Part shown: positions 1-64,000 of the stretch, piece after piece | Layout of the letters: each line of letters opens with the position of its first letter | How positions within the stretch are numbered: position 1 is the first letter of the stretch | Assembly (NCBI RefSeq): GCF_900099815.1 | Contig: NZ_FNCW01000012.1 | Location: forward strand, 1 to 64,000 | Direction of reading: 5' to 3' | Origin: Psychroflexus sediminis | GTDB taxonomy: Bacteria; Bacteroidota; Bacteroidia; Flavobacteriales; Flavobacteriaceae | Length of the DNA: 64,000 bases | Position numbers and translations under genes: made by a program | Notes under the pieces: generated by a model | Told to the model about the DNA's origin: nothing | Seen by the model: the letters and a program-made list of their open reading frames with translations, nothing else | The model's database searches: none

Positions 1-426
1 AAGAAAGAATACCGAAGTTCAAGCAAACAATGCAAAGGATGTCCTTTGCAAGCTGAATGTTTAGGACGTACAGCCAAAGAAAAAAAGTTCTCAGTAACCT
101 ACTACAAAGAAGAGTATGATAGAAATATCCAACGGGTAGAGAGTAAACAAGGCAGATACATGAAAGCCAAACGCCAAAGTACAGTAGAACCTGTCTTCGG
201 CACACTAACACAATTCATGGGCTTAAGAAAAATCAATACCATCGGACTACAACAAGCCAACAAGGTAATGCACCTCTCGGCCATAGCTTATAACCTGAAG
301 AAGTACCTGAAGTTCACTCAAAAACGGGCAAAAAGTGGAGCAAAAGCTCTGCAGTCTTTGCTTTGTAAAATAAAAACTCTGCAATACTTAATCAACTCTT
401 ATTTAAGCCCTCTAAATTTAGCGTAA
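1..426 (+). CDS. IS1182-family transposase, C-terminal part
   Basis: The frame is open from base 1, so this is the 3' end of a longer gene and the TTG at 46 is not its true start. Visible are a cysteine cluster (CKGCPLQAEC) and the block STVEPVFGTL followed by GLRKINTIG and MHLSAIAYNLKK. In IS1182-type DDE transposases this block carries the catalytic Glu (here in VEPVFG) and the conserved C-terminal helix. The frame runs intact to its stop, so the element may be complete beyond the window edge. It lies tail to tail with the HEPN-like gene on the minus strand. Confidence 0.85.
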   Translation, partial: KKEYRSSSKQCKGCPLQAECLGRTAKEKKFSVTYYKEEYDRNIQRVESKQGRYMKAKRQSTVEPVFGTLTQFMGLRKINTIGLQQANKVMHLSAIAYNLKKYLKFTQKRAKSGAKALQSLLCKIKTLQYLINSYLSPLNLA

Positions 427-449
427 ATCCAACATAAATAAAAAGACAA

Positions 450-467
450 AAGCCCTGAAAAGGGCTT
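450..467 (-). terminator. Small hairpin, possible terminator for the minus-strand gene
   Basis: A 7-bp stem (AAGCCCT / AGGGCTT) with a GAAA loop. Read on the minus strand it is followed by a T-rich run, so it could end transcripts from the 519-1979 gene. On the plus strand no U-run follows. Confidence 0.35.
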
Positions 468-517
468 AAAATGACTTGCTTTTTGGATTTTTATTGGCTT
501 GTGCAACGGTTACCCAT

Positions 518-1994
518 GTTAGCCATTGTTTTTTAGGTTTACAACATTTTGTTTTTCATTCATGATTCTTAGGTGTGAGCAGTTTTTCTCATACATATCT
601 TTTTTCCTGTAAATCACACTCTTTAGGTCAGGGTTAGTTAGCTCAATAATGTAACGGGCAATTAATTCTAGAAAAACATTCACATCATTTATATGCTTGT
701 ATTTATTGGCGTAATCATAGTTGATATTTTGATTGCCGTTACCACCATGAGCAACTGTGTTTCTGCCAGTGTTATATATGATCTGCCCTAAAGATTTAGA
801 TTTAAGGTATGGATGCGTATTCCAATATTCTACAATTTGTTTTGACTTCCTTTTTAATTCAACCATCAGATTTAGATATTGAGTTTTTCTTCTTTTGACC
901 AATTCCCCTGTCTTATGATCATGGTCAGATCCGTAATCCAGGAAATAAATAGGAATAAATCTGTGCTCTAACATTTCGTTATAGTAATACTCAATTACAT
1001 CCTTTAGCTCCAAATTACTGGTTTGGAAAATCTGCTGATAATGATAGTTTTTAGCGTACTCAACAATTCTGAATAGAAATACACACCTAGGTAAAGGTTC
1101 AATCTGCTTCAATGAAGAATGATATAGATTGAATAATTCCCTAAAATTAATGTCTGGGAAAATTATGAATTTGGTATTGCGGTAAAGTTTGAAAATTGGA
1201 CTTGAAAGACTTCTAAATTCTCCTTTGGGATCGTTGAAATACTTTGTGCTGGTTAATGTTAACAGATCAAGAATATCAAATTGGTCATACAAATTTGAGA
1301 GCTTTTCATTAAAAGATTTATTCTTAGTCAATAAGAAATTAGGAGTAACTTGAAAAAATGCAAGCATGTTTAGGAGATCTATTTTATCTCCATTTTGAGA
1401 TTCATCCTTGTACAAAATACTACTCCCGAATTTAGAGTTTCCAATACTGATTTCTTTGTAAATAATGGTCTCTTTTGGAAATCTTAAATAAAAACCGCCA
1501 CCTAGAAATTCTTCGTGTTTATACGTAGAAAATTGATAATTTTTTAATTCAAAGATGGCTTGATTAGTTTCATTTAATTGTTGATTTAATTTCCTCAGTG
1601 TTTGAACCTGAACCTTTTTTTCAAAAGATAACTCCTGATTTATTTTAAAGAGTTCTGAAAGAGTAGAGTCAATAAAATCTTTTGATTCAGGATTGTATGA
1701 TAAACTTATTTTAGTTGTGCCATTCTCTATTCCTGAAATTAAGGATTTTAAATGTTTTGAAAGAGCTTTATATACCTTCAGTTCATTTTCAAGAATTACT
1801 TTCTGTTCAGCTATATCATCAGTCTGATTAAACTTTTTATGAGCCTCTCGAAATAGTTTGTCAAAATTGTCAACTCGTATAAAATTCAAATAAATCCCTG
1901 CCTCAAATCGGTCAGGTAGGTCGATTTGAAAATCATCCACAACTAGACTGCTCTTAATATTTTTTAATTCTGGATTCATCTAATAATGGCTAAC
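518..1994. repeat. 10-bp inverted repeat framing one gene
   Basis: GTTAGCCATT at 518-527 and its exact reverse complement AATGGCTAAC at 1985-1994. The first copy overlaps the last codons and stop of the enclosed minus-strand gene, and the second lies 5 bp upstream of its start codon. The gene is therefore framed almost exactly. The match does not extend beyond 10 bp. Confidence 0.5.
519..1979 (-). CDS. Orphan protein with HEPN-like RNxxxH motif
   Basis: A 486-residue protein that I do not recognise by family. It has no signal peptide or membrane segment. The N-terminal third is rich in Lys, Glu and Leu and looks helical or coiled (about residues 40-150). Near the C-terminus the sequence RNTVAH (406-411) lies in the context YNTGRNTVAHGG, which fits the Rx4-6H active-site pattern of HEPN RNases found in toxin and defence proteins. 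Only the motif supports this. The gene is AT-rich, sits alone next to an IS end, is framed by a 10-bp inverted repeat, and has no co-directional partner within 200 bp. A role in defence or stress RNA cleavage is inference; it could equally be a structural HEPN-fold protein or the match could be chance. Confidence 0.7.
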   Translation of the reverse strand: MNPELKNIKSSLVVDDFQIDLPDRFEAGIYLNFIRVDNFDKLFREAHKKFNQTDDIAEQKVILENELKVYKALSKHLKSLISGIENGTTKISLSYNPESKDFIDSTLSELFKINQELSFEKKVQVQTLRKLNQQLNETNQAIFELKNYQFSTYKHEEFLGGGFYLRFPKETIIYKEISIGNSKFGSSILYKDESQNGDKIDLLNMLAFFQVTPNFLLTKNKSFNEKLSNLYDQFDILDLLTLTSTKYFNDPKGEFRSLSSPIFKLYRNTKFIIFPDINFRELFNLYHSSLKQIEPLPRCVFLFRIVEYAKNYHYQQIFQTSNLELKDVIEYYYNEMLEHRFIPIYFLDYGSDHDHKTGELVKRRKTQYLNLMVELKRKSKQIVEYWNTHPYLKSKSLGQIIYNTGRNTVAHGGNGNQNINYDYANKYKHINDVNVFLELIARYIIELTNPDLKSVIYRKKDMYEKNCSHLRIMNEKQNVVNLKNNG

Positions 1995-2134
1995 CAGTTA
2001 TATATTTATAAAACTACACTTTTATAGATAAACGTTTCAGGATAAACCTATGTTCGTCTAAACTTTATCCCATTTTTGATAAAATTAATTTTAATAAAAA
2101 TCTATAACATCCATTTACAAGCTTTTAAAATAGA

Positions 2135-2180
2135 AAAAAGGCGATTTAATGAAGTTTGAACTTCATTAAATCGCCTTTTT
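2135..2180 (-). terminator. Strong terminator after rnr
   Basis: A perfect 20-bp stem (2135-2154 with 2161-2180) and a 6-nt loop TTTGAA, with an A-run on one side and a T-run on the other so it can act in both directions. It lies 37 bp past the rnr stop codon. Confidence 0.9.
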
Positions 2181-2216
2181 ATAAATATGGATCCTTTAAA
2201 ATCCTATTTAATTGAT

Positions 2217-4439
2217 TTATTCGCTTTCGATCGCGACTTCTTCAACAGAACCCAGCAGTTCGAAATCGATGGTTCTTTTGACTAGATCCGCTTTTTTGAC
2301 GCGTACATAAACCACGTCACCAAGCTGATACATCTTCTTGGTTTTTCGGCCAATGATGGCATAATGCTCTTCGTTGAAGTCGTAGTGATCGTCAGATATA
2401 TCCTTCAATCTCACCATACCTTCGCATTTGTTTTCTATAATTTCGATGAAAACACCAAAGTCAGTCACACCGGAAATAACGCCTTTGTACTCGGTTTCTT
2501 CCTGGTCCTGGATATATTTCACCTGCATGTACTTGATGGAATCCCGCTCTGCATTGGTAGCCAGTTTTTCCATTTCGCTGGAATGCTTGCATTTTTCTTC
2601 GTACTCCGTTTCACTGGCGCTTGGCTCTTGGTCCAGGTAGCGCTGCAGTAAACGGTGTGCCATCACATCCGGATAACGTCTAATCGGTGAGGTGAAATGC
2701 GAGTAATAATCGAAGGCTAAACCGTAATGTCCAATATTTTCTGTTGAATAATAAGCCTTACTCATGGTACGAATCGTCAAGGTATCGACCAAATTCTGTT
2801 CTTTCTTACCCTTCACATCTTCCAGAAGGCTGTTGAGCGTCTTAGCAACGTCTTTTCTGTTCTGGAAGTTGAGAGTATAACCAAATTTGGAAACGACAGT
2901 GTTTAAGGCTTCCAATCGATCTTCCTGCGGCTCGTCGTGACAACGGTAGACAAAGGTTTTTTTAGGTTTCTTTTTCCCTACAAACTCAGATACTTTCCTG
3001 TTGGCAAGAAGCATAAACTCCTCGATCAGTTTATTGGCATCCTCACTGGTTTTCACATAAACCCCTGTTGGATTGTTCTCTTCATCGAGATGGAATTTCA
3101 CTTCCACTTTATCAAATGAAATGGCCCCTTGCTGCATACGTTTGTCACGCATGGTTTTAGCCAGGCTGTTTAAGGTTAATACAGCTTCTACAATTTCCGG
3201 CTGAACATCGTAAGCCTTTTGAGATAATGAAATATCCGCAGGAATGTGCTTGTCTTCAGAATCGATGATATACTGTGCTTCTTCATAAGCAAAACGCGCA
3301 TCGGAATACGTAACCGTTCTTCCAAACCATTCGCTTTTTACTTTACCGTCTTTGGTGACTTCAAACAACGCAGAAAAGGTATATTTTTCCTCATTTGGCC
3401 GCAATGAACAGGCGCCGTTGGATAAAACTTCAGGAAGCATAGGAACCACACGATCTACCAGATAAATGGAGGTCGCCCGGTTATAAGCTTCTTCATCCAG
3501 GATAGTTCCCGGCTGAACGTAATGCGCCACATCGGCAATGTGAATTCCTATTTCGAAATTGCCATTTTCCATTTTTTTGAAGCTTAAGGCATCATCAAAA
3601 TCTTTGGCATCGGCAGGATCTATCGTAAACGTAAGCGTATCTCTAAGATCTCTTCGTTTCTTAATTTCCGACTGGTGTATTTTGGTATCAATGCCATTGG
3701 CAAATTCTTCAACTTCCGGTGGAAATTGTTCGGGTAAACCGTAACCTGCTAAAATAGCATGCATCTCGGTTTCATGCTCTCCGGGCACGCCAAGAACTTC
3801 AGTGATTTCACCCTTAGGTGAATCGTCTTTATCTTTCCATTGCAGAAGTCTGACTTTAACCAGCAATCCGTCTTCGGCATCGTGCATTTTATCGTTGGGT
3901 ACGAAAATATCAGTGTACATTTTTGAACTGGCTACCACTACAAAACCGAATTTCTCCTTCTTGTGGAGTACACCTACAAAATCTGTTTTATTTCTCGTCA
4001 GTACAGAAATGACTTCACCTTCCGATTTGGAGCGCTCGCGTTTTTTGAAAACATAGACTTTCACTTCGTCGCCATCCAGCGCATGATTCAGGTTTTTATT
4101 GGAGACATAAATATCCTGCTCCATATCTTCAACCATCACATAGGCATCTCCACGGGAGGTCATATCGATGATCCCGGTATGAAAATCCTCTTCTCCGTCA
4201 AATTGAAATTTCTTGTCCTCCATATGTTTCAATTGACCTTTGGCGGTCAGCTGTCCCAGAAGACGAATGACTTTATTTCTGGTCTTGGTATCCTCTATTT
4301 TTAATTTTTCCAGGACATATTGGTAATCAAAACTCTTATCGGATTGTTTTTTGAATAGGTCCAGGATTTTTTTTGATAAACCTCCATCCTGAATGTCTGG
4401 GGCTTGGAAAGGTTTTTTGCCTTTTTTCTTTTTACTCAT
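2217..4439 (-). CDS. rnr: Ribonuclease R
   Basis: A 740-residue 3'-5' exoribonuclease of the RNB (RNase II) family, which degrades structured RNA and takes part in rRNA and mRNA quality control. A Lys-rich N-terminus and a winged-helix-like region (about 20-80) are followed by cold-shock-like OB domains. The RNB domain holds the metal-binding Asp cluster DPADAKDFDD (274-283) and the signature HIADVAHYV (300-308). An S1 domain closes the protein (about 640-725). Length is normal for Bacteroidota RNase R. It is transcribed alone, ends at a strong hairpin, and lies to the left of the putative replication origin, oriented away from it. Confidence 0.97.
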   Translation of the reverse strand: MSKKKKGKKPFQAPDIQDGGLSKKILDLFKKQSDKSFDYQYVLEKLKIEDTKTRNKVIRLLGQLTAKGQLKHMEDKKFQFDGEEDFHTGIIDMTSRGDAYVMVEDMEQDIYVSNKNLNHALDGDEVKVYVFKKRERSKSEGEVISVLTRNKTDFVGVLHKKEKFGFVVVASSKMYTDIFVPNDKMHDAEDGLLVKVRLLQWKDKDDSPKGEITEVLGVPGEHETEMHAILAGYGLPEQFPPEVEEFANGIDTKIHQSEIKKRRDLRDTLTFTIDPADAKDFDDALSFKKMENGNFEIGIHIADVAHYVQPGTILDEEAYNRATSIYLVDRVVPMLPEVLSNGACSLRPNEEKYTFSALFEVTKDGKVKSEWFGRTVTYSDARFAYEEAQYIIDSEDKHIPADISLSQKAYDVQPEIVEAVLTLNSLAKTMRDKRMQQGAISFDKVEVKFHLDEENNPTGVYVKTSEDANKLIEEFMLLANRKVSEFVGKKKPKKTFVYRCHDEPQEDRLEALNTVVSKFGYTLNFQNRKDVAKTLNSLLEDVKGKKEQNLVDTLTIRTMSKAYYSTENIGHYGLAFDYYSHFTSPIRRYPDVMAHRLLQRYLDQEPSASETEYEEKCKHSSEMEKLATNAERDSIKYMQVKYIQDQEETEYKGVISGVTDFGVFIEIIENKCEGMVRLKDISDDHYDFNEEHYAIIGRKTKKMYQLGDVVYVRVKKADLVKRTIDFELLGSVEEVAIESE

Positions 4440-4628
4440 AAGTTGTTAAATAATCTTCGCTAAAAGTAATATATAATAATTGGAATGCGAAATTGGTAAA
4501 CTAAATCTTTGTTAAGTCCTTTGTATGAATGATTTAACAATTTAATGATGTTAAAATTTCATTATATTGACTTTTAAATGATACCCATTGTTAAAATTTT
4601 TATAATTTTGTATATATATTCAAATTAA

Positions 4629-4787
4629 ATGTTGAGGCCTTTCAAAATATACCTTGTCTTCATTCTCATCTTCTTGGTAGGGTTCCTGGGAATATATCTG
4701 TACATCTGTTTTTTCTTAAATAAACAAATTTCTACAGTTGAATCAAGCCTAGATCAACCTCTAGTTTACTTTTCAACTTTGCTATAA
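4629..4787 (+). CDS. Possible 52-residue membrane peptide
   Basis: A short frame with an ATG start. A basic N-terminus (MLRPFK) is followed by one long hydrophobic helix (about residues 7-30) and a short polar tail. It lies 64 bp upstream of the DUF2007-like gene on the same strand and could be its leader or partner. A TAATTTTG element at 4603-4610 resembles a Bacteroidota -7 box, but no TTG lies at a suitable distance upstream. I do not recognise a family; coding status rests on frame, composition and position only. Confidence 0.4.
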   Translation: MLRPFKIYLVFILIFLVGFLGIYLYICFFLNKQISTVESSLDQPLVYFSTLL

Positions 4788-4851
4788 GAAAGATTAAATC
4801 TGCTATAAATCTGTCAGTAAGCTGATTATATTTCTTATTTTTAAAATAAAA

Positions 4852-5091
4852 ATGAATAACTTCATCAAGCTGGCAGTATTTACATATCCTCATGAATATA
4901 CAGTACTTAAGCTTCTCTTAGAAAAAGAAAATATCCGTTTTTTCTTTCAAAATGAAACCGTCATAGGTGTTATTCCTTTTTATTCTAATGCTTTAGGGGG
5001 GATTTTCTTAAAAGTACACCCGGAAGATCTAAAAGAAGCTAAAGCTATTTTGGAAGATTACAATTTTGAAAATCACCTTCATATTGTTTAA
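4852..5091 (+). CDS. DUF2007-like small protein
   Basis: A 79-residue soluble protein. Its pattern (hydrophobic strand KLAVFTYPHEYTVLKLLLEKE, shown only in part: a strand, a helix, then GGIFLKVHPEDLKEAKAIL) fits the small ferredoxin-like DUF2007 fold, often called a putative signal-transducing protein, of unknown biochemical function. Full-length proteins of this kind are about 70-80 residues. It is the last gene before the DnaA-box region and points toward it. Confidence 0.75.
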   Translation: MNNFIKLAVFTYPHEYTVLKLLLEKENIRFFFQNETVIGVIPFYSNALGGIFLKVHPEDLKEAKAILEDYNFENHLHIV

Positions 5092-5164
5092 AGTTAAGTC
5101 GGATACTTTTAGAATTTATACCAGTCCAGGTTTATAAAAATAAATTTTCAAATTCATTCTTTTT

Positions 5165-5632
5165 TCCACTTATCCACAATCTATAATACTATTATTCTTT
5201 TTTTATAAATTTTAAAATTAAACATGATGATTACTATTGCTCGTGTATAACTGGAAAACTTTTTTCATTTTCATTTTGATTTAATGATAACTTAGTTTAT
5301 CCACAATCTTCGAGTCTTTTATTTATATATAAAACTTTGATTCTCATACTAAATTGGAAAAGTTATCCACAATTTAAGTATGAGTTTAAACCTCTATTTT
5401 GGAATAACTTTTTTTTAGTTCTCTGTGGATAACTTTCAAAAGTGAACGTAAAAGTTTTTGAAATTCAGTCTCTAAAAATTTTATTAAATCAGATTTTTAT
5501 CTATCTCCATTTTAAGTTTGATTCACCAAATTATCTCTTCTTTTTTTTTACTGAAGTTATCCACACTTTATTAAAAATTGCAGCCAGTAAAACCGATTCA
5601 ATTTGAAAGTTATCCACAGCTGTGGATACTAT
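5165..5632. other. oriC: Candidate chromosomal replication origin (oriC)
   Basis: The 656 bp between 5092 and 5747 contain no convincing gene but hold six perfect DnaA boxes TTATCCACA: plus strand at 5170-5178, 5297-5305, 5363-5371, 5557-5565 and 5610-5618; minus strand at 5424-5432. A seventh, one-mismatch box lies on the minus strand at 5621-5629, back to back with the fifth. The sequence between boxes is very AT-rich, for example 5313-5340 and 5199-5221, suitable for unwinding. Chance occurrence of six exact 9-mers in 460 bp is negligible. Two parS sites 8 and 10 kb away and the flanking rnpA and mnmG genes, often origin-proximal, agree with this reading. Confidence 0.85.
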
Positions 5633-5714
5633 ATTTCATTTTATCTTAAACTCCTGAAAGACAATGCTGAGCCTATAAAATTCATCACAATTCCATAATT
5701 ACTGAATTAAACCT

Positions 5715-5722
5715 TAACTTTG
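5715..5722 (+). promoter_or_regulatory. -7 promoter element for the rpiB operon
   Basis: TAACTTTG matches the Bacteroidota -7 consensus TAnnTTTG and lies 25 bp before the rpiB ATG. No clear TTG -33 element is visible. Confidence 0.5.
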
Positions 5723-5747
5723 TGTTTTCCATTTAAAAACTACACTT

Positions 5748-6179
5748 ATGACAATTTCTATTGGTAACGATCACGCGGGCACGACCTACAAAAATGCCAT
5801 TCAAAATTATTTACTTTCACAATCCATAGAAGTGATTAATCACGGAACAGATTCAGAAGATAGTGTAGATTATCCTGATTTTGTGCATCCTGTTGCAGCG
5901 GATGTTGAACATGCTACATCGGATTTTGGTATTATCATTTGTGGTAGTGGTAATGGTGCTAATATGACTGCAAATAAGCATAAGGGCATCAGATCGGCCT
6001 TGTGTTGGAATACAGAACTGGTCGCTCTTGCCAGACAACACAATAATGCTAATATTTTGAGTCTTCCTGCTAGATTTATTTCCTTGGAGGAAGCTATTGA
6101 TTTTGTAAAAGTTTTTCTTAAGACTTCTTTTGAAGGTGGCCGTCATGAAAGACGAGTTGAAAAAATTGCTCCTCAATAG
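5748..6179 (+). CDS. rpiB: Ribose-5-phosphate isomerase B
   Basis: A 143-residue RpiB/LacAB-family sugar-phosphate isomerase that interconverts ribose 5-phosphate and ribulose 5-phosphate in the non-oxidative pentose phosphate pathway. Visible family features are GNDHAG at the N-terminus, the active-site loop IICGSGNGANMTANK with its conserved Cys, GIRSALC, the NNANILSLPAR block and the C-terminal GGRHERRV. Length is typical. It is the first gene after the putative origin and opens an operon with the cation exporter 6 bp downstream. Confidence 0.95.
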   Translation: MTISIGNDHAGTTYKNAIQNYLLSQSIEVINHGTDSEDSVDYPDFVHPVAADVEHATSDFGIIICGSGNGANMTANKHKGIRSALCWNTELVALARQHNNANILSLPARFISLEEAIDFVKVFLKTSFEGGRHERRVEKIAPQ

Positions 6180-6185
6180 TCTATT

Positions 6186-7082
6186 TTGAGTTATACTTCT
6201 TCATATCAAAATTCACAGAAAAATTTACTTTTTTCTATAGTTCTCAATATTATAATTACAGCTTCCCAGGTTGTGGGTGGATTTTTAAGTGGAAGTCTTG
6301 CTTTGCTTTCAGATGCACTTCATAATTTTACAGATGTTGTTTCTTTAGTCATCAGTTATGTAGCGTCAAAATTTTCTGCCAAAAGCGCGACCTCCGATAA
6401 AACCTTTGGCTATAAGCGTGCCGAAATCATGGCTGCTTTTGTGAATTCTGCTAGTCTGATCATTATTGCTGTTATTCTTATTAAGGAGTCTATTGTTCAT
6501 TTTATAAATCCAAGGACTATTAATTCCGATTTGGTGATCTGGCTTTCCGCTTTAGCTATTGTTGGTAATGGTTTAAGTGTTTTGCTTCTATTGAAAGACA
6601 GAAAAACCAATATGAATCTTTCTTCTGCCTATTTTCATCTGCTTACCGATATGCTTGCTTCTGTAGCTGTCCTAATAGGAGGCCTTTTGATGAAATTTTA
6701 TGGAATTTATTGGATAGACAGTGTGCTGACTTTTGCTATCGCCGTTTATCTCATTTTTGTGGGCATGAAGCTCTTTAAGGATTCTTTTAAAGTATTGATG
6801 CTTTATACGCCAACTCATATAGAAATTGAAGATATTGTTACCAAAATCAATGCCCTGCCTCTTGTTAAAAACATGCATCATGTGCATATTTGGCAATTGA
6901 ATGAAATAGAATTGCATCTGGAAGCTGAAATTGATTTCAAAGAAGATATTACCTTATCTAAATTTGATAAGCTTCTGGTTGAAATCGAAGACATTTTGCT
7001 TAAGGACTATGGGATTAATCATATCAATATTCAGCCAGAATTCAATAAATCAGATAATAAGAACATCATAGTACAAGACTGA
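6186..7082 (+). CDS. Cation diffusion facilitator (Zn/Co/Cd efflux)
   Basis: A 298-residue CDF transporter, a proton-coupled exporter of divalent metals in the inner membrane. Six hydrophobic segments cover about residues 12-195. Metal-site motifs SDALHNFTD (H46, D50) in helix 2 and HLLTD in helix 5 fit the family, and a cytoplasmic C-terminal domain with MHHVHIWQL follows. The start is unusual: no ATG lies near the N-terminus, and the frame begins with TTG 6 bp after the rpiB stop, giving MSYTSSYQNS. The His-rich cytosolic loop of many ZnT proteins is missing, which is common in the CzcD-like branch. The stop overlaps the next start (TGATG). Confidence 0.92.
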   Translation: MSYTSSYQNSQKNLLFSIVLNIIITASQVVGGFLSGSLALLSDALHNFTDVVSLVISYVASKFSAKSATSDKTFGYKRAEIMAAFVNSASLIIIAVILIKESIVHFINPRTINSDLVIWLSALAIVGNGLSVLLLLKDRKTNMNLSSAYFHLLTDMLASVAVLIGGLLMKFYGIYWIDSVLTFAIAVYLIFVGMKLFKDSFKVLMLYTPTHIEIEDIVTKINALPLVKNMHHVHIWQLNEIELHLEAEIDFKEDITLSKFDKLLVEIEDILLKDYGINHINIQPEFNKSDNKNIIVQD

Positions 7083-7528
7083 TGAAGACAACAATTTCAC
7101 TTTTTACAGAACTTTCCACTCAACAGATGTATGATATTTTACAATTGCGCTCAGAGGTTTTTGTCGTAGAACAAGATTGCGTGTATCAGGATATTGATGG
7201 GTATGATGACAAAGCCTACCATGTGTTGTTTTATGACCATGCTAGTTTAGTCGCTTATTCAAGGATTCTGCCCCCGGGTACCTATTTTAAGGAACTGAGC
7301 ATAGGCAGAGTCATTGTAAAAGAAACGCACAGAAGTCAGAAATTAGGTCATGAACTGATGAAAGCCAGCATTGCCTTTGCACTTAAAACCTATCCAAAAT
7401 CCATCATCAAAATCTCCGCCCAGCAGTACTTAATAAATTTCTATAAAAGCCACGGTTTTGTAATTTCTGGTGAAGGTTATCTGGAAGACGGCATTCCTCA
7501 TATCGGAATGAAGTTGGTGAGTCACTAA
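7082..7528 (+). CDS. ElaA-like GNAT acetyltransferase
   Basis: A 148-residue GNAT-fold N-acetyltransferase close to ElaA. Conserved features are the N-terminal LRSEVFVVEQDC and YQDIDGYDD, the acetyl-CoA-binding segment around RVIVKETHRSQKLG, and the C-terminal FYKSHGF, EGYLEDGIPHIGM. The acyl acceptor in this branch is not known. Its ATG overlaps the stop of the CDF gene by one base, so it is translationally coupled as the third gene of the rpiB operon. A link between the three functions is not obvious. Confidence 0.88.
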   Translation: MKTTISLFTELSTQQMYDILQLRSEVFVVEQDCVYQDIDGYDDKAYHVLFYDHASLVAYSRILPPGTYFKELSIGRVIVKETHRSQKLGHELMKASIAFALKTYPKSIIKISAQQYLINFYKSHGFVISGEGYLEDGIPHIGMKLVSH

Positions 7529-7828
7529 TTCACAGAGTTTACGCGGAGTCCGTTTTCAGGTTTAAGGTTAAGGCGTTGTAAAGGAATTTTTTGATGATAT
7601 TTCCTACAAATCACCAAATGTTCATCATCAATTTTATAGTTTCTTAACTTCAGTTTATAATGCCTGGCTTATGCTTTCTCAAGGCATTTTCAAACACGCT
7701 TTTATCGGTAATCGCAAGCATTCTGGAAACCATTTCTTTGCCATTTTGAGGAGAAATGGGTTTGCTAAGCTGCTTGTATTGAGTACCTGCTTTTCGAGTC
7801 TTTATACAGAGGTTCCTTAAGCTCTTTC
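7529..7828. other. Intergenic, possible decayed coding remnant
   Basis: No intact gene. On the minus strand a frame is open from 7832 to a stop at 7650 and reads like coding sequence (for example SKPISPQNGKEMVSRML), but the only ATG (7733) would give 27 residues. It may be the tail of a lost gene. Confidence 0.25.
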
Positions 7829-9451
7829 TTAGTTATATCCCAATATCTCTTTATAGCTATTTTTGTTATTCAAAAGAGAAATAGCTCTATCTATAACTTC
7901 CCCTTTTTCTGTATAATAAGTATATACCGCATCATCGTATCCAATTATTCTTAATATGTTTTCAGTGATGAGTTTTTTCAAGGTCTGGGTTTCTTTCTGA
8001 AATGCCTCTTCTTTCTCCTTATTTAGTTCCTTTTGAAGATCTATTAAGGACGATTGTATGGAGCTTAAGTAATCTTCTGATTCTGCAATGTCTTTAAGTT
8101 CATCTATTTTTTTATCCGTATCGGTTTCAAATTTGAAGTTATTTTCCTTGATAAACTTTTTAAAATCATCGATAATAGTTTGATTGAATTTGAAGTTTTC
8201 AAGTTTCAAATCTCTGTTTCTACTGATATAATTCACAGAAAAATCGAAGATCACATTTTCTTTTTTCAAAGCCTTTACCAATTTGCTTTCCTTCTCAACA
8301 TCTACTACAATATCCGGTTTTATACCACCTCCATCATAGACGCTTCTTCCACTTTTGGTTTTAAATTCAGTGTATTCATTTTTTTCTTTTCTGATGCTTT
8401 CTCCGTCCATATAATCAAGTGCCTGAATACATCTGCCGCTTGGCGTATAATATCTTGATATGGTGATTTTGGCCTGAGTGCCGTAGTTCAGTTTTTTAGG
8501 GCGTTGTACCAGTCCTTTTCCAAAACTCCTGCTTCCAATCACCACAGCTCTGTCCAAATCCTGAAGACTTCCAGATACTATTTCACTGGCTGAAGCTGAA
8601 TTTTCATTGATGAGTATGGTTAAAGGAATTTCGGTATCCAGGGCTTTGTTCTGGGTCGCATAAGTTTGGTTATACTTTTCTATAGCCGATTTTGTAAAGG
8701 TTATGGTAGTTCCTTTCTCAATAAATATATTGCTTACGTTTACTGCTTCAGAAAGCAGTCCACCAGGATTATTTCTAAGGTCAAGAATGATTTGGGTGGC
8801 TCCTTCTTCTTTTAATCTTTGAAAAGCTTCAATAACTTCAGATGAAGCTGATCTTGAAAACTGTGAGAGTACGATATAACCGGTGTTATTTTTTAAAAGT
8901 TTGAAAAAAGGAACTGCCTTTTCTTCAACCATGCCTCTTACTAAAGTCATTGTTTCAACCTCAGAATTACGATTTACTTTCAAGATAACTTCCGTATCTG
9001 CACTACCTTTTAATAATTCTCCTGCATCTTCGTTATAATCCTCCACCTGAATATCGCCTATACTTATAATTTTATCCCCGATTTTTAGCCCAGCTATATC
9101 TGCAGGGGAACCTTTTTGTATATTCCGAATTAAAATAGACTCTGGAGTGCTTATGATTTCTGCTCCTATCCCCGTATAATTTCCAGAATTTTGGATTCTG
9201 GCATTTTGTATTTCCTGTTCATTCCAGTAAATGGTATAAGGGTCCAGATCATTTAACATTGCCTCAATAGCGGTGTTCATCAATGCTGCTGGATTTACTT
9301 CATCCACATAATTCATATTGATTTCTTTGTACAGATTGGTGAAAATTTCAATCTGTTTAGCGATTTCAAAAAAATCATTTTTATAGGTTGTAAACCCATA
9401 ACTAGTTAAAGCCACTACGATGGTTAGTATGAAAAGTTTTATTTTTTTCAT
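7829..9451 (-). CDS. S41-family C-terminal processing protease
   Basis: A 540-residue exported Ser/Lys protease of the CtpA/Prc family. It has an N-terminal signal or anchor helix (about 3-20), a PDZ domain (about 85-160) containing YTGIGAEI and GSPADIAGLKIGD, and the S41 catalytic domain. The nucleophile region is NENSASASE (Ser about 285) and the general-base Lys lies in SFGKG (about 312). The C-terminal third is charged and helical. The family trims C-termini of periplasmic proteins, and in Flavobacteria several paralogues exist. Its start overlaps the end of rnpA by 4 bp (ATGA), so the two are co-translated. Confidence 0.93.
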   Translation of the reverse strand: MKKIKLFILTIVVALTSYGFTTYKNDFFEIAKQIEIFTNLYKEINMNYVDEVNPAALMNTAIEAMLNDLDPYTIYWNEQEIQNARIQNSGNYTGIGAEIISTPESILIRNIQKGSPADIAGLKIGDKIISIGDIQVEDYNEDAGELLKGSADTEVILKVNRNSEVETMTLVRGMVEEKAVPFFKLLKNNTGYIVLSQFSRSASSEVIEAFQRLKEEGATQIILDLRNNPGGLLSEAVNVSNIFIEKGTTITFTKSAIEKYNQTYATQNKALDTEIPLTILINENSASASEIVSGSLQDLDRAVVIGSRSFGKGLVQRPKKLNYGTQAKITISRYYTPSGRCIQALDYMDGESIRKEKNEYTEFKTKSGRSVYDGGGIKPDIVVDVEKESKLVKALKKENVIFDFSVNYISRNRDLKLENFKFNQTIIDDFKKFIKENNFKFETDTDKKIDELKDIAESEDYLSSIQSSLIDLQKELNKEKEEAFQKETQTLKKLITENILRIIGYDDAVYTYYTEKGEVIDRAISLLNNKNSYKEILGYN

Positions 9452-9804
9452 GTCAATTCCTTTAAAAGAGATTTTAGAGTTTCGTGAATTTTTACAGAGG
9501 CTACTTTCTTTTTGCCTATATAAGTAATCATCACTGCAAATTTGCTACCAAAATCTGTTAATTCATGTTGATTCAAACGGTATGCTTCTCTTAATTGTCT
9601 TTTGATCTGATTGCGATCCACAGCGTTTTTAAAATTTCTTTTTGGAACGCTTACCCCCACCTTGTGCCTATTTTCCTCATGTTCGGTATAACGAATCAAT
9701 ATGGGAAACGATTTTATCGTTTTCCCTTCTTCAAAAACCTTTTTTATCAGTTTTTTTGATTTTAGTTTTTCCTCTTCAGGATATGTGAAGGATTTCAAAT
9801 TCAT
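9448..9804 (-). CDS. rnpA: Ribonuclease P protein component
   Basis: A 118-residue basic protein that binds the RNase P RNA and helps remove 5' leaders from pre-tRNA. It shows the signature RNQIKRQLREAYR (about 64-76), the preceding VSVPKRNFKNAV, and the N-terminal FEEGKTIKSFPI. In many bacteria rnpA follows rpmH near the origin; here no rpmH is seen upstream and pgk lies there instead, with the S41 protease downstream by ATGA overlap. It stands 4 kb from the candidate oriC. Confidence 0.95.
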   Translation of the reverse strand: MNLKSFTYPEEEKLKSKKLIKKVFEEGKTIKSFPILIRYTEHEENRHKVGVSVPKRNFKNAVDRNQIKRQLREAYRLNQHELTDFGSKFAVMITYIGKKKVASVKIHETLKSLLKELT

Positions 9805-9816
9805 TTGTGTAAACTA

Positions 9817-9850
9817 AAAAGCAATACCTCTTTCTGAAGGTATTGCTTTT
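9817..9850 (-). terminator. Terminator of pgk
   Basis: A 13-bp stem (AAAAGCAATACCT with AGGTATTGCTTTT) and 8-nt loop, T-rich on the minus strand, placed 22 bp after the pgk stop and just before rnpA. Confidence 0.85.
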
Positions 9851-9871
9851 GAAATTAAAAAAATTATATTT

Positions 9872-11056
9872 TTATTTTAAAGCATCAATACCCGGAAGGC
9901 TTTTACCTTCAAGCATTTCTAACATGGCTCCTCCTCCGGTAGATACATAACTCACTTTGGTATCAAACCCAAATTTTTTTGCAGCCGATACACTGTCTCC
10001 GCCACCAACTAAAGAAAATGCTCCGCTTTCTGTCGCTTCTGCAATAGCCTCAGCAAGTGCTATGGTCCCTTTTGAAAACGTATCCATTTCAAAAACACCC
10101 AGAGGTCCATTCCAAAGGATAATTTTGGATTTCTTAATCACCTTTGCAAAATTTTCTCGGGATTGCGGACCTGCATCCAGTCCCATCCAGCCCTTAGAGA
10201 TATTTTCGATATTTTCTATTTTGGTTTCAGAATCATTATCAAATTCCTGGGTGACAACACTATCGACTGGCAAATGTATTTGGACATTTTGCTCTTTGGC
10301 TTTTTGCAAAATATCGAGTGCCATATCCTGTAAATCTTCTTCAACAAGAGATTCACCAATATTTCCTCCCTGTGCCTTTATAAAGGTAAAGGCCATACCA
10401 CCACCGATGATAAGATGGTCTACTTTCGGTAAAATATTTTCAATCACGGTAATCTTTGATGAGACTTTGGCACCACCAAGCACAGCGGTAACCGGCTTCT
10501 CGGAAGAATTCAAGACTTTATCTAGGCTTTCTATTTCCTTTTGCAGGAGAAGCCCCATGGCTTTATCTTCAAAAAATTTGGCTACAATCGTAGTTGAAGC
10601 ATGAGCTCTGTGCGCTGTACCGAAGGCATCGTTTACATAAATGTCTCCCAAACCTGAAAGCTTTTTTGCAAACTCCTCGTCTCCTTTCTTTTCTTCTGGA
10701 TAAAATCTAAGATTTTCCAGCAGAAGAATTTCACCAGGTTTTAAAGCTTTAGCCGTCTCTTCTACAGTTTTGCCTATACAGTCTTCAATAAACTTGACCT
10801 GCACGCCAAGCACATCTGATACAGCAGAACGGATATGTTTTAAGGAGTATTTTTCTTCTTTCCCATCTGGTCTGCCCAAATGTGACATTAATATAGCACT
10901 TCCTCCATCTTCTAGAATCTTGATAATAGTTGGCTTTGCACCTTCAATACGGCTTTTATCGGCCACTTCAAATTCTTTATTTATGGGCACGTTAAAGTCA
11001 ACTCTGACGAGCGCTTTTTTATTTTTAAAGTCGAAATCATCAATGGTTTTCATCAC
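9872..11056 (-). CDS. pgk: Phosphoglycerate kinase
   Basis: A 394-residue glycolytic enzyme that transfers phosphate from 1,3-bisphosphoglycerate to ADP. The N-terminal substrate domain shows ALVRVDFNVPINK, LMSHLGRPDGK, LLLENLRFYPEEKKGD and NDAFGTAHRAHAST. The nucleotide domain shows GGAKVSSKI, WNGPLGVFE and the Gly-rich end LVGGGDSVSAAKKFG and STGGGAMLE. Length is normal. The start is double (MMK), so the start could be 3 bp later. It is a single-gene transcript ending at its own terminator. Confidence 0.98.
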   Translation of the reverse strand: MMKTIDDFDFKNKKALVRVDFNVPINKEFEVADKSRIEGAKPTIIKILEDGGSAILMSHLGRPDGKEEKYSLKHIRSAVSDVLGVQVKFIEDCIGKTVEETAKALKPGEILLLENLRFYPEEKKGDEEFAKKLSGLGDIYVNDAFGTAHRAHASTTIVAKFFEDKAMGLLLQKEIESLDKVLNSSEKPVTAVLGGAKVSSKITVIENILPKVDHLIIGGGMAFTFIKAQGGNIGESLVEEDLQDMALDILQKAKEQNVQIHLPVDSVVTQEFDNDSETKIENIENISKGWMGLDAGPQSRENFAKVIKKSKIILWNGPLGVFEMDTFSKGTIALAEAIAEATESGAFSLVGGGDSVSAAKKFGFDTKVSYVSTGGGAMLEMLEGKSLPGIDALK

Positions 11057-11078
11057 TTGTTTTTTTCTGAATTAACTT

Positions 11079-11086
11079 CAAATTTA
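11079..11086 (-). promoter_or_regulatory. -7 promoter element for pgk
   Basis: On the minus strand TAAATTTG matches TAnnTTTG and lies 22 bp before the pgk start. A TTG lies about 14 bp further upstream, a shorter spacer than usual. Confidence 0.4.
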
Positions 11087-11132
11087 ATCAATTAATCTTT
11101 CAAAAGGCCTACAGCTTTGTTATTTTAGCCCT

Positions 11133-12272
11133 ATGACTTTTGAAAGCATTTTAGGATTAGATCACCTCAAAAATCACCTGAGGAATAGTATAATAAACAA
11201 CAGAGTTCCACATGCTCAATTGTTCACAGGTTCGACAGGTTCTGGTATTTTGCCTATGGCCATCGCCTTTGCAAGAGAATTGATGATTCAGCAGTCTCCA
11301 GGTCATCGTGAAAGTTCCATTGTGAATTATATGGCTAAGCTTACCCATCCCGATTTACATTTCGTTTACCCCATTACTAATACAGCCAGCTCCCCTAAAA
11401 AACCAGTTTCTAAAGATTTTATCTCAGATTTTAGAAGCTTTGTAATAGATAATCCTTACCAGACCTTATACGACTGGTATATGCAAATAGGTATTGAAAA
11501 AAAACAGGGTTCTATAAATGTTGATGAAGCTGCCAATGTAGTCAAATCCTTGTCTCTGAAATCTTATGAGGGTGGCCCCAAAGTCATGATTGTTTGGTGT
11601 GCCGATAAAATGAATACTGCAGCCTCCAACAAACTTTTAAAATTGATTGAGGAACCACCCAGGAATACCTATTTCATTTTAATAACCGAATCTCCTGAAG
11701 ACATTTTACAAACGATACGATCCAGATGCCAAACCTTAGATTTCCCGCCACTAGGTGAAGCTGATCTTATAGACGGGCTCTTATCCAAATTTGATATGTC
11801 TAAACAGGAAGCGATTAAAATCTCCCAACAAGCCGACGGAAGCTTCTCTAAAGCTATTCATCTTGCTGAGCACAATTCTGATGATGAGCACTTTGAAAAA
11901 TGGTTTATAGCCTGGGTAAGGAGCGCTTTTAGAGCTAAAGGAAACAAGCATGTCGTTACTGACCTTTTAGACTGGTCGGATGAGTTGGCCTCTGAAACCC
12001 GAGAAACACAAAAACGTTTCCTTAATTACTGTATACACTTCTTTCGACAAGCGCTTTTGAATAATTATAAAGCCAGTTCTTTGGTGTATTTAACACCTTA
12101 TGATACTCAGTTCAAATTTGATAAATTTTCCGACTTCATCACAGGGGCAAATATTTCTGAAATTTTTGAAGTTTTGGAAACCGCTATTTTCCATGTGGAA
12201 AGAAACGGAAATGCTAAATTAATTTTTTCTGATTTAGCCTTGCAATTAACCCGTTTTTTGCACAAAAAATAA
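11133..12272 (+). CDS. holB: DNA polymerase III delta-prime subunit
   Basis: A 379-residue AAA+ clamp-loader subunit. It starts with FESILGLDHLKNHL and VPHAQLFTG as in HolB/DnaX-type loaders. The P-loop is degenerate (GSTGSGILPMA, no Lys), as expected of delta-prime, which does not hydrolyse ATP. A helical stretch VDEAANVVKSLSLKSYEGGPKVMIVWCADKMN is followed by the SRC motif (IRSRCQTL) and a collar region. The zinc-binding Cys cluster of the E. coli protein is absent. It is a single gene facing an OmpH-like gene, with a shared hairpin between them. Confidence 0.9.
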   Translation: MTFESILGLDHLKNHLRNSIINNRVPHAQLFTGSTGSGILPMAIAFARELMIQQSPGHRESSIVNYMAKLTHPDLHFVYPITNTASSPKKPVSKDFISDFRSFVIDNPYQTLYDWYMQIGIEKKQGSINVDEAANVVKSLSLKSYEGGPKVMIVWCADKMNTAASNKLLKLIEEPPRNTYFILITESPEDILQTIRSRCQTLDFPPLGEADLIDGLLSKFDMSKQEAIKISQQADGSFSKAIHLAEHNSDDEHFEKWFIAWVRSAFRAKGNKHVVTDLLDWSDELASETRETQKRFLNYCIHFFRQALLNNYKASSLVYLTPYDTQFKFDKFSDFITGANISEIFEVLETAIFHVERNGNAKLIFSDLALQLTRFLHKK

Positions 12273-12300
12273 AGCCACCAGCTTTGGCCGATGGCTTTAT
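12269..12300. terminator. Bidirectional terminator between holB and ompH-like gene
   Basis: A 9-bp stem ATAAAGCCA / TGGCTTTAT with a 14-nt loop, in the convergent gap between the two genes. The first bases overlap the holB stop. Confidence 0.7.
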
Positions 12301-12321
12301 GAATTTTTATAGAACAGCAGC

Positions 12322-12852
12322 CTATTCCTCGGTAGATTCTTTCGAACTTTCCTGTCCTGCATTTAATATTTCCAAAATATCTTCAGTGATATCCAAACCT
12401 TCTTTAGCATACATAATGTTTGCAGATTCGTTGGATCCAAAAATGAAAGCATAATTTCTTTCTTTTCCATATTCAGCTACATAATCTTTGACTTCTGAAA
12501 TAATAGAGTCGATTGCCTGATCACTTTCCTGTCTCAGCATTTGGCTTTTTTGCTGTTGTTGCTGCTGAAGCATTTGTTGCTTCTGCATCAACTCATTTTG
12601 TCTTTGTTCTTTCTGTTGCGCAGACATTCTGTCCATTCCTTCCTGAAATTCTAAAACTTCTTGTTGAAATTCTCCAGCAACAGAATCCAATTCCTCAGAT
12701 AAAGCCTGACTTTTCTTTTCGAATCTGGCTTCAGTCGTTTTCATCTTGTAGTACTCCTGAATTAAAACCGTATTATCGACATATGCACTTTTATCTTGTG
12801 TACAGGACATTAATGAAGCAACTACAGCTAAACTTAAAATTATTTTTTTCAT
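12322..12852 (-). CDS. OmpH/Skp-like lipoprotein chaperone
   Basis: A 176-residue exported protein with a lipoprotein signal (lipobox LMSC, lipidated Cys at about 17). It fits the OmpH/Skp family: a small beta strand portion with SAYVDNTVLIQEYYKM, a long helical coiled coil (about 40-120) very rich in Gln and Met (KQQMLQQQQQQKSQML), and the closing strand YAFIFGSNESANIMYA. Family members hold unfolded outer-membrane proteins in the periplasm as a jellyfish-like trimer. A lipid anchor is unlike soluble E. coli Skp but common in Bacteroidota. It is transcribed alone. Confidence 0.85.
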   Translation of the reverse strand: MKKIILSLAVVASLMSCTQDKSAYVDNTVLIQEYYKMKTTEARFEKKSQALSEELDSVAGEFQQEVLEFQEGMDRMSAQQKEQRQNELMQKQQMLQQQQQQKSQMLRQESDQAIDSIISEVKDYVAEYGKERNYAFIFGSNESANIMYAKEGLDITEDILEILNAGQESSKESTEE

Positions 12853-13041
12853 GGTATATTTTGTTTCGACAAATGTAAAAAAAGATGTTAGAGGACCATA
12901 AAATTATTTCGATTATAAAAAACTATTAGAAAACCGAAAATTATAATTTAAATTTATTTTTTTTAACTCGTTTTTACTTGATTTAAGCGCATTTTACATT
13001 TAAAACGATGTTTTATACCGCATATCTTTATTTGCCGCCTT

Positions 13042-13869
13042 CTAAGCCTTCTTTTGAAGTATAAAGAGGTTAGATGAGAACTCTTTTGTTTGAATTGCTT
13101 TCATGTTTGAAACCAAGCCTCTCCAGAGGCCTTTTAATTTGGAGTTCCCTTTATAAGTTTCAGAAACCATCGAAATATAAAAGGCATCGAATGGCATGGG
13201 TCTTATTTTAACTAATTCTAAATTATGACGATCAGCTAAGTCTTTTATATTATCCCTGCTGAAGTGCCAAAGATGTCTGGGGACATCCCAGGCGGCCCAT
13301 TTCTCTTTATAATACTTTGCATCGTCCGAATTATAATTTGGAACCGCTATGAGTAAGAGTCCCCTTGAATTTAATTTAGTCAGAAGCTGATTTAAAGTTT
13401 CTTCATAATTTTTTACATGTTCTAAAACATGAAATAAGGTAATTGCATCATAATTTCCCTGAATTTCAGATATATCTTTATAAACCTTAATATCTTTTTC
13501 TATAGCTTTTTGAAAAGCTACAGAGGTTGGTTCAACACCTTCAGCTTTTATTCCCTTTTTTTGAAGATAAGTTATAAATTCCCCGGTACCGCATCCAAAG
13601 TCTAAAACGCTTTCAATCTTCTCTGAGTGATTTATTAAGCATTTTAATTTGGTTTTAAACATTTGGTTTTTTACTGCATTATAAATGCTATGAAGTAAAG
13701 TTTTCTGTTCCGAATGATGAGAAATATAACCTCCAAAATTATAATACTTTGAAAGATTCTGTGGTTTGGGCATTGTTTCCAAAACACCGTTTTCATCAGG
13801 TTTTAGTATAAAATGTTCCTTGGTAAAGGCTTCGTCTCTAATCTTTATTTTGCTTATATCCATACGCAT
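13042..13869 (-). CDS. Class I SAM-dependent methyltransferase
   Basis: A 275-residue methyltransferase with SAM-binding motif I VLDFGCGTGEF (88-98), motif II acidic region EGVEPTSVA and post-motif FHVLEHV (146-152). The AVPNYNSDDAKYY and WDVPRHLWHFS segments are typical of methyltransferases linked to surface-glycan or quinone-type substrates, but the substrate cannot be read from sequence. The start could be either of two in-frame ATGs (13869 or 13863). It follows mnmG by 16 bp, and that gap is exactly filled by a parS site, so the two genes are probably one transcript. Confidence 0.88.
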   Translation of the reverse strand: MRMDISKIKIRDEAFTKEHFILKPDENGVLETMPKPQNLSKYYNFGGYISHHSEQKTLLHSIYNAVKNQMFKTKLKCLINHSEKIESVLDFGCGTGEFITYLQKKGIKAEGVEPTSVAFQKAIEKDIKVYKDISEIQGNYDAITLFHVLEHVKNYEETLNQLLTKLNSRGLLLIAVPNYNSDDAKYYKEKWAAWDVPRHLWHFSRDNIKDLADRHNLELVKIRPMPFDAFYISMVSETYKGNSKLKGLWRGLVSNMKAIQTKEFSSNLFILQKKA

Positions 13870-13885
13870 TGTTCCACGTGGAACA
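13870..13885. promoter_or_regulatory. parS: parS centromere site 1
   Basis: TGTTCCACGTGGAACA, a perfect 16-bp palindrome of the parS type bound by ParB. It occupies the whole gap between the mnmG stop and the methyltransferase start. It is identical to the copy at 15770. Confidence 0.9.
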
Positions 13886-15757
13886 TTATCTTCCCATATG
13901 AACTAAAAGCACGGATACATCACTTGGGTTGACACCGCTAACCCTTGATGCCTGGGATACAGTCCTGGGTTTTATTTTTGTCAGTTTTTCTCTGGCTTCA
14001 AAAGACATTGACTTCAGTACAGAATAGTCAAAGTGTTCTGGAATTTTCACATTCTCCAGTCTGTTTAATTTATCAGCATTGAGTTTTTCTTTTTCGATAT
14101 AGCCTGCATACTTTACCTGCACTTCTACCTGTTCCAAAACTTCATTGTCCAAGTCATTCTTTTGTATAAAGTCTTCTACGCTTTCCAGTTTACGCATGTC
14201 GTCCATGGTGATGTTTGGTCGGGCAAATACCTTAAATAATTTGCCCTGCTGATCGACTTTGGAGGAATCCTTTGCCTCAAGAATAGGGTTGATTTCTTCG
14301 GTGGTCACACTCTGGTTTTTGAAAAATTCAACGAAGGCCTCCGACTTTTCTTTCTTATCCTCCATCAGTTTCATGCGTTCTGCACTAGCCAATCCAATGT
14401 CAAATGCCTTTGCAGTTAGTCTGAAATCCGCATTATCCTGTCTTAATAAGGTCCGGTATTCCGCTCTGGAAGTAAACATTCTGTAAGGTTCTTCAGTTCC
14501 CTTAGTGATCAAATCATCAATCAATACCCCGATATAGGCTTCGCTCCGGGAAAGTGTAAATTCCTCTTTTTCCTGAACTTTTAGTGAGGCGTTTATACCG
14601 GCCATCAACCCCTGAGAAGCGGCTTCTTCATAACCAGTGGTTCCATTGATTTGCCCCGCAAAGTATAAGCCCTCTACCAGTTTGGTTTCAAGCGTATGTC
14701 TTAATTGTGTCGGTGGAAAATAATCGTATTCGATGGCATAGCCAGGTCTGAAGAATTTGACGTTTTCAAATCCGGCGCATTGTTTCAATGCTTTATATTG
14801 AATATCTTCTGGCAGTGAAGTTGAGAATCCGTTCACGTAATATTCCACTGTATTCCAGCCTTCAGGTTCCACAAACATTTGATGCCTGTCTTTATCCGCA
14901 AAACGGTGTATCTTATCTTCTATGCTTGGGCAATATCTCGGCCCTGTACTTTTAATGGCTCCGTTAAACATTGGAGACCTGTCGAATCCTTCTTTCAACA
15001 ATTCGTGAACTTCCGGACTGGTGTAAGACATCCAGCAGCTTCTTTGTTTCTTTAAAGGTTTGGTTTCCTTGGAATATGAAAATTTCCAGGGGTCTTCATC
15101 GCCAGGTTGTTCTTCCATTTTAGAAAAATCAAGTGACCTTCCGTCCACTCTGGGTGGAGTTCCTGTTTTCATTCGTCCGGCTTCAAAGCCCAGGTCTTCG
15201 AGTTCTTTTGTTATTCCAAAAGAGGCGCTTTCTCCTGCTCTGCCACCACCGAAGTTTTTATCTCCGATATGTATCAACCCATTTAAGAAAGTTCCATTGG
15301 TTAGAATAATTGTTTTTGCTTTTATTTCTAAACCTAAAGAGGTTTTTACTCCTCTTACGACATTGTCTTCTACAATCAGACCTGAAACCATTTCCTGATA
15401 GAAATCAAGGTTTTTTGTTTGTTCCAGTCTTTCTCTCCAGTGCTGAGAAAAAAGCATTCTGTCACTTTGCACTCTTGGACTCCACATCGCAGGTCCTTTA
15501 GACTTATTCAACATTTTAAACTGAATAGCACTCGTGTCAGACACCATTCCGCTGTATCCGCCAAGCGCATCGATCTCTCTTAAAATTTGTCCCTTTGCAA
15601 TTCCACCCATGGCCGGATTGCAGGACATCTGAGCGATGTTCTGCAAATTCATGGTAACGAGCAAAGTACTGCTCCCCATGTTTGCCGCCGCTGCTGCTGC
15701 CTCGCTTCCTGCGTGACCAGCTCCTACTACAATAACATCATAAGTATCTTTAAACAT
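13886..15757 (-). CDS. mnmG: tRNA uridine-5-carboxymethylaminomethyl modification enzyme MnmG
   Basis: A 623-residue FAD enzyme that, with MnmE, modifies the wobble uridine (position 34) of several tRNAs using methylenetetrahydrofolate. Visible are the dinucleotide-binding VVGAGHAGSEAA (10-21), SCNPAMGGIAKG, the GGGRAGE segment, the second signature GQINGTTGYEEAASQG and the C-terminal helical domain that contacts MnmE (TVSQASRVSG). Length is normal. It is flanked on both sides by parS. The order ybeY, mnmG, methyltransferase forms a compact minus-strand operon. Confidence 0.98.
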   Translation of the reverse strand: MFKDTYDVIVVGAGHAGSEAAAAAANMGSSTLLVTMNLQNIAQMSCNPAMGGIAKGQILREIDALGGYSGMVSDTSAIQFKMLNKSKGPAMWSPRVQSDRMLFSQHWRERLEQTKNLDFYQEMVSGLIVEDNVVRGVKTSLGLEIKAKTIILTNGTFLNGLIHIGDKNFGGGRAGESASFGITKELEDLGFEAGRMKTGTPPRVDGRSLDFSKMEEQPGDEDPWKFSYSKETKPLKKQRSCWMSYTSPEVHELLKEGFDRSPMFNGAIKSTGPRYCPSIEDKIHRFADKDRHQMFVEPEGWNTVEYYVNGFSTSLPEDIQYKALKQCAGFENVKFFRPGYAIEYDYFPPTQLRHTLETKLVEGLYFAGQINGTTGYEEAASQGLMAGINASLKVQEKEEFTLSRSEAYIGVLIDDLITKGTEEPYRMFTSRAEYRTLLRQDNADFRLTAKAFDIGLASAERMKLMEDKKEKSEAFVEFFKNQSVTTEEINPILEAKDSSKVDQQGKLFKVFARPNITMDDMRKLESVEDFIQKNDLDNEVLEQVEVQVKYAGYIEKEKLNADKLNRLENVKIPEHFDYSVLKSMSFEAREKLTKIKPRTVSQASRVSGVNPSDVSVLLVHMGR

Positions 15758-15762
15758 AACTT

Positions 15763-16194
15763 CTAATTTTGTTCCACGTGGAACAATTCCATTTTTTTAT
15801 TTTCCGAGGCTCTCATGTTAGCCTTTAATTCTTCTGTAGAATCTCCATATCCACAACAATGTAAAATGCCATGAACCATGACTCTTCTCAATTCATTTTC
15901 AAAATCAACATTAAACTTCTCTGCATTTTCTTTTACCCGGTCTGTACTGATGTAAATTTCTGCTGAGATAATTTTATTGACAGAATAGTCAAAAGTGATT
16001 ATATCGGTGTAAGTGTCATGACCTAAATAATTTTGATTAATTTCTAAGACATCCCCATCACTGCAAAAAATATAATTCAGATCGCCGACCTCTTTTTCTT
16101 CACTTTCAATCACAGCTTTTAACCAAGCTTCGTGCCTTTTTTGATCGGTTAACTCAAAATCGTTTTTACTGTAGAAATTAATCGGAGTTTCCAT
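15763..16194 (-). CDS. ybeY: Endoribonuclease YbeY (rRNA maturation)
   Basis: A 143-residue metal-dependent RNase acting in 16S rRNA 3'-end maturation and ribosome quality control. The zinc motif is HGILHCCGYGD: the first two His fit HGxLH, and the third ligand position carries Asp instead of His, as I recall in other Bacteroidota YbeY. DTYTDIITFDYS and the adjoining GEIYIS-like strand (AEIYIS) are also typical. The last residues (LFHVEQN) are encoded by the parS palindrome at 15770-15785, so the tail of the protein is dictated by a chromosome-segregation site. The start overlaps the end of the DUF4175 gene by 17 bp. Confidence 0.93.
   Translation of the reverse strand: METPINFYSKNDFELTDQKRHEAWLKAVIESEEKEVGDLNYIFCSDGDVLEINQNYLGHDTYTDIITFDYSVNKIISAEIYISTDRVKENAEKFNVDFENELRRVMVHGILHCCGYGDSTEELKANMRASENKKMELFHVEQN
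15770..15785. promoter_or_regulatory. parS: parS centromere site 2, inside ybeY
   Basis: TGTTCCACGTGGAACA, identical to site 1. It lies within the last codons of ybeY and 13 bp upstream of the mnmG start. ParB binding here could also influence mnmG transcription; that is inference. Confidence 0.9.
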
Positions 16195-19100
16195 TAAAAT
16201 AGATATTAATAAGCTTTTTATATTCAGGCTGCAAAGGTAATTGTTGTCGGTTTAAAATCTCTGTTGTGTTAAAATATTCTTTAGCCTTTTCTTTCCAGTT
16301 GGAAGAAGATGATTTTAAATCTTTTTTCCGTGTTTTTGCTTCCCGCTCATTGTCCTGACTTTGTTGATTGGCAGCCTTGTCGAGTTTAAGCAATTGATGA
16401 TTCACATCCTCCATCTGTTTTAATAAATCGCTGCTAAAGCCCTTCATCAATAATTCTTGTTCCAGCTTGTCCAAACTTTTATTGAGTTCACTGGAATTAT
16501 CCTCCAGTCCGAGCGCTTCAATTCTGTCTTCCAATTCATTCCTGAGCTTCTGCTGTTGTTTGTAGATTTCATAAATTTCACCGCTCATTTGTTCCTGCTG
16601 ACTTCGGTTTCCTCCTTCCTGTTTGCCTTTTTCACCTTTGCTGTTTTCTTCACCCTGTTGCTGACCTTCTTTTCCTTTATCTTCAGGTTTTGTCTGCTCT
16701 CCTTCCTGCCCCTCTTTGGGCTGAACCTTCTGCATCTGCTTTTTTAATTCCTCATGAGATTTGATGATGTCAGACAATTGTTCTCCAGGTTTTCCCTGTT
16801 TAGGTTTTGGCTGACCAGCACCACTCTTTTGATTTTGCATTTGGTCAAGTGCAGTATCCAATATATTCGATAATTCGTTGGCATACATCATGCTGTACTG
16901 CTGATTGCTGGTTCCCAGTTGAACTTTATTTTCTGCCAGGCGCTCCAAAGACTTTTCAATGTTGAAATTAATATCGGAAATCCTGTTGTTCACCGTCTCT
17001 TTTATCATTGGTGTACGCATCGCAAGGGCGTATAAACTATCGTCAACATATTTGAAGTTTTCTCTTAGTTCAGCCTGTCTTTTTAGCTTAGAGGCATAAG
17101 CGGGGTTGGAATTGGAGATTCCTTTAAACTCTTCCATCAAGCCCTCTTGCTCAACTGAAAATACAATTAAATTATCCAAAATTTGACGAAGCATTTCAGC
17201 ATCTTCAGCGGCCTGTTCCATACTTGAAGACTTCATGGAGTTCATCATTTTTTGAGAGAGCTTTTCCATCTTTTCGGAGGCATCTCTTTGCTTTTGCTGT
17301 GCCTCTTTTTTTCCGGATTCTTGATCTTTTGCATCTCCAGATTCAGACTCTGAAGACTCCAGTTTTTCCTTTGCCTTTTCCTGGTCCTGCTCTATTTCTT
17401 TGGTTAATTTTGTATCGTTTCCGGTTTCCATCGGCGCTTTCAGCTCTTTATTTTTCTTTTCGAGTTTCTCTAAATCTTCCTGGAGTTGATCAAATTTTTC
17501 ATTCAGTTTTTCCTGTTTTACAGAAGTATTTTCTTTAGATTCGGATAATGCTTTCTGCTCCTTGGCCAGGTTATCCAATTCTTTGGCTAGTTTTTCTGCC
17601 TTTTTCTCAACGTAAAAACGCTTGGTCAATTCCAAAAGCTGCTCAAGGTTTTTTTCCTGCTTTTCAGATTCCCGGTCAAAATTTTCTAATTTTTCATTGA
17701 GCTGTTCCTGGTCAATTTGGTCTTTCAATTTTTCGAGTTCTTCCAGCAACTTCTGATTTTTTTCTATTTGCTCCTGGTTTTTTTCAAGTCGATTTTCGAG
17801 GTTTTCTTTCGCCTGATCTTGGGCTTCGTCCTCCAGTTTTTTAAAATCCTCCTTCAAGCGCTCGCTATAATTTTTCATCATTTCCAACTGTTGCTTTTGG
17901 CGTCGGATGAACTTATTGAGCTTTTGTTTTTCAGTGTAGTCTAACTGATTATTCTTTTTTTGCTTGTTTTGAAGCTCTTTTGAATCTTCCGTATTTTTCT
18001 GTTTTTCCAAAACTTCACTTAATTTTTCAACCGATGTATTTTGGCGGCTTAAGTTTTCAGAAGAGGCTTCCAGATCTGTTTTTTGACGATAAGAAAAGAC
18101 GTAAGAAGTCGAGGATTTTCTACCGTTTATCCGATCATTATCAAACACCTCAAAGTAATATTGATAAACATTTCCTGCTTTCAGTTCCAGTTCTTCATTC
18201 GGGAAGGCATAGGAAAATTCAGAATAGTTACTAGTAGATATGGGGAGTCTTATAACTGTTTTATCATTCTGATTATCAGTATTATAATAAACAAGGCGCA
18301 GGTTAGTTAGCCCGTAATCATCCGTCAGTTTTCCGAAGAAATAAGACTGGTCCGTCAACAAACTATCTTTTTTCTGCTCCAATTTCAGCCTAGGGAACTC
18401 ATCTTTAATGACCTCTATGGAATAACTCAATTTTTCATAATTTTTAAAATTGGAATTGGAGGTTGCTATCGAGTAGTTTTTTGTTCTCTGCTGAATTTGT
18501 TTCAGGGTAAACTCAGAGTTTTCGACATCAAACTTGAGCGTGTCTTCTTCACTTAGAAAGTCCACCTGGTTTGTCGTTTCCGTAGATATGATCCATTCAA
18601 TTTGTGTTCCTTCCGGCACTGAAACATTACCTGTGCCCGAAATGGAGGTATTCTTTTGGTTGATGTAGTCAGGATAATTCAAATTCATTTTCATGTCTTT
18701 CACCACCGGAATATCCAAGGCATGGAGTTCATAAGTTTGGGAGGTCACTTTGTTTGCTTTCAACAAAAAGCTTTTATTCTCGCTTACATTCTTAAAGGTG
18801 TAGCTATAAATCTCGTTGTTTTCCTGTAACCTCAGCTCTTCCCCATCTAGAGAAATAAAAACATCTTCCGGTTTTACCTCGCCCAGCGTCTGCACATTCA
18901 ACTGAAATGACTTTCCTTTTTTGGCATCCAGGTCTTTATTCAAAATGGAAAAATGGAAAGGGGCCGGTGCTTCATAGGCCGTATTATAATTCACGATACG
19001 TTTGTAGCTGTATGAGAAGGAATCGCCAAAGCCTGAAATCCAAATCGCCAGCAGGACCAGGACGGGAATTACCAAAAACCGCAGATACTTGAGGTTTTGC

Positions 19101-19540
19101 CGGAAATCGATCGCCAGTTGAAACGGAACGGATTTAAGTGTTTTGGATTTTTGCTCAATGCTGGCAAGGACCAGTTCGTCATCCCCTCCCTGAGCTTTTA
19201 GCTGAAGTATGTTTTTGAGCTTGTCATTCACTTCCGGAAAGTGACTGCCGATCTGGGAAGAAGCTTCGGTGAAATCGATGCCTTTAGACAATTTGAACAG
19301 CTGACTGGCCGGTATCAAAATCAGTTTGAAAAGCAGCACAACTTCAGCCGCGACAAGCGTCCAGAATAAAAGCGTCCTGACTCCGGAATCGAACCACAGA
19401 AAATATTCCAGGGCCGCGCCAAAAATGAAAAGCAACAGACTCAATCCTAGAAAGAGCAATGTCCCTTTGATCAAAAGGCTGGTGTAGAACTTTTTGATAA
19501 AACGTTCTAATTTGTCTTCTATGATTTTATAATGCTGCAT
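16178..19540 (-). CDS. DUF4175-family membrane coiled-coil protein
   Basis: A 1120-residue protein of the large DUF4175 family of Bacteroidota, function unknown. Two adjacent membrane helices (about 22-47 and 56-78) and a third (about 150-167) are followed by a periplasmic beta-rich part (about 190-480). A very long Lys/Glu/Gln-rich coiled coil comes next (about 490-720) and a Gly/Lys/Glu/Gln low-complexity stretch near 920-1000. The fold order suggests a membrane-anchored scaffold. Its end overlaps ybeY by 17 bp and it heads the operon with ybeY and mnmG. It has no enzyme motif that I can see. Confidence 0.85.
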   Translation of the reverse strand: MQHYKIIEDKLERFIKKFYTSLLIKGTLLFLGLSLLLFIFGAALEYFLWFDSGVRTLLFWTLVAAEVVLLFKLILIPASQLFKLSKGIDFTEASSQIGSHFPEVNDKLKNILQLKAQGGDDELVLASIEQKSKTLKSVPFQLAIDFRQNLKYLRFLVIPVLVLLAIWISGFGDSFSYSYKRIVNYNTAYEAPAPFHFSILNKDLDAKKGKSFQLNVQTLGEVKPEDVFISLDGEELRLQENNEIYSYTFKNVSENKSFLLKANKVTSQTYELHALDIPVVKDMKMNLNYPDYINQKNTSISGTGNVSVPEGTQIEWIISTETTNQVDFLSEEDTLKFDVENSEFTLKQIQQRTKNYSIATSNSNFKNYEKLSYSIEVIKDEFPRLKLEQKKDSLLTDQSYFFGKLTDDYGLTNLRLVYYNTDNQNDKTVIRLPISTSNYSEFSYAFPNEELELKAGNVYQYYFEVFDNDRINGRKSSTSYVFSYRQKTDLEASSENLSRQNTSVEKLSEVLEKQKNTEDSKELQNKQKKNNQLDYTEKQKLNKFIRRQKQQLEMMKNYSERLKEDFKKLEDEAQDQAKENLENRLEKNQEQIEKNQKLLEELEKLKDQIDQEQLNEKLENFDRESEKQEKNLEQLLELTKRFYVEKKAEKLAKELDNLAKEQKALSESKENTSVKQEKLNEKFDQLQEDLEKLEKKNKELKAPMETGNDTKLTKEIEQDQEKAKEKLESSESESGDAKDQESGKKEAQQKQRDASEKMEKLSQKMMNSMKSSSMEQAAEDAEMLRQILDNLIVFSVEQEGLMEEFKGISNSNPAYASKLKRQAELRENFKYVDDSLYALAMRTPMIKETVNNRISDINFNIEKSLERLAENKVQLGTSNQQYSMMYANELSNILDTALDQMQNQKSGAGQPKPKQGKPGEQLSDIIKSHEELKKQMQKVQPKEGQEGEQTKPEDKGKEGQQQGEENSKGEKGKQEGGNRSQQEQMSGEIYEIYKQQQKLRNELEDRIEALGLEDNSSELNKSLDKLEQELLMKGFSSDLLKQMEDVNHQLLKLDKAANQQSQDNEREAKTRKKDLKSSSSNWKEKAKEYFNTTEILNRQQLPLQPEYKKLINIYFNGNSD

Positions 19541-19580
19541 GCTACTGTACTCTGGCTTTGGTATAACTTGCTAAGTTACC

Positions 19581-19621
19581 AATTAACCTGCTTATTTTTA
19601 AATACTTGTCATTTTTTAACG
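19581..19621. repeat. 41-bp dispersed repeat, copy 1
   Basis: This stretch, containing ACTTGTCATTTTTTAACG, matches 20739-20779 with three mismatches in direct orientation. It lies 41 bp upstream of the DUF4175 start and could be part of its promoter region or a small dispersed repeat. Confidence 0.6.
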
Positions 19622-19740
19622 CTATACCAGTATTTATATAATGCGGCAAAATTTAAAATCCATACTGAAATTTAAAAAGAGAATTTTAATTTTTATATTA
19701 GTAGACAGCAATTTAAAACCTTCGTCTTAAGCTTTATCAA

Positions 19741-19905
19741 ATGGATTCCAAAACTAAAAGAAGACTGCTTATAATTCTACCAAGTTTGGGGTTATTCTTT
19801 ATAGATAGCCAGTTAGCCTTAGGGTATCTCATTATGGCAAACCTGATAATTATCGCAATTGAGTATAAAGAAAAGCAGAAAAGGAAGGAAAAGAATATGA
19901 GATAG
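19741..19905 (+). CDS. Possible 54-residue membrane protein
   Basis: A short frame from ATG with a basic N-terminus (MDSKTKRR), hydrophobic residues about 9-40 broken by DSQ (one or two short helices) and a strongly basic tail (KEKQKRKEKN). No family is recognised. It stands alone in a 490-bp gap between minus-strand genes. The topology resembles the other tiny membrane frames in this window at 25961 and 41897. The rest of the gap (19622-19740 and 19906-20032) shows nothing. Confidence 0.4.
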   Translation: MDSKTKRRLLIILPSLGLFFIDSQLALGYLIMANLIIIAIEYKEKQKRKEKNMR

Positions 19906-20032
19906 GCTGCTGATTCTTAAATTCATTGTTCATATAAAACCCCTGCCATTTTATTTCACAATTGGTAACAAATCTAAACGACTATACATCTGAATAAAAA
20001 CAGGTTAGGGCGAGTATATCCGTTGACTTTAT

Positions 20033-20581
20033 TTATTTAATAGTTTTTCTTTTTATTAAATTACCCTTTTCATCGGCGATAGGTGGAGATCCTAATCTTC
20101 CCTTAATATGCCACGTAATATATGCCCTCTCGTAATATGACATTCGGTTATTCTTATATTCAAATTCAATTAATTCCTCTATATCACTAAAAAAATATCT
20201 AGGAGAATGAACAAAGATTAGATAGGCTTTAGATTTATATACACCAAGTCTTTTATGATTTGGAAAACCATATTTCTTAGTTATTTCCAATAATTTTAAT
20301 GTATTTAATGAGTCATTCAGCCTCATTAGTCCAACAAAACTGGCCATATTTTTTTTTAATAGTAACTTATTTTGTTCATCAGACGATGTATATTTTTTTG
20401 TAATACGGCTCAATAGCTCCCTGCTTTTTTGATCAATATCATATAAACTATCAATGCTTGCTTTAAGGCGTATTCTCTCATCTTCATTTAATTCATAATG
20501 CTTACTACTTACATGACAACTCATAAGACAGATGAGCAGAAAAAACACTGATAAGAAGAAACTAAGCGGAGAGATTTTCAT
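20033..20581 (-). CDS. DUF6624-like lipoprotein
   Basis: A 182-residue lipoprotein with a clear signal and lipobox LMSC (Cys at about 22). The mature part is helical and charged. The pattern YDIDQKSRELL, LNDSLNTLKLLEITKKYGFP, LIFVHSP and KGRLGSPP resembles the DUF6624 family as I remember it, of unknown function; this assignment is tentative. It lies alone between two copies of a 41-bp repeat. Confidence 0.75.
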   Translation of the reverse strand: MKISPLSFFLSVFFLLICLMSCHVSSKHYELNEDERIRLKASIDSLYDIDQKSRELLSRITKKYTSSDEQNKLLLKKNMASFVGLMRLNDSLNTLKLLEITKKYGFPNHKRLGVYKSKAYLIFVHSPRYFFSDIEELIEFEYKNNRMSYYERAYITWHIKGRLGSPPIADEKGNLIKRKTIK

Positions 20582-20738
20582 ATGATGAAATTTGATGATT
20601 ATTGGATTGCTTAAATTAAAAACGTCCTTTTTATTAGTCTTTAAGGCATTCTGAAATTAACTAAATATATAAAAATATCTATCGTAAAGCATAAGTCTAA
20701 AGCTGGCTTCTTTTCCACTGACTTTACTACGACCTGCT

Positions 20739-20779
20739 AATTAACCTTCTTATTTCTAAAGACTTGTCATTTTTTAACG
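20739..20779. repeat. 41-bp dispersed repeat, copy 2
   Basis: The second copy of the repeat at 19581, same orientation, three mismatches. It lies between the DUF6624-like gene and the terminator of the amidohydrolase gene. Nothing else is visible in 20582-20806. Confidence 0.6.
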
Positions 20780-20806
20780 AGAAGAAAAGTTTTGTATTAT
20801 ACATAA

Positions 20807-20839
20807 AAAAGGATTCTGATCTCAAATCAGAATCCTTTT
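20807..20839 (-). terminator. Terminator of the amidohydrolase gene
   Basis: A perfect 14-bp stem (AAAAGGATTCTGAT with its complement), 5-nt loop CTCAA, with T-run on the minus strand, 25 bp past the stop. Confidence 0.9.
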
Positions 20840-20864
20840 CATTAGGTTAATCTCAATTTGCTTT

Positions 20865-23800
20865 CTAGTCTTTTTGGACGCCGGGTAGATTTTCCGGTCT
20901 TTTGGTTTGCCATTCAAAAGCTTCCGCTTTTTTCTCGTTAGGCGCAATTTCATCCAGATTATCTGCATCATACACTCTGCCATTCTTAATCACATGGGTC
21001 AGGGTGTTAGAGTTTCGTATTTCCTCTAAAGGATTCTTATCCATAATGAGTAAATCTGCCAGCTTACCATCCTCTATACTCCCAAGATCCCCTTCCAAAC
21101 CCAGAGCTTCTGCACCCAAAACAGTAGCTGTTCTTAAAGCATCCATAGTGCTCATGCCACCGCTTGCCATCGACCATAATTCCCAATGGAAACCGAGTCC
21201 CTGTAATTGACCATGACTCCCTACTCCTGCGAGACCACCTGCTTCCACAAGGTCTTTCATGAATTTGGCATGTTTAGGAAAAACATGTTCTTCTTTCATA
21301 AACCAGGCCCCTCTTCGGCGAGCTTTTTTTGCAAGTTCCTCGTAAGGTGTGAAATATTGGAGTTTTCTATCATGATAAGGCTTTTCTGTAGCGTAATAGA
21401 ACTCTTCTGCCCAGGGACCACCGTAAGAAACCAAAAGGGTAGGCGTTACGGCAATTTTTGACTCTGCTATGGTTTGAACAGCATCTTTATAAATGCCTAC
21501 GATTGGTAAACTATGCTCATGACCCGGATAGCCATCCAATAATTGAGTCATATTCAATTTGTAATCCAGGCCGCCTTCCGTGGTCGGCATTAATTCCAGT
21601 TCCTTCGCTGCCATCAGGATCCATTGGCGCTGCTGACGATTTCCAACCAAATACATTTTGATGCTTTTGGTATTATAGTATTCGCTGTATTGTTTTAAAA
21701 CCTCTTTGGCATGCTCCAAAGATTTTATATTATACATCCAATACCCAACTCCGGGTCCGGTGCTATAAACTCTTGGTCCGTGTATTGCTCCTGAACTCAC
21801 CATATCAGAATAGGTCAGAACATCTGTAGTCGCCGTTTGTGGATCTCGCGTGGTAGTCACTCCATAAGCCAGATTTGCAGAATAAATCCAAACCTGATTT
21901 TTATGTAAGCCCCAGTTAGGCCACATGTGAGCATGTGTATCGATAAAACCCGGGGTGATAGTTTTGCCTGACGCATCAATAATTTTTGCGCTTCCAGGGA
22001 TAGATATAGTTCCGGTCTCTCCCACCGCTTTAATACGATTATTCTCGATAAGAATATCTCCATGTTCAATAACTCCCTGATCGGTCATGGTGATTACCCT
22101 TGCATTTTTCAATACGATAGTGCCTTCAGGAATATCTTTTTCAAAACCGACTTTTATTTTAAGTTCTTTTGCAGTGAAGGTTTTATCTTCTTTTTCTTCG
22201 TCTTTTTTATCCTCATCCTTTTTTTCATCTTCCTCATCAGAATCCTCTTCTTTAGAGTCTTTCTTCTTCATTTCCTCAGCTTCTTTTATAGCCGTAGCGA
22301 GACTATCGGCATAAGCTTTTCCTTCCTGTAAATCATAGATAAAATGACTGGCACCCAGAGACCAGTGCACTTTTTTGCTATCTGCAGACCAGCCAGGGAA
22401 TTCACCTCCCATCACGGTCAGTTTCATGGCAGGAAAAGCTGCTTTATCGGCTTTTGCGACAGAAATCTTAGGGGTTTGTCCATATTTTGGAAGAGTCACC
22501 GTATACACATCATTTGCAATTTTCGCTAAAGCGGAAGTTCCATCCGGAGAAATTCTTATTTCTGAAGGTGTAGACGGTTTGTTTTTCTCTTTCGAGGCAT
22601 TCGGCAGCAGATTGTGAGAACCATCATGGGCGTGGACCATATCCACAGAAGACCCATAGGTCGTTATCCCTGTCAATTGTAAATGCTCTTTTTGATCTGT
22701 CCCGTCCCATCGGATTGAAATCAATCCTTTGGAACCTTGATTCAAATAAATCCGGTCTTCTTCTTTTGTGAAATGCGGCGTATTTCGGCCTTTTGCCTTA
22801 TCTATCAAATTCACGTCTCCACCCTCAGTCGAAATCCAGGCTAAATCTTCCATCTGCAAAGAACCAAACGGGTCCACCGCATCCTTATAGACCTGATTAG
22901 CTCCCCTATTGAATACAATTCTATCTTGAGTATAAGACCAGGCCGGATCCAGGTAAAGAGCCGGATTCTGTGTAAGTTTTACCAGCTTTCCTCTGCCGTT
23001 AGAATTCACTTTGTATAAGTGTCCTCCTTCTGTTTCTTCCCAGGTCGTAAAAACAATTTGTTTGCCATCAGGAGACCAGACCGGCATCGCTTCAGTAAAC
23101 TCCTTTTCAGTCAGTCTTTTGGGTTTGCCATCAGGCAGGTCCATGACGTATAATCTATTGAGTGCAGTAAAAGCGAGTTGTTTCCCGTCAGGCGAAGGCA
23201 CAGCATCTCGTATTTGAGTGGCAAAGGCTTCTTTATCATCCTGGATAGGATAATTGAATTTCAGTCTGGGACCTAATTCCAGTTTCAAATCCACTTCAAA
23301 AGGAATCTCTGAAGCTGTTTTTGACGTGATATCTATTTTGTGAATTTTACCACCATAAGAAGCTATTAAATACCTGCTGTCTGGGGTGAAGGTCATGGCA
23401 GGATAAACACCCAGCGGAGCAATAGACTCCTGTTCATCTCTTTGTACAGGGTAAGCCAGCCATTCTTCGTCCCCGGTTTGAAGATTTCTTCTCACCAAGC
23501 CGGTTTCAGTCTCGAAGCGGGTTCCATACACCAGCCATTTTCCATCCGGGGATAAGGTGGGTGTAAATGCAGAGCCGTATCTGGAGGTAATAGTGGCCAT
23601 ATCACCGTCCTCCAGATCGTAAGTCCCGATTTGATACTGGGGAAACTGAGCATTGTAATTCCAGGCCGATTTTCTTTGAGAGAAGTAAATCAGTTTCCCG
23701 TCAGGGCTGACGGCTGGGTCGGTGGTTTTAAGGTTCTCCGGCTTGTCGATGAGCTGAGCACCGGAACCGCCATCTCTATGAAAGATATGCAGCTTTATAT

Positions 23801-24281
23801 TTCTCCTTCCCTTGGCGCCTACAATGTACTCACCATCCGGGGTCCAGTCTGCAGAAAAGTAATTTTGATTGTTGTCCTTAGTGATTTGACTCATCTCTTT
23901 AGACTCCAAATCCATGGTCCAGATGTTATCAGAACCGCTTTTATCGGAGATAAAAACGATGGATTTTCCATCCGGGCTAAATTTTGGATGCACATCATAA
24001 GGCATGCCTTCGGTAATTTTGGTCGCCTTACCTCCTGACACCGGGATCGTGTACAAATCTCCCATCATATCAAAAATAAGGGTCTGTCCATCCGGGCTGA
24101 TATCCAGAGAAAGCCAGGTGCCCTCGTTGGTTTTGAATGCGATGCTTCTTTCCGGCTCCAGCGGCAAGTCCTTGGTAGCCTTTTTAATACTGTCCTTCTC
24201 CTTGTCTTCCTGAGCAAAAGCAAGGCAGTTAACTGCTAATACAGCAATCAGTAGGCTGCATAATTTAAATTTTTTCATCAC
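20865..24281 (-). CDS. Exported beta-propeller amidohydrolase fusion
   Basis: An 1138-residue secreted protein with a signal peptide ending near AFAQ (about 24). The first two thirds carry repeated TolB/PD40-type blades, many with SPDGK or TPDG turns (for example FSPDGKSIVF, WSPDGKQIVF). A very acidic Lys/Asp/Glu linker follows (nt 22180-22280). The last third is an amidohydrolase (metallo-dependent hydrolase) domain: GDILIENNRIKAVGE, the metal motif TPGFIDTHAHMWPN, HEHSLPI, GSHGQLQGLG and the closing LADLLIMDKNPLEEI. Such fusions are common in Bacteroidota, and the substrate is unknown (dipeptides or similar amides are a guess). It is transcribed alone and ends at a strong terminator. Confidence 0.9.
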   Translation of the reverse strand: MMKKFKLCSLLIAVLAVNCLAFAQEDKEKDSIKKATKDLPLEPERSIAFKTNEGTWLSLDISPDGQTLIFDMMGDLYTIPVSGGKATKITEGMPYDVHPKFSPDGKSIVFISDKSGSDNIWTMDLESKEMSQITKDNNQNYFSADWTPDGEYIVGAKGRRNIKLHIFHRDGGSGAQLIDKPENLKTTDPAVSPDGKLIYFSQRKSAWNYNAQFPQYQIGTYDLEDGDMATITSRYGSAFTPTLSPDGKWLVYGTRFETETGLVRRNLQTGDEEWLAYPVQRDEQESIAPLGVYPAMTFTPDSRYLIASYGGKIHKIDITSKTASEIPFEVDLKLELGPRLKFNYPIQDDKEAFATQIRDAVPSPDGKQLAFTALNRLYVMDLPDGKPKRLTEKEFTEAMPVWSPDGKQIVFTTWEETEGGHLYKVNSNGRGKLVKLTQNPALYLDPAWSYTQDRIVFNRGANQVYKDAVDPFGSLQMEDLAWISTEGGDVNLIDKAKGRNTPHFTKEEDRIYLNQGSKGLISIRWDGTDQKEHLQLTGITTYGSSVDMVHAHDGSHNLLPNASKEKNKPSTPSEIRISPDGTSALAKIANDVYTVTLPKYGQTPKISVAKADKAAFPAMKLTVMGGEFPGWSADSKKVHWSLGASHFIYDLQEGKAYADSLATAIKEAEEMKKKDSKEEDSDEEDEKKDEDKKDEEKEDKTFTAKELKIKVGFEKDIPEGTIVLKNARVITMTDQGVIEHGDILIENNRIKAVGETGTISIPGSAKIIDASGKTITPGFIDTHAHMWPNWGLHKNQVWIYSANLAYGVTTTRDPQTATTDVLTYSDMVSSGAIHGPRVYSTGPGVGYWMYNIKSLEHAKEVLKQYSEYYNTKSIKMYLVGNRQQRQWILMAAKELELMPTTEGGLDYKLNMTQLLDGYPGHEHSLPIVGIYKDAVQTIAESKIAVTPTLLVSYGGPWAEEFYYATEKPYHDRKLQYFTPYEELAKKARRRGAWFMKEEHVFPKHAKFMKDLVEAGGLAGVGSHGQLQGLGFHWELWSMASGGMSTMDALRTATVLGAEALGLEGDLGSIEDGKLADLLIMDKNPLEEIRNSNTLTHVIKNGRVYDADNLDEIAPNEKKAEAFEWQTKRPENLPGVQKD

Positions 24282-24610
24282 TTCTGTGTTTTATAAAGCA
24301 GAAAAGTAATGAATTTTAAGATAAATGCCTGCTATGGGAAGAGGCTTATAATTCATCTTTTATTAAACTTTTTGTATAATAAATTCAAATCTTATATAAA
24401 CTTATAGGTTTTGTAAATAGTTTATTCACTATTTGAATAAGATAATGCTCAAGGTTCAGCTAGTTTTGTATGTCATCAATACTTAACTGATCTTGAATTT
24501 GGCGTGTTTTTTACAGAGAGGGAAGTGAGTTATGCCGGGTTGTTTTAAGGCATTATTTTCAATGCTATGGATTCTGGTCGTGATGTTCTTTACCCTAAAC
24601 ATGAGTTGAT
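24282..24610. other. Intergenic, nothing convincing
   Basis: AT-rich in its first half. A 25-codon frame (24532-24609) with one hydrophobic stretch ends one base before the next start. It may be the tail of a lost membrane gene, since the following gene is itself a pseudogene. Confidence 0.4.
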
Positions 24611-25165
24611 ATGGTCCAAAGAAAATATATCAAGAAGCTGATTTTGATTTCGGTAAGCGCGTTGATTTTAGTTATGATTTACGCGTTCTACAACCTGCAT
24701 GACAGCAAGAAAGCCAGAGAAAAATCGCTTTTGAACTTACCGGAAATACCCTTACAGGATTTGAATGGGAATACCTTCCATTTAAATCAGCTAAAAGTTA
24801 TAAAGCGGCTCGTAGTTATGGATACGAAATGCACCTACTGTGCTTATCAAACGGAAGACTTAAAACGGGTGAGTAAGGCCTTCCAAAATCTAAAAAATTG
24901 TCGGAATCTCCGAACAGCCCCTCGACATACTAAAAGCCTATACGGAACAGGACCCTTTTTTATTAACCCTTAACCCTTATCACTCATGACTTCAATAGCA
25001 CTATGGCTTTCCACTACGGTATTGGAACTACTCCTCATGTTTTGATTTATGATGCCAGAAACCATCTCATTAAGCAGCATAAAGGCTTTATAAAATCTGT
25101 TATACCACATTTAATCAACGTAACGGTCAAAAATGGACTGACCATCCAAAGTCGGAAAATGTGAA
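24611..25165 (+). pseudogene. Frameshifted thioredoxin-like membrane-anchored protein
   Basis: The frame from 24611 codes for an N-terminal membrane anchor (about 9-27), LPEIPLQDLNGNTFHLNQL and the redox motif CTYC (about residue 76). It then shifts near 24895. A second frame continues with GISEQPLDILKAYTEQDPF until about 24985, and a third gives HYGIGTTPHVLIYDARN, the thioredoxin cis-Pro region, ending near 25165. Together these make one TlpA/redoxin-like protein broken by at least two frameshifts. Redox partners of this type accompany peptide-export systems in Bacteroidota, which fits the ABC remnant downstream. Confidence 0.75.
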
Positions 25166-25278
25166 AGTTGAAACCGATGTAAAAGAAAAGTAGACCGAGT
25201 TATTGAAAATCGAAAGAGTAAAAAATTATTATAAAAAGTAAAGTCGCTGTATAAATGACTTTACAAAAATCAAAAATT

Positions 25279-25941
25279 ATGGATATTCTAAAAACATTAA
25301 GAAAGTCATATTTTACTATGTTTCTTGCATCATTAGTTTTATTAATCTCTTGTAGCCAATACGATGATGAGATTATTGATACAAACGAAAAGCTAAGTTT
25401 ATCAAATTATATTGAAGAACATTTACAACTAACTACTGAGCTTATGATTCTGCTAGAAAGTGAGCGTAATATTGACAAAGAATCTTTTTTAAAGTCGATG
25501 TCTAAAAAATCAAAATCTATATCGGAAAATTCAAAACCTGAAGAAATAATAGGTACTTTAGTAAATGCAAATTTTCAGCAATCTAATGTTATTTCAGAAT
25601 TATTTTTAAAAATATATTATAATAACCTTAATTTCATAAATAGTAATCCAGATTTAAAAAATCTCAATAAAAATGAAATTGAGAATATGATAACAGTTGA
25701 AATAGACAAAAAACTGATTCAGTTTCTGAGCAATAAAAGCAGTGATAGTTGTAAAGAAACTTGGGTTAAGGCACTCTCTAGATGTAAAAGGAATGCCGCA
25801 ATATCCATGGGTGCTTCATTAGCTGTAGGTGCATTTACAGGTGGTACAGGCTATCTAGTCGGATTTTTTGTGTCGGGGGTTGTTGCGGGTATTTGTGCTA
25901 GTGATGCAGATGCAGATTATTCAGAATGTATGGGCTGGTAA
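25279..25941 (+). CDS. Lipoprotein with two Cys-x10-Cys pairs and Gly-rich hairpin
   Basis: I do not know the family. The likely start is the ATG at 25279 (an upstream in-frame ATG at 25255 would add 8 residues). A lipoprotein signal with lipobox LISC is followed by a polar helical region (about 40-160, numbering from 25255). The C-terminal module has Cys166 and Cys177, then a Gly/Ala-rich hydrophobic hairpin (about 180-213, AVGAFTGGTGYLVGFF), then Cys214 and Cys225 and a terminal GW. The two pairs have the same CX10C spacing, as if two disulfides clamp the hairpin. The module resembles bacteriocin-like, membrane-active C-termini. A 52-residue membrane protein follows 19 bp downstream. Toxin activity is inference. 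Confidence 0.75.
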   Translation: MDILKTLRKSYFTMFLASLVLLISCSQYDDEIIDTNEKLSLSNYIEEHLQLTTELMILLESERNIDKESFLKSMSKKSKSISENSKPEEIIGTLVNANFQQSNVISELFLKIYYNNLNFINSNPDLKNLNKNEIENMITVEIDKKLIQFLSNKSSDSCKETWVKALSRCKRNAAISMGASLAVGAFTGGTGYLVGFFVSGVVAGICASDADADYSECMGW

Positions 25942-25960
25942 AAAATGATATTAATTAACA

Positions 25961-26119
25961 ATGAAAATAAAATATTTATTTTATACTTTATTAGCCATTA
26001 TTTTGTTGATACAAGTTTTCGATAAAAATGATGAGTTTCTCATATTGCAATATTTATTACTTGCTATAATTGTTATAGCCCTAATTCTGAAATTGATTAA
26101 AAAGAGTAAGAAGGAGTAA
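25961..26119 (+). CDS. Two-helix membrane protein, possible immunity partner
   Basis: A 52-residue frame 19 bp after the lipoprotein gene on the same strand. It has two hydrophobic helices (about 4-20 and 27-46) separated by the polar turn DKNDEF and a Lys-rich cytosolic tail (KLIKKSKKE). Too short for family recognition. The size, topology and position are like the 41897-42058 protein behind the double-glycine peptide, though by eye I see no sequence homology. A role as immunity or accessory protein is inference. Confidence 0.6.
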   Translation: MKIKYLFYTLLAIILLIQVFDKNDEFLILQYLLLAIIVIALILKLIKKSKKE

Positions 26120-26171
26120 TAATGTTGGGTTAATAAAGCGAGGTATATATTCAATAGTAGCTTTTATTTCA

Positions 26172-26426
26172 TTGCAAAGCTTGTTTTTGATTTTAGATGA
26201 GTTTAGGTCTGCTATGGACAGGCGTACAGAAAATTTTGCTTTAAACTGCATTCCCAAAATAAAGCAGGAGACAGCCGTGTTTTTTATTATCCACAGGTTA
26301 AATATTGTTCCAAAAATAGCGGACAGAGTTTCGGTTTTAGAGCACAAATCCGGCACCCATCAGGAGCTTTTAGAGACTTCTAATTTTTATAGTTTATATT
26401 GGAAAGAGATCTTGCCTGTTGATTGA
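26172..26426 (+). pseudogene. Remnant of a peptide-exporter ABC ATPase
   Basis: The frame carries only the end of an ABC nucleotide-binding domain: a Walker B/D-loop-like FLILDEFRSAMD (the usual ILDEATSALD is eroded), the H-loop IIHRLNIVPKIADRVSVLE and GTHQELLETSNFYSLYWKEI, as at the C-terminus of C39-peptidase/ABC bacteriocin exporters. The Walker A and signature motifs and all membrane and peptidase domains are missing, and the upstream frame (from about 26121) does not match the family. It is a truncated relic. It lies 52 bp after the two-helix membrane gene. Confidence 0.75.
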
Positions 26427-26520
26427 ACGGGTTTCTCAAGCTTAGGAATTATCCTGAAGAACTTGTGTTTTAAAAACCCTTAAACTGAATTGAAAAATCA
26501 TACTAAAGTAAAGCCGAAAT

Positions 26521-26856
26521 TCAACCTCGAAACTTTTGCAGTAGCTCCCTTAAAAAAGCAACTTCACCTTTTAAGGTAGTGATGTATTCTTTGTTATCTA
26601 AATAGGGATTTGATTTGGCCTGAAGCGTGTTGTCATTTTTTAGATTGAGTTCCTTAGCCTTTTGTCCAATCAATTCACTGACATTGGTTTCCAGTTGCTG
26701 GGCAATCTGAAGCAGTCGCACGATACTGATACGGTGATCGTCTTTTTCTAAACGAGCGTAGGTCGGCTGAGTTATCCCTAAAGTTTCTGCCATATATTCC
26801 TGAGAGAAGCCTTTCTGAATCCTTATTTTTCTGATATTTTGGCCCACAAAATTCAA
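26521..26856 (-). CDS. XRE-family HTH regulator
   Basis: A 111-residue protein with an N-terminal Cro/C1-type helix-turn-helix (about 6-62): GQNIRKIRIQKGFSQEYMAETLGITQPTYARLEKD. A C-terminal segment that looks like a short coiled coil (about 88-109) may serve dimerisation. No partner toxin is adjacent. It lies convergent with the ABC remnant; its targets are unknown. Confidence 0.88.
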   Translation of the reverse strand: MNFVGQNIRKIRIQKGFSQEYMAETLGITQPTYARLEKDDHRISIVRLLQIAQQLETNVSELIGQKAKELNLKNDNTLQAKSNPYLDNKEYITTLKGEVAFLRELLQKFRG

Positions 26857-27052
26857 AACTTTACTAAATTTTTACTAAATATAAATATTTTGATTAAAGT
26901 TATGCTAATACTTGTTCTGTTTTCTTTATAATTTAACAAACATCAAGTTATATTGTTGAACTTTTTTTAATTTATACATAACCTCAAAGCCAGCTCACTT
27001 TTTAGAATAAAAAATTAACTTGAGCAGTCACAGGCGGCTGAAGGCCGGACCA

Positions 27053-27430
27053 CTAGTCGTCATCCTGTTTAAAGTTTAACCTAGCTTTAGCCAGTCCTTC
27101 GCTGGTGTTATCCAGGTATAGCTCGTAGCCTTTGGGTAAGTCAATATTTTGGGAGGTGCCGGGTTCTACAGTTTTGATTTTGAGGTTTTTTTGACCTTTC
27201 TGCTGTGTTCTTACGGCAAAGGCTATGTTTCCGATGTTTTCCACCAAGACAATGCAGTCCTGGCCTTCAAAAGGATTGATAGCGGCATCCTGGCCCGGGC
27301 CTTTGCCGGTGATGCTCATGCTCTGGGAAGGTTTGAGCTCAAATTCTACCTGAGCAGCTACTTTTTCACTACTGAAAAGGCTTATCATGCAACAAAGCAG
27401 CAAGGTGGTGACTAATTTATGAATTGTCAT
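27053..27430 (-). CDS. Small secreted protein of unknown function
   Basis: A 125-residue protein with a signal peptide (cleavage probably after VAAQ, about 27). The mature part is all-beta in appearance, rich in Gly and Asn, with DCIVLVENIGNIAFAVRTQQ and a C-terminal Asp run. No cysteine pair beyond one Cys and no known motif. It is a single gene, with the short region between it and the XRE gene (26857-27052) showing nothing. Confidence 0.7.
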   Translation of the reverse strand: MTIHKLVTTLLLCCMISLFSSEKVAAQVEFELKPSQSMSITGKGPGQDAAINPFEGQDCIVLVENIGNIAFAVRTQQKGQKNLKIKTVEPGTSQNIDLPKGYELYLDNTSEGLAKARLNFKQDDD

Positions 27431-27562
27431 AGCTTATAGTTTTGATCGTCAGCGCTTAAGAGCTCAGACGAACTAAATATACATTTTTATTTGACTGGGA
27501 TATGCTTTCAAGTTCAATTGACCTTAACCGGGATTTCCTTAGTCGTAAACATCAATATATTT

Positions 27563-27570
27563 TATCTTTG
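27563..27570 (+). promoter_or_regulatory. -7 promoter element for gltX
   Basis: TATCTTTG matches TAnnTTTG and lies 15 bp before the gltX ATG. No TTG at the expected distance upstream. Confidence 0.45.
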
Positions 27571-27585
27571 TGAAAAAACAGACAA

Positions 27586-29103
27586 ATGGATACGAACGTA
27601 AGAGTAAGATTTGCACCAAGTCCAACAGGCCCGCTGCACATCGGTGGCGTAAGAACGGCTTTATATAATTACCTGTTTGCCAAAAAACATGGTGGTGATT
27701 TCCTGTTAAGAATTGAAGATACCGACCAAAACAGATTTGTAGAAGGCGCGGAAGACTACATCAAAGAAAGTCTGGACTGGTGTGGAATTTCTTACGATGA
27801 AGGTCCGGAAAAGTCTGGGGACTGCGGTCCGTATAGACAAAGTGAGCGCAAGGCGATCTACGAGGAGTACGTCGATAAACTTATCGATAACGGCCGTGCG
27901 TATTATGCTTTTGATACGGAAGAGGAACTGGATGCCAAGCGGAAGGAAGCCGAGCAGCAGGGCACCAAATTTAGTTACGGTCCAAAAAACAGAGATTCCC
28001 TGAATAATTCACTTAAGCTTTCTTCTGAAGAGCTTAAGGAGAAATTGGATAATAAAGAGGATTACGTGATTCGTTTCAAAACGGAAGCGCATAAAACCCT
28101 GGAACTTCACGACGAAATACGCGGTTATATTGAAGTCGATACCGAAGTTCTGGATGATAAAATATTGTTTAAAAGCGATGGCATGCCCACCTACCATCTG
28201 GCTAATATTGTGGATGATCATTTGATGCGCATCACCCACGTGATCAGAGGTGAAGAATGGCTGCCTTCTCTTCCCCTTCATGTATCTTTGTATGAAGCTT
28301 TTGGCTGGGACGTGCCCAAATTTGCGCATTTACCCTTGATTTTGAAACCCAGCGGCAAAGGAAAATTGAGCAAACGCGATGGCGATCAACTTGGATTTCC
28401 TGTGTTCCCTATAGAATGGAAAGACCCGGAAACAGGTACTATTTCAGCGGGTTATCGAGAAGAAGGCTATTTTCCGGAAACCCTGACCAATATGCTGGCT
28501 CTTCTTGGCTGGAACGATGGGACCGATCAGGAATTTTTTTCTGTCGAAGAGATGATTCAAAAGTTTGAATTAACCCGTGTTCATAAATCTGGGGCTAAGT
28601 TTGATCCAGAAAAAACAGACTGGTTTCAGCACCATTACCTTCAGGAAAGACCTGTTGAAGAACTCGTTAATCAGTTCATGCCCATTCTTGATAAAAAAGG
28701 GATTAAGACTGAGACCTCCTATGTCAAAGAAGTTGTTCACACGATAAAAGAACGGGCAACCTTTGTTTCAGAATTTTGGGAATTATCTTTTTTCTATTTT
28801 GAAGCTCCAACAGTGTTTGAACCAAAATCAGCCAAAAAAGCCTGGAAAAAAGATTCACAGGAATGGATGCGAGCTCTTATTGGGAAACTGGAAGGCCTGG
28901 AAGATTTCTCTCAAAGCCATGTGCAGTCTGAAGTTAAGGACTGGATTAACACTCAGGATCTTGGTTTCGGAAAGATTATGCAGCCTTTGCGCTTAGCTCT
29001 TGTCGGTGCCATGCGAGGTCCGGATGTGTTCCATATTGCTTCTTGTATTGGAAAAGCTGAAACGATTTCCAGATTAAATTTTGCCATTGAAGAATTATCA
29101 TAA
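27586..29103 (+). CDS. gltX: Glutamyl-tRNA synthetase
   Basis: A 505-residue class I aminoacyl-tRNA synthetase that charges tRNA-Glu. The HIGH region is PSPTGPLHIGG, followed by RTALYNYLFAKKHGG. RIEDTDQNRF and the KMSKS equivalent KLSKRDGD are present, and the anticodon-binding helical domain ends the protein. There is no zinc Cys cluster in the insertion (RKEAEQQGTKFSYG), as in many Bacteroidota. Length is normal. Confidence 0.97.
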   Translation: MDTNVRVRFAPSPTGPLHIGGVRTALYNYLFAKKHGGDFLLRIEDTDQNRFVEGAEDYIKESLDWCGISYDEGPEKSGDCGPYRQSERKAIYEEYVDKLIDNGRAYYAFDTEEELDAKRKEAEQQGTKFSYGPKNRDSLNNSLKLSSEELKEKLDNKEDYVIRFKTEAHKTLELHDEIRGYIEVDTEVLDDKILFKSDGMPTYHLANIVDDHLMRITHVIRGEEWLPSLPLHVSLYEAFGWDVPKFAHLPLILKPSGKGKLSKRDGDQLGFPVFPIEWKDPETGTISAGYREEGYFPETLTNMLALLGWNDGTDQEFFSVEEMIQKFELTRVHKSGAKFDPEKTDWFQHHYLQERPVEELVNQFMPILDKKGIKTETSYVKEVVHTIKERATFVSEFWELSFFYFEAPTVFEPKSAKKAWKKDSQEWMRALIGKLEGLEDFSQSHVQSEVKDWINTQDLGFGKIMQPLRLALVGAMRGPDVFHIASCIGKAETISRLNFAIEELS

Positions 29104-29173
29104 CTTTTTAAGATAATCAGCTATTATACTTGGAATATTAGTCTATTTTTATTCAAAATTCAATTTAATAATT

Positions 29174-30133
29174 ATGGGTTCATTTGTAGGTATATTTATA
29201 GTGGTGATTGCTTTTTTCATCCTTATAAGCGGTGTTTTTACAGTCAAACAGCAAACCGCTGCACTTGTAGAACGTTTTGGTAAATTTTTAAGCATAAGAA
29301 ATTCGGGACTGCATTTCAAAATTCCAGTGATAGACAAGATCGCAGGTCGGATCAATTTGAAAATCCAGCAACTGGATGTGAATGTGGAAACTAAGACGAA
29401 AGATGATGTATTTGTACACCTTAAAGTGTCGGTGCAATACCAAGTGACTCGGGCTAAAATTTATGATGCCTTTTATAAACTGGAAAGCCCAAGTGCGCAG
29501 ATCACATCTTATGTCTTTGATGTGGTAAGAGCCGAAGTTCCTAAAATGAAACTGGACGATGTATTTGAGCGTAAAGATGATATTGCCAATGCTGTGAAGA
29601 CGGAGTTGAATGATGCGATGCTCGATTATGGTTACGACATCATAAGAACGCTTGTCACCGACATTGACCCAGACGACAAGGTAAAAGACTCTATGAACAG
29701 AATTAACGCCTCAGAGCGGGAAAAAGTGGCTGCTGAGTTTGAAGGAGAGGCTGAACGTATCAAGATTGTGGCTGTGGCCAGAGCAGAAGCCGAGAGCAAA
29801 CGCTTACAGGGCCAGGGTATTGCCGATCAGCGAAGAGAAATTGCCAGAGGTCTTGAAGAAAGTGTCGAGGTCTTAAACAATGTAGGTATCAATTCTCAGG
29901 AAGCTTCAGCCTTAATTGTGGTGACTCAGCATTACGATACGCTACAGTCTGTAGGTAGTCAAACCAATTCTAATTTGATTTTATTACCCAATGCCCCTGA
30001 AGCCGGCAGCAATATGCTGAATGATATGATTGCTTCTTTTACCGCCTCTAGTCAGATTGGCGAGGAGATGAAAAAGCAGAACGAGCGTAAGGAGCGCAAA
30101 ACTCTAGAAGAGGGAAAATCCGGAAAGAAATAA
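29174..30133 (+). CDS. SPFH/band-7 membrane protein
   Basis: A 319-residue stomatin-like protein with an N-terminal membrane helix (about 5-25) and an SPFH domain (about 28-200) including VKQQTAALVERFGKF, VQYQVT and DIDPDDKVKDSMN. A long Ala/Glu-rich helix follows (EREKVAAEFEGEAERIKI). The family forms large oligomeric cages at the inner membrane and controls proteases or organises membranes. No NfeD partner is adjacent. It follows gltX by 70 bp and ends at a strong bidirectional hairpin. Confidence 0.92.
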   Translation: MGSFVGIFIVVIAFFILISGVFTVKQQTAALVERFGKFLSIRNSGLHFKIPVIDKIAGRINLKIQQLDVNVETKTKDDVFVHLKVSVQYQVTRAKIYDAFYKLESPSAQITSYVFDVVRAEVPKMKLDDVFERKDDIANAVKTELNDAMLDYGYDIIRTLVTDIDPDDKVKDSMNRINASEREKVAAEFEGEAERIKIVAVARAEAESKRLQGQGIADQRREIARGLEESVEVLNNVGINSQEASALIVVTQHYDTLQSVGSQTNSNLILLPNAPEAGSNMLNDMIASFTASSQIGEEMKKQNERKERKTLEEGKSGKK

Positions 30134-30155
30134 ATTATTAGCTCATCAAGAGTAT

Positions 30156-30198
30156 AAAAAAAGCGGCTTGAAAATTTGATTTTCAAGCCGCTTTTTTT
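30156..30198. terminator. Strong bidirectional terminator
   Basis: A perfect 20-bp stem with a 3-nt loop TTG, A-run and T-run on either side, between the convergent SPFH gene and the DUF6327-like gene. Confidence 0.92.
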
Positions 30199-30213
30199 AT
30201 GTTTATAATCAGA

Positions 30214-30432
30214 TTATTTTAATCCAAATTTCCTCAGGATCTGAGTGCCTATTCTAGCATAGATAGCTTTTTGCCCAAAAAAGGCAATCAATTCTGCTGC
30301 TACATTAGAAAAGGATAAAGCTCTTTTGATATAAACCAGATCTATATTGGCTTTCTGCTTACTGATTTCAGCTTCAAGCTTTAAGACTTTTAAATCTTTA
30401 TCGATTTCTCTTATGGATTTATATTTTTTCAT
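30214..30432 (-). CDS. DUF6327-like small protein
   Basis: A 72-residue protein beginning MKKYKSIREIDKDLKVLKLEAEI. The N-terminal charged helix and following amphipathic region resemble the DUF6327 family as I recall it. It usually sits in a three-gene set with YtxH and holin-like proteins, as here. Function unknown. Its start overlaps the stop of the holin-like gene by 4 bp (ATGA). Confidence 0.75.
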   Translation of the reverse strand: MKKYKSIREIDKDLKVLKLEAEISKQKANIDLVYIKRALSFSNVAAELIAFFGQKAIYARIGTQILRKFGLK

Positions 30433-30833
30433 GAATCTGAGGAATCAGTTTGACTGAGTTCTTGTCTTAATTCTTCATTCAGTTTGTCACCTGAACTCAA
30501 AATTTTATTTAAAAAACTGAGGACAGGTTGCTCTAATAGTTTTTTTCCAAAAATACTAACGAAAATTAGAAAAACGATATAAATGCCTCCAACTATAAAA
30601 AAGCCATATGACACATGGTCTAATTTATTTCCAATTAGAAATGCGAAACCTATGGATACAAAAAATAAAACAAGGATAAGTATTCCGACTTTAATTATAA
30701 GCTGACCTCCTGTTACTAAGCTTAAAGCTGTTTTTTTAAGAAGATCTAGTTTGTAATAGTCTAAGGAGTGATTTATCGCTTCTTGAGTATCCTGAGTAAA
30801 ATTTTCAAAATGATTGCCTAGAGAATTCTTCAT
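30429..30833 (-). CDS. Phage-holin-like (holin-X) membrane protein
   Basis: A 134-residue membrane protein with a soluble helical N-terminus (about 1-40), two membrane helices (about 46-68 and 77-96) and a charged C-terminal helix. The pattern fits the Phage_holin_3_6/holin-X family, which in bacteria is a stress-associated envelope protein, not a lysis holin. It is the middle gene of a YtxH, holin-like, DUF6327-like operon. Confidence 0.78.
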   Translation of the reverse strand: MKNSLGNHFENFTQDTQEAINHSLDYYKLDLLKKTALSLVTGGQLIIKVGILILVLFFVSIGFAFLIGNKLDHVSYGFFIVGGIYIVFLIFVSIFGKKLLEQPVLSFLNKILSSGDKLNEELRQELSQTDSSDS

Positions 30834-30851
30834 GAAGAATATTAAAGTGAT

Positions 30852-31196
30852 TTATTTCTTTTTCAATTCTTTCTGAAGCTCAGCATTTTTCCTTCTAAGT
30901 TCACCTAATTCACCTTCAAGCTTATTCAGCATATCATCTGCCTTGTTATTCACAGTTGAAAAAGTTTTTTCTAACTTATCCTCAAGGTTTTTTTTCGCTT
31001 CAGAAGCAAACTCTGACAGATGAGAAGAGGTCTCCTTGTATTTTTTATTTAGGTTATCTTGTAGATGGTCAGCTTCATCTCTGAGTTGTTTTCTTGTTTT
31101 GTCACCACTTTGAGGAGCGTACAATAATCCTAAACCTACACCTACTGCAGTTCCCGTTAACAATGCTAAGATTGTATTTCCTGTGTTATTTGCCAT
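30852..31196 (-). CDS. YtxH-domain protein
   Basis: A 114-residue protein with an N-terminal hydrophobic helix (about 6-27, LLTGTAVGVGLGLLYAPQSG) bearing the YtxH signature LLYAPQSGDKTR. A long charged coiled-coil tail follows (about 35-114). The family is stress-related in Firmicutes and Bacteroidota. First gene of the three-gene envelope operon; the next start is 18 bp downstream. Confidence 0.88.
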   Translation of the reverse strand: MANNTGNTILALLTGTAVGVGLGLLYAPQSGDKTRKQLRDEADHLQDNLNKKYKETSSHLSEFASEAKKNLEDKLEKTFSTVNNKADDMLNKLEGELGELRRKNAELQKELKKK

Positions 31197-31323
31197 TTTA
31201 TTATTAATTTTTTTTGATTTAACACAAATCTAATGCTAATTCAAGGTTTTCCTTGTTAAAACACGGTTAATAAATGGTTTAGCCTCAAGATAGGGTTCAA
31301 ATATTCTAATTAATTTAGAAATT

Positions 31324-32862
31324 TTAAAAATCCAGCCAGGTTCTAAAATCGATATCTTTTTGAATAATGGCTTTTACTTCGGTGATGGGAACGCGTTTTT
31401 GTTCCATGGTATCCCGATGTCTTATGGTTACACACTGGTCTTCTTTTGTGTCGTGATCTACTGTAATGCAAAAGGGGGTTCCTGCAGCATCCTGCCTTCT
31501 GTAGCGCCTTCCTACTGCATCTTTTTCATCATAAATCACATTGAAATCCCATTGTAAATCTTTCAAAATGCTTTGAGCGATTTCCGGTAAGCCGTCTTTT
31601 TTGAGTAAAGGAAATATAGCTGCCTTTACCGGAGCCAGTACGGAAGGTATTTTTAGAACTGTTCTGGAACTTCCATCCTCCAGGGTTTCCTCCTGTAAAG
31701 CACTGGAAAAAACAGCCAAAAACATTCTATCCAAACCAATAGAGGTTTCAATGACGTAGGGCACATAGTTTTCACCTAATTCCGGATCGTAAAACTGAAG
31801 CTTTTTTCCGGACAGGTTTTCGTGAGCTTTCAGGTCGAAATCTGTTCTGGAGTGAATGCCTTCCAGTTCTTTAAAACCAAAGGGGAAATTGAACTCTATA
31901 TCGGTAGCTGCATTGGCATAATGCGCCATTTTTTCGTGATCGTGAAATCTGTAATTTTCTTCGCCAAGACCTAAAGATTTATGCCATTTGGTTCTGACCT
32001 CCTTCCAGTGCTCAAACCATTTGAGTTCCTCTCCCGGTCTTACAAAATATTGCATTTCCATCTGTTCGAACTCGCGCTGACGAAAGATAAACTGTCTGGC
32101 TACAATTTCATTTCTGAAGGCTTTTCCAATCTGAGCGATACCAAAAGGGACCTTCATACGGCCTGTTTTTTGCACATTGGAGAAATTCACGAAAATCCCC
32201 TGTGCGGTTTCGGGTCTTAGATACAGATCTGATGCCGATTCTGCAGAAGCCCCCAGCTTGGTTCCAAACATCAAGTTGAACTGCTTTACATTGGTCCAGT
32301 CTCTGGATCCGCTCACAGGGCAGGCAATCTCGAGTTCCTCGATAAGTGCCTTCACATCGGCAAGGTCTTCATCGGTAAGCGATTTCGCCAGACGCGACAG
32401 AATTTCCTTGGACTGTCTCCTGTATTTGACTACCCGAGGATGTGTCGTTACAAATTCCTGCTCATCAAACTGATCTCCAAAGCGTTTTTTGGCTTTAGCG
32501 ATTTCCTTTTGAGCCTTTTGCTCCAGTTTTTCGACATAGTCTTCGACCAGGACATCGGCACGATAGCGTTTCTTTGAATCCCTATTATCAATCATAGGAT
32601 CGTTGAACGCATCAACGTGTCCCGAAGCCTTCCAGGTGTTGGGATGCATTAAGATGGCGGCATCTAAGCCAACTATCTCTTCATGGAGTTGAACCATACT
32701 CTTCCACCAATAGGCTTTGATGTTGTTTTTGAGTTCAACACCGTTTTGCCCGTAATCGTAAACAGCGCTTAAGCCGTCGTAGATTTCGCTGGAAGAAAAA
32801 ATATACCCATACTCTTTGGCATGGGAGATAACCTGTTTGAATTTGTCTTGTTCTTGTGCCAT
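31324..32862 (-). CDS. glyQS: Glycyl-tRNA synthetase, alpha2 type
   Basis: A class II synthetase, about 512 residues, of the single-chain (homodimeric) type that charges tRNA-Gly. I choose the start at MAQEQDKF (32862); the frame extends 14 codons upstream to 32904 but that segment is not conserved-looking. Visible are SSEIYDGLSAVYDYG, LMHPNTWKASGHVDAF, RPETAQGIFVNF (motif 2 neighbourhood), FRNEIVARQFIFRQREFEQMEMQYF given here only as its core REFEQME, and SIGLDRMF (motif 3). The C-terminal anticodon domain is normal. Confidence 0.96.
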   Translation of the reverse strand: MAQEQDKFKQVISHAKEYGYIFSSSEIYDGLSAVYDYGQNGVELKNNIKAYWWKSMVQLHEEIVGLDAAILMHPNTWKASGHVDAFNDPMIDNRDSKKRYRADVLVEDYVEKLEQKAQKEIAKAKKRFGDQFDEQEFVTTHPRVVKYRRQSKEILSRLAKSLTDEDLADVKALIEELEIACPVSGSRDWTNVKQFNLMFGTKLGASAESASDLYLRPETAQGIFVNFSNVQKTGRMKVPFGIAQIGKAFRNEIVARQFIFRQREFEQMEMQYFVRPGEELKWFEHWKEVRTKWHKSLGLGEENYRFHDHEKMAHYANAATDIEFNFPFGFKELEGIHSRTDFDLKAHENLSGKKLQFYDPELGENYVPYVIETSIGLDRMFLAVFSSALQEETLEDGSSRTVLKIPSVLAPVKAAIFPLLKKDGLPEIAQSILKDLQWDFNVIYDEKDAVGRRYRRQDAAGTPFCITVDHDTKEDQCVTIRHRDTMEQKRVPITEVKAIIQKDIDFRTWLDF

Positions 32863-32985
32863 ACCGCAAAAGTATAAAAACAAGGCTTTATTTGGAGATT
32901 TCATACGTAAATTATTGACGGAATGTTAGCCTAAGCATTACTTTTCAGAATTTTAATCCTGCTGCTCTATTTTTTATTAAATTTA

Positions 32986-33687
32986 ATGAACTTAAGCTTA
33001 TACAACATGCTTCAGGATTTTAAAAACTTCTTATTTCCTAAGTTATGCGCCTGCTGTGATGCCGTATTGTTAAAGGATGAACAGCTTATTTGCACGTTTT
33101 GCAGGAACGAACTTCCGCTCTACCCCAACTTTTTTGACGGGGACCACGATTTGCATAAGATTCTTTACGGTCGGGTCTTGGTAGATCAGGCGGCTAGTTT
33201 ATTCTACTTTGAGAAGAAAGGAATCATTCAAAATTTAATTCATGACCTTAAGTATAAAGGCAATGAAGACTTGAGTTTTCATCTTGGCGAGTGGTTAGGA
33301 AATATACTGCAGGAGGCAGGCTGGCAGCATAAAATAGAAGTGGTAATTCCAGTTCCCCTTCATCCACAGCGTATGCGCGAACGAGGCTATAATCAGGTAG
33401 AAGGCTTTGGAAAGGCTATTGCTGATAAGCTTTCAGCTTCCTACAATGATGGCCTTCTTAAAAGGAAATCCAATTCCACAACTCAGGTGTTTAAAAACAG
33501 ACTGGCCAGAACTGAAGTCGTTCAAAATCATTTTTATGTGGAGGGAAGATCTGATGTAAAGGATAAACAAATTTTATTGGTAGACGATTTGGTAACCACA
33601 GGCGCCACATTAGAAGCCTGCAGCTTAGCCTTAAAGGAGGCAGGAGTTACAAAGCTTAACATCGCAACAATAGCGATAAGCAAATAA
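32986..33687 (+). CDS. comF: ComF-family phosphoribosyltransferase-like protein
   Basis: A 233-residue ComF homologue, needed for DNA uptake during competence in Firmicutes and present in most Bacteroidota. N-terminal Cys cluster LCACCD and CTFC (zinc), then a type I PRTase fold with PVPLHPQRMRERGYNQ and the PRPP-binding loop ILLVDDLVTTGATLE. An in-frame ATG at 33007 is an alternative start. It is divergent from glyQS. Confidence 0.92.
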   Translation: MNLSLYNMLQDFKNFLFPKLCACCDAVLLKDEQLICTFCRNELPLYPNFFDGDHDLHKILYGRVLVDQAASLFYFEKKGIIQNLIHDLKYKGNEDLSFHLGEWLGNILQEAGWQHKIEVVIPVPLHPQRMRERGYNQVEGFGKAIADKLSASYNDGLLKRKSNSTTQVFKNRLARTEVVQNHFYVEGRSDVKDKQILLVDDLVTTGATLEACSLALKEAGVTKLNIATIAISK

Positions 33688-33733
33688 AAAAATCTATATT
33701 TTATTGTTTCTTTGCATAAACTTATCGTCAGTC

Positions 33734-35344
33734 ATGAGAATCCATTTTTTTAGACCTTTTTTTGTTCTTGTTTTGTTGCTTATGCTGTCGTCATGTGCTC
33801 AGCGTGGGAGACCAGACGGAGGTCCTAGAGACACAGAACCACCTGCGTTTGTGAGCTCTAATCCGGAAAATTATTCGACCAACTATAAAAAAGAAGAGGT
33901 GGTCATTAATTTCGATGAGTATATAATTTTGAAAGAGCCACGTCAGCAAATTTTGTTTTCTCCACCTATAGAACCCCGTCCAAGCATTTACCCCCTGGGT
34001 CCGGCAAGCCGTTACATCAGACTCGATATCCCGCAAGATTCTTTGGAAGAAAAAACGACCTATACCGTGAATTTTGGTACCAGTATTCGGGATAACAATG
34101 AAGGTAATATACTTCCCTATTTTAAGTATGTTTTCTCAACAGGAGATTATGTAGATTCACTTCAGGTGGAAGGAAACGTTTTTGATGCGTATAACCGGCT
34201 TTCAGATGAAAACATTTCTGTGATGCTTTATGCTTTAGATTCTACCTATACAGACTCTGTGGTGTATAATCAATCTCCGCGTTATATCTCCTATGTAAGA
34301 GATTCTACGTCTTTGTTTAGCCTGGAGAATTTGAAATCTGGAAATTATAAAATGGTGGCGATTTCAGATAAAAACAACAATTATAAATTTGATCCCGCTC
34401 AGGATAAAATTGGTTTTGTAGAAGATACAGTGAAAATTCCTACCAACCAGTTGTACGATATTCTGGTGTTTAAAGAAGTCTTGGATTTTGAGGCTTCCCG
34501 GCCCAAGCAAATTTCCAGACAACACTTTGAGTTTGGTTACCAGGGCCGTTTGGAAGATTACAAAATCGACTTGATTTCTGAAACAACAGAGGATTTTGAA
34601 TCTGTATATTTTAAAGATGAAGAAACCGATACCCTACATTATTGGTACAAGCCTTATTTGGAAAAGGACAGCTTACTATTTGCCTTTAGCAATAAGGACA
34701 AAATTGATACGGTTGAAATACGACCTAAGCAAATAGAAAAGGATTCTTTGACTATTTCAGAAGTAAAAATAGATAAAAACAAGCTTTTGGCCAATTTCAA
34801 ACTGAAAGCCAATACGCCAATTTTAAGTTTTGAAAAGGATTCTATCCGCGTGATGACCCAGGATACTTTACCTGTTGCGTTTGACTTAAAGATGGATACG
34901 CTCTACAACCATTTGATATTTGAGTTTGATAAACAAGAAAAAACAACCTATCAAATCAATCTTTCTCCAGGAGCGATCACTGATTTTTTTGAAAATCAAA
35001 ACGACAGCTTAACTTATAATTACAGGACCCGAGCTTATGCCGATTTCGGAAATTTAGCTTTGACGATCAATAACATTGATGAATACCCTGTTATTGTTGA
35101 GCTTCTTGATGAACGAGGGAAGGTAGAATCTTCTGTGTATGAAACTGAAAAGTCTACCGTTTTCTTTAAATTATTGAAACCAGGATATTATTACATCAGA
35201 CTAATTTATGATCTTAACGCCAACGGAAGATGGGATACAGGAGATTTTCTAAAAGGCTTACAACCAGAGCCTGTTCTCTATGAAAATCAGCCTGTGGAGA
35301 TAAGAGCCAACTGGGATGATGTGCTGAACATTAACCTATACTAA
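33734..35344 (+). CDS. Ig-like (Big_5) lipoprotein
   Basis: A lipoprotein of about 536 residues. I choose the ATG at 33734 because it opens directly on a signal peptide with lipobox LSSC; the frame is open back to 33704. After the Cys, RGRPDGGPRDTEPP precedes a bacterial Ig-like domain (Big_5; SSNPENYSTNYKKEEVVINF), a family widespread in gliding Bacteroidota. Later blocks are beta-rich, with KDKNNNYKFDPAQDKIG-like Ca-binding Asp/Asn patterns near 34370 and LNANGRWDTGDFL near the end. Its last 14 bp overlap the convergent nitrilase gene. Confidence 0.85.
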   Translation: MRIHFFRPFFVLVLLLMLSSCAQRGRPDGGPRDTEPPAFVSSNPENYSTNYKKEEVVINFDEYIILKEPRQQILFSPPIEPRPSIYPLGPASRYIRLDIPQDSLEEKTTYTVNFGTSIRDNNEGNILPYFKYVFSTGDYVDSLQVEGNVFDAYNRLSDENISVMLYALDSTYTDSVVYNQSPRYISYVRDSTSLFSLENLKSGNYKMVAISDKNNNYKFDPAQDKIGFVEDTVKIPTNQLYDILVFKEVLDFEASRPKQISRQHFEFGYQGRLEDYKIDLISETTEDFESVYFKDEETDTLHYWYKPYLEKDSLLFAFSNKDKIDTVEIRPKQIEKDSLTISEVKIDKNKLLANFKLKANTPILSFEKDSIRVMTQDTLPVAFDLKMDTLYNHLIFEFDKQEKTTYQINLSPGAITDFFENQNDSLTYNYRTRAYADFGNLALTINNIDEYPVIVELLDERGKVESSVYETEKSTVFFKLLKPGYYYIRLIYDLNANGRWDTGDFLKGLQPEPVLYENQPVEIRANWDDVLNINLY

Positions 35345-36107
35345 ATGAATCCTTGTCTTTTAAAAATCCCAATTTATCTCTAAGTTCATAAAGATGAGAC
35401 TTTTCAAGGGTTATGGTTTGTATGGCTTCTTTTTCTGGATCGTGTTCGCTCAGAGATTTGCCAAGGGCGTCATAAGCAGACGAATGGCCAACGTAAGGGA
35501 AGCTATTGCCATCGGTACCAATGATGTTGAGTCCAATGCAATAACTCATGTTTTCAACTGCTCTGGCCTGTAACAAAATATCCCAGGCAGAAACGCGCTT
35601 TTCGGGCCAGTTGGCGACATAAATTAAGACCTCATAATCATCCTTATTCCTCGCCCAAACCGGAAAGCGAAGGTCGTAACAAACCTGTAAACACAGTTTC
35701 CAGCCTTTATACTCCACAACACATCTTTCGTTGCCAGGCGTGTAGGTTTCATGCTCCCTGGCCAAAGTAAACAGGTGTTTTTTATCATATTTTGAAACGT
35801 TTCCGCCGGGTTCTACAAAAAACATCCTGTTGAAATACTTTCCGTGTTCTTTTATCATCGCACTACCGGTGATGGCAGCCTGATACATTTTAGACTGAGC
35901 TTTCATCCATCCTAAAACCTCCTCTACTTCTTCAGCATGAGTTTCAGCATTCATGGAGAAACCAGTAGTGAACATCTCCGGCAGAATAATCAAATCTGTA
36001 TCTGACGGGCATTCGGAAAGTTTATTCTCAAAATGGGCCTTGTTGGCTTTGGGATTTTCCCAGGTGAGTTCGGTTTGTATGTAAGTGACTTTAAGGGATT
36101 CGCTCAT
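35331..36107 (-). CDS. Nitrilase-family omega-amidase
   Basis: A 258-residue carbon-nitrogen hydrolase with the triad Glu (LPEMF, about 44), Lys (YDKKHLF, about 110) and Cys (LQVCYDLRFPVW, about 143). Sequence context (TTGFSM, LFTLAREHETYTPG, NWPEKR) fits the YafV/Nit2 branch, whose members deamidate 2-oxoglutaramate or 2-oxosuccinamate to complete transaminase-driven methionine salvage. No methionine-salvage neighbours are visible. Convergent overlap of 14 bp with the Ig-like lipoprotein gene. Confidence 0.9.
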   Translation of the reverse strand: MSESLKVTYIQTELTWENPKANKAHFENKLSECPSDTDLIILPEMFTTGFSMNAETHAEEVEEVLGWMKAQSKMYQAAITGSAMIKEHGKYFNRMFFVEPGGNVSKYDKKHLFTLAREHETYTPGNERCVVEYKGWKLCLQVCYDLRFPVWARNKDDYEVLIYVANWPEKRVSAWDILLQARAVENMSYCIGLNIIGTDGNSFPYVGHSSAYDALGKSLSEHDPEKEAIQTITLEKSHLYELRDKLGFLKDKDSFSIG

Positions 36108-36198
36108 AGCACTAAATTAAAAAATTAAAACTAATTTGATGATTCCAATCCTTATTTCTTTGTCAGTTGGATCAAATTAAGCTATTAAAAGTGGTTTT

Positions 36199-37221
36199 GT
36201 CTGTTTAGAAACTTCATATCGGGAACTTAAAGACTACCCGCACCAGCCTGTATCTTAAGGCACAGGTTATGGATAATCAACTTAGAGTTATGAATTACCC
36301 AAAGCCATATTCAAAACAAATGGCGTACCTAAGGGCACGCTGACTTGGGTTCCGCTTTAAGTTTTACCAATCTATAGTCCCTAACGGGACAGATTAATGT
36401 TTTCGATTTTGAGTAAGTTGATAAAACTTAGAAGTTGAATTGTCGATTTACTTCTCTTGAATTAAATATCAAACTCTGATTATTAGCTTTTGCTTCATCT
36501 GCTTTATGGGTAGAGTTGTCTCGTTAAAGACTTCATATCGGAAAGGAAAAGACTACACGTACGACTTTGTGCCGTTAGGTACAGGATATGGATAATCAAC
36601 TTAGAGTTATGGATTACCCAAAGCAATATTCAAAACATATAGCGTACCTAAAGGCACGCTGGTTCAGTTGACGCGTTAGCTTTTACCAATCTATAGCCCC
36701 TAACGGGACAGGTTACATACTTTTTTAAAGAAGAAGATTTATAGATTTAAAATTGAGTTTAGCTATATAGCTTCAAGGCTTTACATCATAACCTTTTTTA
36801 AAACCTTATGTTGGAATTGTCTGGTTAGAGACTTTATATCGGTAACTTGAAATAGCCCTTTTGACATCTTGTGCCGTTAGGTACAGAATATGAATAGTGA
36901 AGACCTGTCTAAAACATATGGCGTACCTGACAGCACGCTGACTTGAGTTCCGCTCTAGGTTTTACCAATCTATAGTCTCTAGCAGGACAGGTTGAATCAC
37001 AACTGTTTTGAGTGATTTTGTAAATTTTAGGACTCGGATTGATTTACCATTTTAAATCGGTGAATCGAACTTTTATTACAAGTGTTTTGCTTCATCTGAT
37101 CTATGGGTAGAGTTGTCTCGTTAGAGACTTCATATCGGTAAGGAAAAGACTACACGTACGACTTTGTGCCGTTAGGTACAGGATATGTTATATTACTTGT
37201 ATTTTGCTCTTGATGGGACAG
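36199..37221. repeat. Hairpin-repeat array A, four units
   Basis: This 1.1-kb gap has no gene. It holds four copies of a composite repeat at 36199-36392, 36518-36711, 36819-36990 and 37115-37221 (last one truncated), spaced 296-319 bp. Each full unit carries four hairpins: GTCTCGTTAGAGAC followed by TTCATATCGG, then GTGCCGTTAGGTAC, then their inverted relatives GCGTACCTAAGGGCACGC and TACCAATCTATAGTCCCTAACGGGAC split over two cores (CCAATCTATAG and GTCCCTAACGGGAC). So each unit is roughly an inverted repeat built from REP-like palindromes with a GTTA loop. Units 2 and 4 are almost identical for about 100 bp. Confidence 0.85.
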
Positions 37222-37234
37222 ATCCAATATCTAC

Positions 37235-38104
37235 TCAATAGGTTTTTGTCATATCCTCATCCACAACGATAATAAAATTTGCTTTGTTGTGGTGTTCTTC
37301 ACCTAAACTATTCAATTCATTTTGTTCTACGGTGGAGATGGTAAGAATATTCACATCTGGGTTGTAGGTTTTCAAATACCAGTAAATCCCCTCGAAATCA
37401 TTGGAATGGTAACTGCCGTTGAGGTGAAAGAACACCTGATTGGGCTGTAAGTTCTTCAGGATAAAATGTGCCATGGTCGCATCTTTTATAGCCTGTGCTT
37501 TCACAAGGTCTTCACCACCATGACCGCCCATCATGTCAAGCATGTTTTGGTAGGAACTTAAACTCATGTCAAACGGAATGGGCAAAGGGGGCATTAACTC
37601 ATATTCGACTTTGGAAAGCGAATCCAAAGCTGAAAAGCCTCCATTTTTGTACACTTTTGTAGCATAAGGTCTGGGAATATTGGTGGCGATAAACGGGGTT
37701 GAGGTCGATTTTGCAAAGTCCACAATTGGCTTATAATCGGTTGCATAATTCGTCCATACCCTTGCTTTTTTTCTGAATTCGCTTTCTGCCAGACTATCCC
37801 TAAGGTAAAGATCGAGTGCCTTCTGGGTGTCAGTTTCGAACATTTCTGCACCCAGAATAAGATTGATGCTGTCTTTTTTCAAGTCAGAAACCAGTTCAAA
37901 CTGAAGCCAGTGTGAAATCGGATTGTTGTGAAATTCACCAAACAAAACCACATCCGTTTGTGAGATGCTATCCAAAACACTTCGATACGTGATGGGTTCC
38001 CCGACCTGGCTAAAGAGTTCAAAAGCCTTTTTCTCTTGAGCCTGTGTACTGAAAACGCTTATTAAATACAATAATGTAAAACTCGAAATGAGTGTTTGTT
38101 TCAT
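37235..38104 (-). CDS. ChaN-like haem-binding protein
   Basis: A 289-residue exported protein with a signal peptide (cleavage near STQAQ, about 22). It has the ChaN/Tiki-like fold markers DVVLFGEFHNNPISHWLQ, ILGAEMFETD, FIATNIPRPYA and FFHLNGSYHSNDF. ChaN-family proteins bind cofacial haems and are linked to iron uptake. The start overlaps the KilA-N gene stop by 4 bp (ATGA). Its 3' end abuts repeat array A (14 bp). Confidence 0.85.
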   Translation of the reverse strand: MKQTLISSFTLLYLISVFSTQAQEKKAFELFSQVGEPITYRSVLDSISQTDVVLFGEFHNNPISHWLQFELVSDLKKDSINLILGAEMFETDTQKALDLYLRDSLAESEFRKKARVWTNYATDYKPIVDFAKSTSTPFIATNIPRPYATKVYKNGGFSALDSLSKVEYELMPPLPIPFDMSLSSYQNMLDMMGGHGGEDLVKAQAIKDATMAHFILKNLQPNQVFFHLNGSYHSNDFEGIYWYLKTYNPDVNILTISTVEQNELNSLGEEHHNKANFIIVVDEDMTKTY

Positions 38105-38499
38105 GGTTTTATCTGTTTTCTATTTACCAAAGATTTCATCTGATTGATAGCGATTTGATTGAGTTTTTCCAGACGTTCTGATTGAGGCAAGTCTTGATTA
38201 TTGAATACAGCATTGGTTGCTTCAATCCACCGCTTAGGAGTTAAAACGAAACTATTAAGTCCTGCTTGTTTTTTAAACCCCTCGAATTCGAGGGGTTTAA
38301 AATTAGTATTATATATACTTTCCCAGAACCCAAGCAGCTCAATTGTGTTTCTATTTCTTAACCAGTTTTGAATAATGGTATCACTATGTGCAGAGTCTTT
38401 GTATTTAGCAATATCTGTTAAGGAGATGTAATCTTCTTTTTCATATTTAAAGAGACTTATGCTCCAGCCTTTAACCTCTATTTTTTGATTCTTTGCCAT
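38101..38499 (-). CDS. KilA-N protein with internal in-frame deletion
   Basis: From the ATG at 38499 (MAKNQKIEVKGW) this gives 132 residues; the frame is open back to 38553. The first 100 residues match KilA-N domain proteins of Bacteroidota (DYISLTDIAKYKD, IIQNWLRNRNTIELLGFWE, TPKRWIEATNA). The normal continuation through the conserved middle and its GGTFAHKDIA block is missing. The frame jumps to a tail (LPQSERLEKLNQIAINQMKSL) that in full-length proteins of about 270 residues is the C-terminus. About 130-140 residues are therefore deleted in frame, from my memory of the family. KilA-N proteins come from phages and mobile DNA. Probably nonfunctional. Stop overlaps the chaN-like start. Confidence 0.8.
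   Translation of the reverse strand: MAKNQKIEVKGWSISLFKYEKEDYISLTDIAKYKDSAHSDTIIQNWLRNRNTIELLGFWESIYNTNFKPLEFEGFKKQAGLNSFVLTPKRWIEATNAVFNNQDLPQSERLEKLNQIAINQMKSLVNRKQIKP
38271..38302. repeat. 32-bp perfect palindrome inside the KilA-N gene
   Basis: TTTTAAACCCCTCGAA at 38271-38286 is followed directly by its exact reverse complement, with no loop. It encodes part of FKPLEFEGFKK, a conserved stretch of the KilA-N protein, so codon choice alone makes it palindromic. Confidence 0.85.
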
Positions 38500-38672
38500 A
38501 GACACTAATTTAATGATAAACAATTTAGCATTATTTCTCTTGCGAAAAACCATAGCTAAAGCTGAACATGAGCAAAAGCATTAAACCTATGTTGAAATTT
38601 TTGGTCATAATAAAAAGCATCAAGGCTTAAAGTTAGTAAGATTTCGACTCTTAGCTTTCTGCGAAAACCTGT

Positions 38673-38680
38673 TATATTTG
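38673..38680 (+). promoter_or_regulatory. -7 promoter element for the S9 peptidase gene
   Basis: TATATTTG fits TAnnTTTG and lies 25 bp before the ATG. Confidence 0.45.
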
Positions 38681-38705
38681 AATAATTCTCAAAATAAAAT
38701 ACCCC

Positions 38706-41057
38706 ATGACTCTATCTCTACGAATTCTTAGTGTGGCACTTCTGGCAAGCCTTAGCGGATTTGCACAATCCGACCTGTCTGTCCAAAAAATCATGCAAGA
38801 TCCCAACTGGATGGGCACATTTCCCTCTGATGTCGCATGGAACGAACAATCCGATGTGATTTACTTTGATTATAATCCGGAACAGGAGGTATCGGATTCG
38901 CTGTATAAAATCAGTTTAAAAAACACTTCTGAAATACAAAAAGTGAGCATGGATGAAATCAAAACAAAAGTTTCATCTAGGGGCGATTATAACGCTAAAC
39001 ACACGGCAAAGCTTTATGTGAAATCAGGCGATTTATACCGCTATGACATCAGGAAAAATCAAACCCATCTGGTTTTGGATTTAGGGGAACGCATCAGCAG
39101 TCCAAAGTTCATCACCGATTCTGAATATGCCTTTATCACTAATAACAATCTCTACATTTATAATGCGGATCAGGGGCAAATTCAGAAAAAAACCAACCTA
39201 CAATCCGGGAGTTCCAAAGACAAAGATTCCAAAAAATCTGAGAAAAATCAATGGCTGGAAGAGGAGAACTTAAGCCTTTTGGAAGAGGTTCGGGTTCAAA
39301 AAGAAAACCGAGAGTTAAGAGAAAAAAACAGAGAATTATTACGAGAAGATTCTTACACGTTTTACCTGGATAAACAAAGAGCTTTCAACTTCAACATTAG
39401 TGAAACAGGTAATTTTTTGACTTTTCAGACCTACACACCAGAGTCTGGAGATAATACGGGAGTCCCCGATTATATCAATGCTTCAGGCTACACCGAAATG
39501 CTCAATGCCAGAAGCAAAGTCGGCGACCAAACCGCACAAAGAGATTTATATATCTATCATATTCAAAAGGATACGGTCTATAAAGTGGATGTGTCTTCCC
39601 TGCCTGGCATCACCGATTTGCCAGAATACACCGAAAACTATCCGGACCGGGAATGGGAAGCAAAGCAGAGGGCGGTAAGCTTTTCGGATGTGAAGTTTTC
39701 ATCCCAGGATGCGCATGCCGTGGTGGCAATAAGAGCACAGGACAACAAAGACCGCTGGATTTCTCTGCTGAATCTGGATACAGGAAGCTTGGAAAATTTA
39801 GATAGACAGCACGACGAAGCCTGGATTGCCGGACCAGGTATTGGCAGTTATTACGGAGGTGGTACATTGGGATGGCTCGCAGACGATAAACACGTCTATT
39901 ACCAGTCTGAAGCCACGGGTTACTCCCATCTTTACCTTCATGATGTTGACAAAAACAAGCAAAAGCAACTGACCAGCGGAAATTACGAAGTCTTTGATCC
40001 GCAATTATCCAGGGATAAGAAATCCTGGTTTTTTACCTCTTCGGAGGTGCATCCCGGGGAACGTCATTTTTACAAAATGCCAGTCATGGGTGGGAATAAA
40101 ACTCAGCTGACCTCTATGGAAGGCAATAATAAGGTGGAACTTTCTCCTGATGAAAAACACATGGCCATCTTGTTTTCCAGTTCAAACACGCCGGAAGAGC
40201 TTTACCTAAAGCCCACCAAAGCAAACGCCAAGGCAAAACAACTCACCGAGGGTCAGTCAGAAGCCTTTAGTGCCTATACCTGGAGAATGCCGGAGCTTAT
40301 ACAGTTTGAAGCTGAAGACGGAGCAAAACCCTATGCCAGGCTTTACAGACCCGAGGAAAGCGTCAATAATCATGCAGCAGTCATTTTTGTACATGGGGCG
40401 GGCTATTTGCAAAACGCCCACAAGTGGTGGTCGAGTTACTTTAGAGAATATATGTTTCATAACCTGTTAACAGACCTGGGTTACACGGTTTTGGATATCG
40501 ATTACCGGGGAAGTGCGGGATATGGCAGAGACTGGCGAACAGGAATCTACCGACATATGGGCGGTAAAGACTTATCTGACCAGGTCGATGGCGCCGAATA
40601 TCTGGTAGAAAACTTTGAGATCAACCCTGATAAAATAGGCATTTATGGAGGAAGTTACGGTGGTTTCATTACCCTGATGGCCATGTTCAACGAGCCAGAT
40701 ACCTTTGCTGCAGGAGCCGCCTTGCGTTCGGTGACCGACTGGGCGCATTATAACCATGGGTATACGTCCAATATTTTGAACGAGCCACATCTGGATCCTA
40801 TCGCCTACAGAAAATCTTCCCCAATTTACTTTGCGGAAGGCCTGGAAGGGCATCTGTTGATCGCTCACGGGATTGTGGATACCAATGTTCATTTTCAGGA
40901 TGTGGTGAGGCTTTCTCAACGGCTTATCGAACTGGAAAAAGAGGACTGGGAACTGGCGGTTTACCCGGTTGAAGGTCACGGTTTCACGCAGCCCAGCAGC
41001 TGGACCGATGAATACCGACGTATCCTCGATCTTTTTGAAAGAACGATTGGAAAATAG
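38706..41057 (+). CDS. S9-family prolyl oligopeptidase (DPP IV-like)
   Basis: A 783-residue exported serine peptidase with a signal peptide (ending near GFAQ, about 21). An N-terminal beta-propeller with a charged helical insert (about 165-215, rich in Glu, Lys and Arg) is followed by an alpha/beta-hydrolase domain. The nucleophile is in GGSYGG (Ser about 650), the Asp in HGIVDTNVHFQD and the His in VEGHGF. Such enzymes trim dipeptides or cleave oligopeptides in the periplasm. It lies between the two hairpin-repeat arrays, transcribed alone. Confidence 0.93.
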   Translation: MTLSLRILSVALLASLSGFAQSDLSVQKIMQDPNWMGTFPSDVAWNEQSDVIYFDYNPEQEVSDSLYKISLKNTSEIQKVSMDEIKTKVSSRGDYNAKHTAKLYVKSGDLYRYDIRKNQTHLVLDLGERISSPKFITDSEYAFITNNNLYIYNADQGQIQKKTNLQSGSSKDKDSKKSEKNQWLEEENLSLLEEVRVQKENRELREKNRELLREDSYTFYLDKQRAFNFNISETGNFLTFQTYTPESGDNTGVPDYINASGYTEMLNARSKVGDQTAQRDLYIYHIQKDTVYKVDVSSLPGITDLPEYTENYPDREWEAKQRAVSFSDVKFSSQDAHAVVAIRAQDNKDRWISLLNLDTGSLENLDRQHDEAWIAGPGIGSYYGGGTLGWLADDKHVYYQSEATGYSHLYLHDVDKNKQKQLTSGNYEVFDPQLSRDKKSWFFTSSEVHPGERHFYKMPVMGGNKTQLTSMEGNNKVELSPDEKHMAILFSSSNTPEELYLKPTKANAKAKQLTEGQSEAFSAYTWRMPELIQFEAEDGAKPYARLYRPEESVNNHAAVIFVHGAGYLQNAHKWWSSYFREYMFHNLLTDLGYTVLDIDYRGSAGYGRDWRTGIYRHMGGKDLSDQVDGAEYLVENFEINPDKIGIYGGSYGGFITLMAMFNEPDTFAAGAALRSVTDWAHYNHGYTSNILNEPHLDPIAYRKSSPIYFAEGLEGHLLIAHGIVDTNVHFQDVVRLSQRLIELEKEDWELAVYPVEGHGFTQPSSWTDEYRRILDLFERTIGK

Positions 41058-41140
41058 AGAGAAGATATTAGATATCAGAAGTTAGATGTAAAGAAGGACA
41101 TTTAGATTCAATAAACAAGAAACAGGATAACATAAACCTT

Positions 41141-41794
41141 ACAAATCATATCGTGTACCTAATGGCACACTGGCTGGGTTACATTTTGTTTTTACCAATG
41201 GATAGTCCCTAGCGGGACAGGTGAAATGTTTCTGTTTTTAAACAAGTTAATGAGATTAAGAACTTGAGTTGTTGATAAACTTATCTTGAATTAATTCATC
41301 AAGCTTTGATGATAAGAGCTTTTTTATTGTTAGAATTGTCTCGTTAGAGACTTTAAATCGGTAACTTTGGAAACACCCTATACCATCAAGTGCCTTTAGG
41401 TACTTGATATGTACAATCCAAAACGGCACTCCCACATGCATATGGCGTACCTAAGGGCACGCTGGCTCAGGTAACGCTTTAGGTTTTACCAATGGATAGT
41501 TCCTAAGGGGACAGGTTTTATGTTTTTAGTCCAAGCCTTTGAGTTTTAGTTTTGGTTTGGCGTTGACTTTAGAAAAAGAAAAACTGCCTTTTAAAAAGTA
41601 GTTTTGGTCGTTTGATTTTTTGTCTCGTTAGAGACTTTATATCGGTAACTTGAAAAAGACCCTGTCAATACTGTGCCTTTAGGTACAGGATATGAATAAC
41701 CTGAATGAACACTTCAAACATATAGCGTACCTAAGGGCACGCTGGCTTAGGTAAAGGTTTAGCTTTTACCAATGGATAGTCCCTAACGGGACAG
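41141..41794. repeat. Hairpin-repeat array B, three units
   Basis: Same repeat family as array A: a right half at 41141-41220 and two full units at 41338-41514 and 41622-41794 (period 284 bp). Cores GTCTCGTTAGAGAC, GTGCCTTTAGGTAC, GCGTACCTAAGGGCACGC and GTCCCTAACGGGAC are all present, with small sequence drift. The spacer between half-unit and unit 6 resembles the one in array A. No gene is seen from 41058 to 41896. Confidence 0.85.
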
Positions 41795-41896
41795 GTTGTA
41801 CGTTTTTTTTAAGTCCAAGTCTTAGCATTGGGCTTGATGTTGACTTTAGAAATAAGAAAAACCGTCTTGATAGGCGGTTTAAATTAAAATTCTGGA

Positions 41897-42058
41897 TTAT
41901 TTTTTCAATTTCACAGTAAGAACAATTAAAATCATAGAAGTTGCATACATGGCATAAGTAAACCAGATGCTAAGATTATAATCCGTTAAATATTTCAAGT
42001 AAAGTATTAATGAGATTATAATAATGCAAACTAGAATTAAAAATTTAATTAGAGTCAT
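41897..42058 (-). CDS. 53-residue two-helix membrane protein, possible immunity protein
   Basis: The frame starts with an ATG overlapping the stop of the double-glycine peptide gene (ATGA at 42055-42058), so its translation is coupled to it. It has two hydrophobic helices (about 4-20 and 31-47) joined by KYLTDYN and ends in a basic tail (KLKK). Size and topology match small bacteriocin-immunity membrane proteins, but no family is recognised. Function is inferred from coupling only. Confidence 0.65.
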   Translation of the reverse strand: MTLIKFLILVCIIIISLILYLKYLTDYNLSIWFTYAMYATSMILIVLTVKLKK

Positions 42059-42201
42059 GCCATTTCATTGATTATGCACGATGCTTCTATTGCTAATAAT
42101 GCAATTCCTCCTAAACTAGCTATTGCTAAGCCACATATTATGTCACCGCCATCAAGTCCTCCATGCATATTCTCCATCTGAGTTAATTCTAAATTTTTCA
42201 T
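42055..42201 (-). CDS. Double-glycine leader, bacteriocin-like peptide
   Basis: A 48-residue peptide from the ATG at 42201 (an ATG two codons upstream is possible, and the frame is open to 42279). The leader MKNLELTQMENMHGG has the typical Leu/Glu/Met pattern of GG leaders cut by C39 peptidase ABC exporters; a second GG follows (GLDGG). The core after GG is DIICGLAIASLGGIALLAI and then EASCIINEMA: a small, hydrophobic, Gly/Ala-rich segment with two Cys 19 residues apart, similar in style to class IIb (lactobin/cerein-like) peptides of Bacteroidota. No exporter gene is adjacent; only a relic exists at 26.2 kb. The next gene is coupled by ATGA overlap. Confidence 0.75.
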   Translation of the reverse strand: MKNLELTQMENMHGGLDGGDIICGLAIASLGGIALLAIEASCIINEMA

Positions 42202-42232
42202 AATCATAAGTATTAAGATAAAGCCAAGCAAG

Positions 42233-42323
42233 TGCCGAGCAAAACTCGAGCATCCTCGAAAACCTACGGAAATTTTCAATTTCCTGGTTTTCGGGATTTG
42301 TGAGATTTAAAATTGTGCTCGAC
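42233..42323. repeat. About 90-bp imperfect palindrome
   Basis: The inner stem (42257-42293) pairs CGAAAACC and GGAAATT with AATTTCC and GGTTTTCG, leaving a 3-nt bulge on one side, 1 nt on the other and a 3-nt loop. Outer arms GCCGAGCA (42235-42242) and TGCTCGAC (42316-42323) pair with one mismatch. GTTAGCT follows directly. It lies just upstream of the GG-peptide gene and may be a leader structure, a MITE end or an attC-like site. Confidence 0.6.
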
Positions 42324-42358
42324 GTTAGCTAGATTAAGCCTAATTAATCTGGGGAATT

Positions 42359-42424
42359 GTCCCGACAGGGACTTTATATAAATGGCTTCTGTTTTTAGTT
42401 ATAGATAGTCTTATTCTGGACATT
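42359..42424. repeat. Degenerate hairpin-repeat unit
   Basis: GTCCCGACAGGGAC followed by TTTATATAAATGG, and later a partial closing half ending TCTGGACA. A decayed member of the family in arrays A and B, placed between the GG-peptide locus and ppx. Confidence 0.6.
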
Positions 42425-42472
42425 AAAACATATTTTAAGTGAATGCTAAACTAGGATGATATTTATCTCAGT

Positions 42473-44059
42473 CTATGGTGTTGTTTTTTCTTCCGCCTGA
42501 AAAACTTTTATTGTTTTCCCGATTAATTTTTCTAGGAGATCCGCTTTGCGTAGAGTTCCCCAGATCTCAAGTTCAGGGTCTGCCTGGGTCGTGATACGCA
42601 GGTGGACGGTTTCATCTTTATGCTCGATTTCCAGTTTTTGGACATTTTGATAATGACTTCTATCCAGACCATCGGCGATCCTTAAGATTGCTGACAGCTT
42701 TTTAACTCGGTTTCGGTTGGCTTTGTTGAGTTTTCTGTACCGCTTATGGCGCTTATGCGGTGCAGATTTTCTATGATACCGGGCTACATTGGCCATTATA
42801 TTGATTTCATCCTCTTTAAACCCAAGCAAATCTGAATATCGTATGAGATAAAGCGCATGCTTATGGTGCTTTCGGTAAGAGATATAATAACCGATATCAT
42901 GCAGTAAAGCCGCAAATTCCAACAACTCCCTGTCTGATTCCTCTAATTTTAATTCTTGCTTAAATTCATCAAAAAGTTGAAGCGCAAAACGAGCAACATG
43001 CTGGGAATGTGCTTCCGCCCAGTTGCATTTACGAAGTAATTCAAAAACACTTCGTCGGCGTGGATCTTTGAAATTGGCGACGAGGTCCAGGTTAAGTTGT
43101 TCTTTTTTGTTAGTGATAAAATTCATGATCATCCCTTCCCTGAGGGCGGCTTCTGATATTTTAAATGTTTCAAGTTTAAGCTCATCCACAAGAAAATTCA
43201 CTAAAACCATCCCAGGATTAATGATATCAACTCTTTTCTCTTCTAAGCCTTTTTGATCAAGTCGTTGGCTTTTATCCAGTTTGATAAAGTTGGTGTATAA
43301 GTCCTTAAAATCAACAGTGCTAAATTCAAGTTCATTTAGACTCATCTTGGTTGGAAGGGAGTTTTTATGGGCAACCATTTCGGCTATATTTTCCATTGTT
43401 CCAGAAGAGCCAATGATGGTTTTTACATGATGTTCTTTGGCCAGTTTTAAGACTTCGGCAAGTTCCTCTCTATAGTGCTTTTGTAAGTGATCAATATCTT
43501 TGTCTTCAATTGGGTCTGAATTTACAAAGGCAGCAGCCATACGAGCTACCCCCAGTTTTAAACTATTATAATAGATAAACTTCTGATTATTGCCAATGAT
43601 AAATTCAACACTTCCACCACCGATATCGGCCATAAGCACCATTTCATCTTTTAAATCAATACTGTATCTAATGGCTATACCGATCAATTCGGCCTCCATC
43701 TTTCCAGAAATAGCCCGAATCCTAATCCCTGTTTCTTCTTCAGCCTCTTCAATAAAATCACCTCCATTTTCAGCTTCCCGAATAGCACTCGTGGCATAGG
43801 CCAGAATAGTCTCGACATGATGGCTGTCGCACAAAAACTTTATTCTTTTCAGCGCTTCTAATCCACGATCCATAGCCTCGCGACTTAATCTGTCTTCCAG
43901 TCCCTTTTCAGCGAGGATAACCATTTCTTTAAGCTTATTTACTGTACGGAAACTACCATCGGGATAAATGTCTACCAGAACGGCATGAAAAGAGTTGGTG
44001 CCCAGGTCTATGGCGGCAATGCGCTTGGTAGCATCAGAATTAGAAGAATTGTCGCTCAT
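42473..44059 (-). CDS. Ppx/GppA phosphatase with HD domain
   Basis: A 528-residue exopolyphosphatase / pppGpp phosphatase-type enzyme. The ASKHA domain shows IAAIDLGTNSFHAVLVDI, the EAELIG segment and ADIGGGSVEF. The C-terminal part is an HD-type domain with LLHDIGYYISYRKHHKHA (HD plus further His). Substrates in the family are polyphosphate and guanosine pentaphosphate; which one applies here cannot be told. Transcribed alone on the minus strand. Confidence 0.9.
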   Translation of the reverse strand: MSDNSSNSDATKRIAAIDLGTNSFHAVLVDIYPDGSFRTVNKLKEMVILAEKGLEDRLSREAMDRGLEALKRIKFLCDSHHVETILAYATSAIREAENGGDFIEEAEEETGIRIRAISGKMEAELIGIAIRYSIDLKDEMVLMADIGGGSVEFIIGNNQKFIYYNSLKLGVARMAAAFVNSDPIEDKDIDHLQKHYREELAEVLKLAKEHHVKTIIGSSGTMENIAEMVAHKNSLPTKMSLNELEFSTVDFKDLYTNFIKLDKSQRLDQKGLEEKRVDIINPGMVLVNFLVDELKLETFKISEAALREGMIMNFITNKKEQLNLDLVANFKDPRRRSVFELLRKCNWAEAHSQHVARFALQLFDEFKQELKLEESDRELLEFAALLHDIGYYISYRKHHKHALYLIRYSDLLGFKEDEINIMANVARYHRKSAPHKRHKRYRKLNKANRNRVKKLSAILRIADGLDRSHYQNVQKLEIEHKDETVHLRITTQADPELEIWGTLRKADLLEKLIGKTIKVFQAEEKTTP

Positions 44060-44176
44060 TTTTAAATTTTAAGTTTGAAAATGAATAGTCAATCATCTAA
44101 TATAAATAATTTTTGACTAGCGTTTGGAATGTAATATTTCAGAAATGATTTGATTTTTTTTTGAACACAATCAATA

Positions 44177-44212
44177 AAAAAGCGGTTACAACTTTTGTTG
44201 TAACCGCTTTTT
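44177..44212 (-). terminator. Terminator of the M13 peptidase gene
   Basis: A 16-bp perfect stem (AAAAAGCGGTTACAAC with its complement) and a TTTT loop, 34 bp past the stop codon. Confidence 0.9.
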
Positions 44213-44245
44213 GGTTTATGATATTCAAGTTTAAAGCCTAAGTTT

Positions 44246-46300
44246 TTACCAAATTCTGACTCTTTCCTCCGGAGCGATATAAAGGTCATCTCCTTCCTGT
44301 ATGTCAAAAGCTTCATAGAAGGCATCGACATTTTGTAGGGGCACGTAAGCTCTGTACTGTCCAGGAGAGTGCGGATCTGTTTTGACCTGAGTTCTCAAAG
44401 CTTCATCTCTTATTTTGGTTCTCCAGACGGTTGCCCAGGAGACAAAGAAGCGCTGCTCTGGTGTAAAGCTATCAATTTTCCCTGGCTTTTCTTCGTTTTC
44501 ATAGTGCAACATCAGTCCGTCGTAAGCCCCTAACACACCACCTAAGTCCCCTATGTTTTCTCCTAAGGTAAACTTGCCGTTGATGTAGACACTGTCCAGG
44601 ACCTCAATGCTGCTGTAAAGGGCAGCCAAATCGTTTCCGCGTTCCGTGAATTTTTCTAAATCTTCATCCGTCCACCAGTTTTTAAGGTTTCCTTCGGCAT
44701 CAAATCTGGCACCACTGTCATCAAAGGCATGAGAAATTTCATGTCCAATAACGGCGCCAATTCCACCGTAATTGACAGCAGCATCTGCCCTGTAATCGTA
44801 AAAAGGCGGCTGTAAGATAGCTGCAGGGAATACAATCTCGTTAAATAAGGGATTGAAGTAAGCATTCACCGTTTGTGGCGACATCCCCCACTCTTTTTTG
44901 TCTACCGGCTTTCCTATTTTACTTAGGTTATCCTTATAATTCCACAGTCCAACGGCCTGCATGTTTTCGTAATAGGTGTTTTCTGAGGTTACTTCCAGAT
45001 CGCTGTAATCTTTAAACTCGTCTGGATAGCCAATTTTCACTGTGAATTTATTCAGTTTTTCAACGGCCTGAGTTTTGGTCGAATCCTGCATCCATTCCAG
45101 ATTCTGAATTCTACTTTGAAAAGCCGTAATAACGTTAGCAACCATTTTTTCCGCTTTTTCCTTGGCTTCCGGCGGAAACTTTTGATCCACATAAAGCTTA
45201 CCTACAGCTTCACCAATTGTTCCGTTTACCACGGAGAGCGCCCTTTCTTCCAAAGGTCTCTGGGCTTTAGCACCACTTAAGGTTTTGCTGTAAAATTCCC
45301 AGTTGGTTCTGGCAATTTCAGTAGATAATTGATTGGCTGAGTCATGGATAGTTGACCACATCATCAAGGTTTTGAGGTCATCTAAAGAGGTTTCCTCTAC
45401 TATAAAATCTAAGGCTTCCATGTATTTTGGCTCCATAACCAGGACCGTATCCGGTAATTTTTCAACTCCAAGATCTGTCATAAACTTCTTTAAGTCAATA
45501 TTTTTAGTGACTTCGTCAAGATCATTAACAGCATAACGGTTATTGAAATTTCTAAAATCTCTTCGGGCAACTTTATCCAGTCTTGGACCGGCAAGTTGTG
45601 TTTCCAATTTTAAAACCGTTTCTGCTTTAAATTTCGCATCTTCTTTTGAGCCGCCGAAATACGAAAGCATTTTCACGATATGATCCTTGTATTGTTCTCT
45701 TATCTCTTTAGATTTTTCATCTGTATCGAGATAGTAATCCCTGTCTGGCAAGCCCAAACTTCCTGTGCCTACGTAAGCGATATTGGTGTTACTGTCGTTG
45801 GGATCCGAATAAGCAGAAACCCCAAAAAACGGCGAAGAAATCGCTGTAGGATATTCAGCTAAAAGTTTTTGGATTTCCTCTTTGCTTTGTATTTCTTCTA
45901 TACGATCCAATTTATCCATGATAGGATCAATTCCTGCCACGTTTCTCGAAACGGTGTCTAATATTGAATTGAAAACAGCGATGGCTTTGCCCTGATCTGA
46001 TGTTTTAGGATACTTGCCAGATTCCTCGGCAGTTTTTAAAATGTCTAGAACATCGGTGTCTGTGGATTTTCTTAAAATCTGAAATCCTCCCCACGAGGTC
46101 CTGTCGTCTGGAATTTCTGCCTCTTTCATCCAGCCTCCATTCACATAAGAGTAAAAATCATCTTGTGGATTCACAGTGGTATCCATGTATTGGATGGTAA
46201 TACCTTGGCTCTCGTCCAAAGATTCATTTTTGGAATCCTGACACGAAAAAAACAATGTTGAAGCGCCAATGGCTACAAACATCAATTTTAATTTATTCAT
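44246..46300 (-). CDS. M13-family zinc metallopeptidase lipoprotein
   Basis: A 684-residue neprilysin-like peptidase with a lipoprotein signal (FFSCQD, Cys about 20). An N-terminal helical M13 domain (about 40-420) is followed by the catalytic domain: VNAYFNP, VIGHEISHAFDD (HExxH), GARFDAEGNL and the third ligand region ENIGDLGG. The end VRIW fits the family. Probably degrades oligopeptides at the outer membrane. Downstream of two small exported protein genes with a gap of 53 bp, so possibly the last gene of that operon. Confidence 0.94.
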   Translation of the reverse strand: MNKLKLMFVAIGASTLFFSCQDSKNESLDESQGITIQYMDTTVNPQDDFYSYVNGGWMKEAEIPDDRTSWGGFQILRKSTDTDVLDILKTAEESGKYPKTSDQGKAIAVFNSILDTVSRNVAGIDPIMDKLDRIEEIQSKEEIQKLLAEYPTAISSPFFGVSAYSDPNDSNTNIAYVGTGSLGLPDRDYYLDTDEKSKEIREQYKDHIVKMLSYFGGSKEDAKFKAETVLKLETQLAGPRLDKVARRDFRNFNNRYAVNDLDEVTKNIDLKKFMTDLGVEKLPDTVLVMEPKYMEALDFIVEETSLDDLKTLMMWSTIHDSANQLSTEIARTNWEFYSKTLSGAKAQRPLEERALSVVNGTIGEAVGKLYVDQKFPPEAKEKAEKMVANVITAFQSRIQNLEWMQDSTKTQAVEKLNKFTVKIGYPDEFKDYSDLEVTSENTYYENMQAVGLWNYKDNLSKIGKPVDKKEWGMSPQTVNAYFNPLFNEIVFPAAILQPPFYDYRADAAVNYGGIGAVIGHEISHAFDDSGARFDAEGNLKNWWTDEDLEKFTERGNDLAALYSSIEVLDSVYINGKFTLGENIGDLGGVLGAYDGLMLHYENEEKPGKIDSFTPEQRFFVSWATVWRTKIRDEALRTQVKTDPHSPGQYRAYVPLQNVDAFYEAFDIQEGDDLYIAPEERVRIW

Positions 46301-46353
46301 AATTTTAATTTTAATTTGGGTTAAAAATACAGCTTTTTATGATGAAAGAAAAC

Positions 46354-46845
46354 TTAGTGCAGAGTCTCTAGGTATTTACGGTCTAATTTTGACTTTTGCT
46401 TAACAAGCTCATCGACCAAAGGATTGGGCACGGCCAAAGAAAGCACGTAATGTTTGATTTTCCACGCCCCGTTTTTAGTCTGAATAAGGACTCCCGAACC
46501 TCTACACAACCCCATGTGGTCAGAATTTAAAACTTCATCAAACCAGGCCATGTTTTCATTTTCATTGATATAGACATTCCGACTAACGGATTTAAACGTC
46601 CAGGCTTTTCCAGCATCAAAGTAGGGCTTCGAAAAAGCTTTAAATTCTTCATAATTCCAAACTTCGGAAGCATCGGAGCCTACGAAAACCGCATCTTCGG
46701 TCATCAATCCAAAGTAAGACTCGAAATTTGCATTTTCAGCAGACTTATGCCAGGCATCTATAGTGGTGTTTATGTTTTGTTTTTGGGCAAAACCGGTGCT
46801 TACTAACACCAGCGAAAGAATTGAAATAAGAGGCTTTAATCTCAT
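46354..46845 (-). CDS. Exported SnoaL/NTF2-like protein
   Basis: A 163-residue protein with a signal peptide (cleaved near GFAQ, about 20) and an NTF2/SnoaL-like fold: INTTIDAWHKSAENANFESYF, LMTEDAVFVGSDA, MAWFDEVL, and the strand RGSGVLIQTKNGAWKIKHY. The family (often DUF4440) includes lyases, isomerases and ligand-binding domains; no catalytic residue can be fixed. Located 21 bp after the preceding lipoprotein-like gene, probably co-transcribed. Confidence 0.8.
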   Translation of the reverse strand: MRLKPLISILSLVLVSTGFAQKQNINTTIDAWHKSAENANFESYFGLMTEDAVFVGSDASEVWNYEEFKAFSKPYFDAGKAWTFKSVSRNVYINENENMAWFDEVLNSDHMGLCRGSGVLIQTKNGAWKIKHYVLSLAVPNPLVDELVKQKSKLDRKYLETLH

Positions 46846-46866
46846 GGATTTATCGGTTTTAGAAGG

Positions 46867-47388
46867 TTATTCAACAGGACTGTTTTCAATGATAAAAACT
46901 TCATTCAGCTGGATATTGAGATTATTGAAATCGAGTTTCAATTTTGCACTCAGATCTTTAATTTCCCCGGGATTGGGCTTTATCCGCTTTGTGTTTTCGT
47001 TTAGTAAATTTACATGTGTTTTAAGGCTAAGGATTCTTGCATTAACAGCATTGGTTTCAAAAACCGGAGGAACGGTAACGGATAAAGAATCCACCACATT
47101 TTCTATGGTTTCTGAATTGTTTATGACATCGGAGATGGTGTAATTTTCTAAACGTTCCATTTCAGAATTTAAAGCTATATACATGATCCATTCTTCAGTC
47201 TTTCTTTTGGCTTTTTCCGACAATTTTACAGTTTGTATGCTGTCCAGATTGATTTTTTCCTGAAGTTTTGCTGGAATCACGGCTGAAGTCTCGCTTTTAG
47301 GTTCTTCTTTTTTTTGATCTGCACAGGATATCGCCTGAGTCCATAGAGCTAGAAATGAGAAGACAGCAAGTAAAGATTTTAATTTCAT
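46867..47388 (-). CDS. Putative lipoprotein, unknown function
   Basis: A 173-residue exported protein with an N-terminal hydrophobic signal and a weak lipobox (AISC, Cys about 22) followed by a Lys/Glu/Ser linker. The rest is predicted mostly helical, with Leu/Asn/Lys heptad-like spacing, no Cys and no known motif. First of three minus-strand genes ahead of the SnoaL-like and M13 genes. Confidence 0.7.
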   Translation of the reverse strand: MKLKSLLAVFSFLALWTQAISCADQKKEEPKSETSAVIPAKLQEKINLDSIQTVKLSEKAKRKTEEWIMYIALNSEMERLENYTISDVINNSETIENVVDSLSVTVPPVFETNAVNARILSLKTHVNLLNENTKRIKPNPGEIKDLSAKLKLDFNNLNIQLNEVFIIENSPVE

Positions 47389-47583
47389 GTGTTTTTTTTA
47401 TAGTCCCACCCGCCTGAATGACTCAGTTGGGAAGGTGTAAGCTTTGATTATTTTAAGTATGCAGGTTGCCTATTTAATTATTTCAACCCAAATGTAGAGT
47501 TTGAATCTTTAAGTTTTTCATAATTACGAAAATTTTATTCTCAAGTATGAATCAAAGCTTAAATTTGAACAAAATTTAAAAAT

Positions 47584-48540
47584 ATGCCTTCTAAGATATT
47601 AATTGTAGGAGCCTGTGGACAAATCGGTTCTGAACTTACGCAAGCTTTAAGAGACATTCACGGTAAAGATGCCGTGATAGCAAGTGATATAAAACCATCA
47701 ACCTCTTCAGAACTTTCCGGTGAATTTTTCGAAATTCTGGATGCCACGGATTACGAGAACTTCAAAACTGTAGTTACTAAACATGATGTAGACACGGTTT
47801 ACATGATGGCGGCTATGCTAAGCGGCACGGCCGAAAAATTTCCTGAAAAAGGCTGGGATCTCAACATGACCTCCTTATTCAATGTGCTAAATCTTGGCAA
47901 AGAAAAATTGGTAAATAAAATATTTTGGCCTTCCAGTATTGCCGTTTTTGGACCGACTACCCCAAAGGTAGACACCCCACAACAAACCATCATGGAACCA
48001 ACAACCGTTTACGGCATAAGCAAACAAGCCGGTGAACGCTGGTGCGCTTATTATTACAAACGTTATGGGGTTGATGTTAGGAGTATTCGTTATCCGGGAT
48101 TAATAAGTTATAAAACCCCTCCCGGCGGCGGAACTACAGATTATGCCATAGAAATCTTTCATGAGGCTTTAAAGTCATCTAGCTATACTTCTTTTTTATC
48201 CAAAGATACTGCTCTGCCTATGATGTATATGGATGATGCTATACAGGCAACCATAGCCATCATGGATGCTCCCGCTGAATCTATCAAAATAAGATCCTCG
48301 TATAACCTGTCCGGGCTAAGTTTTACTCCTGAAGAACTTTATGCTGAAATTAAAAATCACATTCCTGGTTTTGAAATTAGTTACGAATCTGATTTCAGAC
48401 AGGCTATAGCAGATTCCTGGCCGGACAGTATTGATGATTCTGAAGCTAAATCAGACTGGGGATGGAAAAAAGATTATGACCTTGAAATGACTGTAAAAGC
48501 CATGCTTGCAGGTGTGAAATCACTGAAAAAAGTAAACTAA
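47584..48540 (+). CDS. NAD-dependent epimerase, L-threonine dehydrogenase type
   Basis: A 318-residue extended short-chain dehydrogenase with the Rossmann motif GACGQIGSEL (8-17), catalytic YGISK (Tyr and Lys) and RYPGLISYKTPPGGGTTDYA. This last block and the MMYMDDAI segment fit the UDP-galactose-epimerase-like L-threonine 3-dehydrogenases that oxidise threonine to 2-amino-3-oxobutyrate. No Kbl partner is next to it in this window. Ends at a hairpin terminator. Confidence 0.9.
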   Translation: MPSKILIVGACGQIGSELTQALRDIHGKDAVIASDIKPSTSSELSGEFFEILDATDYENFKTVVTKHDVDTVYMMAAMLSGTAEKFPEKGWDLNMTSLFNVLNLGKEKLVNKIFWPSSIAVFGPTTPKVDTPQQTIMEPTTVYGISKQAGERWCAYYYKRYGVDVRSIRYPGLISYKTPPGGGTTDYAIEIFHEALKSSSYTSFLSKDTALPMMYMDDAIQATIAIMDAPAESIKIRSSYNLSGLSFTPEELYAEIKNHIPGFEISYESDFRQAIADSWPDSIDDSEAKSDWGWKKDYDLEMTVKAMLAGVKSLKKVN

Positions 48541-48580
48541 TATTTGATTTTAAATACCCCCCTGTAAGATTAGGATTTAA

Positions 48581-48617
48581 AAATAAGACACCTCCTATCG
48601 TGCAGGTGTCTTTATTT
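48581..48617 (+). terminator. Terminator of the threonine-dehydrogenase-like gene
   Basis: A 9-bp core stem AAGACACCT / AGGTGTCTT with A/T-rich flanks and a 10-nt loop, 41 bp past the stop. Confidence 0.8.
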
Positions 48618-48725
48618 ACAGAGATTAGGATGAAGCTCCAGTAAATATCTTTTTCTTGTGCAAATTTATATTCAATTGTCATTTTTAGTATATTTATTTC
48701 TCTAAACGACATAAAATGTCCATTC

Positions 48726-49643
48726 ATGAGCGAATATTTAAAGCGCCTATCTTTTATTATAAACACACTTAAGGAGAATGAATACACTTCAGAACAATTA
48801 TTGGCAAATTTGACTGAGCGGGGATTTACTGTTTCACAGCGACAACTGCAAAGAGATCTCAAATCCCTGCGAGAGGTCATAGCTCATAATGAGGAGTTAA
48901 AGAGTCATTTTTTTGAGGGGAAGAAGCACTTCTACATTAAAATATCCTCGGAGCCTAACCTAAAGCCTATTGGTTTTGATTCTTCCAATACAGAATCAAC
49001 GCGATTTTTTCATCAAAATATCGACTCACAAAAAATTAAAACTTTAGAAAGAATTGAAACTGCGATTTATCAAAGAAAGACCCTAGAAATTCAATTCGTT
49101 AAGGATGATGAGACAGGGCATAATTTGGATTTGGACGCTTCCAAATTGATTATTTGCCCCGTAAAATTGCTTCTTCATAGGGCTTCTTACTATCTAGCCT
49201 GTTTAAATTGTAAAACCAAAACGGTTGAAGTTTTCGGAATTCGTCAATTGACACAGATCGAGCTTGGCAGTTCTTTTTCAAATTTTAATCACATGAAGCG
49301 TTTAGTTGACCAGGAACTCAGTAAGCGCTTTGGGATCACCAAAAATATAGATGATCAAATTTATGATATAGAAGTTGAGTTTACTTCTTCCACAGGTCGA
49401 TTTATAGAAGATCATCATTGGCATTCTTCACAGAAAATCATCAAAACCAACGGCATCTATATAATGACTATGCAGTGTGGAATTAACAGAGAATTGATGG
49501 GCTGGTTGATGCTTTGGATGTATAATGTAAGAATTAAACACCCAGAGATATTGAAATCCCTTTATAAAAAATCACTAGTGGAGTGTGAGTCTACACTTAA
49601 AGCAGAAACCCCCTTTGTGTATCGAAATATTTTTAAGAGTTAA
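48726..49643 (+). CDS. WYL-domain transcriptional regulator
   Basis: A 305-residue regulator with an N-terminal winged HTH (about 5-60, SQRQLQRDLKSLRE), and a WYL domain (about 110-190) with RKTLEIQFVK and ICPVKLLLHRASYYLACL, where the usual Trp-Tyr-Leu core appears as RASYYLAC. WYL proteins sense ligands such as nucleic acids or nucleotides and often control DNA-damage or defence genes. A C-terminal WCX-like extension (RFIEDHHWHSSQKI) follows. It stands alone, with no defence gene beside it. Confidence 0.88.
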   Translation: MSEYLKRLSFIINTLKENEYTSEQLLANLTERGFTVSQRQLQRDLKSLREVIAHNEELKSHFFEGKKHFYIKISSEPNLKPIGFDSSNTESTRFFHQNIDSQKIKTLERIETAIYQRKTLEIQFVKDDETGHNLDLDASKLIICPVKLLLHRASYYLACLNCKTKTVEVFGIRQLTQIELGSSFSNFNHMKRLVDQELSKRFGITKNIDDQIYDIEVEFTSSTGRFIEDHHWHSSQKIIKTNGIYIMTMQCGINRELMGWLMLWMYNVRIKHPEILKSLYKKSLVECESTLKAETPFVYRNIFKS

Positions 49644-49739
49644 ATGCACTCTTTTTAGTTTGAGTTTCAAAATAATTCACTGCTAAAACTACAGGGATAT
49701 TTTCTTTTGACTTTTTCATCCAAAGATTTATCAGTTGTT

Positions 49740-49766
49740 TTGCCAAACTGTATTTAATTATATTTG
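49740..49766 (+). promoter_or_regulatory. Promoter of the M20 peptidase gene
   Basis: TTG at 49740-49742 and TATATTTG at 49759-49766 with a 16-bp spacer (another TTG at 49735 gives 21 bp). The -7 element matches TAnnTTTG and lies 21 bp before the chosen start. Confidence 0.55.
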
Positions 49767-49787
49767 GGTACTTCAAATACTCAATTT

Positions 49788-51074
49788 ATGAAATATCAGG
49801 TTCTGTTTTTAATCGTATTGTCGTCCATGACCTCTCTGGCTCAGCAAACTTCTTCAAAAGAAGAACTAATGCTTGGTTTTCTAGAGGCTAATGCCCGGGA
49901 TCAGATAAATTTTCTGGAAAAAACGGTCAATATCAATAGCGGGACACTTAACCTGGAAGGGGTTCGGGAAGTAGGAATGCACTATAAAAAGGAGCTGGAT
50001 GATTTAGGTTTTGAAACGCGCTGGATAAGCATGCCGGATAGTTTGAACAGAGCGGGCCATCTATTTGCAGAAATCAATGGTGGCAGCGGAAAAACAATTT
50101 TGCTGATAGGTCATCTGGATACCGTTTTTGAGGAAGATCACGAATTTCAATCCTTCTCACGTACCGGTGACACTGCAGAAGGCCCGGGGGCAAATGATAT
50201 GAAGGGCGGGAATGCCATAATCATTTATGCGCTCAAAGCTTTAGAGGCTGCTGGTGAACTGGAGAACAAACATATTATCGTTGCCTTTACCGGAGATGAA
50301 GAAAAACCTGGGCATCCCTTAAGTGTAAGTCGGTATGACCTTGTAGAAGCTGGTAAAAAAGCGGACATCGCTTTGGGTTTTGAAACCGCATCGGGAATGA
50401 ATTATGCTACAGTAGCGAGGAGAGGCTCCAGTGGATGGACTTTGAAAGTCAAGGGTAAGCAGGCGCATTCCTCTGGTATCTTTAGCAAAAATACGGGTGC
50501 GGGAGCCATTTTTGAAGCCGCGAGAATACTTCATTCGTTTTATGAGGACGTCAAAGGGGAGGACCTCTTAAGCTTCAATCCTGGTGTCATTTTAGGAGGT
50601 ACCAACGTCAGGTACGATACCAATGCATCCACAGGAACCGCTTTTGGAAAAACCAATGTAGTCGCAAGTGAACTCGAAGTTTATGGAGGTTTGCGTTTTA
50701 TTTCTGAGGAGCAGAAAGAAAAAACGCGTGAGAAGATGAGGGACATTGTGAGAAACAATTTACCTCAGACTTCTGCGGTTATCAGCTTTTCAGATGCATA
50801 CCCGGCTATGGAACCCACTGAAGGAAATGCTAAGCTTCTTGAGGTCCTGGATGAGGTTAGTCAGAGTCTTGGATACGGCGAAGTAAAGGCTTACGACCCG
50901 GGGAAGCGTGGAGCTGCCGATATTTCATTTATAGCCCAGTATGTGGATGGTTTAGATGGTCTGGGAGCCATGGGCAGTGGTGCTCACTCCCCATCGGAGA
51001 CGGTCAATCTTGAAACTTTTATTCCATTAACACAAAGGGCCGCAGTCTTGATTCATCGCCTTGGCAGCGAATAG
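49788..51074 (+). CDS. M20-family metallopeptidase
   Basis: A secreted peptidase of about 428 residues. The ATG at 49788 opens straight on a signal peptide ending near SLAQ, so I prefer it to an upstream TTG at 49764. Metal-ligand motifs: IGHLDTVFEED (His, Asp), GANDMKGGNA (bridging Asp), FTGDEEKPG (catalytic Glu pair) and a C-terminal MGSGAHSPSE (His). A dimerisation domain insert lies in between. Glutamate-carboxypeptidase-like branch; substrate uncertain. Confidence 0.93.
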   Translation: MKYQVLFLIVLSSMTSLAQQTSSKEELMLGFLEANARDQINFLEKTVNINSGTLNLEGVREVGMHYKKELDDLGFETRWISMPDSLNRAGHLFAEINGGSGKTILLIGHLDTVFEEDHEFQSFSRTGDTAEGPGANDMKGGNAIIIYALKALEAAGELENKHIIVAFTGDEEKPGHPLSVSRYDLVEAGKKADIALGFETASGMNYATVARRGSSGWTLKVKGKQAHSSGIFSKNTGAGAIFEAARILHSFYEDVKGEDLLSFNPGVILGGTNVRYDTNASTGTAFGKTNVVASELEVYGGLRFISEEQKEKTREKMRDIVRNNLPQTSAVISFSDAYPAMEPTEGNAKLLEVLDEVSQSLGYGEVKAYDPGKRGAADISFIAQYVDGLDGLGAMGSGAHSPSETVNLETFIPLTQRAAVLIHRLGSE

Positions 51075-51143
51075 GCTCCGCCAGTTGATTTTTTGAACAA
51101 GGAATCTGTTTACCGCCTTTTCAAAGAAATTATATACAATCAA

Positions 51144-51178
51144 AAAAAGCGTTTTAGATAACCTCTAAAACGCTTTTT
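51144..51178. terminator. Bidirectional terminator between M20 gene and sdhB
   Basis: A 15-bp perfect stem (AAAAAGCGTTTTAGA with its complement) and a 5-nt loop, A- and T-runs at the ends, in the convergent gap. Confidence 0.9.
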
Positions 51179-51202
51179 AATCTTATTCAGTTTAACTAAA
51201 AT

Positions 51203-51949
51203 CTATCCGGCAACGCTTGCGCCCAGATATTCTCTATTCATCCTGGCGATGTTTTCCAGGGAAATGCCTTTTGGACATTCAATTTCACAGGCCCCCGTGT
51301 TGGTACAGTTACCAAAACCTTCTTTATCCATCTGATGAACCATGTTTAAGACCCGCTCATGCGCTTCTATTTCTCCCTGGGGTAACAGGGCAAACTGAGA
51401 TACTTTAGCGGAAGTAAACAACATGGCACTTGCATTTTTACAAGCGGCCACACAGGCTCCACAGCCTATACAGGTTGCTGCATAGAAAGCATCGTCTGCG
51501 TTCTCTTTTTCAATAGGAATGGAGTTGGCATCCTGGGTATTTCCAGAGGTGTTTACAGAAATATATCCCCCGGCATGCTGTATTCTGTCAAAAGAAGATC
51601 GGTCGATAACTAAATCCTTAATCACAGGAAAGGCGGTAGCTCTAAAAGGTTCTATGACAATCTCATCTCCATCGTTAAACTTTCTCATGTGGAGTTGACA
51701 GGTGGTTACAAGTCGGTCTGGCCCATGAGGCTCCCCGTTAATTTGTAATGAACAAGACCCGCATATTCCTTCTCTACAGTCATGGTCAAACTCGATAGGT
51801 TCTTCGCCTTCGTTTATCAAATCATTATTGACGACATCGAGCATTTCCAAAAATGACATATCGCCATCTATTCCATCTACATCGTAGTTTTGAAATCCTC
51901 CTTTAGCACTGGCATCTTCCTGACGCCATATTTTAAGTTTAAGCTTCAT
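51203..51949 (-). CDS. sdhB: Succinate dehydrogenase iron-sulfur subunit
   Basis: A 248-residue SdhB/FrdB. The [2Fe-2S] ligands are in [13 protein letters not shown] and the later Cys of TTCQLH, and the [4Fe-4S]/[3Fe-4S] clusters in [15 protein letters not shown] and the C-terminal [16 protein letters not shown]. It relays electrons from the flavoprotein to the membrane subunit. Follows sdhA by 7 bp; last gene of sdhCAB. Confidence 0.97.
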
Positions 51950-51956
51950 AAGTCAA

Positions 51957-53960
51957 TTATTTATAGCTTCTTGTTTTTAATTCAATATTTTCAAACTCCA
52001 ACTGTTCTTTGTGAAGTTTTGCATCCCTTGGGTTTCCAACATACTCCCAGGCAGAGACAAATCTGTAATTTTCATCATCTCTTAAAGCCTCGCCGTCTTC
52101 TGTCTGATACTCTTCTCTAAAGTGGCCTCCGCAGGACTCATTTCTTTCCAAAGCATCTTTAGCAAACAATTCTCCCAGTTCAAGGAAATCTGCAACCCTA
52201 CCTGCTTTCTCGAGTTCCTGATTTTTAGCTTCCGCTTTACCGGTCAGTTTCACATTAGCCCAGAAATCCTCCCTTAATTCCTTGATTTCATCCATGGCTT
52301 CCTTAAGCTCCTTCTCGTTACGAGACATACCGCATTTATTCCACATGATTTTACCTAATTTCTTATGGTAATAATCCACAGGGTTTTTGCCATTGGCATT
52401 AAACAGCTTTTGAATTCTTTCTTTAACTTCTTTTTCAGCTGTTTCAAACTCTTCAGTATCTGTTGGAATAGATCCCGTTCTAATATCATCGGCCAGGTAA
52501 TCGCCAATGGTATAAGGAAGTACAAAATACCCATCTGCAAGACCTTGCATCAATGCTGAAGCACCAAGCCTGTTAGCCCCATGATCGGAGAAGTTGGCTT
52601 CCCCGGCTGCATAACAGCCCGGAATAGTGGTCATCAGGTTATAATCTACCCAAAGTCCGCCCATGGTATAATGAACAGCGGGGAAAATCATCATCGGTGT
52701 TTTATATGGATTTTGGTCTGTAATTTTCTCATACATTTCAAATAAGTTTCCATACTTGGACTCGACAACTTCTTCTCCCAGTTTTATAATTTCTTCTTTA
52801 CTTGGGTTTTTATGCCCGGACGTAAATGCTTTTTCTTTTCCATAACGCTCGATAGCGGCCTTAAAGTCAAGATAAACCGCCTGTCCAGTTTTGTTAACGC
52901 CATAACCTTCGTCACAGCGTTCTTTGGCAGCTCTCGAAGCCACATCTCGTGGGACAAGATTACCAAAAGCAGGATACCTGCGTTCTAAATAATAATCTCT
53001 ATCGTCTTCATCAATTTCTGTAGGTTTCAATTTACCTTCACGAATCGCTTCAGCGTCTTTTTTGTTTTTTGGCACCCAGATACGGCCGTCATTTCTCAGG
53101 GATTCTGACATCAAAGTCAGTTTGGACTGTAAGTCTCCCGAGACAGGAATACAGGTCGGGTGAATTTGTGTAAAGCAGGGATTGGCAAAGAAAGCACCTT
53201 TTTTGTGCGCTCTCCAGGCGGCCATCACATTACTACCCATAGCGTTTGTAGACAGGTAAAAGACGTTTCCATAACCCCCTGAAGCTAAAACCACAGCATG
53301 GGCAGAATGTCTTTCAATTTCTCCGGAAATAAGGTCACGGGCAATTATCCCTCTGGCTTTTCCGTCCACAAGTACCAAATCCATCATTTCATGTCTGTTG
53401 AAAGCCTGGATTTTACCCCTGTTGATTTGTCTGTTCATTGCTGAATAGGCTCCCAGAAGCAATTGCTGTCCGGTCTGACCTTTGGCATAAAACGTTCTTG
53501 AGACCAACACCCCTCCAAAAGACCTGTTATCTAAAAGTCCACCGTATTCTCTGGCAAAAGGAACCCCCTGAGCCACGCACTGGTCGATGATGTTTCCAGA
53601 AACTTCTGCTAGTCTGTACACATTGGCTTCTCTGGATCTGTAATCACCCCCTTTTACAGTGTCGTAAAACAATCTGTAGTCGGAGTCTCCATCCCCCTGG
53701 TAGTTTTTGGATGCATTAATGCCTCCCTGCGCTGCAATAGAGTGTGCACGGCGAGGAGAATCCTGATAACAAAATGTTTTTACATTATATCCCAGTTCTG
53801 CAAAGGTTGCAGCGGCACTACCACCAGCCAGGCCTGTTCCCACGACAATAATATCGATATTCCTTTTGTTGGCGGGATTAACCAGGTTGATTTCGTTTTT
53901 ATGTTTAGTCCATTTCTTTTCAATTGGACCTTCTGGTATTTTTGATTCTAAAACTGACAT
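51957..53960 (-). CDS. sdhA: Succinate dehydrogenase flavoprotein subunit
   Basis: A 667-residue SdhA of the longer B-type (epsilon-like) form used with cytochrome b558. FAD-binding [20 protein letters not shown], the FAD-attachment region [12 protein letters not shown], active-site regions HPTCIP and RGVASRAA-like ([12 protein letters not shown]) and the [24 protein letters not shown] blocks (quoted in part) are present. Length and order match Bacteroidota succinate:menaquinone oxidoreductase. Confidence 0.97.
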
Positions 53961-53971
53961 AATCCTTTCGC

Positions 53972-54670
53972 TTATAAGTTATTAAAATAATGATAGAGTG
54001 CTATAAATACAAAACCCATTGGAATAACAACGGCATAGGCTGTAGTGAATTTACGAATGAATCTGGACGTGCCGCTTTTGTATCCGCCTAAACCTTCCTG
54101 ATATTTGTTTTTTGTTCCCAGAGACTGAAAGGAAGAAGCGAAGCCGTGTAGTAAATGTAACATCAGGAAGATAAAAGAGAAGGCATATAGACCCGTTCTG
54201 ATGGGATCTCCTGTAAATTTTGCAATGGTTTCATCGTAATATCTGGTGGGATCATCTGGGTGAGACTCTACATATTTATGAATCATTTCCGGAATCCAGA
54301 AGTCATAAAAATGTAAACCTAAAAAAGCCAATACCACGATTCCGGATATAATCATATTTCTGGACATCCATGTGGAGTTGGCTGCCCCGTTAAACTTGTC
54401 ATACTTTATTTTTCTAGCCTTGTTATTCTTAATTTCAAGTACAAACCCCATAACGAAGTGAAAAACGACACCTGCAATTAAGATGGGCTGAAGTATGGCC
54501 TGCACCACAAAATTGTTCCCCATAAAATGGGAGATTTCGTTGAAAGTGGAAGGGCTAACTACCGAGGTGAAATTGATTGTAAAGTGTTGAAGTAAAAAAA
54601 GAACCAAAAAAAGTCCCGAAAGAGCCATAGCAAATTTCCTTGCTAGTGTTGATTTATTTATTCCAGCCAT
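53972..54670 (-). CDS. sdhC: Succinate dehydrogenase cytochrome b subunit (b558 type)
   Basis: A 232-residue membrane anchor from the ATG at 54670 (MAGINKST); the frame is open 14 codons further to 54712, but the promoter spacing supports 54670. Five hydrophobic helices with the His ligands for two haems (for example [35 protein letters not shown]). A single fused subunit is the B-type arrangement, oxidising succinate with menaquinone. First gene of sdhCAB, 11 bp before sdhA. Confidence 0.95.
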
Positions 54671-54691
54671 TATTCTGTGTTTGATTTTGTG

Positions 54692-54722
54692 CAAAAATAC
54701 GCTACATAGCACTCTGAAACAA
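54692..54722 (-). promoter_or_regulatory. sdhCAB promoter
   Basis: On the minus strand TTG (54722-54720), a 20-bp spacer and TATTTTTG (54699-54692): a full match to the Bacteroidota pattern TTG-N19-21-TAnnTTTG. It lies 21 bp before the sdhC start. Best promoter in the window. Confidence 0.75.
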
Positions 54723-54867
54723 ATGAAGTCAAGTATTTACGTATAATTTAGAATAGTTTTAAAGCCTTTTGAACCTAAATCACGAAAACCTTGTCGTGAA
54801 ATCAGGATCTCTTAAATTTATTCCACCTCTTATTATTCCTTTACGAATTTTATTAAAGTCCATTTTA

Positions 54868-54875
54868 TACCTTTG
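54868..54875 (+). promoter_or_regulatory. -7 promoter element for the aminopeptidase P gene
   Basis: TACCTTTG fits TAnnTTTG, 13 bp before the ATG. Confidence 0.5.
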
Positions 54876-54888
54876 AAAAAACTATTTT

Positions 54889-56181
54889 ATGCGTTACGAG
54901 CCTATATCCAAAGAATTATTTATACAGAACAGAAAGAATTTTATGAGTCAGATGCTGCCGGGTAGTCTGGCTGTGTTTAACTCTAACGATATTTATCCCA
55001 TAGGTGCGGACAGCACGATTCCTTTTCAGCAGGATAGAAATATTTATTACTTATCTGGTGTGGATCAGGAAGATAGTATTTTGGTTTTATTTCCGGAAGC
55101 ACCAGACCCTAAGCATCGCGAAATTTTGTTTCTGACCGAAACCAATCCGCATATCGCGGTCTGGGAAGGAGAGAAACTCAATAAAGACCGAGCTCTGGAA
55201 ACTTCAGGGATCACAACCGTCTACTGGAAGCAGGACTTTGAAAAAGTCTTTAACGAGTTGATGGCTCAAAGCCATACCGTTTATATGAATACCAACGAAC
55301 ACTACAGGGCAGCTCACGCCACTCAAACGCGAGAAGATCGTTTTAACAAATGGTTAAAAGAAAATTACCCTGCTCACCAGGTCGCCAAAAGCAATCCGAT
55401 TTTACAGCGACTGCGATCGGTTAAGCATCCCCTGGAACTGGAAGTCATGCAGAAAGCCTGTAACATTACCGAAAAAGGCTTCAGAAGAATTTTAGAATTT
55501 ACAAAACCCGGCAAGTGGGAATATGAGCTGGAAGCTGAGTTTATGCATGAATTTCTGAGGAATAAATCCCGTGGTTTCGCCTACACGCCCATCATTGCGG
55601 GGGGTAAGAATGCCACGGTGCTTCACTATATAGAAAACAAAGAACAACTGAAAGCCGGAGACTTAATCTTAATTGATGTGGGTGCAGAATACGCCAATTA
55701 TTCCAGTGATATGACGCGTACCATTCCCGTGTCCGGAAAATACACAGACCGGCAAAAGCAGGTGTATACGGCAGTCAACAAGGTTAAAAACCTGGCTACC
55801 GATATGCTGGTGCCCGGAACCATTTGGAAAGAGTTTCATGTGGAGGTCGGTAAGTTGATGACCTCCGAATTGCTGGATTTAAAACTTCTGGACAAAGCCG
55901 ATGTTCAAAATGAAAACCCGGACTGGCCGGCTTATAAAAAATATTTTATGCACGGGACCTCGCATAATATTGGCCTCGACACTCACGATTATGGCCTGTT
56001 GCACGAGCCGATGAAAGCCAATCAGGTGTTTACCGTAGAGCCGGGCATTTATCTGCCAGAGGAAAACATGGGCATTCGTCTGGAAGACGATGTGGTGATT
56101 CAGGACAAAGGAAGTCCGAAAAACCTGATGGCCAACATTCCTATCGAGATGGAAGAAATCGAGGACCTGATGAATTCCTAA
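54889..56181 (+). CDS. pepP: Xaa-Pro aminopeptidase (M24B)
   Basis: A 430-residue aminopeptidase P that removes N-terminal residues before proline. N-terminal creatinase-like domain (about 1-165). The pita-bread domain has metal ligands in DVGAEYANYSSDMTRTIPV (two Asp), HGTSHNIGLDTHD (His), VEPGIYLPEE (Glu) and RLEDDV (Glu). No signal peptide, so cytoplasmic. The next gene starts 46 bp downstream and may share its transcript. Confidence 0.94.
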   Translation: MRYEPISKELFIQNRKNFMSQMLPGSLAVFNSNDIYPIGADSTIPFQQDRNIYYLSGVDQEDSILVLFPEAPDPKHREILFLTETNPHIAVWEGEKLNKDRALETSGITTVYWKQDFEKVFNELMAQSHTVYMNTNEHYRAAHATQTREDRFNKWLKENYPAHQVAKSNPILQRLRSVKHPLELEVMQKACNITEKGFRRILEFTKPGKWEYELEAEFMHEFLRNKSRGFAYTPIIAGGKNATVLHYIENKEQLKAGDLILIDVGAEYANYSSDMTRTIPVSGKYTDRQKQVYTAVNKVKNLATDMLVPGTIWKEFHVEVGKLMTSELLDLKLLDKADVQNENPDWPAYKKYFMHGTSHNIGLDTHDYGLLHEPMKANQVFTVEPGIYLPEENMGIRLEDDVVIQDKGSPKNLMANIPIEMEEIEDLMNS

Positions 56182-56227
56182 TAATTTTAAATTCTGAATT
56201 CAAAATTCAAAATTTTCTTTTGAATAG

Positions 56228-57019
56228 ATGACCTTCACCTACAAGCAAACCAAAATTCACTACACCGCATCGGGAAAGGGTGAATCTGTCATTCTGCTGC
56301 ATGGATTTTTAGAGAATTCTTCGATGTGGAAACCACTTCAGAAGGAACTTTCCAAAACACATGCTGTTTACGCCTTAGATTTGCCCGGTCACGGCAGGAC
56401 CGAAGCCATTGGGTATATCCATAGCATGGAGGACTATGCGGCCCTGGTTTTAGCTTTTGCAGAGGATCAACAGCTGAAAAGCTTTAGCCTGATAGGCCAC
56501 TCCATGGGAGGCTATGTGGCCTTAGCTTTAGCTGAATTACAACCAGAAAAAATTAAAAAGCTCATCCTTTTAAATTCCAGTCCTCTACCCGATTCTGAAA
56601 CCAAGCAACAGGAAAGAAATCGAGCCATCACGATGATTCAGAAGTATCCTGAAGCTTTTATACGTATGGCGGTAAAGCATTTGTTCCTGCCAAAAGATCA
56701 AAAACGATTGTCTTCGGAAATTGACACAGCCATATCGGAAGCTAAGCAATGTTCCCAACAGGGAATTATCAATACGCTGAAAGGCATGCGAGATCGAAAA
56801 GACAGAACTGAAGTTTTGAAAAAAATGAGCGATAAGAGCCTTATCCTTCTGGGAAAAGAAGATAAAGTCATCGACTTCGAAAAGACGAAATACCTGGCAA
56901 AAGAGGCGGGTGTTGAACTGAAAATTTTGCCTGGGGGTCATATGTCATACATAGAGCATCCGGATTTGCTGCTGAAGACTGTTCAGGAGTTTTTAGTCGG
57001 TGAGTCTTTGAGGTATTAG
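56228..57019 (+). CDS. Alpha/beta-hydrolase
   Basis: A 263-residue hydrolase of the alpha/beta fold, with ILLHGFLENSSMW (oxyanion region), nucleophile elbow GHSMGGYVALALAE (Ser about 93), the Asp probably in LGKEDKVIDF and His in LPGGHMSYIEHPD. Substrate unknown; esterase, lactonase or thioesterase functions all fit. The last 37 bp of the gene are the start of a three-copy tandem repeat (56983-57434). Confidence 0.88.
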   Translation: MTFTYKQTKIHYTASGKGESVILLHGFLENSSMWKPLQKELSKTHAVYALDLPGHGRTEAIGYIHSMEDYAALVLAFAEDQQLKSFSLIGHSMGGYVALALAELQPEKIKKLILLNSSPLPDSETKQQERNRAITMIQKYPEAFIRMAVKHLFLPKDQKRLSSEIDTAISEAKQCSQQGIINTLKGMRDRKDRTEVLKKMSDKSLILLGKEDKVIDFEKTKYLAKEAGVELKILPGGHMSYIEHPDLLLKTVQEFLVGESLRY

Positions 57020-57434
57020 GGAGTAGGGAATAGTATGTGAGTTTAATTCAAAATTCTGTGTTCGAAATTCAATATTTAGAAATTGATTTGCAGATGATTA
57101 AATACAAAATTTGAAATAGCAATTTTGAAATTTGAAATTCTTTATTCAGTATTCAGGAGTTTTTGAGTCGGTGAGTTGTTGAGGTTGTAGGGAATAGGCT
57201 TTAGGGAAGTAGGAAATAGTAAGAAAGTTTAATTCAAAATTCGGTGTTCTGTATTCGACATTCAGTATTCAGGAGTTTTTGAGTTGGTGAGTCTTTGAGG
57301 TATTAGGGAGTAGGAAATAGTATGTGAGTTTAATTCAAAATTCTGAGTTCTATATTCACTATTTAGAAGTTGATTAAATACAAAATTTGAAATAGCAATT
57401 TTGAATTTTGAAATTCTTTATTCATTATTTTTAT
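56983..57434. repeat. Three imperfect tandem copies starting inside the hydrolase gene
   Basis: Units at 56983-57152, 57153-57268 and 57269-57434 each begin TCAGGAGTTTTT, continue with a GGTGAG / TTGAGGT segment and GTAGGGAATAG or GTAGGAAATAG-like blocks, then TTTAATTCAAAATTC. Units 1 and 3 share about 165 bp with small changes; unit 2 is shorter. Unit 1 contains the end of the hydrolase coding sequence, so the duplication arose from that gene end. No gene is seen in 57020-57559. Confidence 0.8.
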
Positions 57435-57498
57435 GAACTGCTGAGACGCAGAGTTTGCAAAGATTTTGAAGAATGGAGAAGCGAGCCCGAGTAAATAA

Positions 57499-57556
57499 TT
57501 CCCCCCTGGGGGGCTAGGGGGCTTTTGCTCCCCTCCCTGGGAGGGGCTGGGGGAGA
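57499..57556. repeat. GC-rich double hairpin
   Basis: CCCCCCTGGGGGG followed by CTAGGGGG, then, after a short T-rich gap, CCCCTCCCTGGGAGGGG followed by CTGGGGGA. Two related short palindromes, very GC-rich against an AT-rich background, just past the dgt stop. Such paired C/G palindromes recur in Bacteroidota genomes as I recall. They may also act as a terminator for dgt or form G-quadruplexes. Confidence 0.7.
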
Positions 57557-57559
57557 ATT

Positions 57560-58906
57560 TTACAAATCGCTACCCGTCAACTTGCGGTAAGTTCTCAGCG
57601 CATTGCTATCGGTAAGCGAGGCGACAAACGAGCATACGTCGATGAGCCAGTCTTCGAGTTTACTTTCAGAAAAATCAAAATCCTTAAGGAAGTTTTTCAG
57701 AATCAGCTTGTCAAAATTGGAGGCGTTCCCCGCGTGCTGATGTTCCACCGCCGTGGTAAAATCATCCAGAATCTTAGTCAGGATTGTATATCCGGCAATT
57801 TCTTTATCCAGCACTTCCTGACTCTGGTAAATATTTTTGATACTGATGTTGATGATGTCTTCAATCTGAACCTTATAGGTTGACTTGTCCAGCAGTGCCT
57901 GATGATAATCCCCCTTTAAAATGGCATCCTCGTTTTCCATAAACAGGGAAATCGCATCTTCAATGAGAGCTCCAATGGCTAGGGATCGCAGATAGCTTAT
58001 CCGGTTTTTGGTGGTCGACAGCTTAGAATACTTTTCGGTATTGATGCTTTTATTGACGATTTTAGACAGGTATTCCAGAACATAGTCTTCCTGGATCAAG
58101 CCCAGATTAATTCCGTCCTCAAAATCGATGATGGTGTAGCAAATGTCATCGGCCGCCTCTACCAAAAAGGCAAGCGGGTGTCTTTTGTAACGCACCTCAT
58201 TGCCGTCAGCATTTCTCTCGAGACCGAGTTCTTCGGCCACATCCTGAAACTTCTCTTGCTGCTGATTAAAAAAGCCAAACTTTTTATCGGCAACCTGCTT
58301 TGTGGGTTTGTGAGGAAGCGAGGCTTTGGGATATTTGGTAAACGCTCCCAAAGTAGCATAAGATAATCTCAGGCCACCAGGTGAGCCGTAATTATCGTTG
58401 GTGAGCAGTTTAAAACCATTGGCGTTCCCTTCAAACCTGGAAAGGTCCTGATACACGACTTCGGGGAGTTGATTTTTGAATCGCTTTCCGTTGCCGAATT
58501 TGAAATAATCCCCGATGGCGCGTTCACCGCTATGGCCAAAGGGAGGATTGCCAATATCGTGGGCTAAAGCTGCCGCAGCTACAATGGCACCGAAATCATT
58601 GAAATGATGCCCATGCGTTCCCTTCAGCTGTGGATGTTTTTCCAGTACTTTTTTACCGACCAGGCGACCCAGTGATCTTCCAACTACCGAAACCTCCAGA
58701 CTATGGGTGAGTCGGGTATGCACAAAATCGGTTTTGGAAAGTGGAATCACCTGAGTTTTATCCTGTAAGCTCCGAAATTCTGAAGAGAAAATCACCCGAT
58801 CGTAATCGACTTCAAACCCCAGTCGGGTGTCGTCCTGTTCTTTACGTATGCGTTTGTTTTTATCGCCCTGGCGTTTCAGAGATAAGAGGGTTTCCCAAGT
58901 TGGCAT
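57560..58906 (-). CDS. dgt: dGTP triphosphohydrolase
   Basis: A 448-residue HD-domain dNTPase that cuts dGTP (or other dNTPs) to deoxynucleoside and triphosphate. N-terminal FEVDYDRVIFSSEFRSLQDKTQV is typical, then HD motifs THSLEVS and AHDIGNPPFGHSGE, and the later DDICYTIIDFEDGI. Length fits the longer Dgt class. It follows hicAB on the minus strand by 80 bp and is probably independent. Confidence 0.93.
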   Translation of the reverse strand: MPTWETLLSLKRQGDKNKRIRKEQDDTRLGFEVDYDRVIFSSEFRSLQDKTQVIPLSKTDFVHTRLTHSLEVSVVGRSLGRLVGKKVLEKHPQLKGTHGHHFNDFGAIVAAAALAHDIGNPPFGHSGERAIGDYFKFGNGKRFKNQLPEVVYQDLSRFEGNANGFKLLTNDNYGSPGGLRLSYATLGAFTKYPKASLPHKPTKQVADKKFGFFNQQQEKFQDVAEELGLERNADGNEVRYKRHPLAFLVEAADDICYTIIDFEDGINLGLIQEDYVLEYLSKIVNKSINTEKYSKLSTTKNRISYLRSLAIGALIEDAISLFMENEDAILKGDYHQALLDKSTYKVQIEDIINISIKNIYQSQEVLDKEIAGYTILTKILDDFTTAVEHQHAGNASNFDKLILKNFLKDFDFSESKLEDWLIDVCSFVASLTDSNALRTYRKLTGSDL

Positions 58907-58986
58907 GCTTTCAGTTTTAGGTCAAATGTAAGGAATTCTTGGACTAAGAGAGTAATGCCAGGCCCGGCAAATTTAGGAGTGTATTT

Positions 58987-59379
58987 CTATGCAGTTTGTA
59001 ATAAGTTAATTCCAGACAATTCTTGTCCGATTTGATGAATTCCACTTAAAATCTTTTCGGTTTGTTTTGCTGAAGGTTTTTTGGTACCGGAGACATACTG
59101 AGAAAGTAAAGTAGGGTTCATTCCAATCTTTTCTGCTAAAAATTTTGCGTTTATCACCTTATAATATTTAAAAAACTGCTTAAAGTCAATTTCAAAACCA
59201 ACAGATTTCGGCTCTATATCAAGGTTTTCTTCTTCAAAGTAAAATTCTATGGCTTCATAGGCCCTGTTTATTAATTCAGGAACAGATTGCCCGGTCGTAA
59301 AAATCGGATAATCCACAGCATATGCTGAAAAACCAGTATTGGTTTTCTCAACAGTCATTATTATTTTCTTATCAGTCAT
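58987..59379 (-). CDS. hicB: HicB-like antitoxin with HTH
   Basis: A 130-residue antitoxin. The N-terminal half has the degenerate RNase-H-like HicB fold (IIMTVEKTNTGFSAYAVDY, TTGQSVPELINRAYEAI). The C-terminal half has an XRE-like HTH (INAKFLAEKIGMNPTLLSQYVSG) for operator binding. It lies 3 bp after hicA, the usual toxin-first order. Confidence 0.88.
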   Translation of the reverse strand: MTDKKIIMTVEKTNTGFSAYAVDYPIFTTGQSVPELINRAYEAIEFYFEEENLDIEPKSVGFEIDFKQFFKYYKVINAKFLAEKIGMNPTLLSQYVSGTKKPSAKQTEKILSGIHQIGQELSGINLLQTA

Positions 59380-59382
59380 AAT

Positions 59383-59571
59383 TTATAATTTGATTCCTGC
59401 ATCTTTAAGAATTTTCTTTTCCAATCCTTTACCCATTTCCTGGCTTCCGTGATTTGGAAATATGATTATGCCCTTTTTCGTCTTGTGTCGCATTTTTACG
59501 TGAGACCCTTTTTGAGATACTGCATACCAACCATTTTCTGTCAATAGTTTGTAAAGCTTAGAGCATTTCAT
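59383..59571 (-). CDS. hicA: HicA mRNA interferase toxin
   Basis: A 62-residue toxin from the ATG at 59571 (MKCSKLYKLL). The frame is open 9 more codons to 59598, but that part (MGGGLKFNC) is not conserved. It shows the HicA dsRBD-like pattern: LLTENGWYAVSQKGSHVKMRH with the catalytic His in GSHVKMRH, and FPNHGSQEMGKGLEKKILKDAG. It cleaves mRNA when free of HicB. Intact. Confidence 0.92.
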   Translation of the reverse strand: MKCSKLYKLLTENGWYAVSQKGSHVKMRHKTKKGIIIFPNHGSQEMGKGLEKKILKDAGIKL

Positions 59572-59705
59572 ACAGTTAAACTTTAATCCACCGCCCAAAG
59601 GTAAACTTTAATTTACTTTTAAACAAGCGTTTTAATTTTCACAATGAATTTTAAGATTGAATACTAGTATGTTACCCGTCTAGAAATGTTAAAAACTGGT
59701 TTTTT

Positions 59706-59717
59706 AGTTATGTAACT
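59706..59717. promoter_or_regulatory. Possible BlaI-type operator
   Basis: AGTTATGTAACT, a 12-bp perfect palindrome about 40 bp before the blaI-like start, just upstream of the -7 box at 59730. BlaI/MecI repressors bind TACA-TGTA-type dyads; the match here is loose (TTATGTAA), so the assignment rests on position and symmetry. Confidence 0.4.
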
Positions 59718-59729
59718 GGAAATTTAGTT

Positions 59730-59737
59730 TACATTTG
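59730..59737 (+). promoter_or_regulatory. -7 promoter element for the BlaI/M56 operon
   Basis: TACATTTG fits TAnnTTTG, 20 bp before the ATG; the palindrome at 59706 would overlap the -33 region, as for an autoregulated operon. Confidence 0.55.
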
Positions 59738-59757
59738 ATTCAAATATTTTTTATCTC

Positions 59758-60123
59758 ATGAAAAATTTAGAAAAACTAACCGCCAAAGAAGAAGAAATCA
59801 TGGCGGTGCTCTGGAAGCTAAAAAAGGCTTTTGTAAAAGAAATTCTTGAAGAACTGGATGGAGAACAGCATTACAACACCATTTCTACTCTGGTGAGACT
59901 TCTGGAGGAGAAGGGTTTTGTGGCACATCAGGCCTTTGGAAAAAGTCATCAGTACTTTCCAGTCGTAGATAAGAAGAGCTATAGCGAAAAGATCATGGAA
60001 CAGAATTCCTCTCGTTTTTTTGACGGATCTTATAAAAATATGGTCTCTTTTTTCGCCCAGCAGGATAAAATATCGGAGCAGGAACTGGAAGAAATTCTGG
60101 AACTCATTAAAAACAAAAGCTAA
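59758..60123 (+). CDS. BlaI/MecI/CopY-family repressor
   Basis: A 121-residue winged-helix repressor: LTAKEEEIMAVLWKLKKAFVKEIL then HYNTISTLVRLLEEKGFV as recognition region, and a C-terminal dimerisation helix (QDKISEQELEEILELI). In the family, cleavage by a BlaR1-type M56 protease derepresses the operon. Stop and next start overlap by one base (TAATG), so the pair is coupled. Confidence 0.93.
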   Translation: MKNLEKLTAKEEEIMAVLWKLKKAFVKEILEELDGEQHYNTISTLVRLLEEKGFVAHQAFGKSHQYFPVVDKKSYSEKIMEQNSSRFFDGSYKNMVSFFAQQDKISEQELEEILELIKNKS

Positions 60124-62771
60124 TGGACTTACTCATCTATCTCGCCAAAGCTTCTTTACTTCTGACCCTCTTTTGGGTGGTGTATAAGGTCATTCTGGAA
60201 GCAGAAACCTACCACAGGTTCAAGCGCATCTATCTTCATGTCGGTTATGGTTTAAGCCTGATATTGCCCTTACTAAGCTATACCAAAATAGAAGTAATTA
60301 CACTCAGTCCAGCTTTCCTGGCGCCATCTTCTTCGGAATTTGTCCCTGCTGAAATCAAACCCACTACTTCAGAATTAATATGGTCGTACATGACTGAACA
60401 TGCTCTGCTTGAATTATTATACATCGGTATTTCCCTGGTGTTTCTGGTTCATTTACTTGTGAAATTCTTTAGGCTACTTAGCTTTTTGAAAGCTTCTAAA
60501 GCCTTTCAGACGGATGGCATTTTTCACGTTGAAAAAGCCATTCCTGAAGGTGCTTTTTCATTTCTGAATTATATCGTTTACGATCCCAAGCTGTATTCTG
60601 AAGCTGAACTGAAAATCATTCTGGCACACGAAAAAGCCCATGTCGCTCATAAACACAGCCTGGATATTTTATTGGCTCACCTGTATACATGTGCGTTTTG
60701 GTTCAATCCCTTTGCCTGGCTGTATCAGAAAAGTCTGGTCCTCAACCTGGAGTATGAAGCCGATGCTAAGGTGGTTGATAATACCACTAAGAAAGAGTAT
60801 CAAATGACCTTATACAGCATTACTCAGCAACAGTTCAGATCTCAGTTACAACATTCCTTTCATCAATCCCCCATTAAAAAACGAATCGCTATGCTCAATA
60901 AAAACAAACACAATCAATCGTTCTGGAAACTGTTTATAGTCTCCCCCTTATTAGTTCTGTTCTTTCTTCTTTTCCAGGTGGAGACGAAAGCACAAATCAA
61001 GAATTCAATAACAACTACGGAAACCAAAGTCAATCGAATTGAAATCACATACGATGAAAACACCACCAAAGAAGAACTGGAATCTGATATTGAATTCCTA
61101 AAAGAAGAGTTTGATATCGATATGCAGTATTCTAACGCAAGCTTCGGCGCCAATGGCCAGCTCAAAAGCCTCGCTTTGGAAGTCAATTCCAACGATGGCT
61201 TTAAGGGCTCGGTAGCTTCCCCGGATGTCGCCTCAATGCCCGTTTATTTTTATAGAGATTATACCGAAGGAGTTAAAACACCATTTGGAGTAGGGGTTAG
61301 AGAAAAATCAAAAGCTGATTTCAAAACTGATTTTAATACTTTAAAAGATGCTGAAAACTTCGTCATAAATGGTAAGCAGATAGACAAAGAAGAGCTTGTA
61401 AAAACTTACATCCCCGTAGAAACTTACAGTTATGATAAAAGCTCCAAAACACTGAGCATAACTACTAAATCTGAATTTTCGAAACCTTACTTTTCAAAAA
61501 TATCTGCTATCACAGAAGAACTTGTTGTTAAGTTTGGAAAAAACATTACTGAGAAGATGACTTTTATTAATATATCATCAGACCATGAGCCTGTTTTAAT
61601 AACATTAGATAAGTTTGAAATTTCAGAAAATAAAGAAACTCCACTTGAAGATAATGAGGCAAAAGAAAAACCTGAAGATTCAAAAAGAGATTATAAAAAT
61701 GCTGAAAACTTTGTAATCAATGGTAAGAAGATAGATAAAGTAAAGCTTGTTGAAAACTATATTCCTGTAGAAGATTACAGCTACGAGGCTAACTCTAAAA
61801 CTTTATCAATCAAGAATTCATCAGCATTTTCAGAGCCTTATTATTCACAATTCTTAGATTTAATGAATGACATTAAAGGTAATCGTGCTGATAACTTTTT
61901 GAAGGGATTAACCTACTTCAAATTGACCTCAGATTATAAGGTAGTTACTATGAAAGTCACTGATGTTAAAACTTCAGAAACACCAAATGATGCTTTAATT
62001 GATAAAAACATTTCCCTTTCGAATGGAGCGGGAAAAACAGAAAGGAAATTTTTAGATTTCAACAGCAAATACCAAAATCAGGATATGGTGATGTTTGTGG
62101 ATGGGGTTAAGGTTGAAAAAGGTAAAACCGCCAATATTGATACAGACCAGATAGAATCTGTAGAAATCCTCAAATCCCCAGAAGAGCTTAAAGCCGAGGG
62201 TTATAACTCAAATTTTGTTAAAGGTGTTATTAAAATCACCACCAAAAAAGAAAGTTCATCAAACGCATCCAAAAATAAAGGTTCTAAAGAAGTCAATAAA
62301 CTCGCTCTAAAGAATTCTGAATCTGCCATTTATATGCTAGACGGGAAAGTAATAGACATAAAAAAAATAAATAAGGTAATGCCTAAAGATATTAAGTCTG
62401 TAGATGTTGTAAAATCAGCTAAAGAAATTAAAAATGCGGGTTACGATCCAAAAAAGGTGGATAGGCTGATAAAAATCAAAACAAAGAAAGGCAACGATAT
62501 CAATGCTTCTCAATATGCAAACTCAAATGAGCTTTACAACTCAGCTCTGAGCCGAAATAACAATACTATAATTTATAAAGTTGACGGGAAAGAAGTTGAT
62601 GAGAAAAAATTCTACAAACTTGAACCTGAGCAAATTCAATCCATGGAAGTTGTAAAATCTCCCTATGATTTAAAAAAAGCGGGTTATGATACAAAAAAGA
62701 TTGACGGTCTAATTTTAATTACCACCAAAAAAAGTAAGTCTAAGAAAACAGATAAGATAAAAAACAGATAA
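60123..62771 (+). CDS. M56 (BlaR1-like) sensor protease with repeated C-terminal modules
   Basis: An 882-residue membrane protease. Three helices in the first 120 residues, a zinc motif HEKAH (169-173) with downstream EYEADAK (third ligand Glu), a fourth helix (about 268-287), then a long periplasmic part with no penicillin-binding domain. That part has two copies of AENFVINGK(x)IDK (starting nt 61350 and 61701), each with SYxxxSKTLSI, and three copies of a unit with SxExxKSPxELKxAGY and ITTKK (nt about 62150, 62385, 62625). The latter resemble TonB-receptor plug segments, frequent in Bacteroidota M56 proteins. It probably senses an envelope signal and cleaves the partner repressor. Confidence 0.9.
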   Translation: MDLLIYLAKASLLLTLFWVVYKVILEAETYHRFKRIYLHVGYGLSLILPLLSYTKIEVITLSPAFLAPSSSEFVPAEIKPTTSELIWSYMTEHALLELLYIGISLVFLVHLLVKFFRLLSFLKASKAFQTDGIFHVEKAIPEGAFSFLNYIVYDPKLYSEAELKIILAHEKAHVAHKHSLDILLAHLYTCAFWFNPFAWLYQKSLVLNLEYEADAKVVDNTTKKEYQMTLYSITQQQFRSQLQHSFHQSPIKKRIAMLNKNKHNQSFWKLFIVSPLLVLFFLLFQVETKAQIKNSITTTETKVNRIEITYDENTTKEELESDIEFLKEEFDIDMQYSNASFGANGQLKSLALEVNSNDGFKGSVASPDVASMPVYFYRDYTEGVKTPFGVGVREKSKADFKTDFNTLKDAENFVINGKQIDKEELVKTYIPVETYSYDKSSKTLSITTKSEFSKPYFSKISAITEELVVKFGKNITEKMTFINISSDHEPVLITLDKFEISENKETPLEDNEAKEKPEDSKRDYKNAENFVINGKKIDKVKLVENYIPVEDYSYEANSKTLSIKNSSAFSEPYYSQFLDLMNDIKGNRADNFLKGLTYFKLTSDYKVVTMKVTDVKTSETPNDALIDKNISLSNGAGKTERKFLDFNSKYQNQDMVMFVDGVKVEKGKTANIDTDQIESVEILKSPEELKAEGYNSNFVKGVIKITTKKESSSNASKNKGSKEVNKLALKNSESAIYMLDGKVIDIKKINKVMPKDIKSVDVVKSAKEIKNAGYDPKKVDRLIKIKTKKGNDINASQYANSNELYNSALSRNNNTIIYKVDGKEVDEKKFYKLEPEQIQSMEVVKSPYDLKKAGYDTKKIDGLILITTKKSKSKKTDKIKNR

Positions 62772-62999
62772 GCATTCACTTTTATATAATGATATATGTT
62801 GTATTTGCTTTAGCATCAGGCATTTCGGCTTTGCTCAAAACAGTGTGGGTTTCGATGTAGTTGGTTCTCAATAGAGTTTATCTTGATGTATTGAAAGGCT
62901 CGACTTTACACAAAGCAATTTGAAATTAAATAGACACCCAAAATATAAATACTCCGATGGTTTTACCTCGTAGTATTTAAGCCGAAAATCAGCCAACAA
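62772..62999. other. Intergenic, nothing seen
   Basis: No frame, repeat or promoter-like structure was noticed here apart from AT-rich sequence. It separates two convergent genes. Confidence 0.5.
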
Positions 63000-63035
63000 A
63001 AAACCCCCGGTAAATCTTGATTTACCGGGGGTTTT
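63000..63035. terminator. Strong terminator between M56 gene and nrdA
   Basis: A 16-bp perfect stem (AAAACCCCCGGTAAAT with its complement) and a CTTG loop, A- and T-runs at the ends; 21 bp past the nrdA stop. Confidence 0.9.
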
Positions 63036-63056
63036 GTAATTAACTACAATTCTTAA

Positions 63057-64000
63057 TTAAGATCCGCACATCAGGCAATCATCGCCTTCAGATTCTTTGG
63101 ACTGTTTGATCAGGGCTTTGAGTTCTTCCGGACTCAAGGATGAATCATCAGAAATCTTTACCTGCTGGCTTTGGGCTTCCTGATAGGTCTTGGCCGCTTT
63201 TTCGGCCACCTGACTTGGAACCTGCTTTTCTTTCTTTTCGTTTTTCAGGGTAAACTTAATTGCATCTACAGCTGACTTGGTTCTCAGGTAATACATGCCT
63301 GTCTTAAGTCCGCTTTTCCAGGCGTAGAAGTGCATTGAAGTCAGTTTAGCGAAGGTAGCGCCTTCCATAAACAGGTTCAGCGACTGAGACTGATCGATAA
63401 AGTAACCTCTGTGTCTGGACATGTCGATGATGTCTTTCATGGACAGTTCCCAGACCGTTTTGTAGAGTTCCTTGATGTCATCTGGAATTATGTCGATGTT
63501 CTGCACAGAACCATTGGCTCTCATGATGGCATCCTTCACATCATCATTCCATAAACCAAGACTTACCAGGTCTTTCAGTAAGTGTTTGTTCACAACGATG
63601 AACTCTCCGGAAAGGACACGTCTGGTATAAATATTAGACGTATATGGCTCAAAAGCTTCGTTGTTCCCTAAAATTTGAGAAGTAGAAGCCGTTGGCATAG
63701 GCGCCATCAATAAAGAGTTACGCACACCGTGCTCCATAACTTTTTCTCTGAGTTTGCTCCAGTCCCAGCGACCGCTTAAGTCTTTATCTTTCAATCCCCA
63801 CAGGTTATACTGGAATTCTCCTTTGCTGATTGGTGAGCCTTCATAAGAAGAATACGGGCCTTCCGCTTTTGCCATTTCCATAGACGATTCTACAGCGGCA
63901 AAATATAAGGTTTCGAAAATATCCTGGTTGAGTTTTTTAGCTTCATCGGAAGTAAACGGCATTCTCAACATGATAAAGGCATCGGCCAGTCCCTGGATAC
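63057..64000 (-). CDS. nrdA: Ribonucleotide reductase large subunit, C-terminal part
   Basis: The frame is open to the window edge, so the N-terminus (ATP-cone and most of the barrel) lies beyond 64000. Visible are [22 protein letters not shown] with the conserved Pro-Thr-Ala-Ser-Thr-Ser loop (quoted core [18 protein letters not shown]), [19 protein letters not shown]-type C-terminal core, [16 protein letters not shown] and the terminal redox pair CLMCGS. That tail is typical of class Ia NrdA, whose swinging arm carries reducing equivalents to the active site. An nrdB partner would be expected upstream. Confidence 0.95.

Follow-up and report, generated by a model that had tools for sequence, protein, structure and literature searches.

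We analysed a 64,000-nucleotide stretch of the Psychroflexus sediminis genome (the window; contig NZ_FNCW01000012.1, positions 1 to 64,000) that carries a two-gene cassette between genes for Peptidase_S9 and Ppx/GppA proteins, with an M13 peptidase gene after the latter (Table 1). The initial annotation had located both cassette frames correctly, leaving the strand unstated, and its account of a 48-residue peptide with two Cys in the core, an ATGA overlap and a 53-residue second frame with a Lys tail was accurate; the second product ends in KLKK.

Table 1. Features of the cassette and its flanks in the window
Feature	Position	Strand	Description and basis
Double-glycine precursor peptide, 48 residues	42055..42201	-	15-residue leader and 33-residue core with two Cys; frame reading, genus relatives, third-position bias relative to P. 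tropicus homologue
Hydrophobic frame with Lys tail, putative immunity protein, 53 residues	41897..42058	-	Overlaps peptide stop via ATGA; position, two hydrophobic segments, recurrence of similar frames beside such peptides
Conserved cassette upstream block, ACTTGCTTGGC... to ATG	42202..42233	-	Alignment of seven Psychroflexus cassettes
Stem-loop then T run, 3' of partner frame	41859..41880	-	RNA fold
Peptidase_S9 gene	38706-41057	+	Flanks cassette
Ppx/GppA gene	42473-44059	-	Flanks cassette on other side
M13 peptidase gene	44246-46300	-	Comes after Ppx/GppA gene

The 15-residue double-glycine leader of the peptide, MKNLELTQMENMHGG, is common to its relatives in the genus. Over the first 31 codons the peptide gene and its P. 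tropicus homologue differ at 15 nucleotides, 13 of them at third positions, and these differences change five amino acids, against a mean of 10.05 when the mutations are randomly re-placed (fraction with five or fewer, 0.0012). On the strength of this third-position bias and the few amino-acid changes, the peptide gene is more than a chance frame. Beyond these codons the two peptides diverge, and they are 48 and 65 residues long. At E <= 1 the peptide was matched in 7 of 27 Psychroflexus genomes, the window genome included. The P. tropicus match (G026) has an E value of 5.4e-13; the best values in the remaining five genomes range from 0.0016 to 0.63, the leader accounting for most of the similarity. 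Alignment likewise gives common leaders and differing cores, and one relative (G015) has lost the ATG of the leader. When the peptide pattern was run against public genome contigs, 475 candidate stretches came down to a single relative, again P. tropicus.

At 33 residues, the core is the shortest among 22 peptides with the leader pattern (range 33-59), 18 of which have exactly two core Cys. We rejected the idea that a nonsense mutation simply shortened a longer core, since no core carries on in the frames past the stop; the core more likely underwent an internal deletion or recombination. A profile search finds one such peptide in the window genome; G007, G003, G377 and G128 have two each. AlphaFold2, run on the single sequence, models the peptide as one helix (residues 18-47, pLDDT 61).

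The peptide gene ends in ATGA, the ATG of which is the start of the 53-residue partner frame. The initial annotation called this partner a two-helix protein. Hydropathy bears out two hydrophobic segments, but the single-sequence AlphaFold2 model is one continuous helix over residues 2-52 (pLDDT 90.9) with no hairpin. In the 27 genus genomes the partner matches only itself, the next best hit having an E value of 0.09. Its support is thus position, hydropathy and the association described below, and it is less secure as a gene than the peptide. Neither product reaches an NCBIfam or Pfam family cut-off; sub-threshold hits (daptide, GvpA, BlyA holin, MgrB, DUF805 and others) were set aside as chance.

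About 32 nucleotides 5' of the ATG, together with the leader codons, are strongly similar in seven Psychroflexus cassettes, and the conserved block is probably a promoter or 5' region. The stem-loop behind the partner is a possible terminator: the fold of 41850-41896 on the minus strand has an energy of -6.2 kcal/mol (z -2.18), with 6 of 200 shuffles equally or more stable. A promoter and terminator scan of 41800-42480 does not list this stem-loop; it gives two promoter-like sites (shuffle mean 3.0) and two terminator-like sites (shuffle mean 0.3), neither of the latter behind the partner. Rfam has no match within 41060-42480.

We compared the chromosomal site across the genus, using the 18 of 27 genomes in which the Peptidase_S9 gene was located. 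The leader occurs within 1.5 kb downstream of this gene in four of them (the window genome, G026, G007 and G010). G003 has an intact pair behind the M13 gene near a contig end; a second, degenerate copy lies past ppx where another contig begins, an arrangement which suggests that these copies mark the same site, split by the assembly. The site in G002 holds small two-segment frames and what read as peptide remnants. No cassette was seen there in G008, G025 or G004, and the other nine genomes have no leader match and differ in their downstream genes. Cassettes in G009 and G015 lie elsewhere, away from the S9 site. Also in G003, a tandem series of four small hydrophobic frames (L028, 7004-8387), among which no double-glycine peptide was recognised, is possibly an immunity-only array.

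Some relatives have more complete loci. At the same site as in the window, G007 encodes a 210-residue membrane protein with four segments by hydropathy count and no family hit, a 175-residue protein above the cut-off for both AhpC-TSA and Thioredoxin_2, a 722-residue C39 ABC exporter, two double-glycine peptides and a 50-residue frame ending in YKKK. Family searches covered the proteins of G007; by content, G149, G029, G377 and G128 each have a membrane protein, a thioredoxin-like frame, a C39 exporter and a small partner. The peptide profile matched in 13 of 397 family genomes at E <= 0.1, among them the window genome and G003. In a class-wide draw, 16 of 395 genomes matched at E <= 0.01, several of these matches being to peptides of other types or within long frames that are unrelated. 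One genome of this draw (G798) has two double-glycine peptides, a 57-residue frame ending in KKKE, a membrane protein and a thioredoxin-like frame. In G122 (L062, 8004-9235), four small membrane-protein frames, beginning with one of 133 residues, come after a single double-glycine peptide.

The pairing of peptide and small membrane protein recurs in relatives, in some cases beside a peptide-export module. For this reason a bacteriocin with its immunity protein is the best reading of the cassette, and one that the genomic context supports. In such a system a C39-peptidase ABC exporter would cut the peptide after the GG, and the mature peptide would probably be oxidised to one disulfide, act on the membranes of related bacteria and presumably kill them; the producer would be shielded by the small membrane protein, translated from the same mRNA. 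The case for bacteriocin activity of the window copy itself is weaker than that for the kind of cassette to which it is assigned.

The initial annotation observed that no exporter is adjacent and proposed either a distant exporter or an orphan state. Indeed, no exporter was seen among the frames listed for 36-48 kb of the window. The single C39 exporter that the window genome does encode lies on contig C26, next to genes for an HlyD-like adaptor and a double-glycine peptide. This exporter and adaptor could process and export the window peptide at a distance, giving a working bacteriocin, and the constraint on the peptide would fit such service. We regard this as unlikely. The C26 exporter is of another type, only 29% identical to that of G007, whereas the exporters of G149, G377, G029 and G128 share 56-64% identity with the G007 one, and the peptide beside the C26 exporter has a 22-residue leader of a sequence unlike that of the cassette. 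Moreover, a C39 domain is present in 5 of the 27 Psychroflexus genomes and in three of the seven that bear peptides; G026, G009, G010 and G015 (the last 79% complete) have peptides and no C39 match at E <= 1e-5. Of the 27 genus genomes, one has a match to the membrane protein of the G007 module, and the window genome has none. Given this restricted distribution and the low identity of the C26 exporter, the evidence leans towards an export orphan. On balance we slightly favour the view that the locus is an export-orphaned cassette of class II bacteriocin-like type, consisting of a peptide and an immunity-like partner. It occupies a recurrently used site in the genus, is most likely now without any matching export module, and may be kept for immunity or be on its way to decay.

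The double-glycine peptide on contig C26 contains a YYGNG stretch and lies near the C39 exporter of the window genome; a CAAX-type protease gene comes after it (region L023, 12034-13224).

We next consider the association of such peptides with small membrane proteins. A partner was defined as a frame of 40-150 residues with two hydrophobic segments that starts between -20 and 120 nucleotides downstream of the peptide. Such a frame lies 3' of the peptide in 10 of 18 peptide runs, drawn from 16 loci in Flavobacteriaceae, compared with 5 of 209 control ORFs at least 150 residues long (one-sided Fisher p 1.4e-9, a value that overstates the case since the runs are related and include the window, without which the count is 9 of 17). 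The first version of the test gave 10 of 18 against 8 of 209, and the helix counter and shorter distance were chosen after seeing this result. Three loci (L029, L069 and L071) have no peptide under the leader pattern and fall outside the 18 runs.

Alternatively, the peptide may be an orphan, and the hydrophobic frame after it may have arisen by chance in AT-rich DNA or be unrelated, in which case it would have no immunity role or would not be a gene. Consistent with this, the partner has no homologue in the 27 genus genomes, and such a frame is missing from 8 of 18 runs and present at 5 of 209 control ORFs. The initial annotation set as a check that the same 53-residue frame, with the same overlap, should lie beside homologous peptides, and this strict form failed: partner sequences differ among the ten positive runs, two being 132-133 residues long; the -4 spacing of the ATGA overlap is found only in the window, the others being 9 to 75 nucleotides; and the partner-like frame of one P. 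tropicus run, behind the homologous peptide, is interrupted by a stop. The remaining runs without a partner are one in G010, where a 50-residue hydrophobic frame falls outside the definition, one in G098, where transport-type genes come next, two in G046 with larger neighbours, one in G028 with an 82-residue frame and one strong segment, and one each in G145 and G414, with four-Cys peptides. Nevertheless, the association lies far above the control level, the two window frames are coupled by ATGA, and partners of similar size with a Lys tail occur at complete loci, for example in G007 and G377, so that a non-immunity or non-gene partner appears quite improbable. The pairing of a bacteriocin with an immunity protein thus stands for the kind of cassette, by its repetition in relatives, but not as one conserved partner with a fixed overlap.

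The double-glycine peptides of G145 (L067, 8848-9030) and G414 (L068, 9341-9502) are bacteroidetocin-like in their four Cys; downstream come a roughly 300-residue protein and a C39 exporter, and no two-segment partner is present.

Bacteroidetocin loci, as described in PMC6671954, comprise a five-TM protein, the peptide, a thiol oxidoreductase and a C39-type ABC exporter. The peptides, according to two reports, have a leader of 15-16 residues ending in GG, four Cys and a mature length of 42-53 residues (PMC6671954, PMC8546649). The window shares with them the phylum Bacteroidota and a 15-residue double-glycine leader; its relatives additionally share, at the level of gene content, a membrane protein, a thiol oxidoreductase-like protein and a C39-type ABC exporter. 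However, the window core has two Cys and 33 residues, and the four-gene region is absent from the window locus, comparable content being found in G007. The window also has a linked putative immunity gene, and its relatives often have two peptides, whereas PMC6671954 reports that no immunity protein was found for bacteroidetocins and that producers inhibit themselves.

The cassette also resembles class IIb two-peptide bacteriocins (the Gram-positive lactobin A/cerein 7B family, TIGR03949) in its double-glycine leader, hydrophobic Gly-rich core with small-xxx-small motifs and small putative TM immunity protein, and its relatives in their tandem peptides; among two-peptide bacteriocins, the number of TM segments in the immunity protein can range from one to four (PMC6957408). 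It differs in having one peptide where two adjacent ones are expected. A third parallel is the pneumococcal blp locus, in which, according to PMC4860687, double-glycine-leader bacteriocins and small membrane immunity genes vary at one locus and the transporter gene blpA has a frequency of 0.249 against 0.991 for blpC. The present cassettes belong to another phylum, no quorum-sensing genes were recognised at them, and our comparison covers 27 genomes. Neither TIGR03949 nor the rSAM-modified double-glycine peptide model TIGR04149 hits the window peptide; the relatives G149 and G003 score 13.8 bits (cut-off 21.5) and 13.5 bits (cut-off 25), respectively. No entry listed in our searches of open-licence papers describes an arrangement of this kind.

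Double-glycine leaders also serve peptide signals. That the product is a secreted signal, as BlpC is described to be in PMC4860687, or some other non-killing peptide is very unlikely: the cores are hydrophobic, Gly/Ala-rich, two-Cys and strongly variable, often come in tandem pairs, and no sensor-kinase and regulator pair was recognised among the frames listed near the cassettes of the window and G007.

Extending the bacteriocin and immunity reading beyond the window, we tentatively propose, as a possibility short of even probability, a Flavobacteriaceae family of two-Cys, often two-peptide bacteriocins exported by a bacteroidetocin-type module and, in contrast to bacteroidetocins, paired with dedicated small membrane immunity proteins. 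Psychroflexus cassettes would have come loose from the exporter and be turning over at one hotspot, leaving exporter-less and immunity-only genomes protected without producing. The broad kind is already known, class II bacteriocin potential having been reported to extend to Bacteroidota (PMC12648078). If correct, our proposal would define a sister group of the bacteroidetocins with a linked small membrane protein and make class II immunity testable in a Gram-negative setting, and copies lacking an exporter would provide natural examples of protected non-producers.

The DNA beside the cassette also contains three copies of a REP-like repeat (41146-41830; unit ACCAATGGATAGTCCCTA(A/G)CGGGACAGG), about 280-294 bp apart, with two weaker copies near 36.5 kb (36366-36393 and 36685-36712). 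The unit has five matches in the window and none in 100 shuffles. At the same chromosomal site, G004 carries an IS200-like Y1 transposase gene (PF01797; L093, 7759-8220), which may be linked to these repeats.
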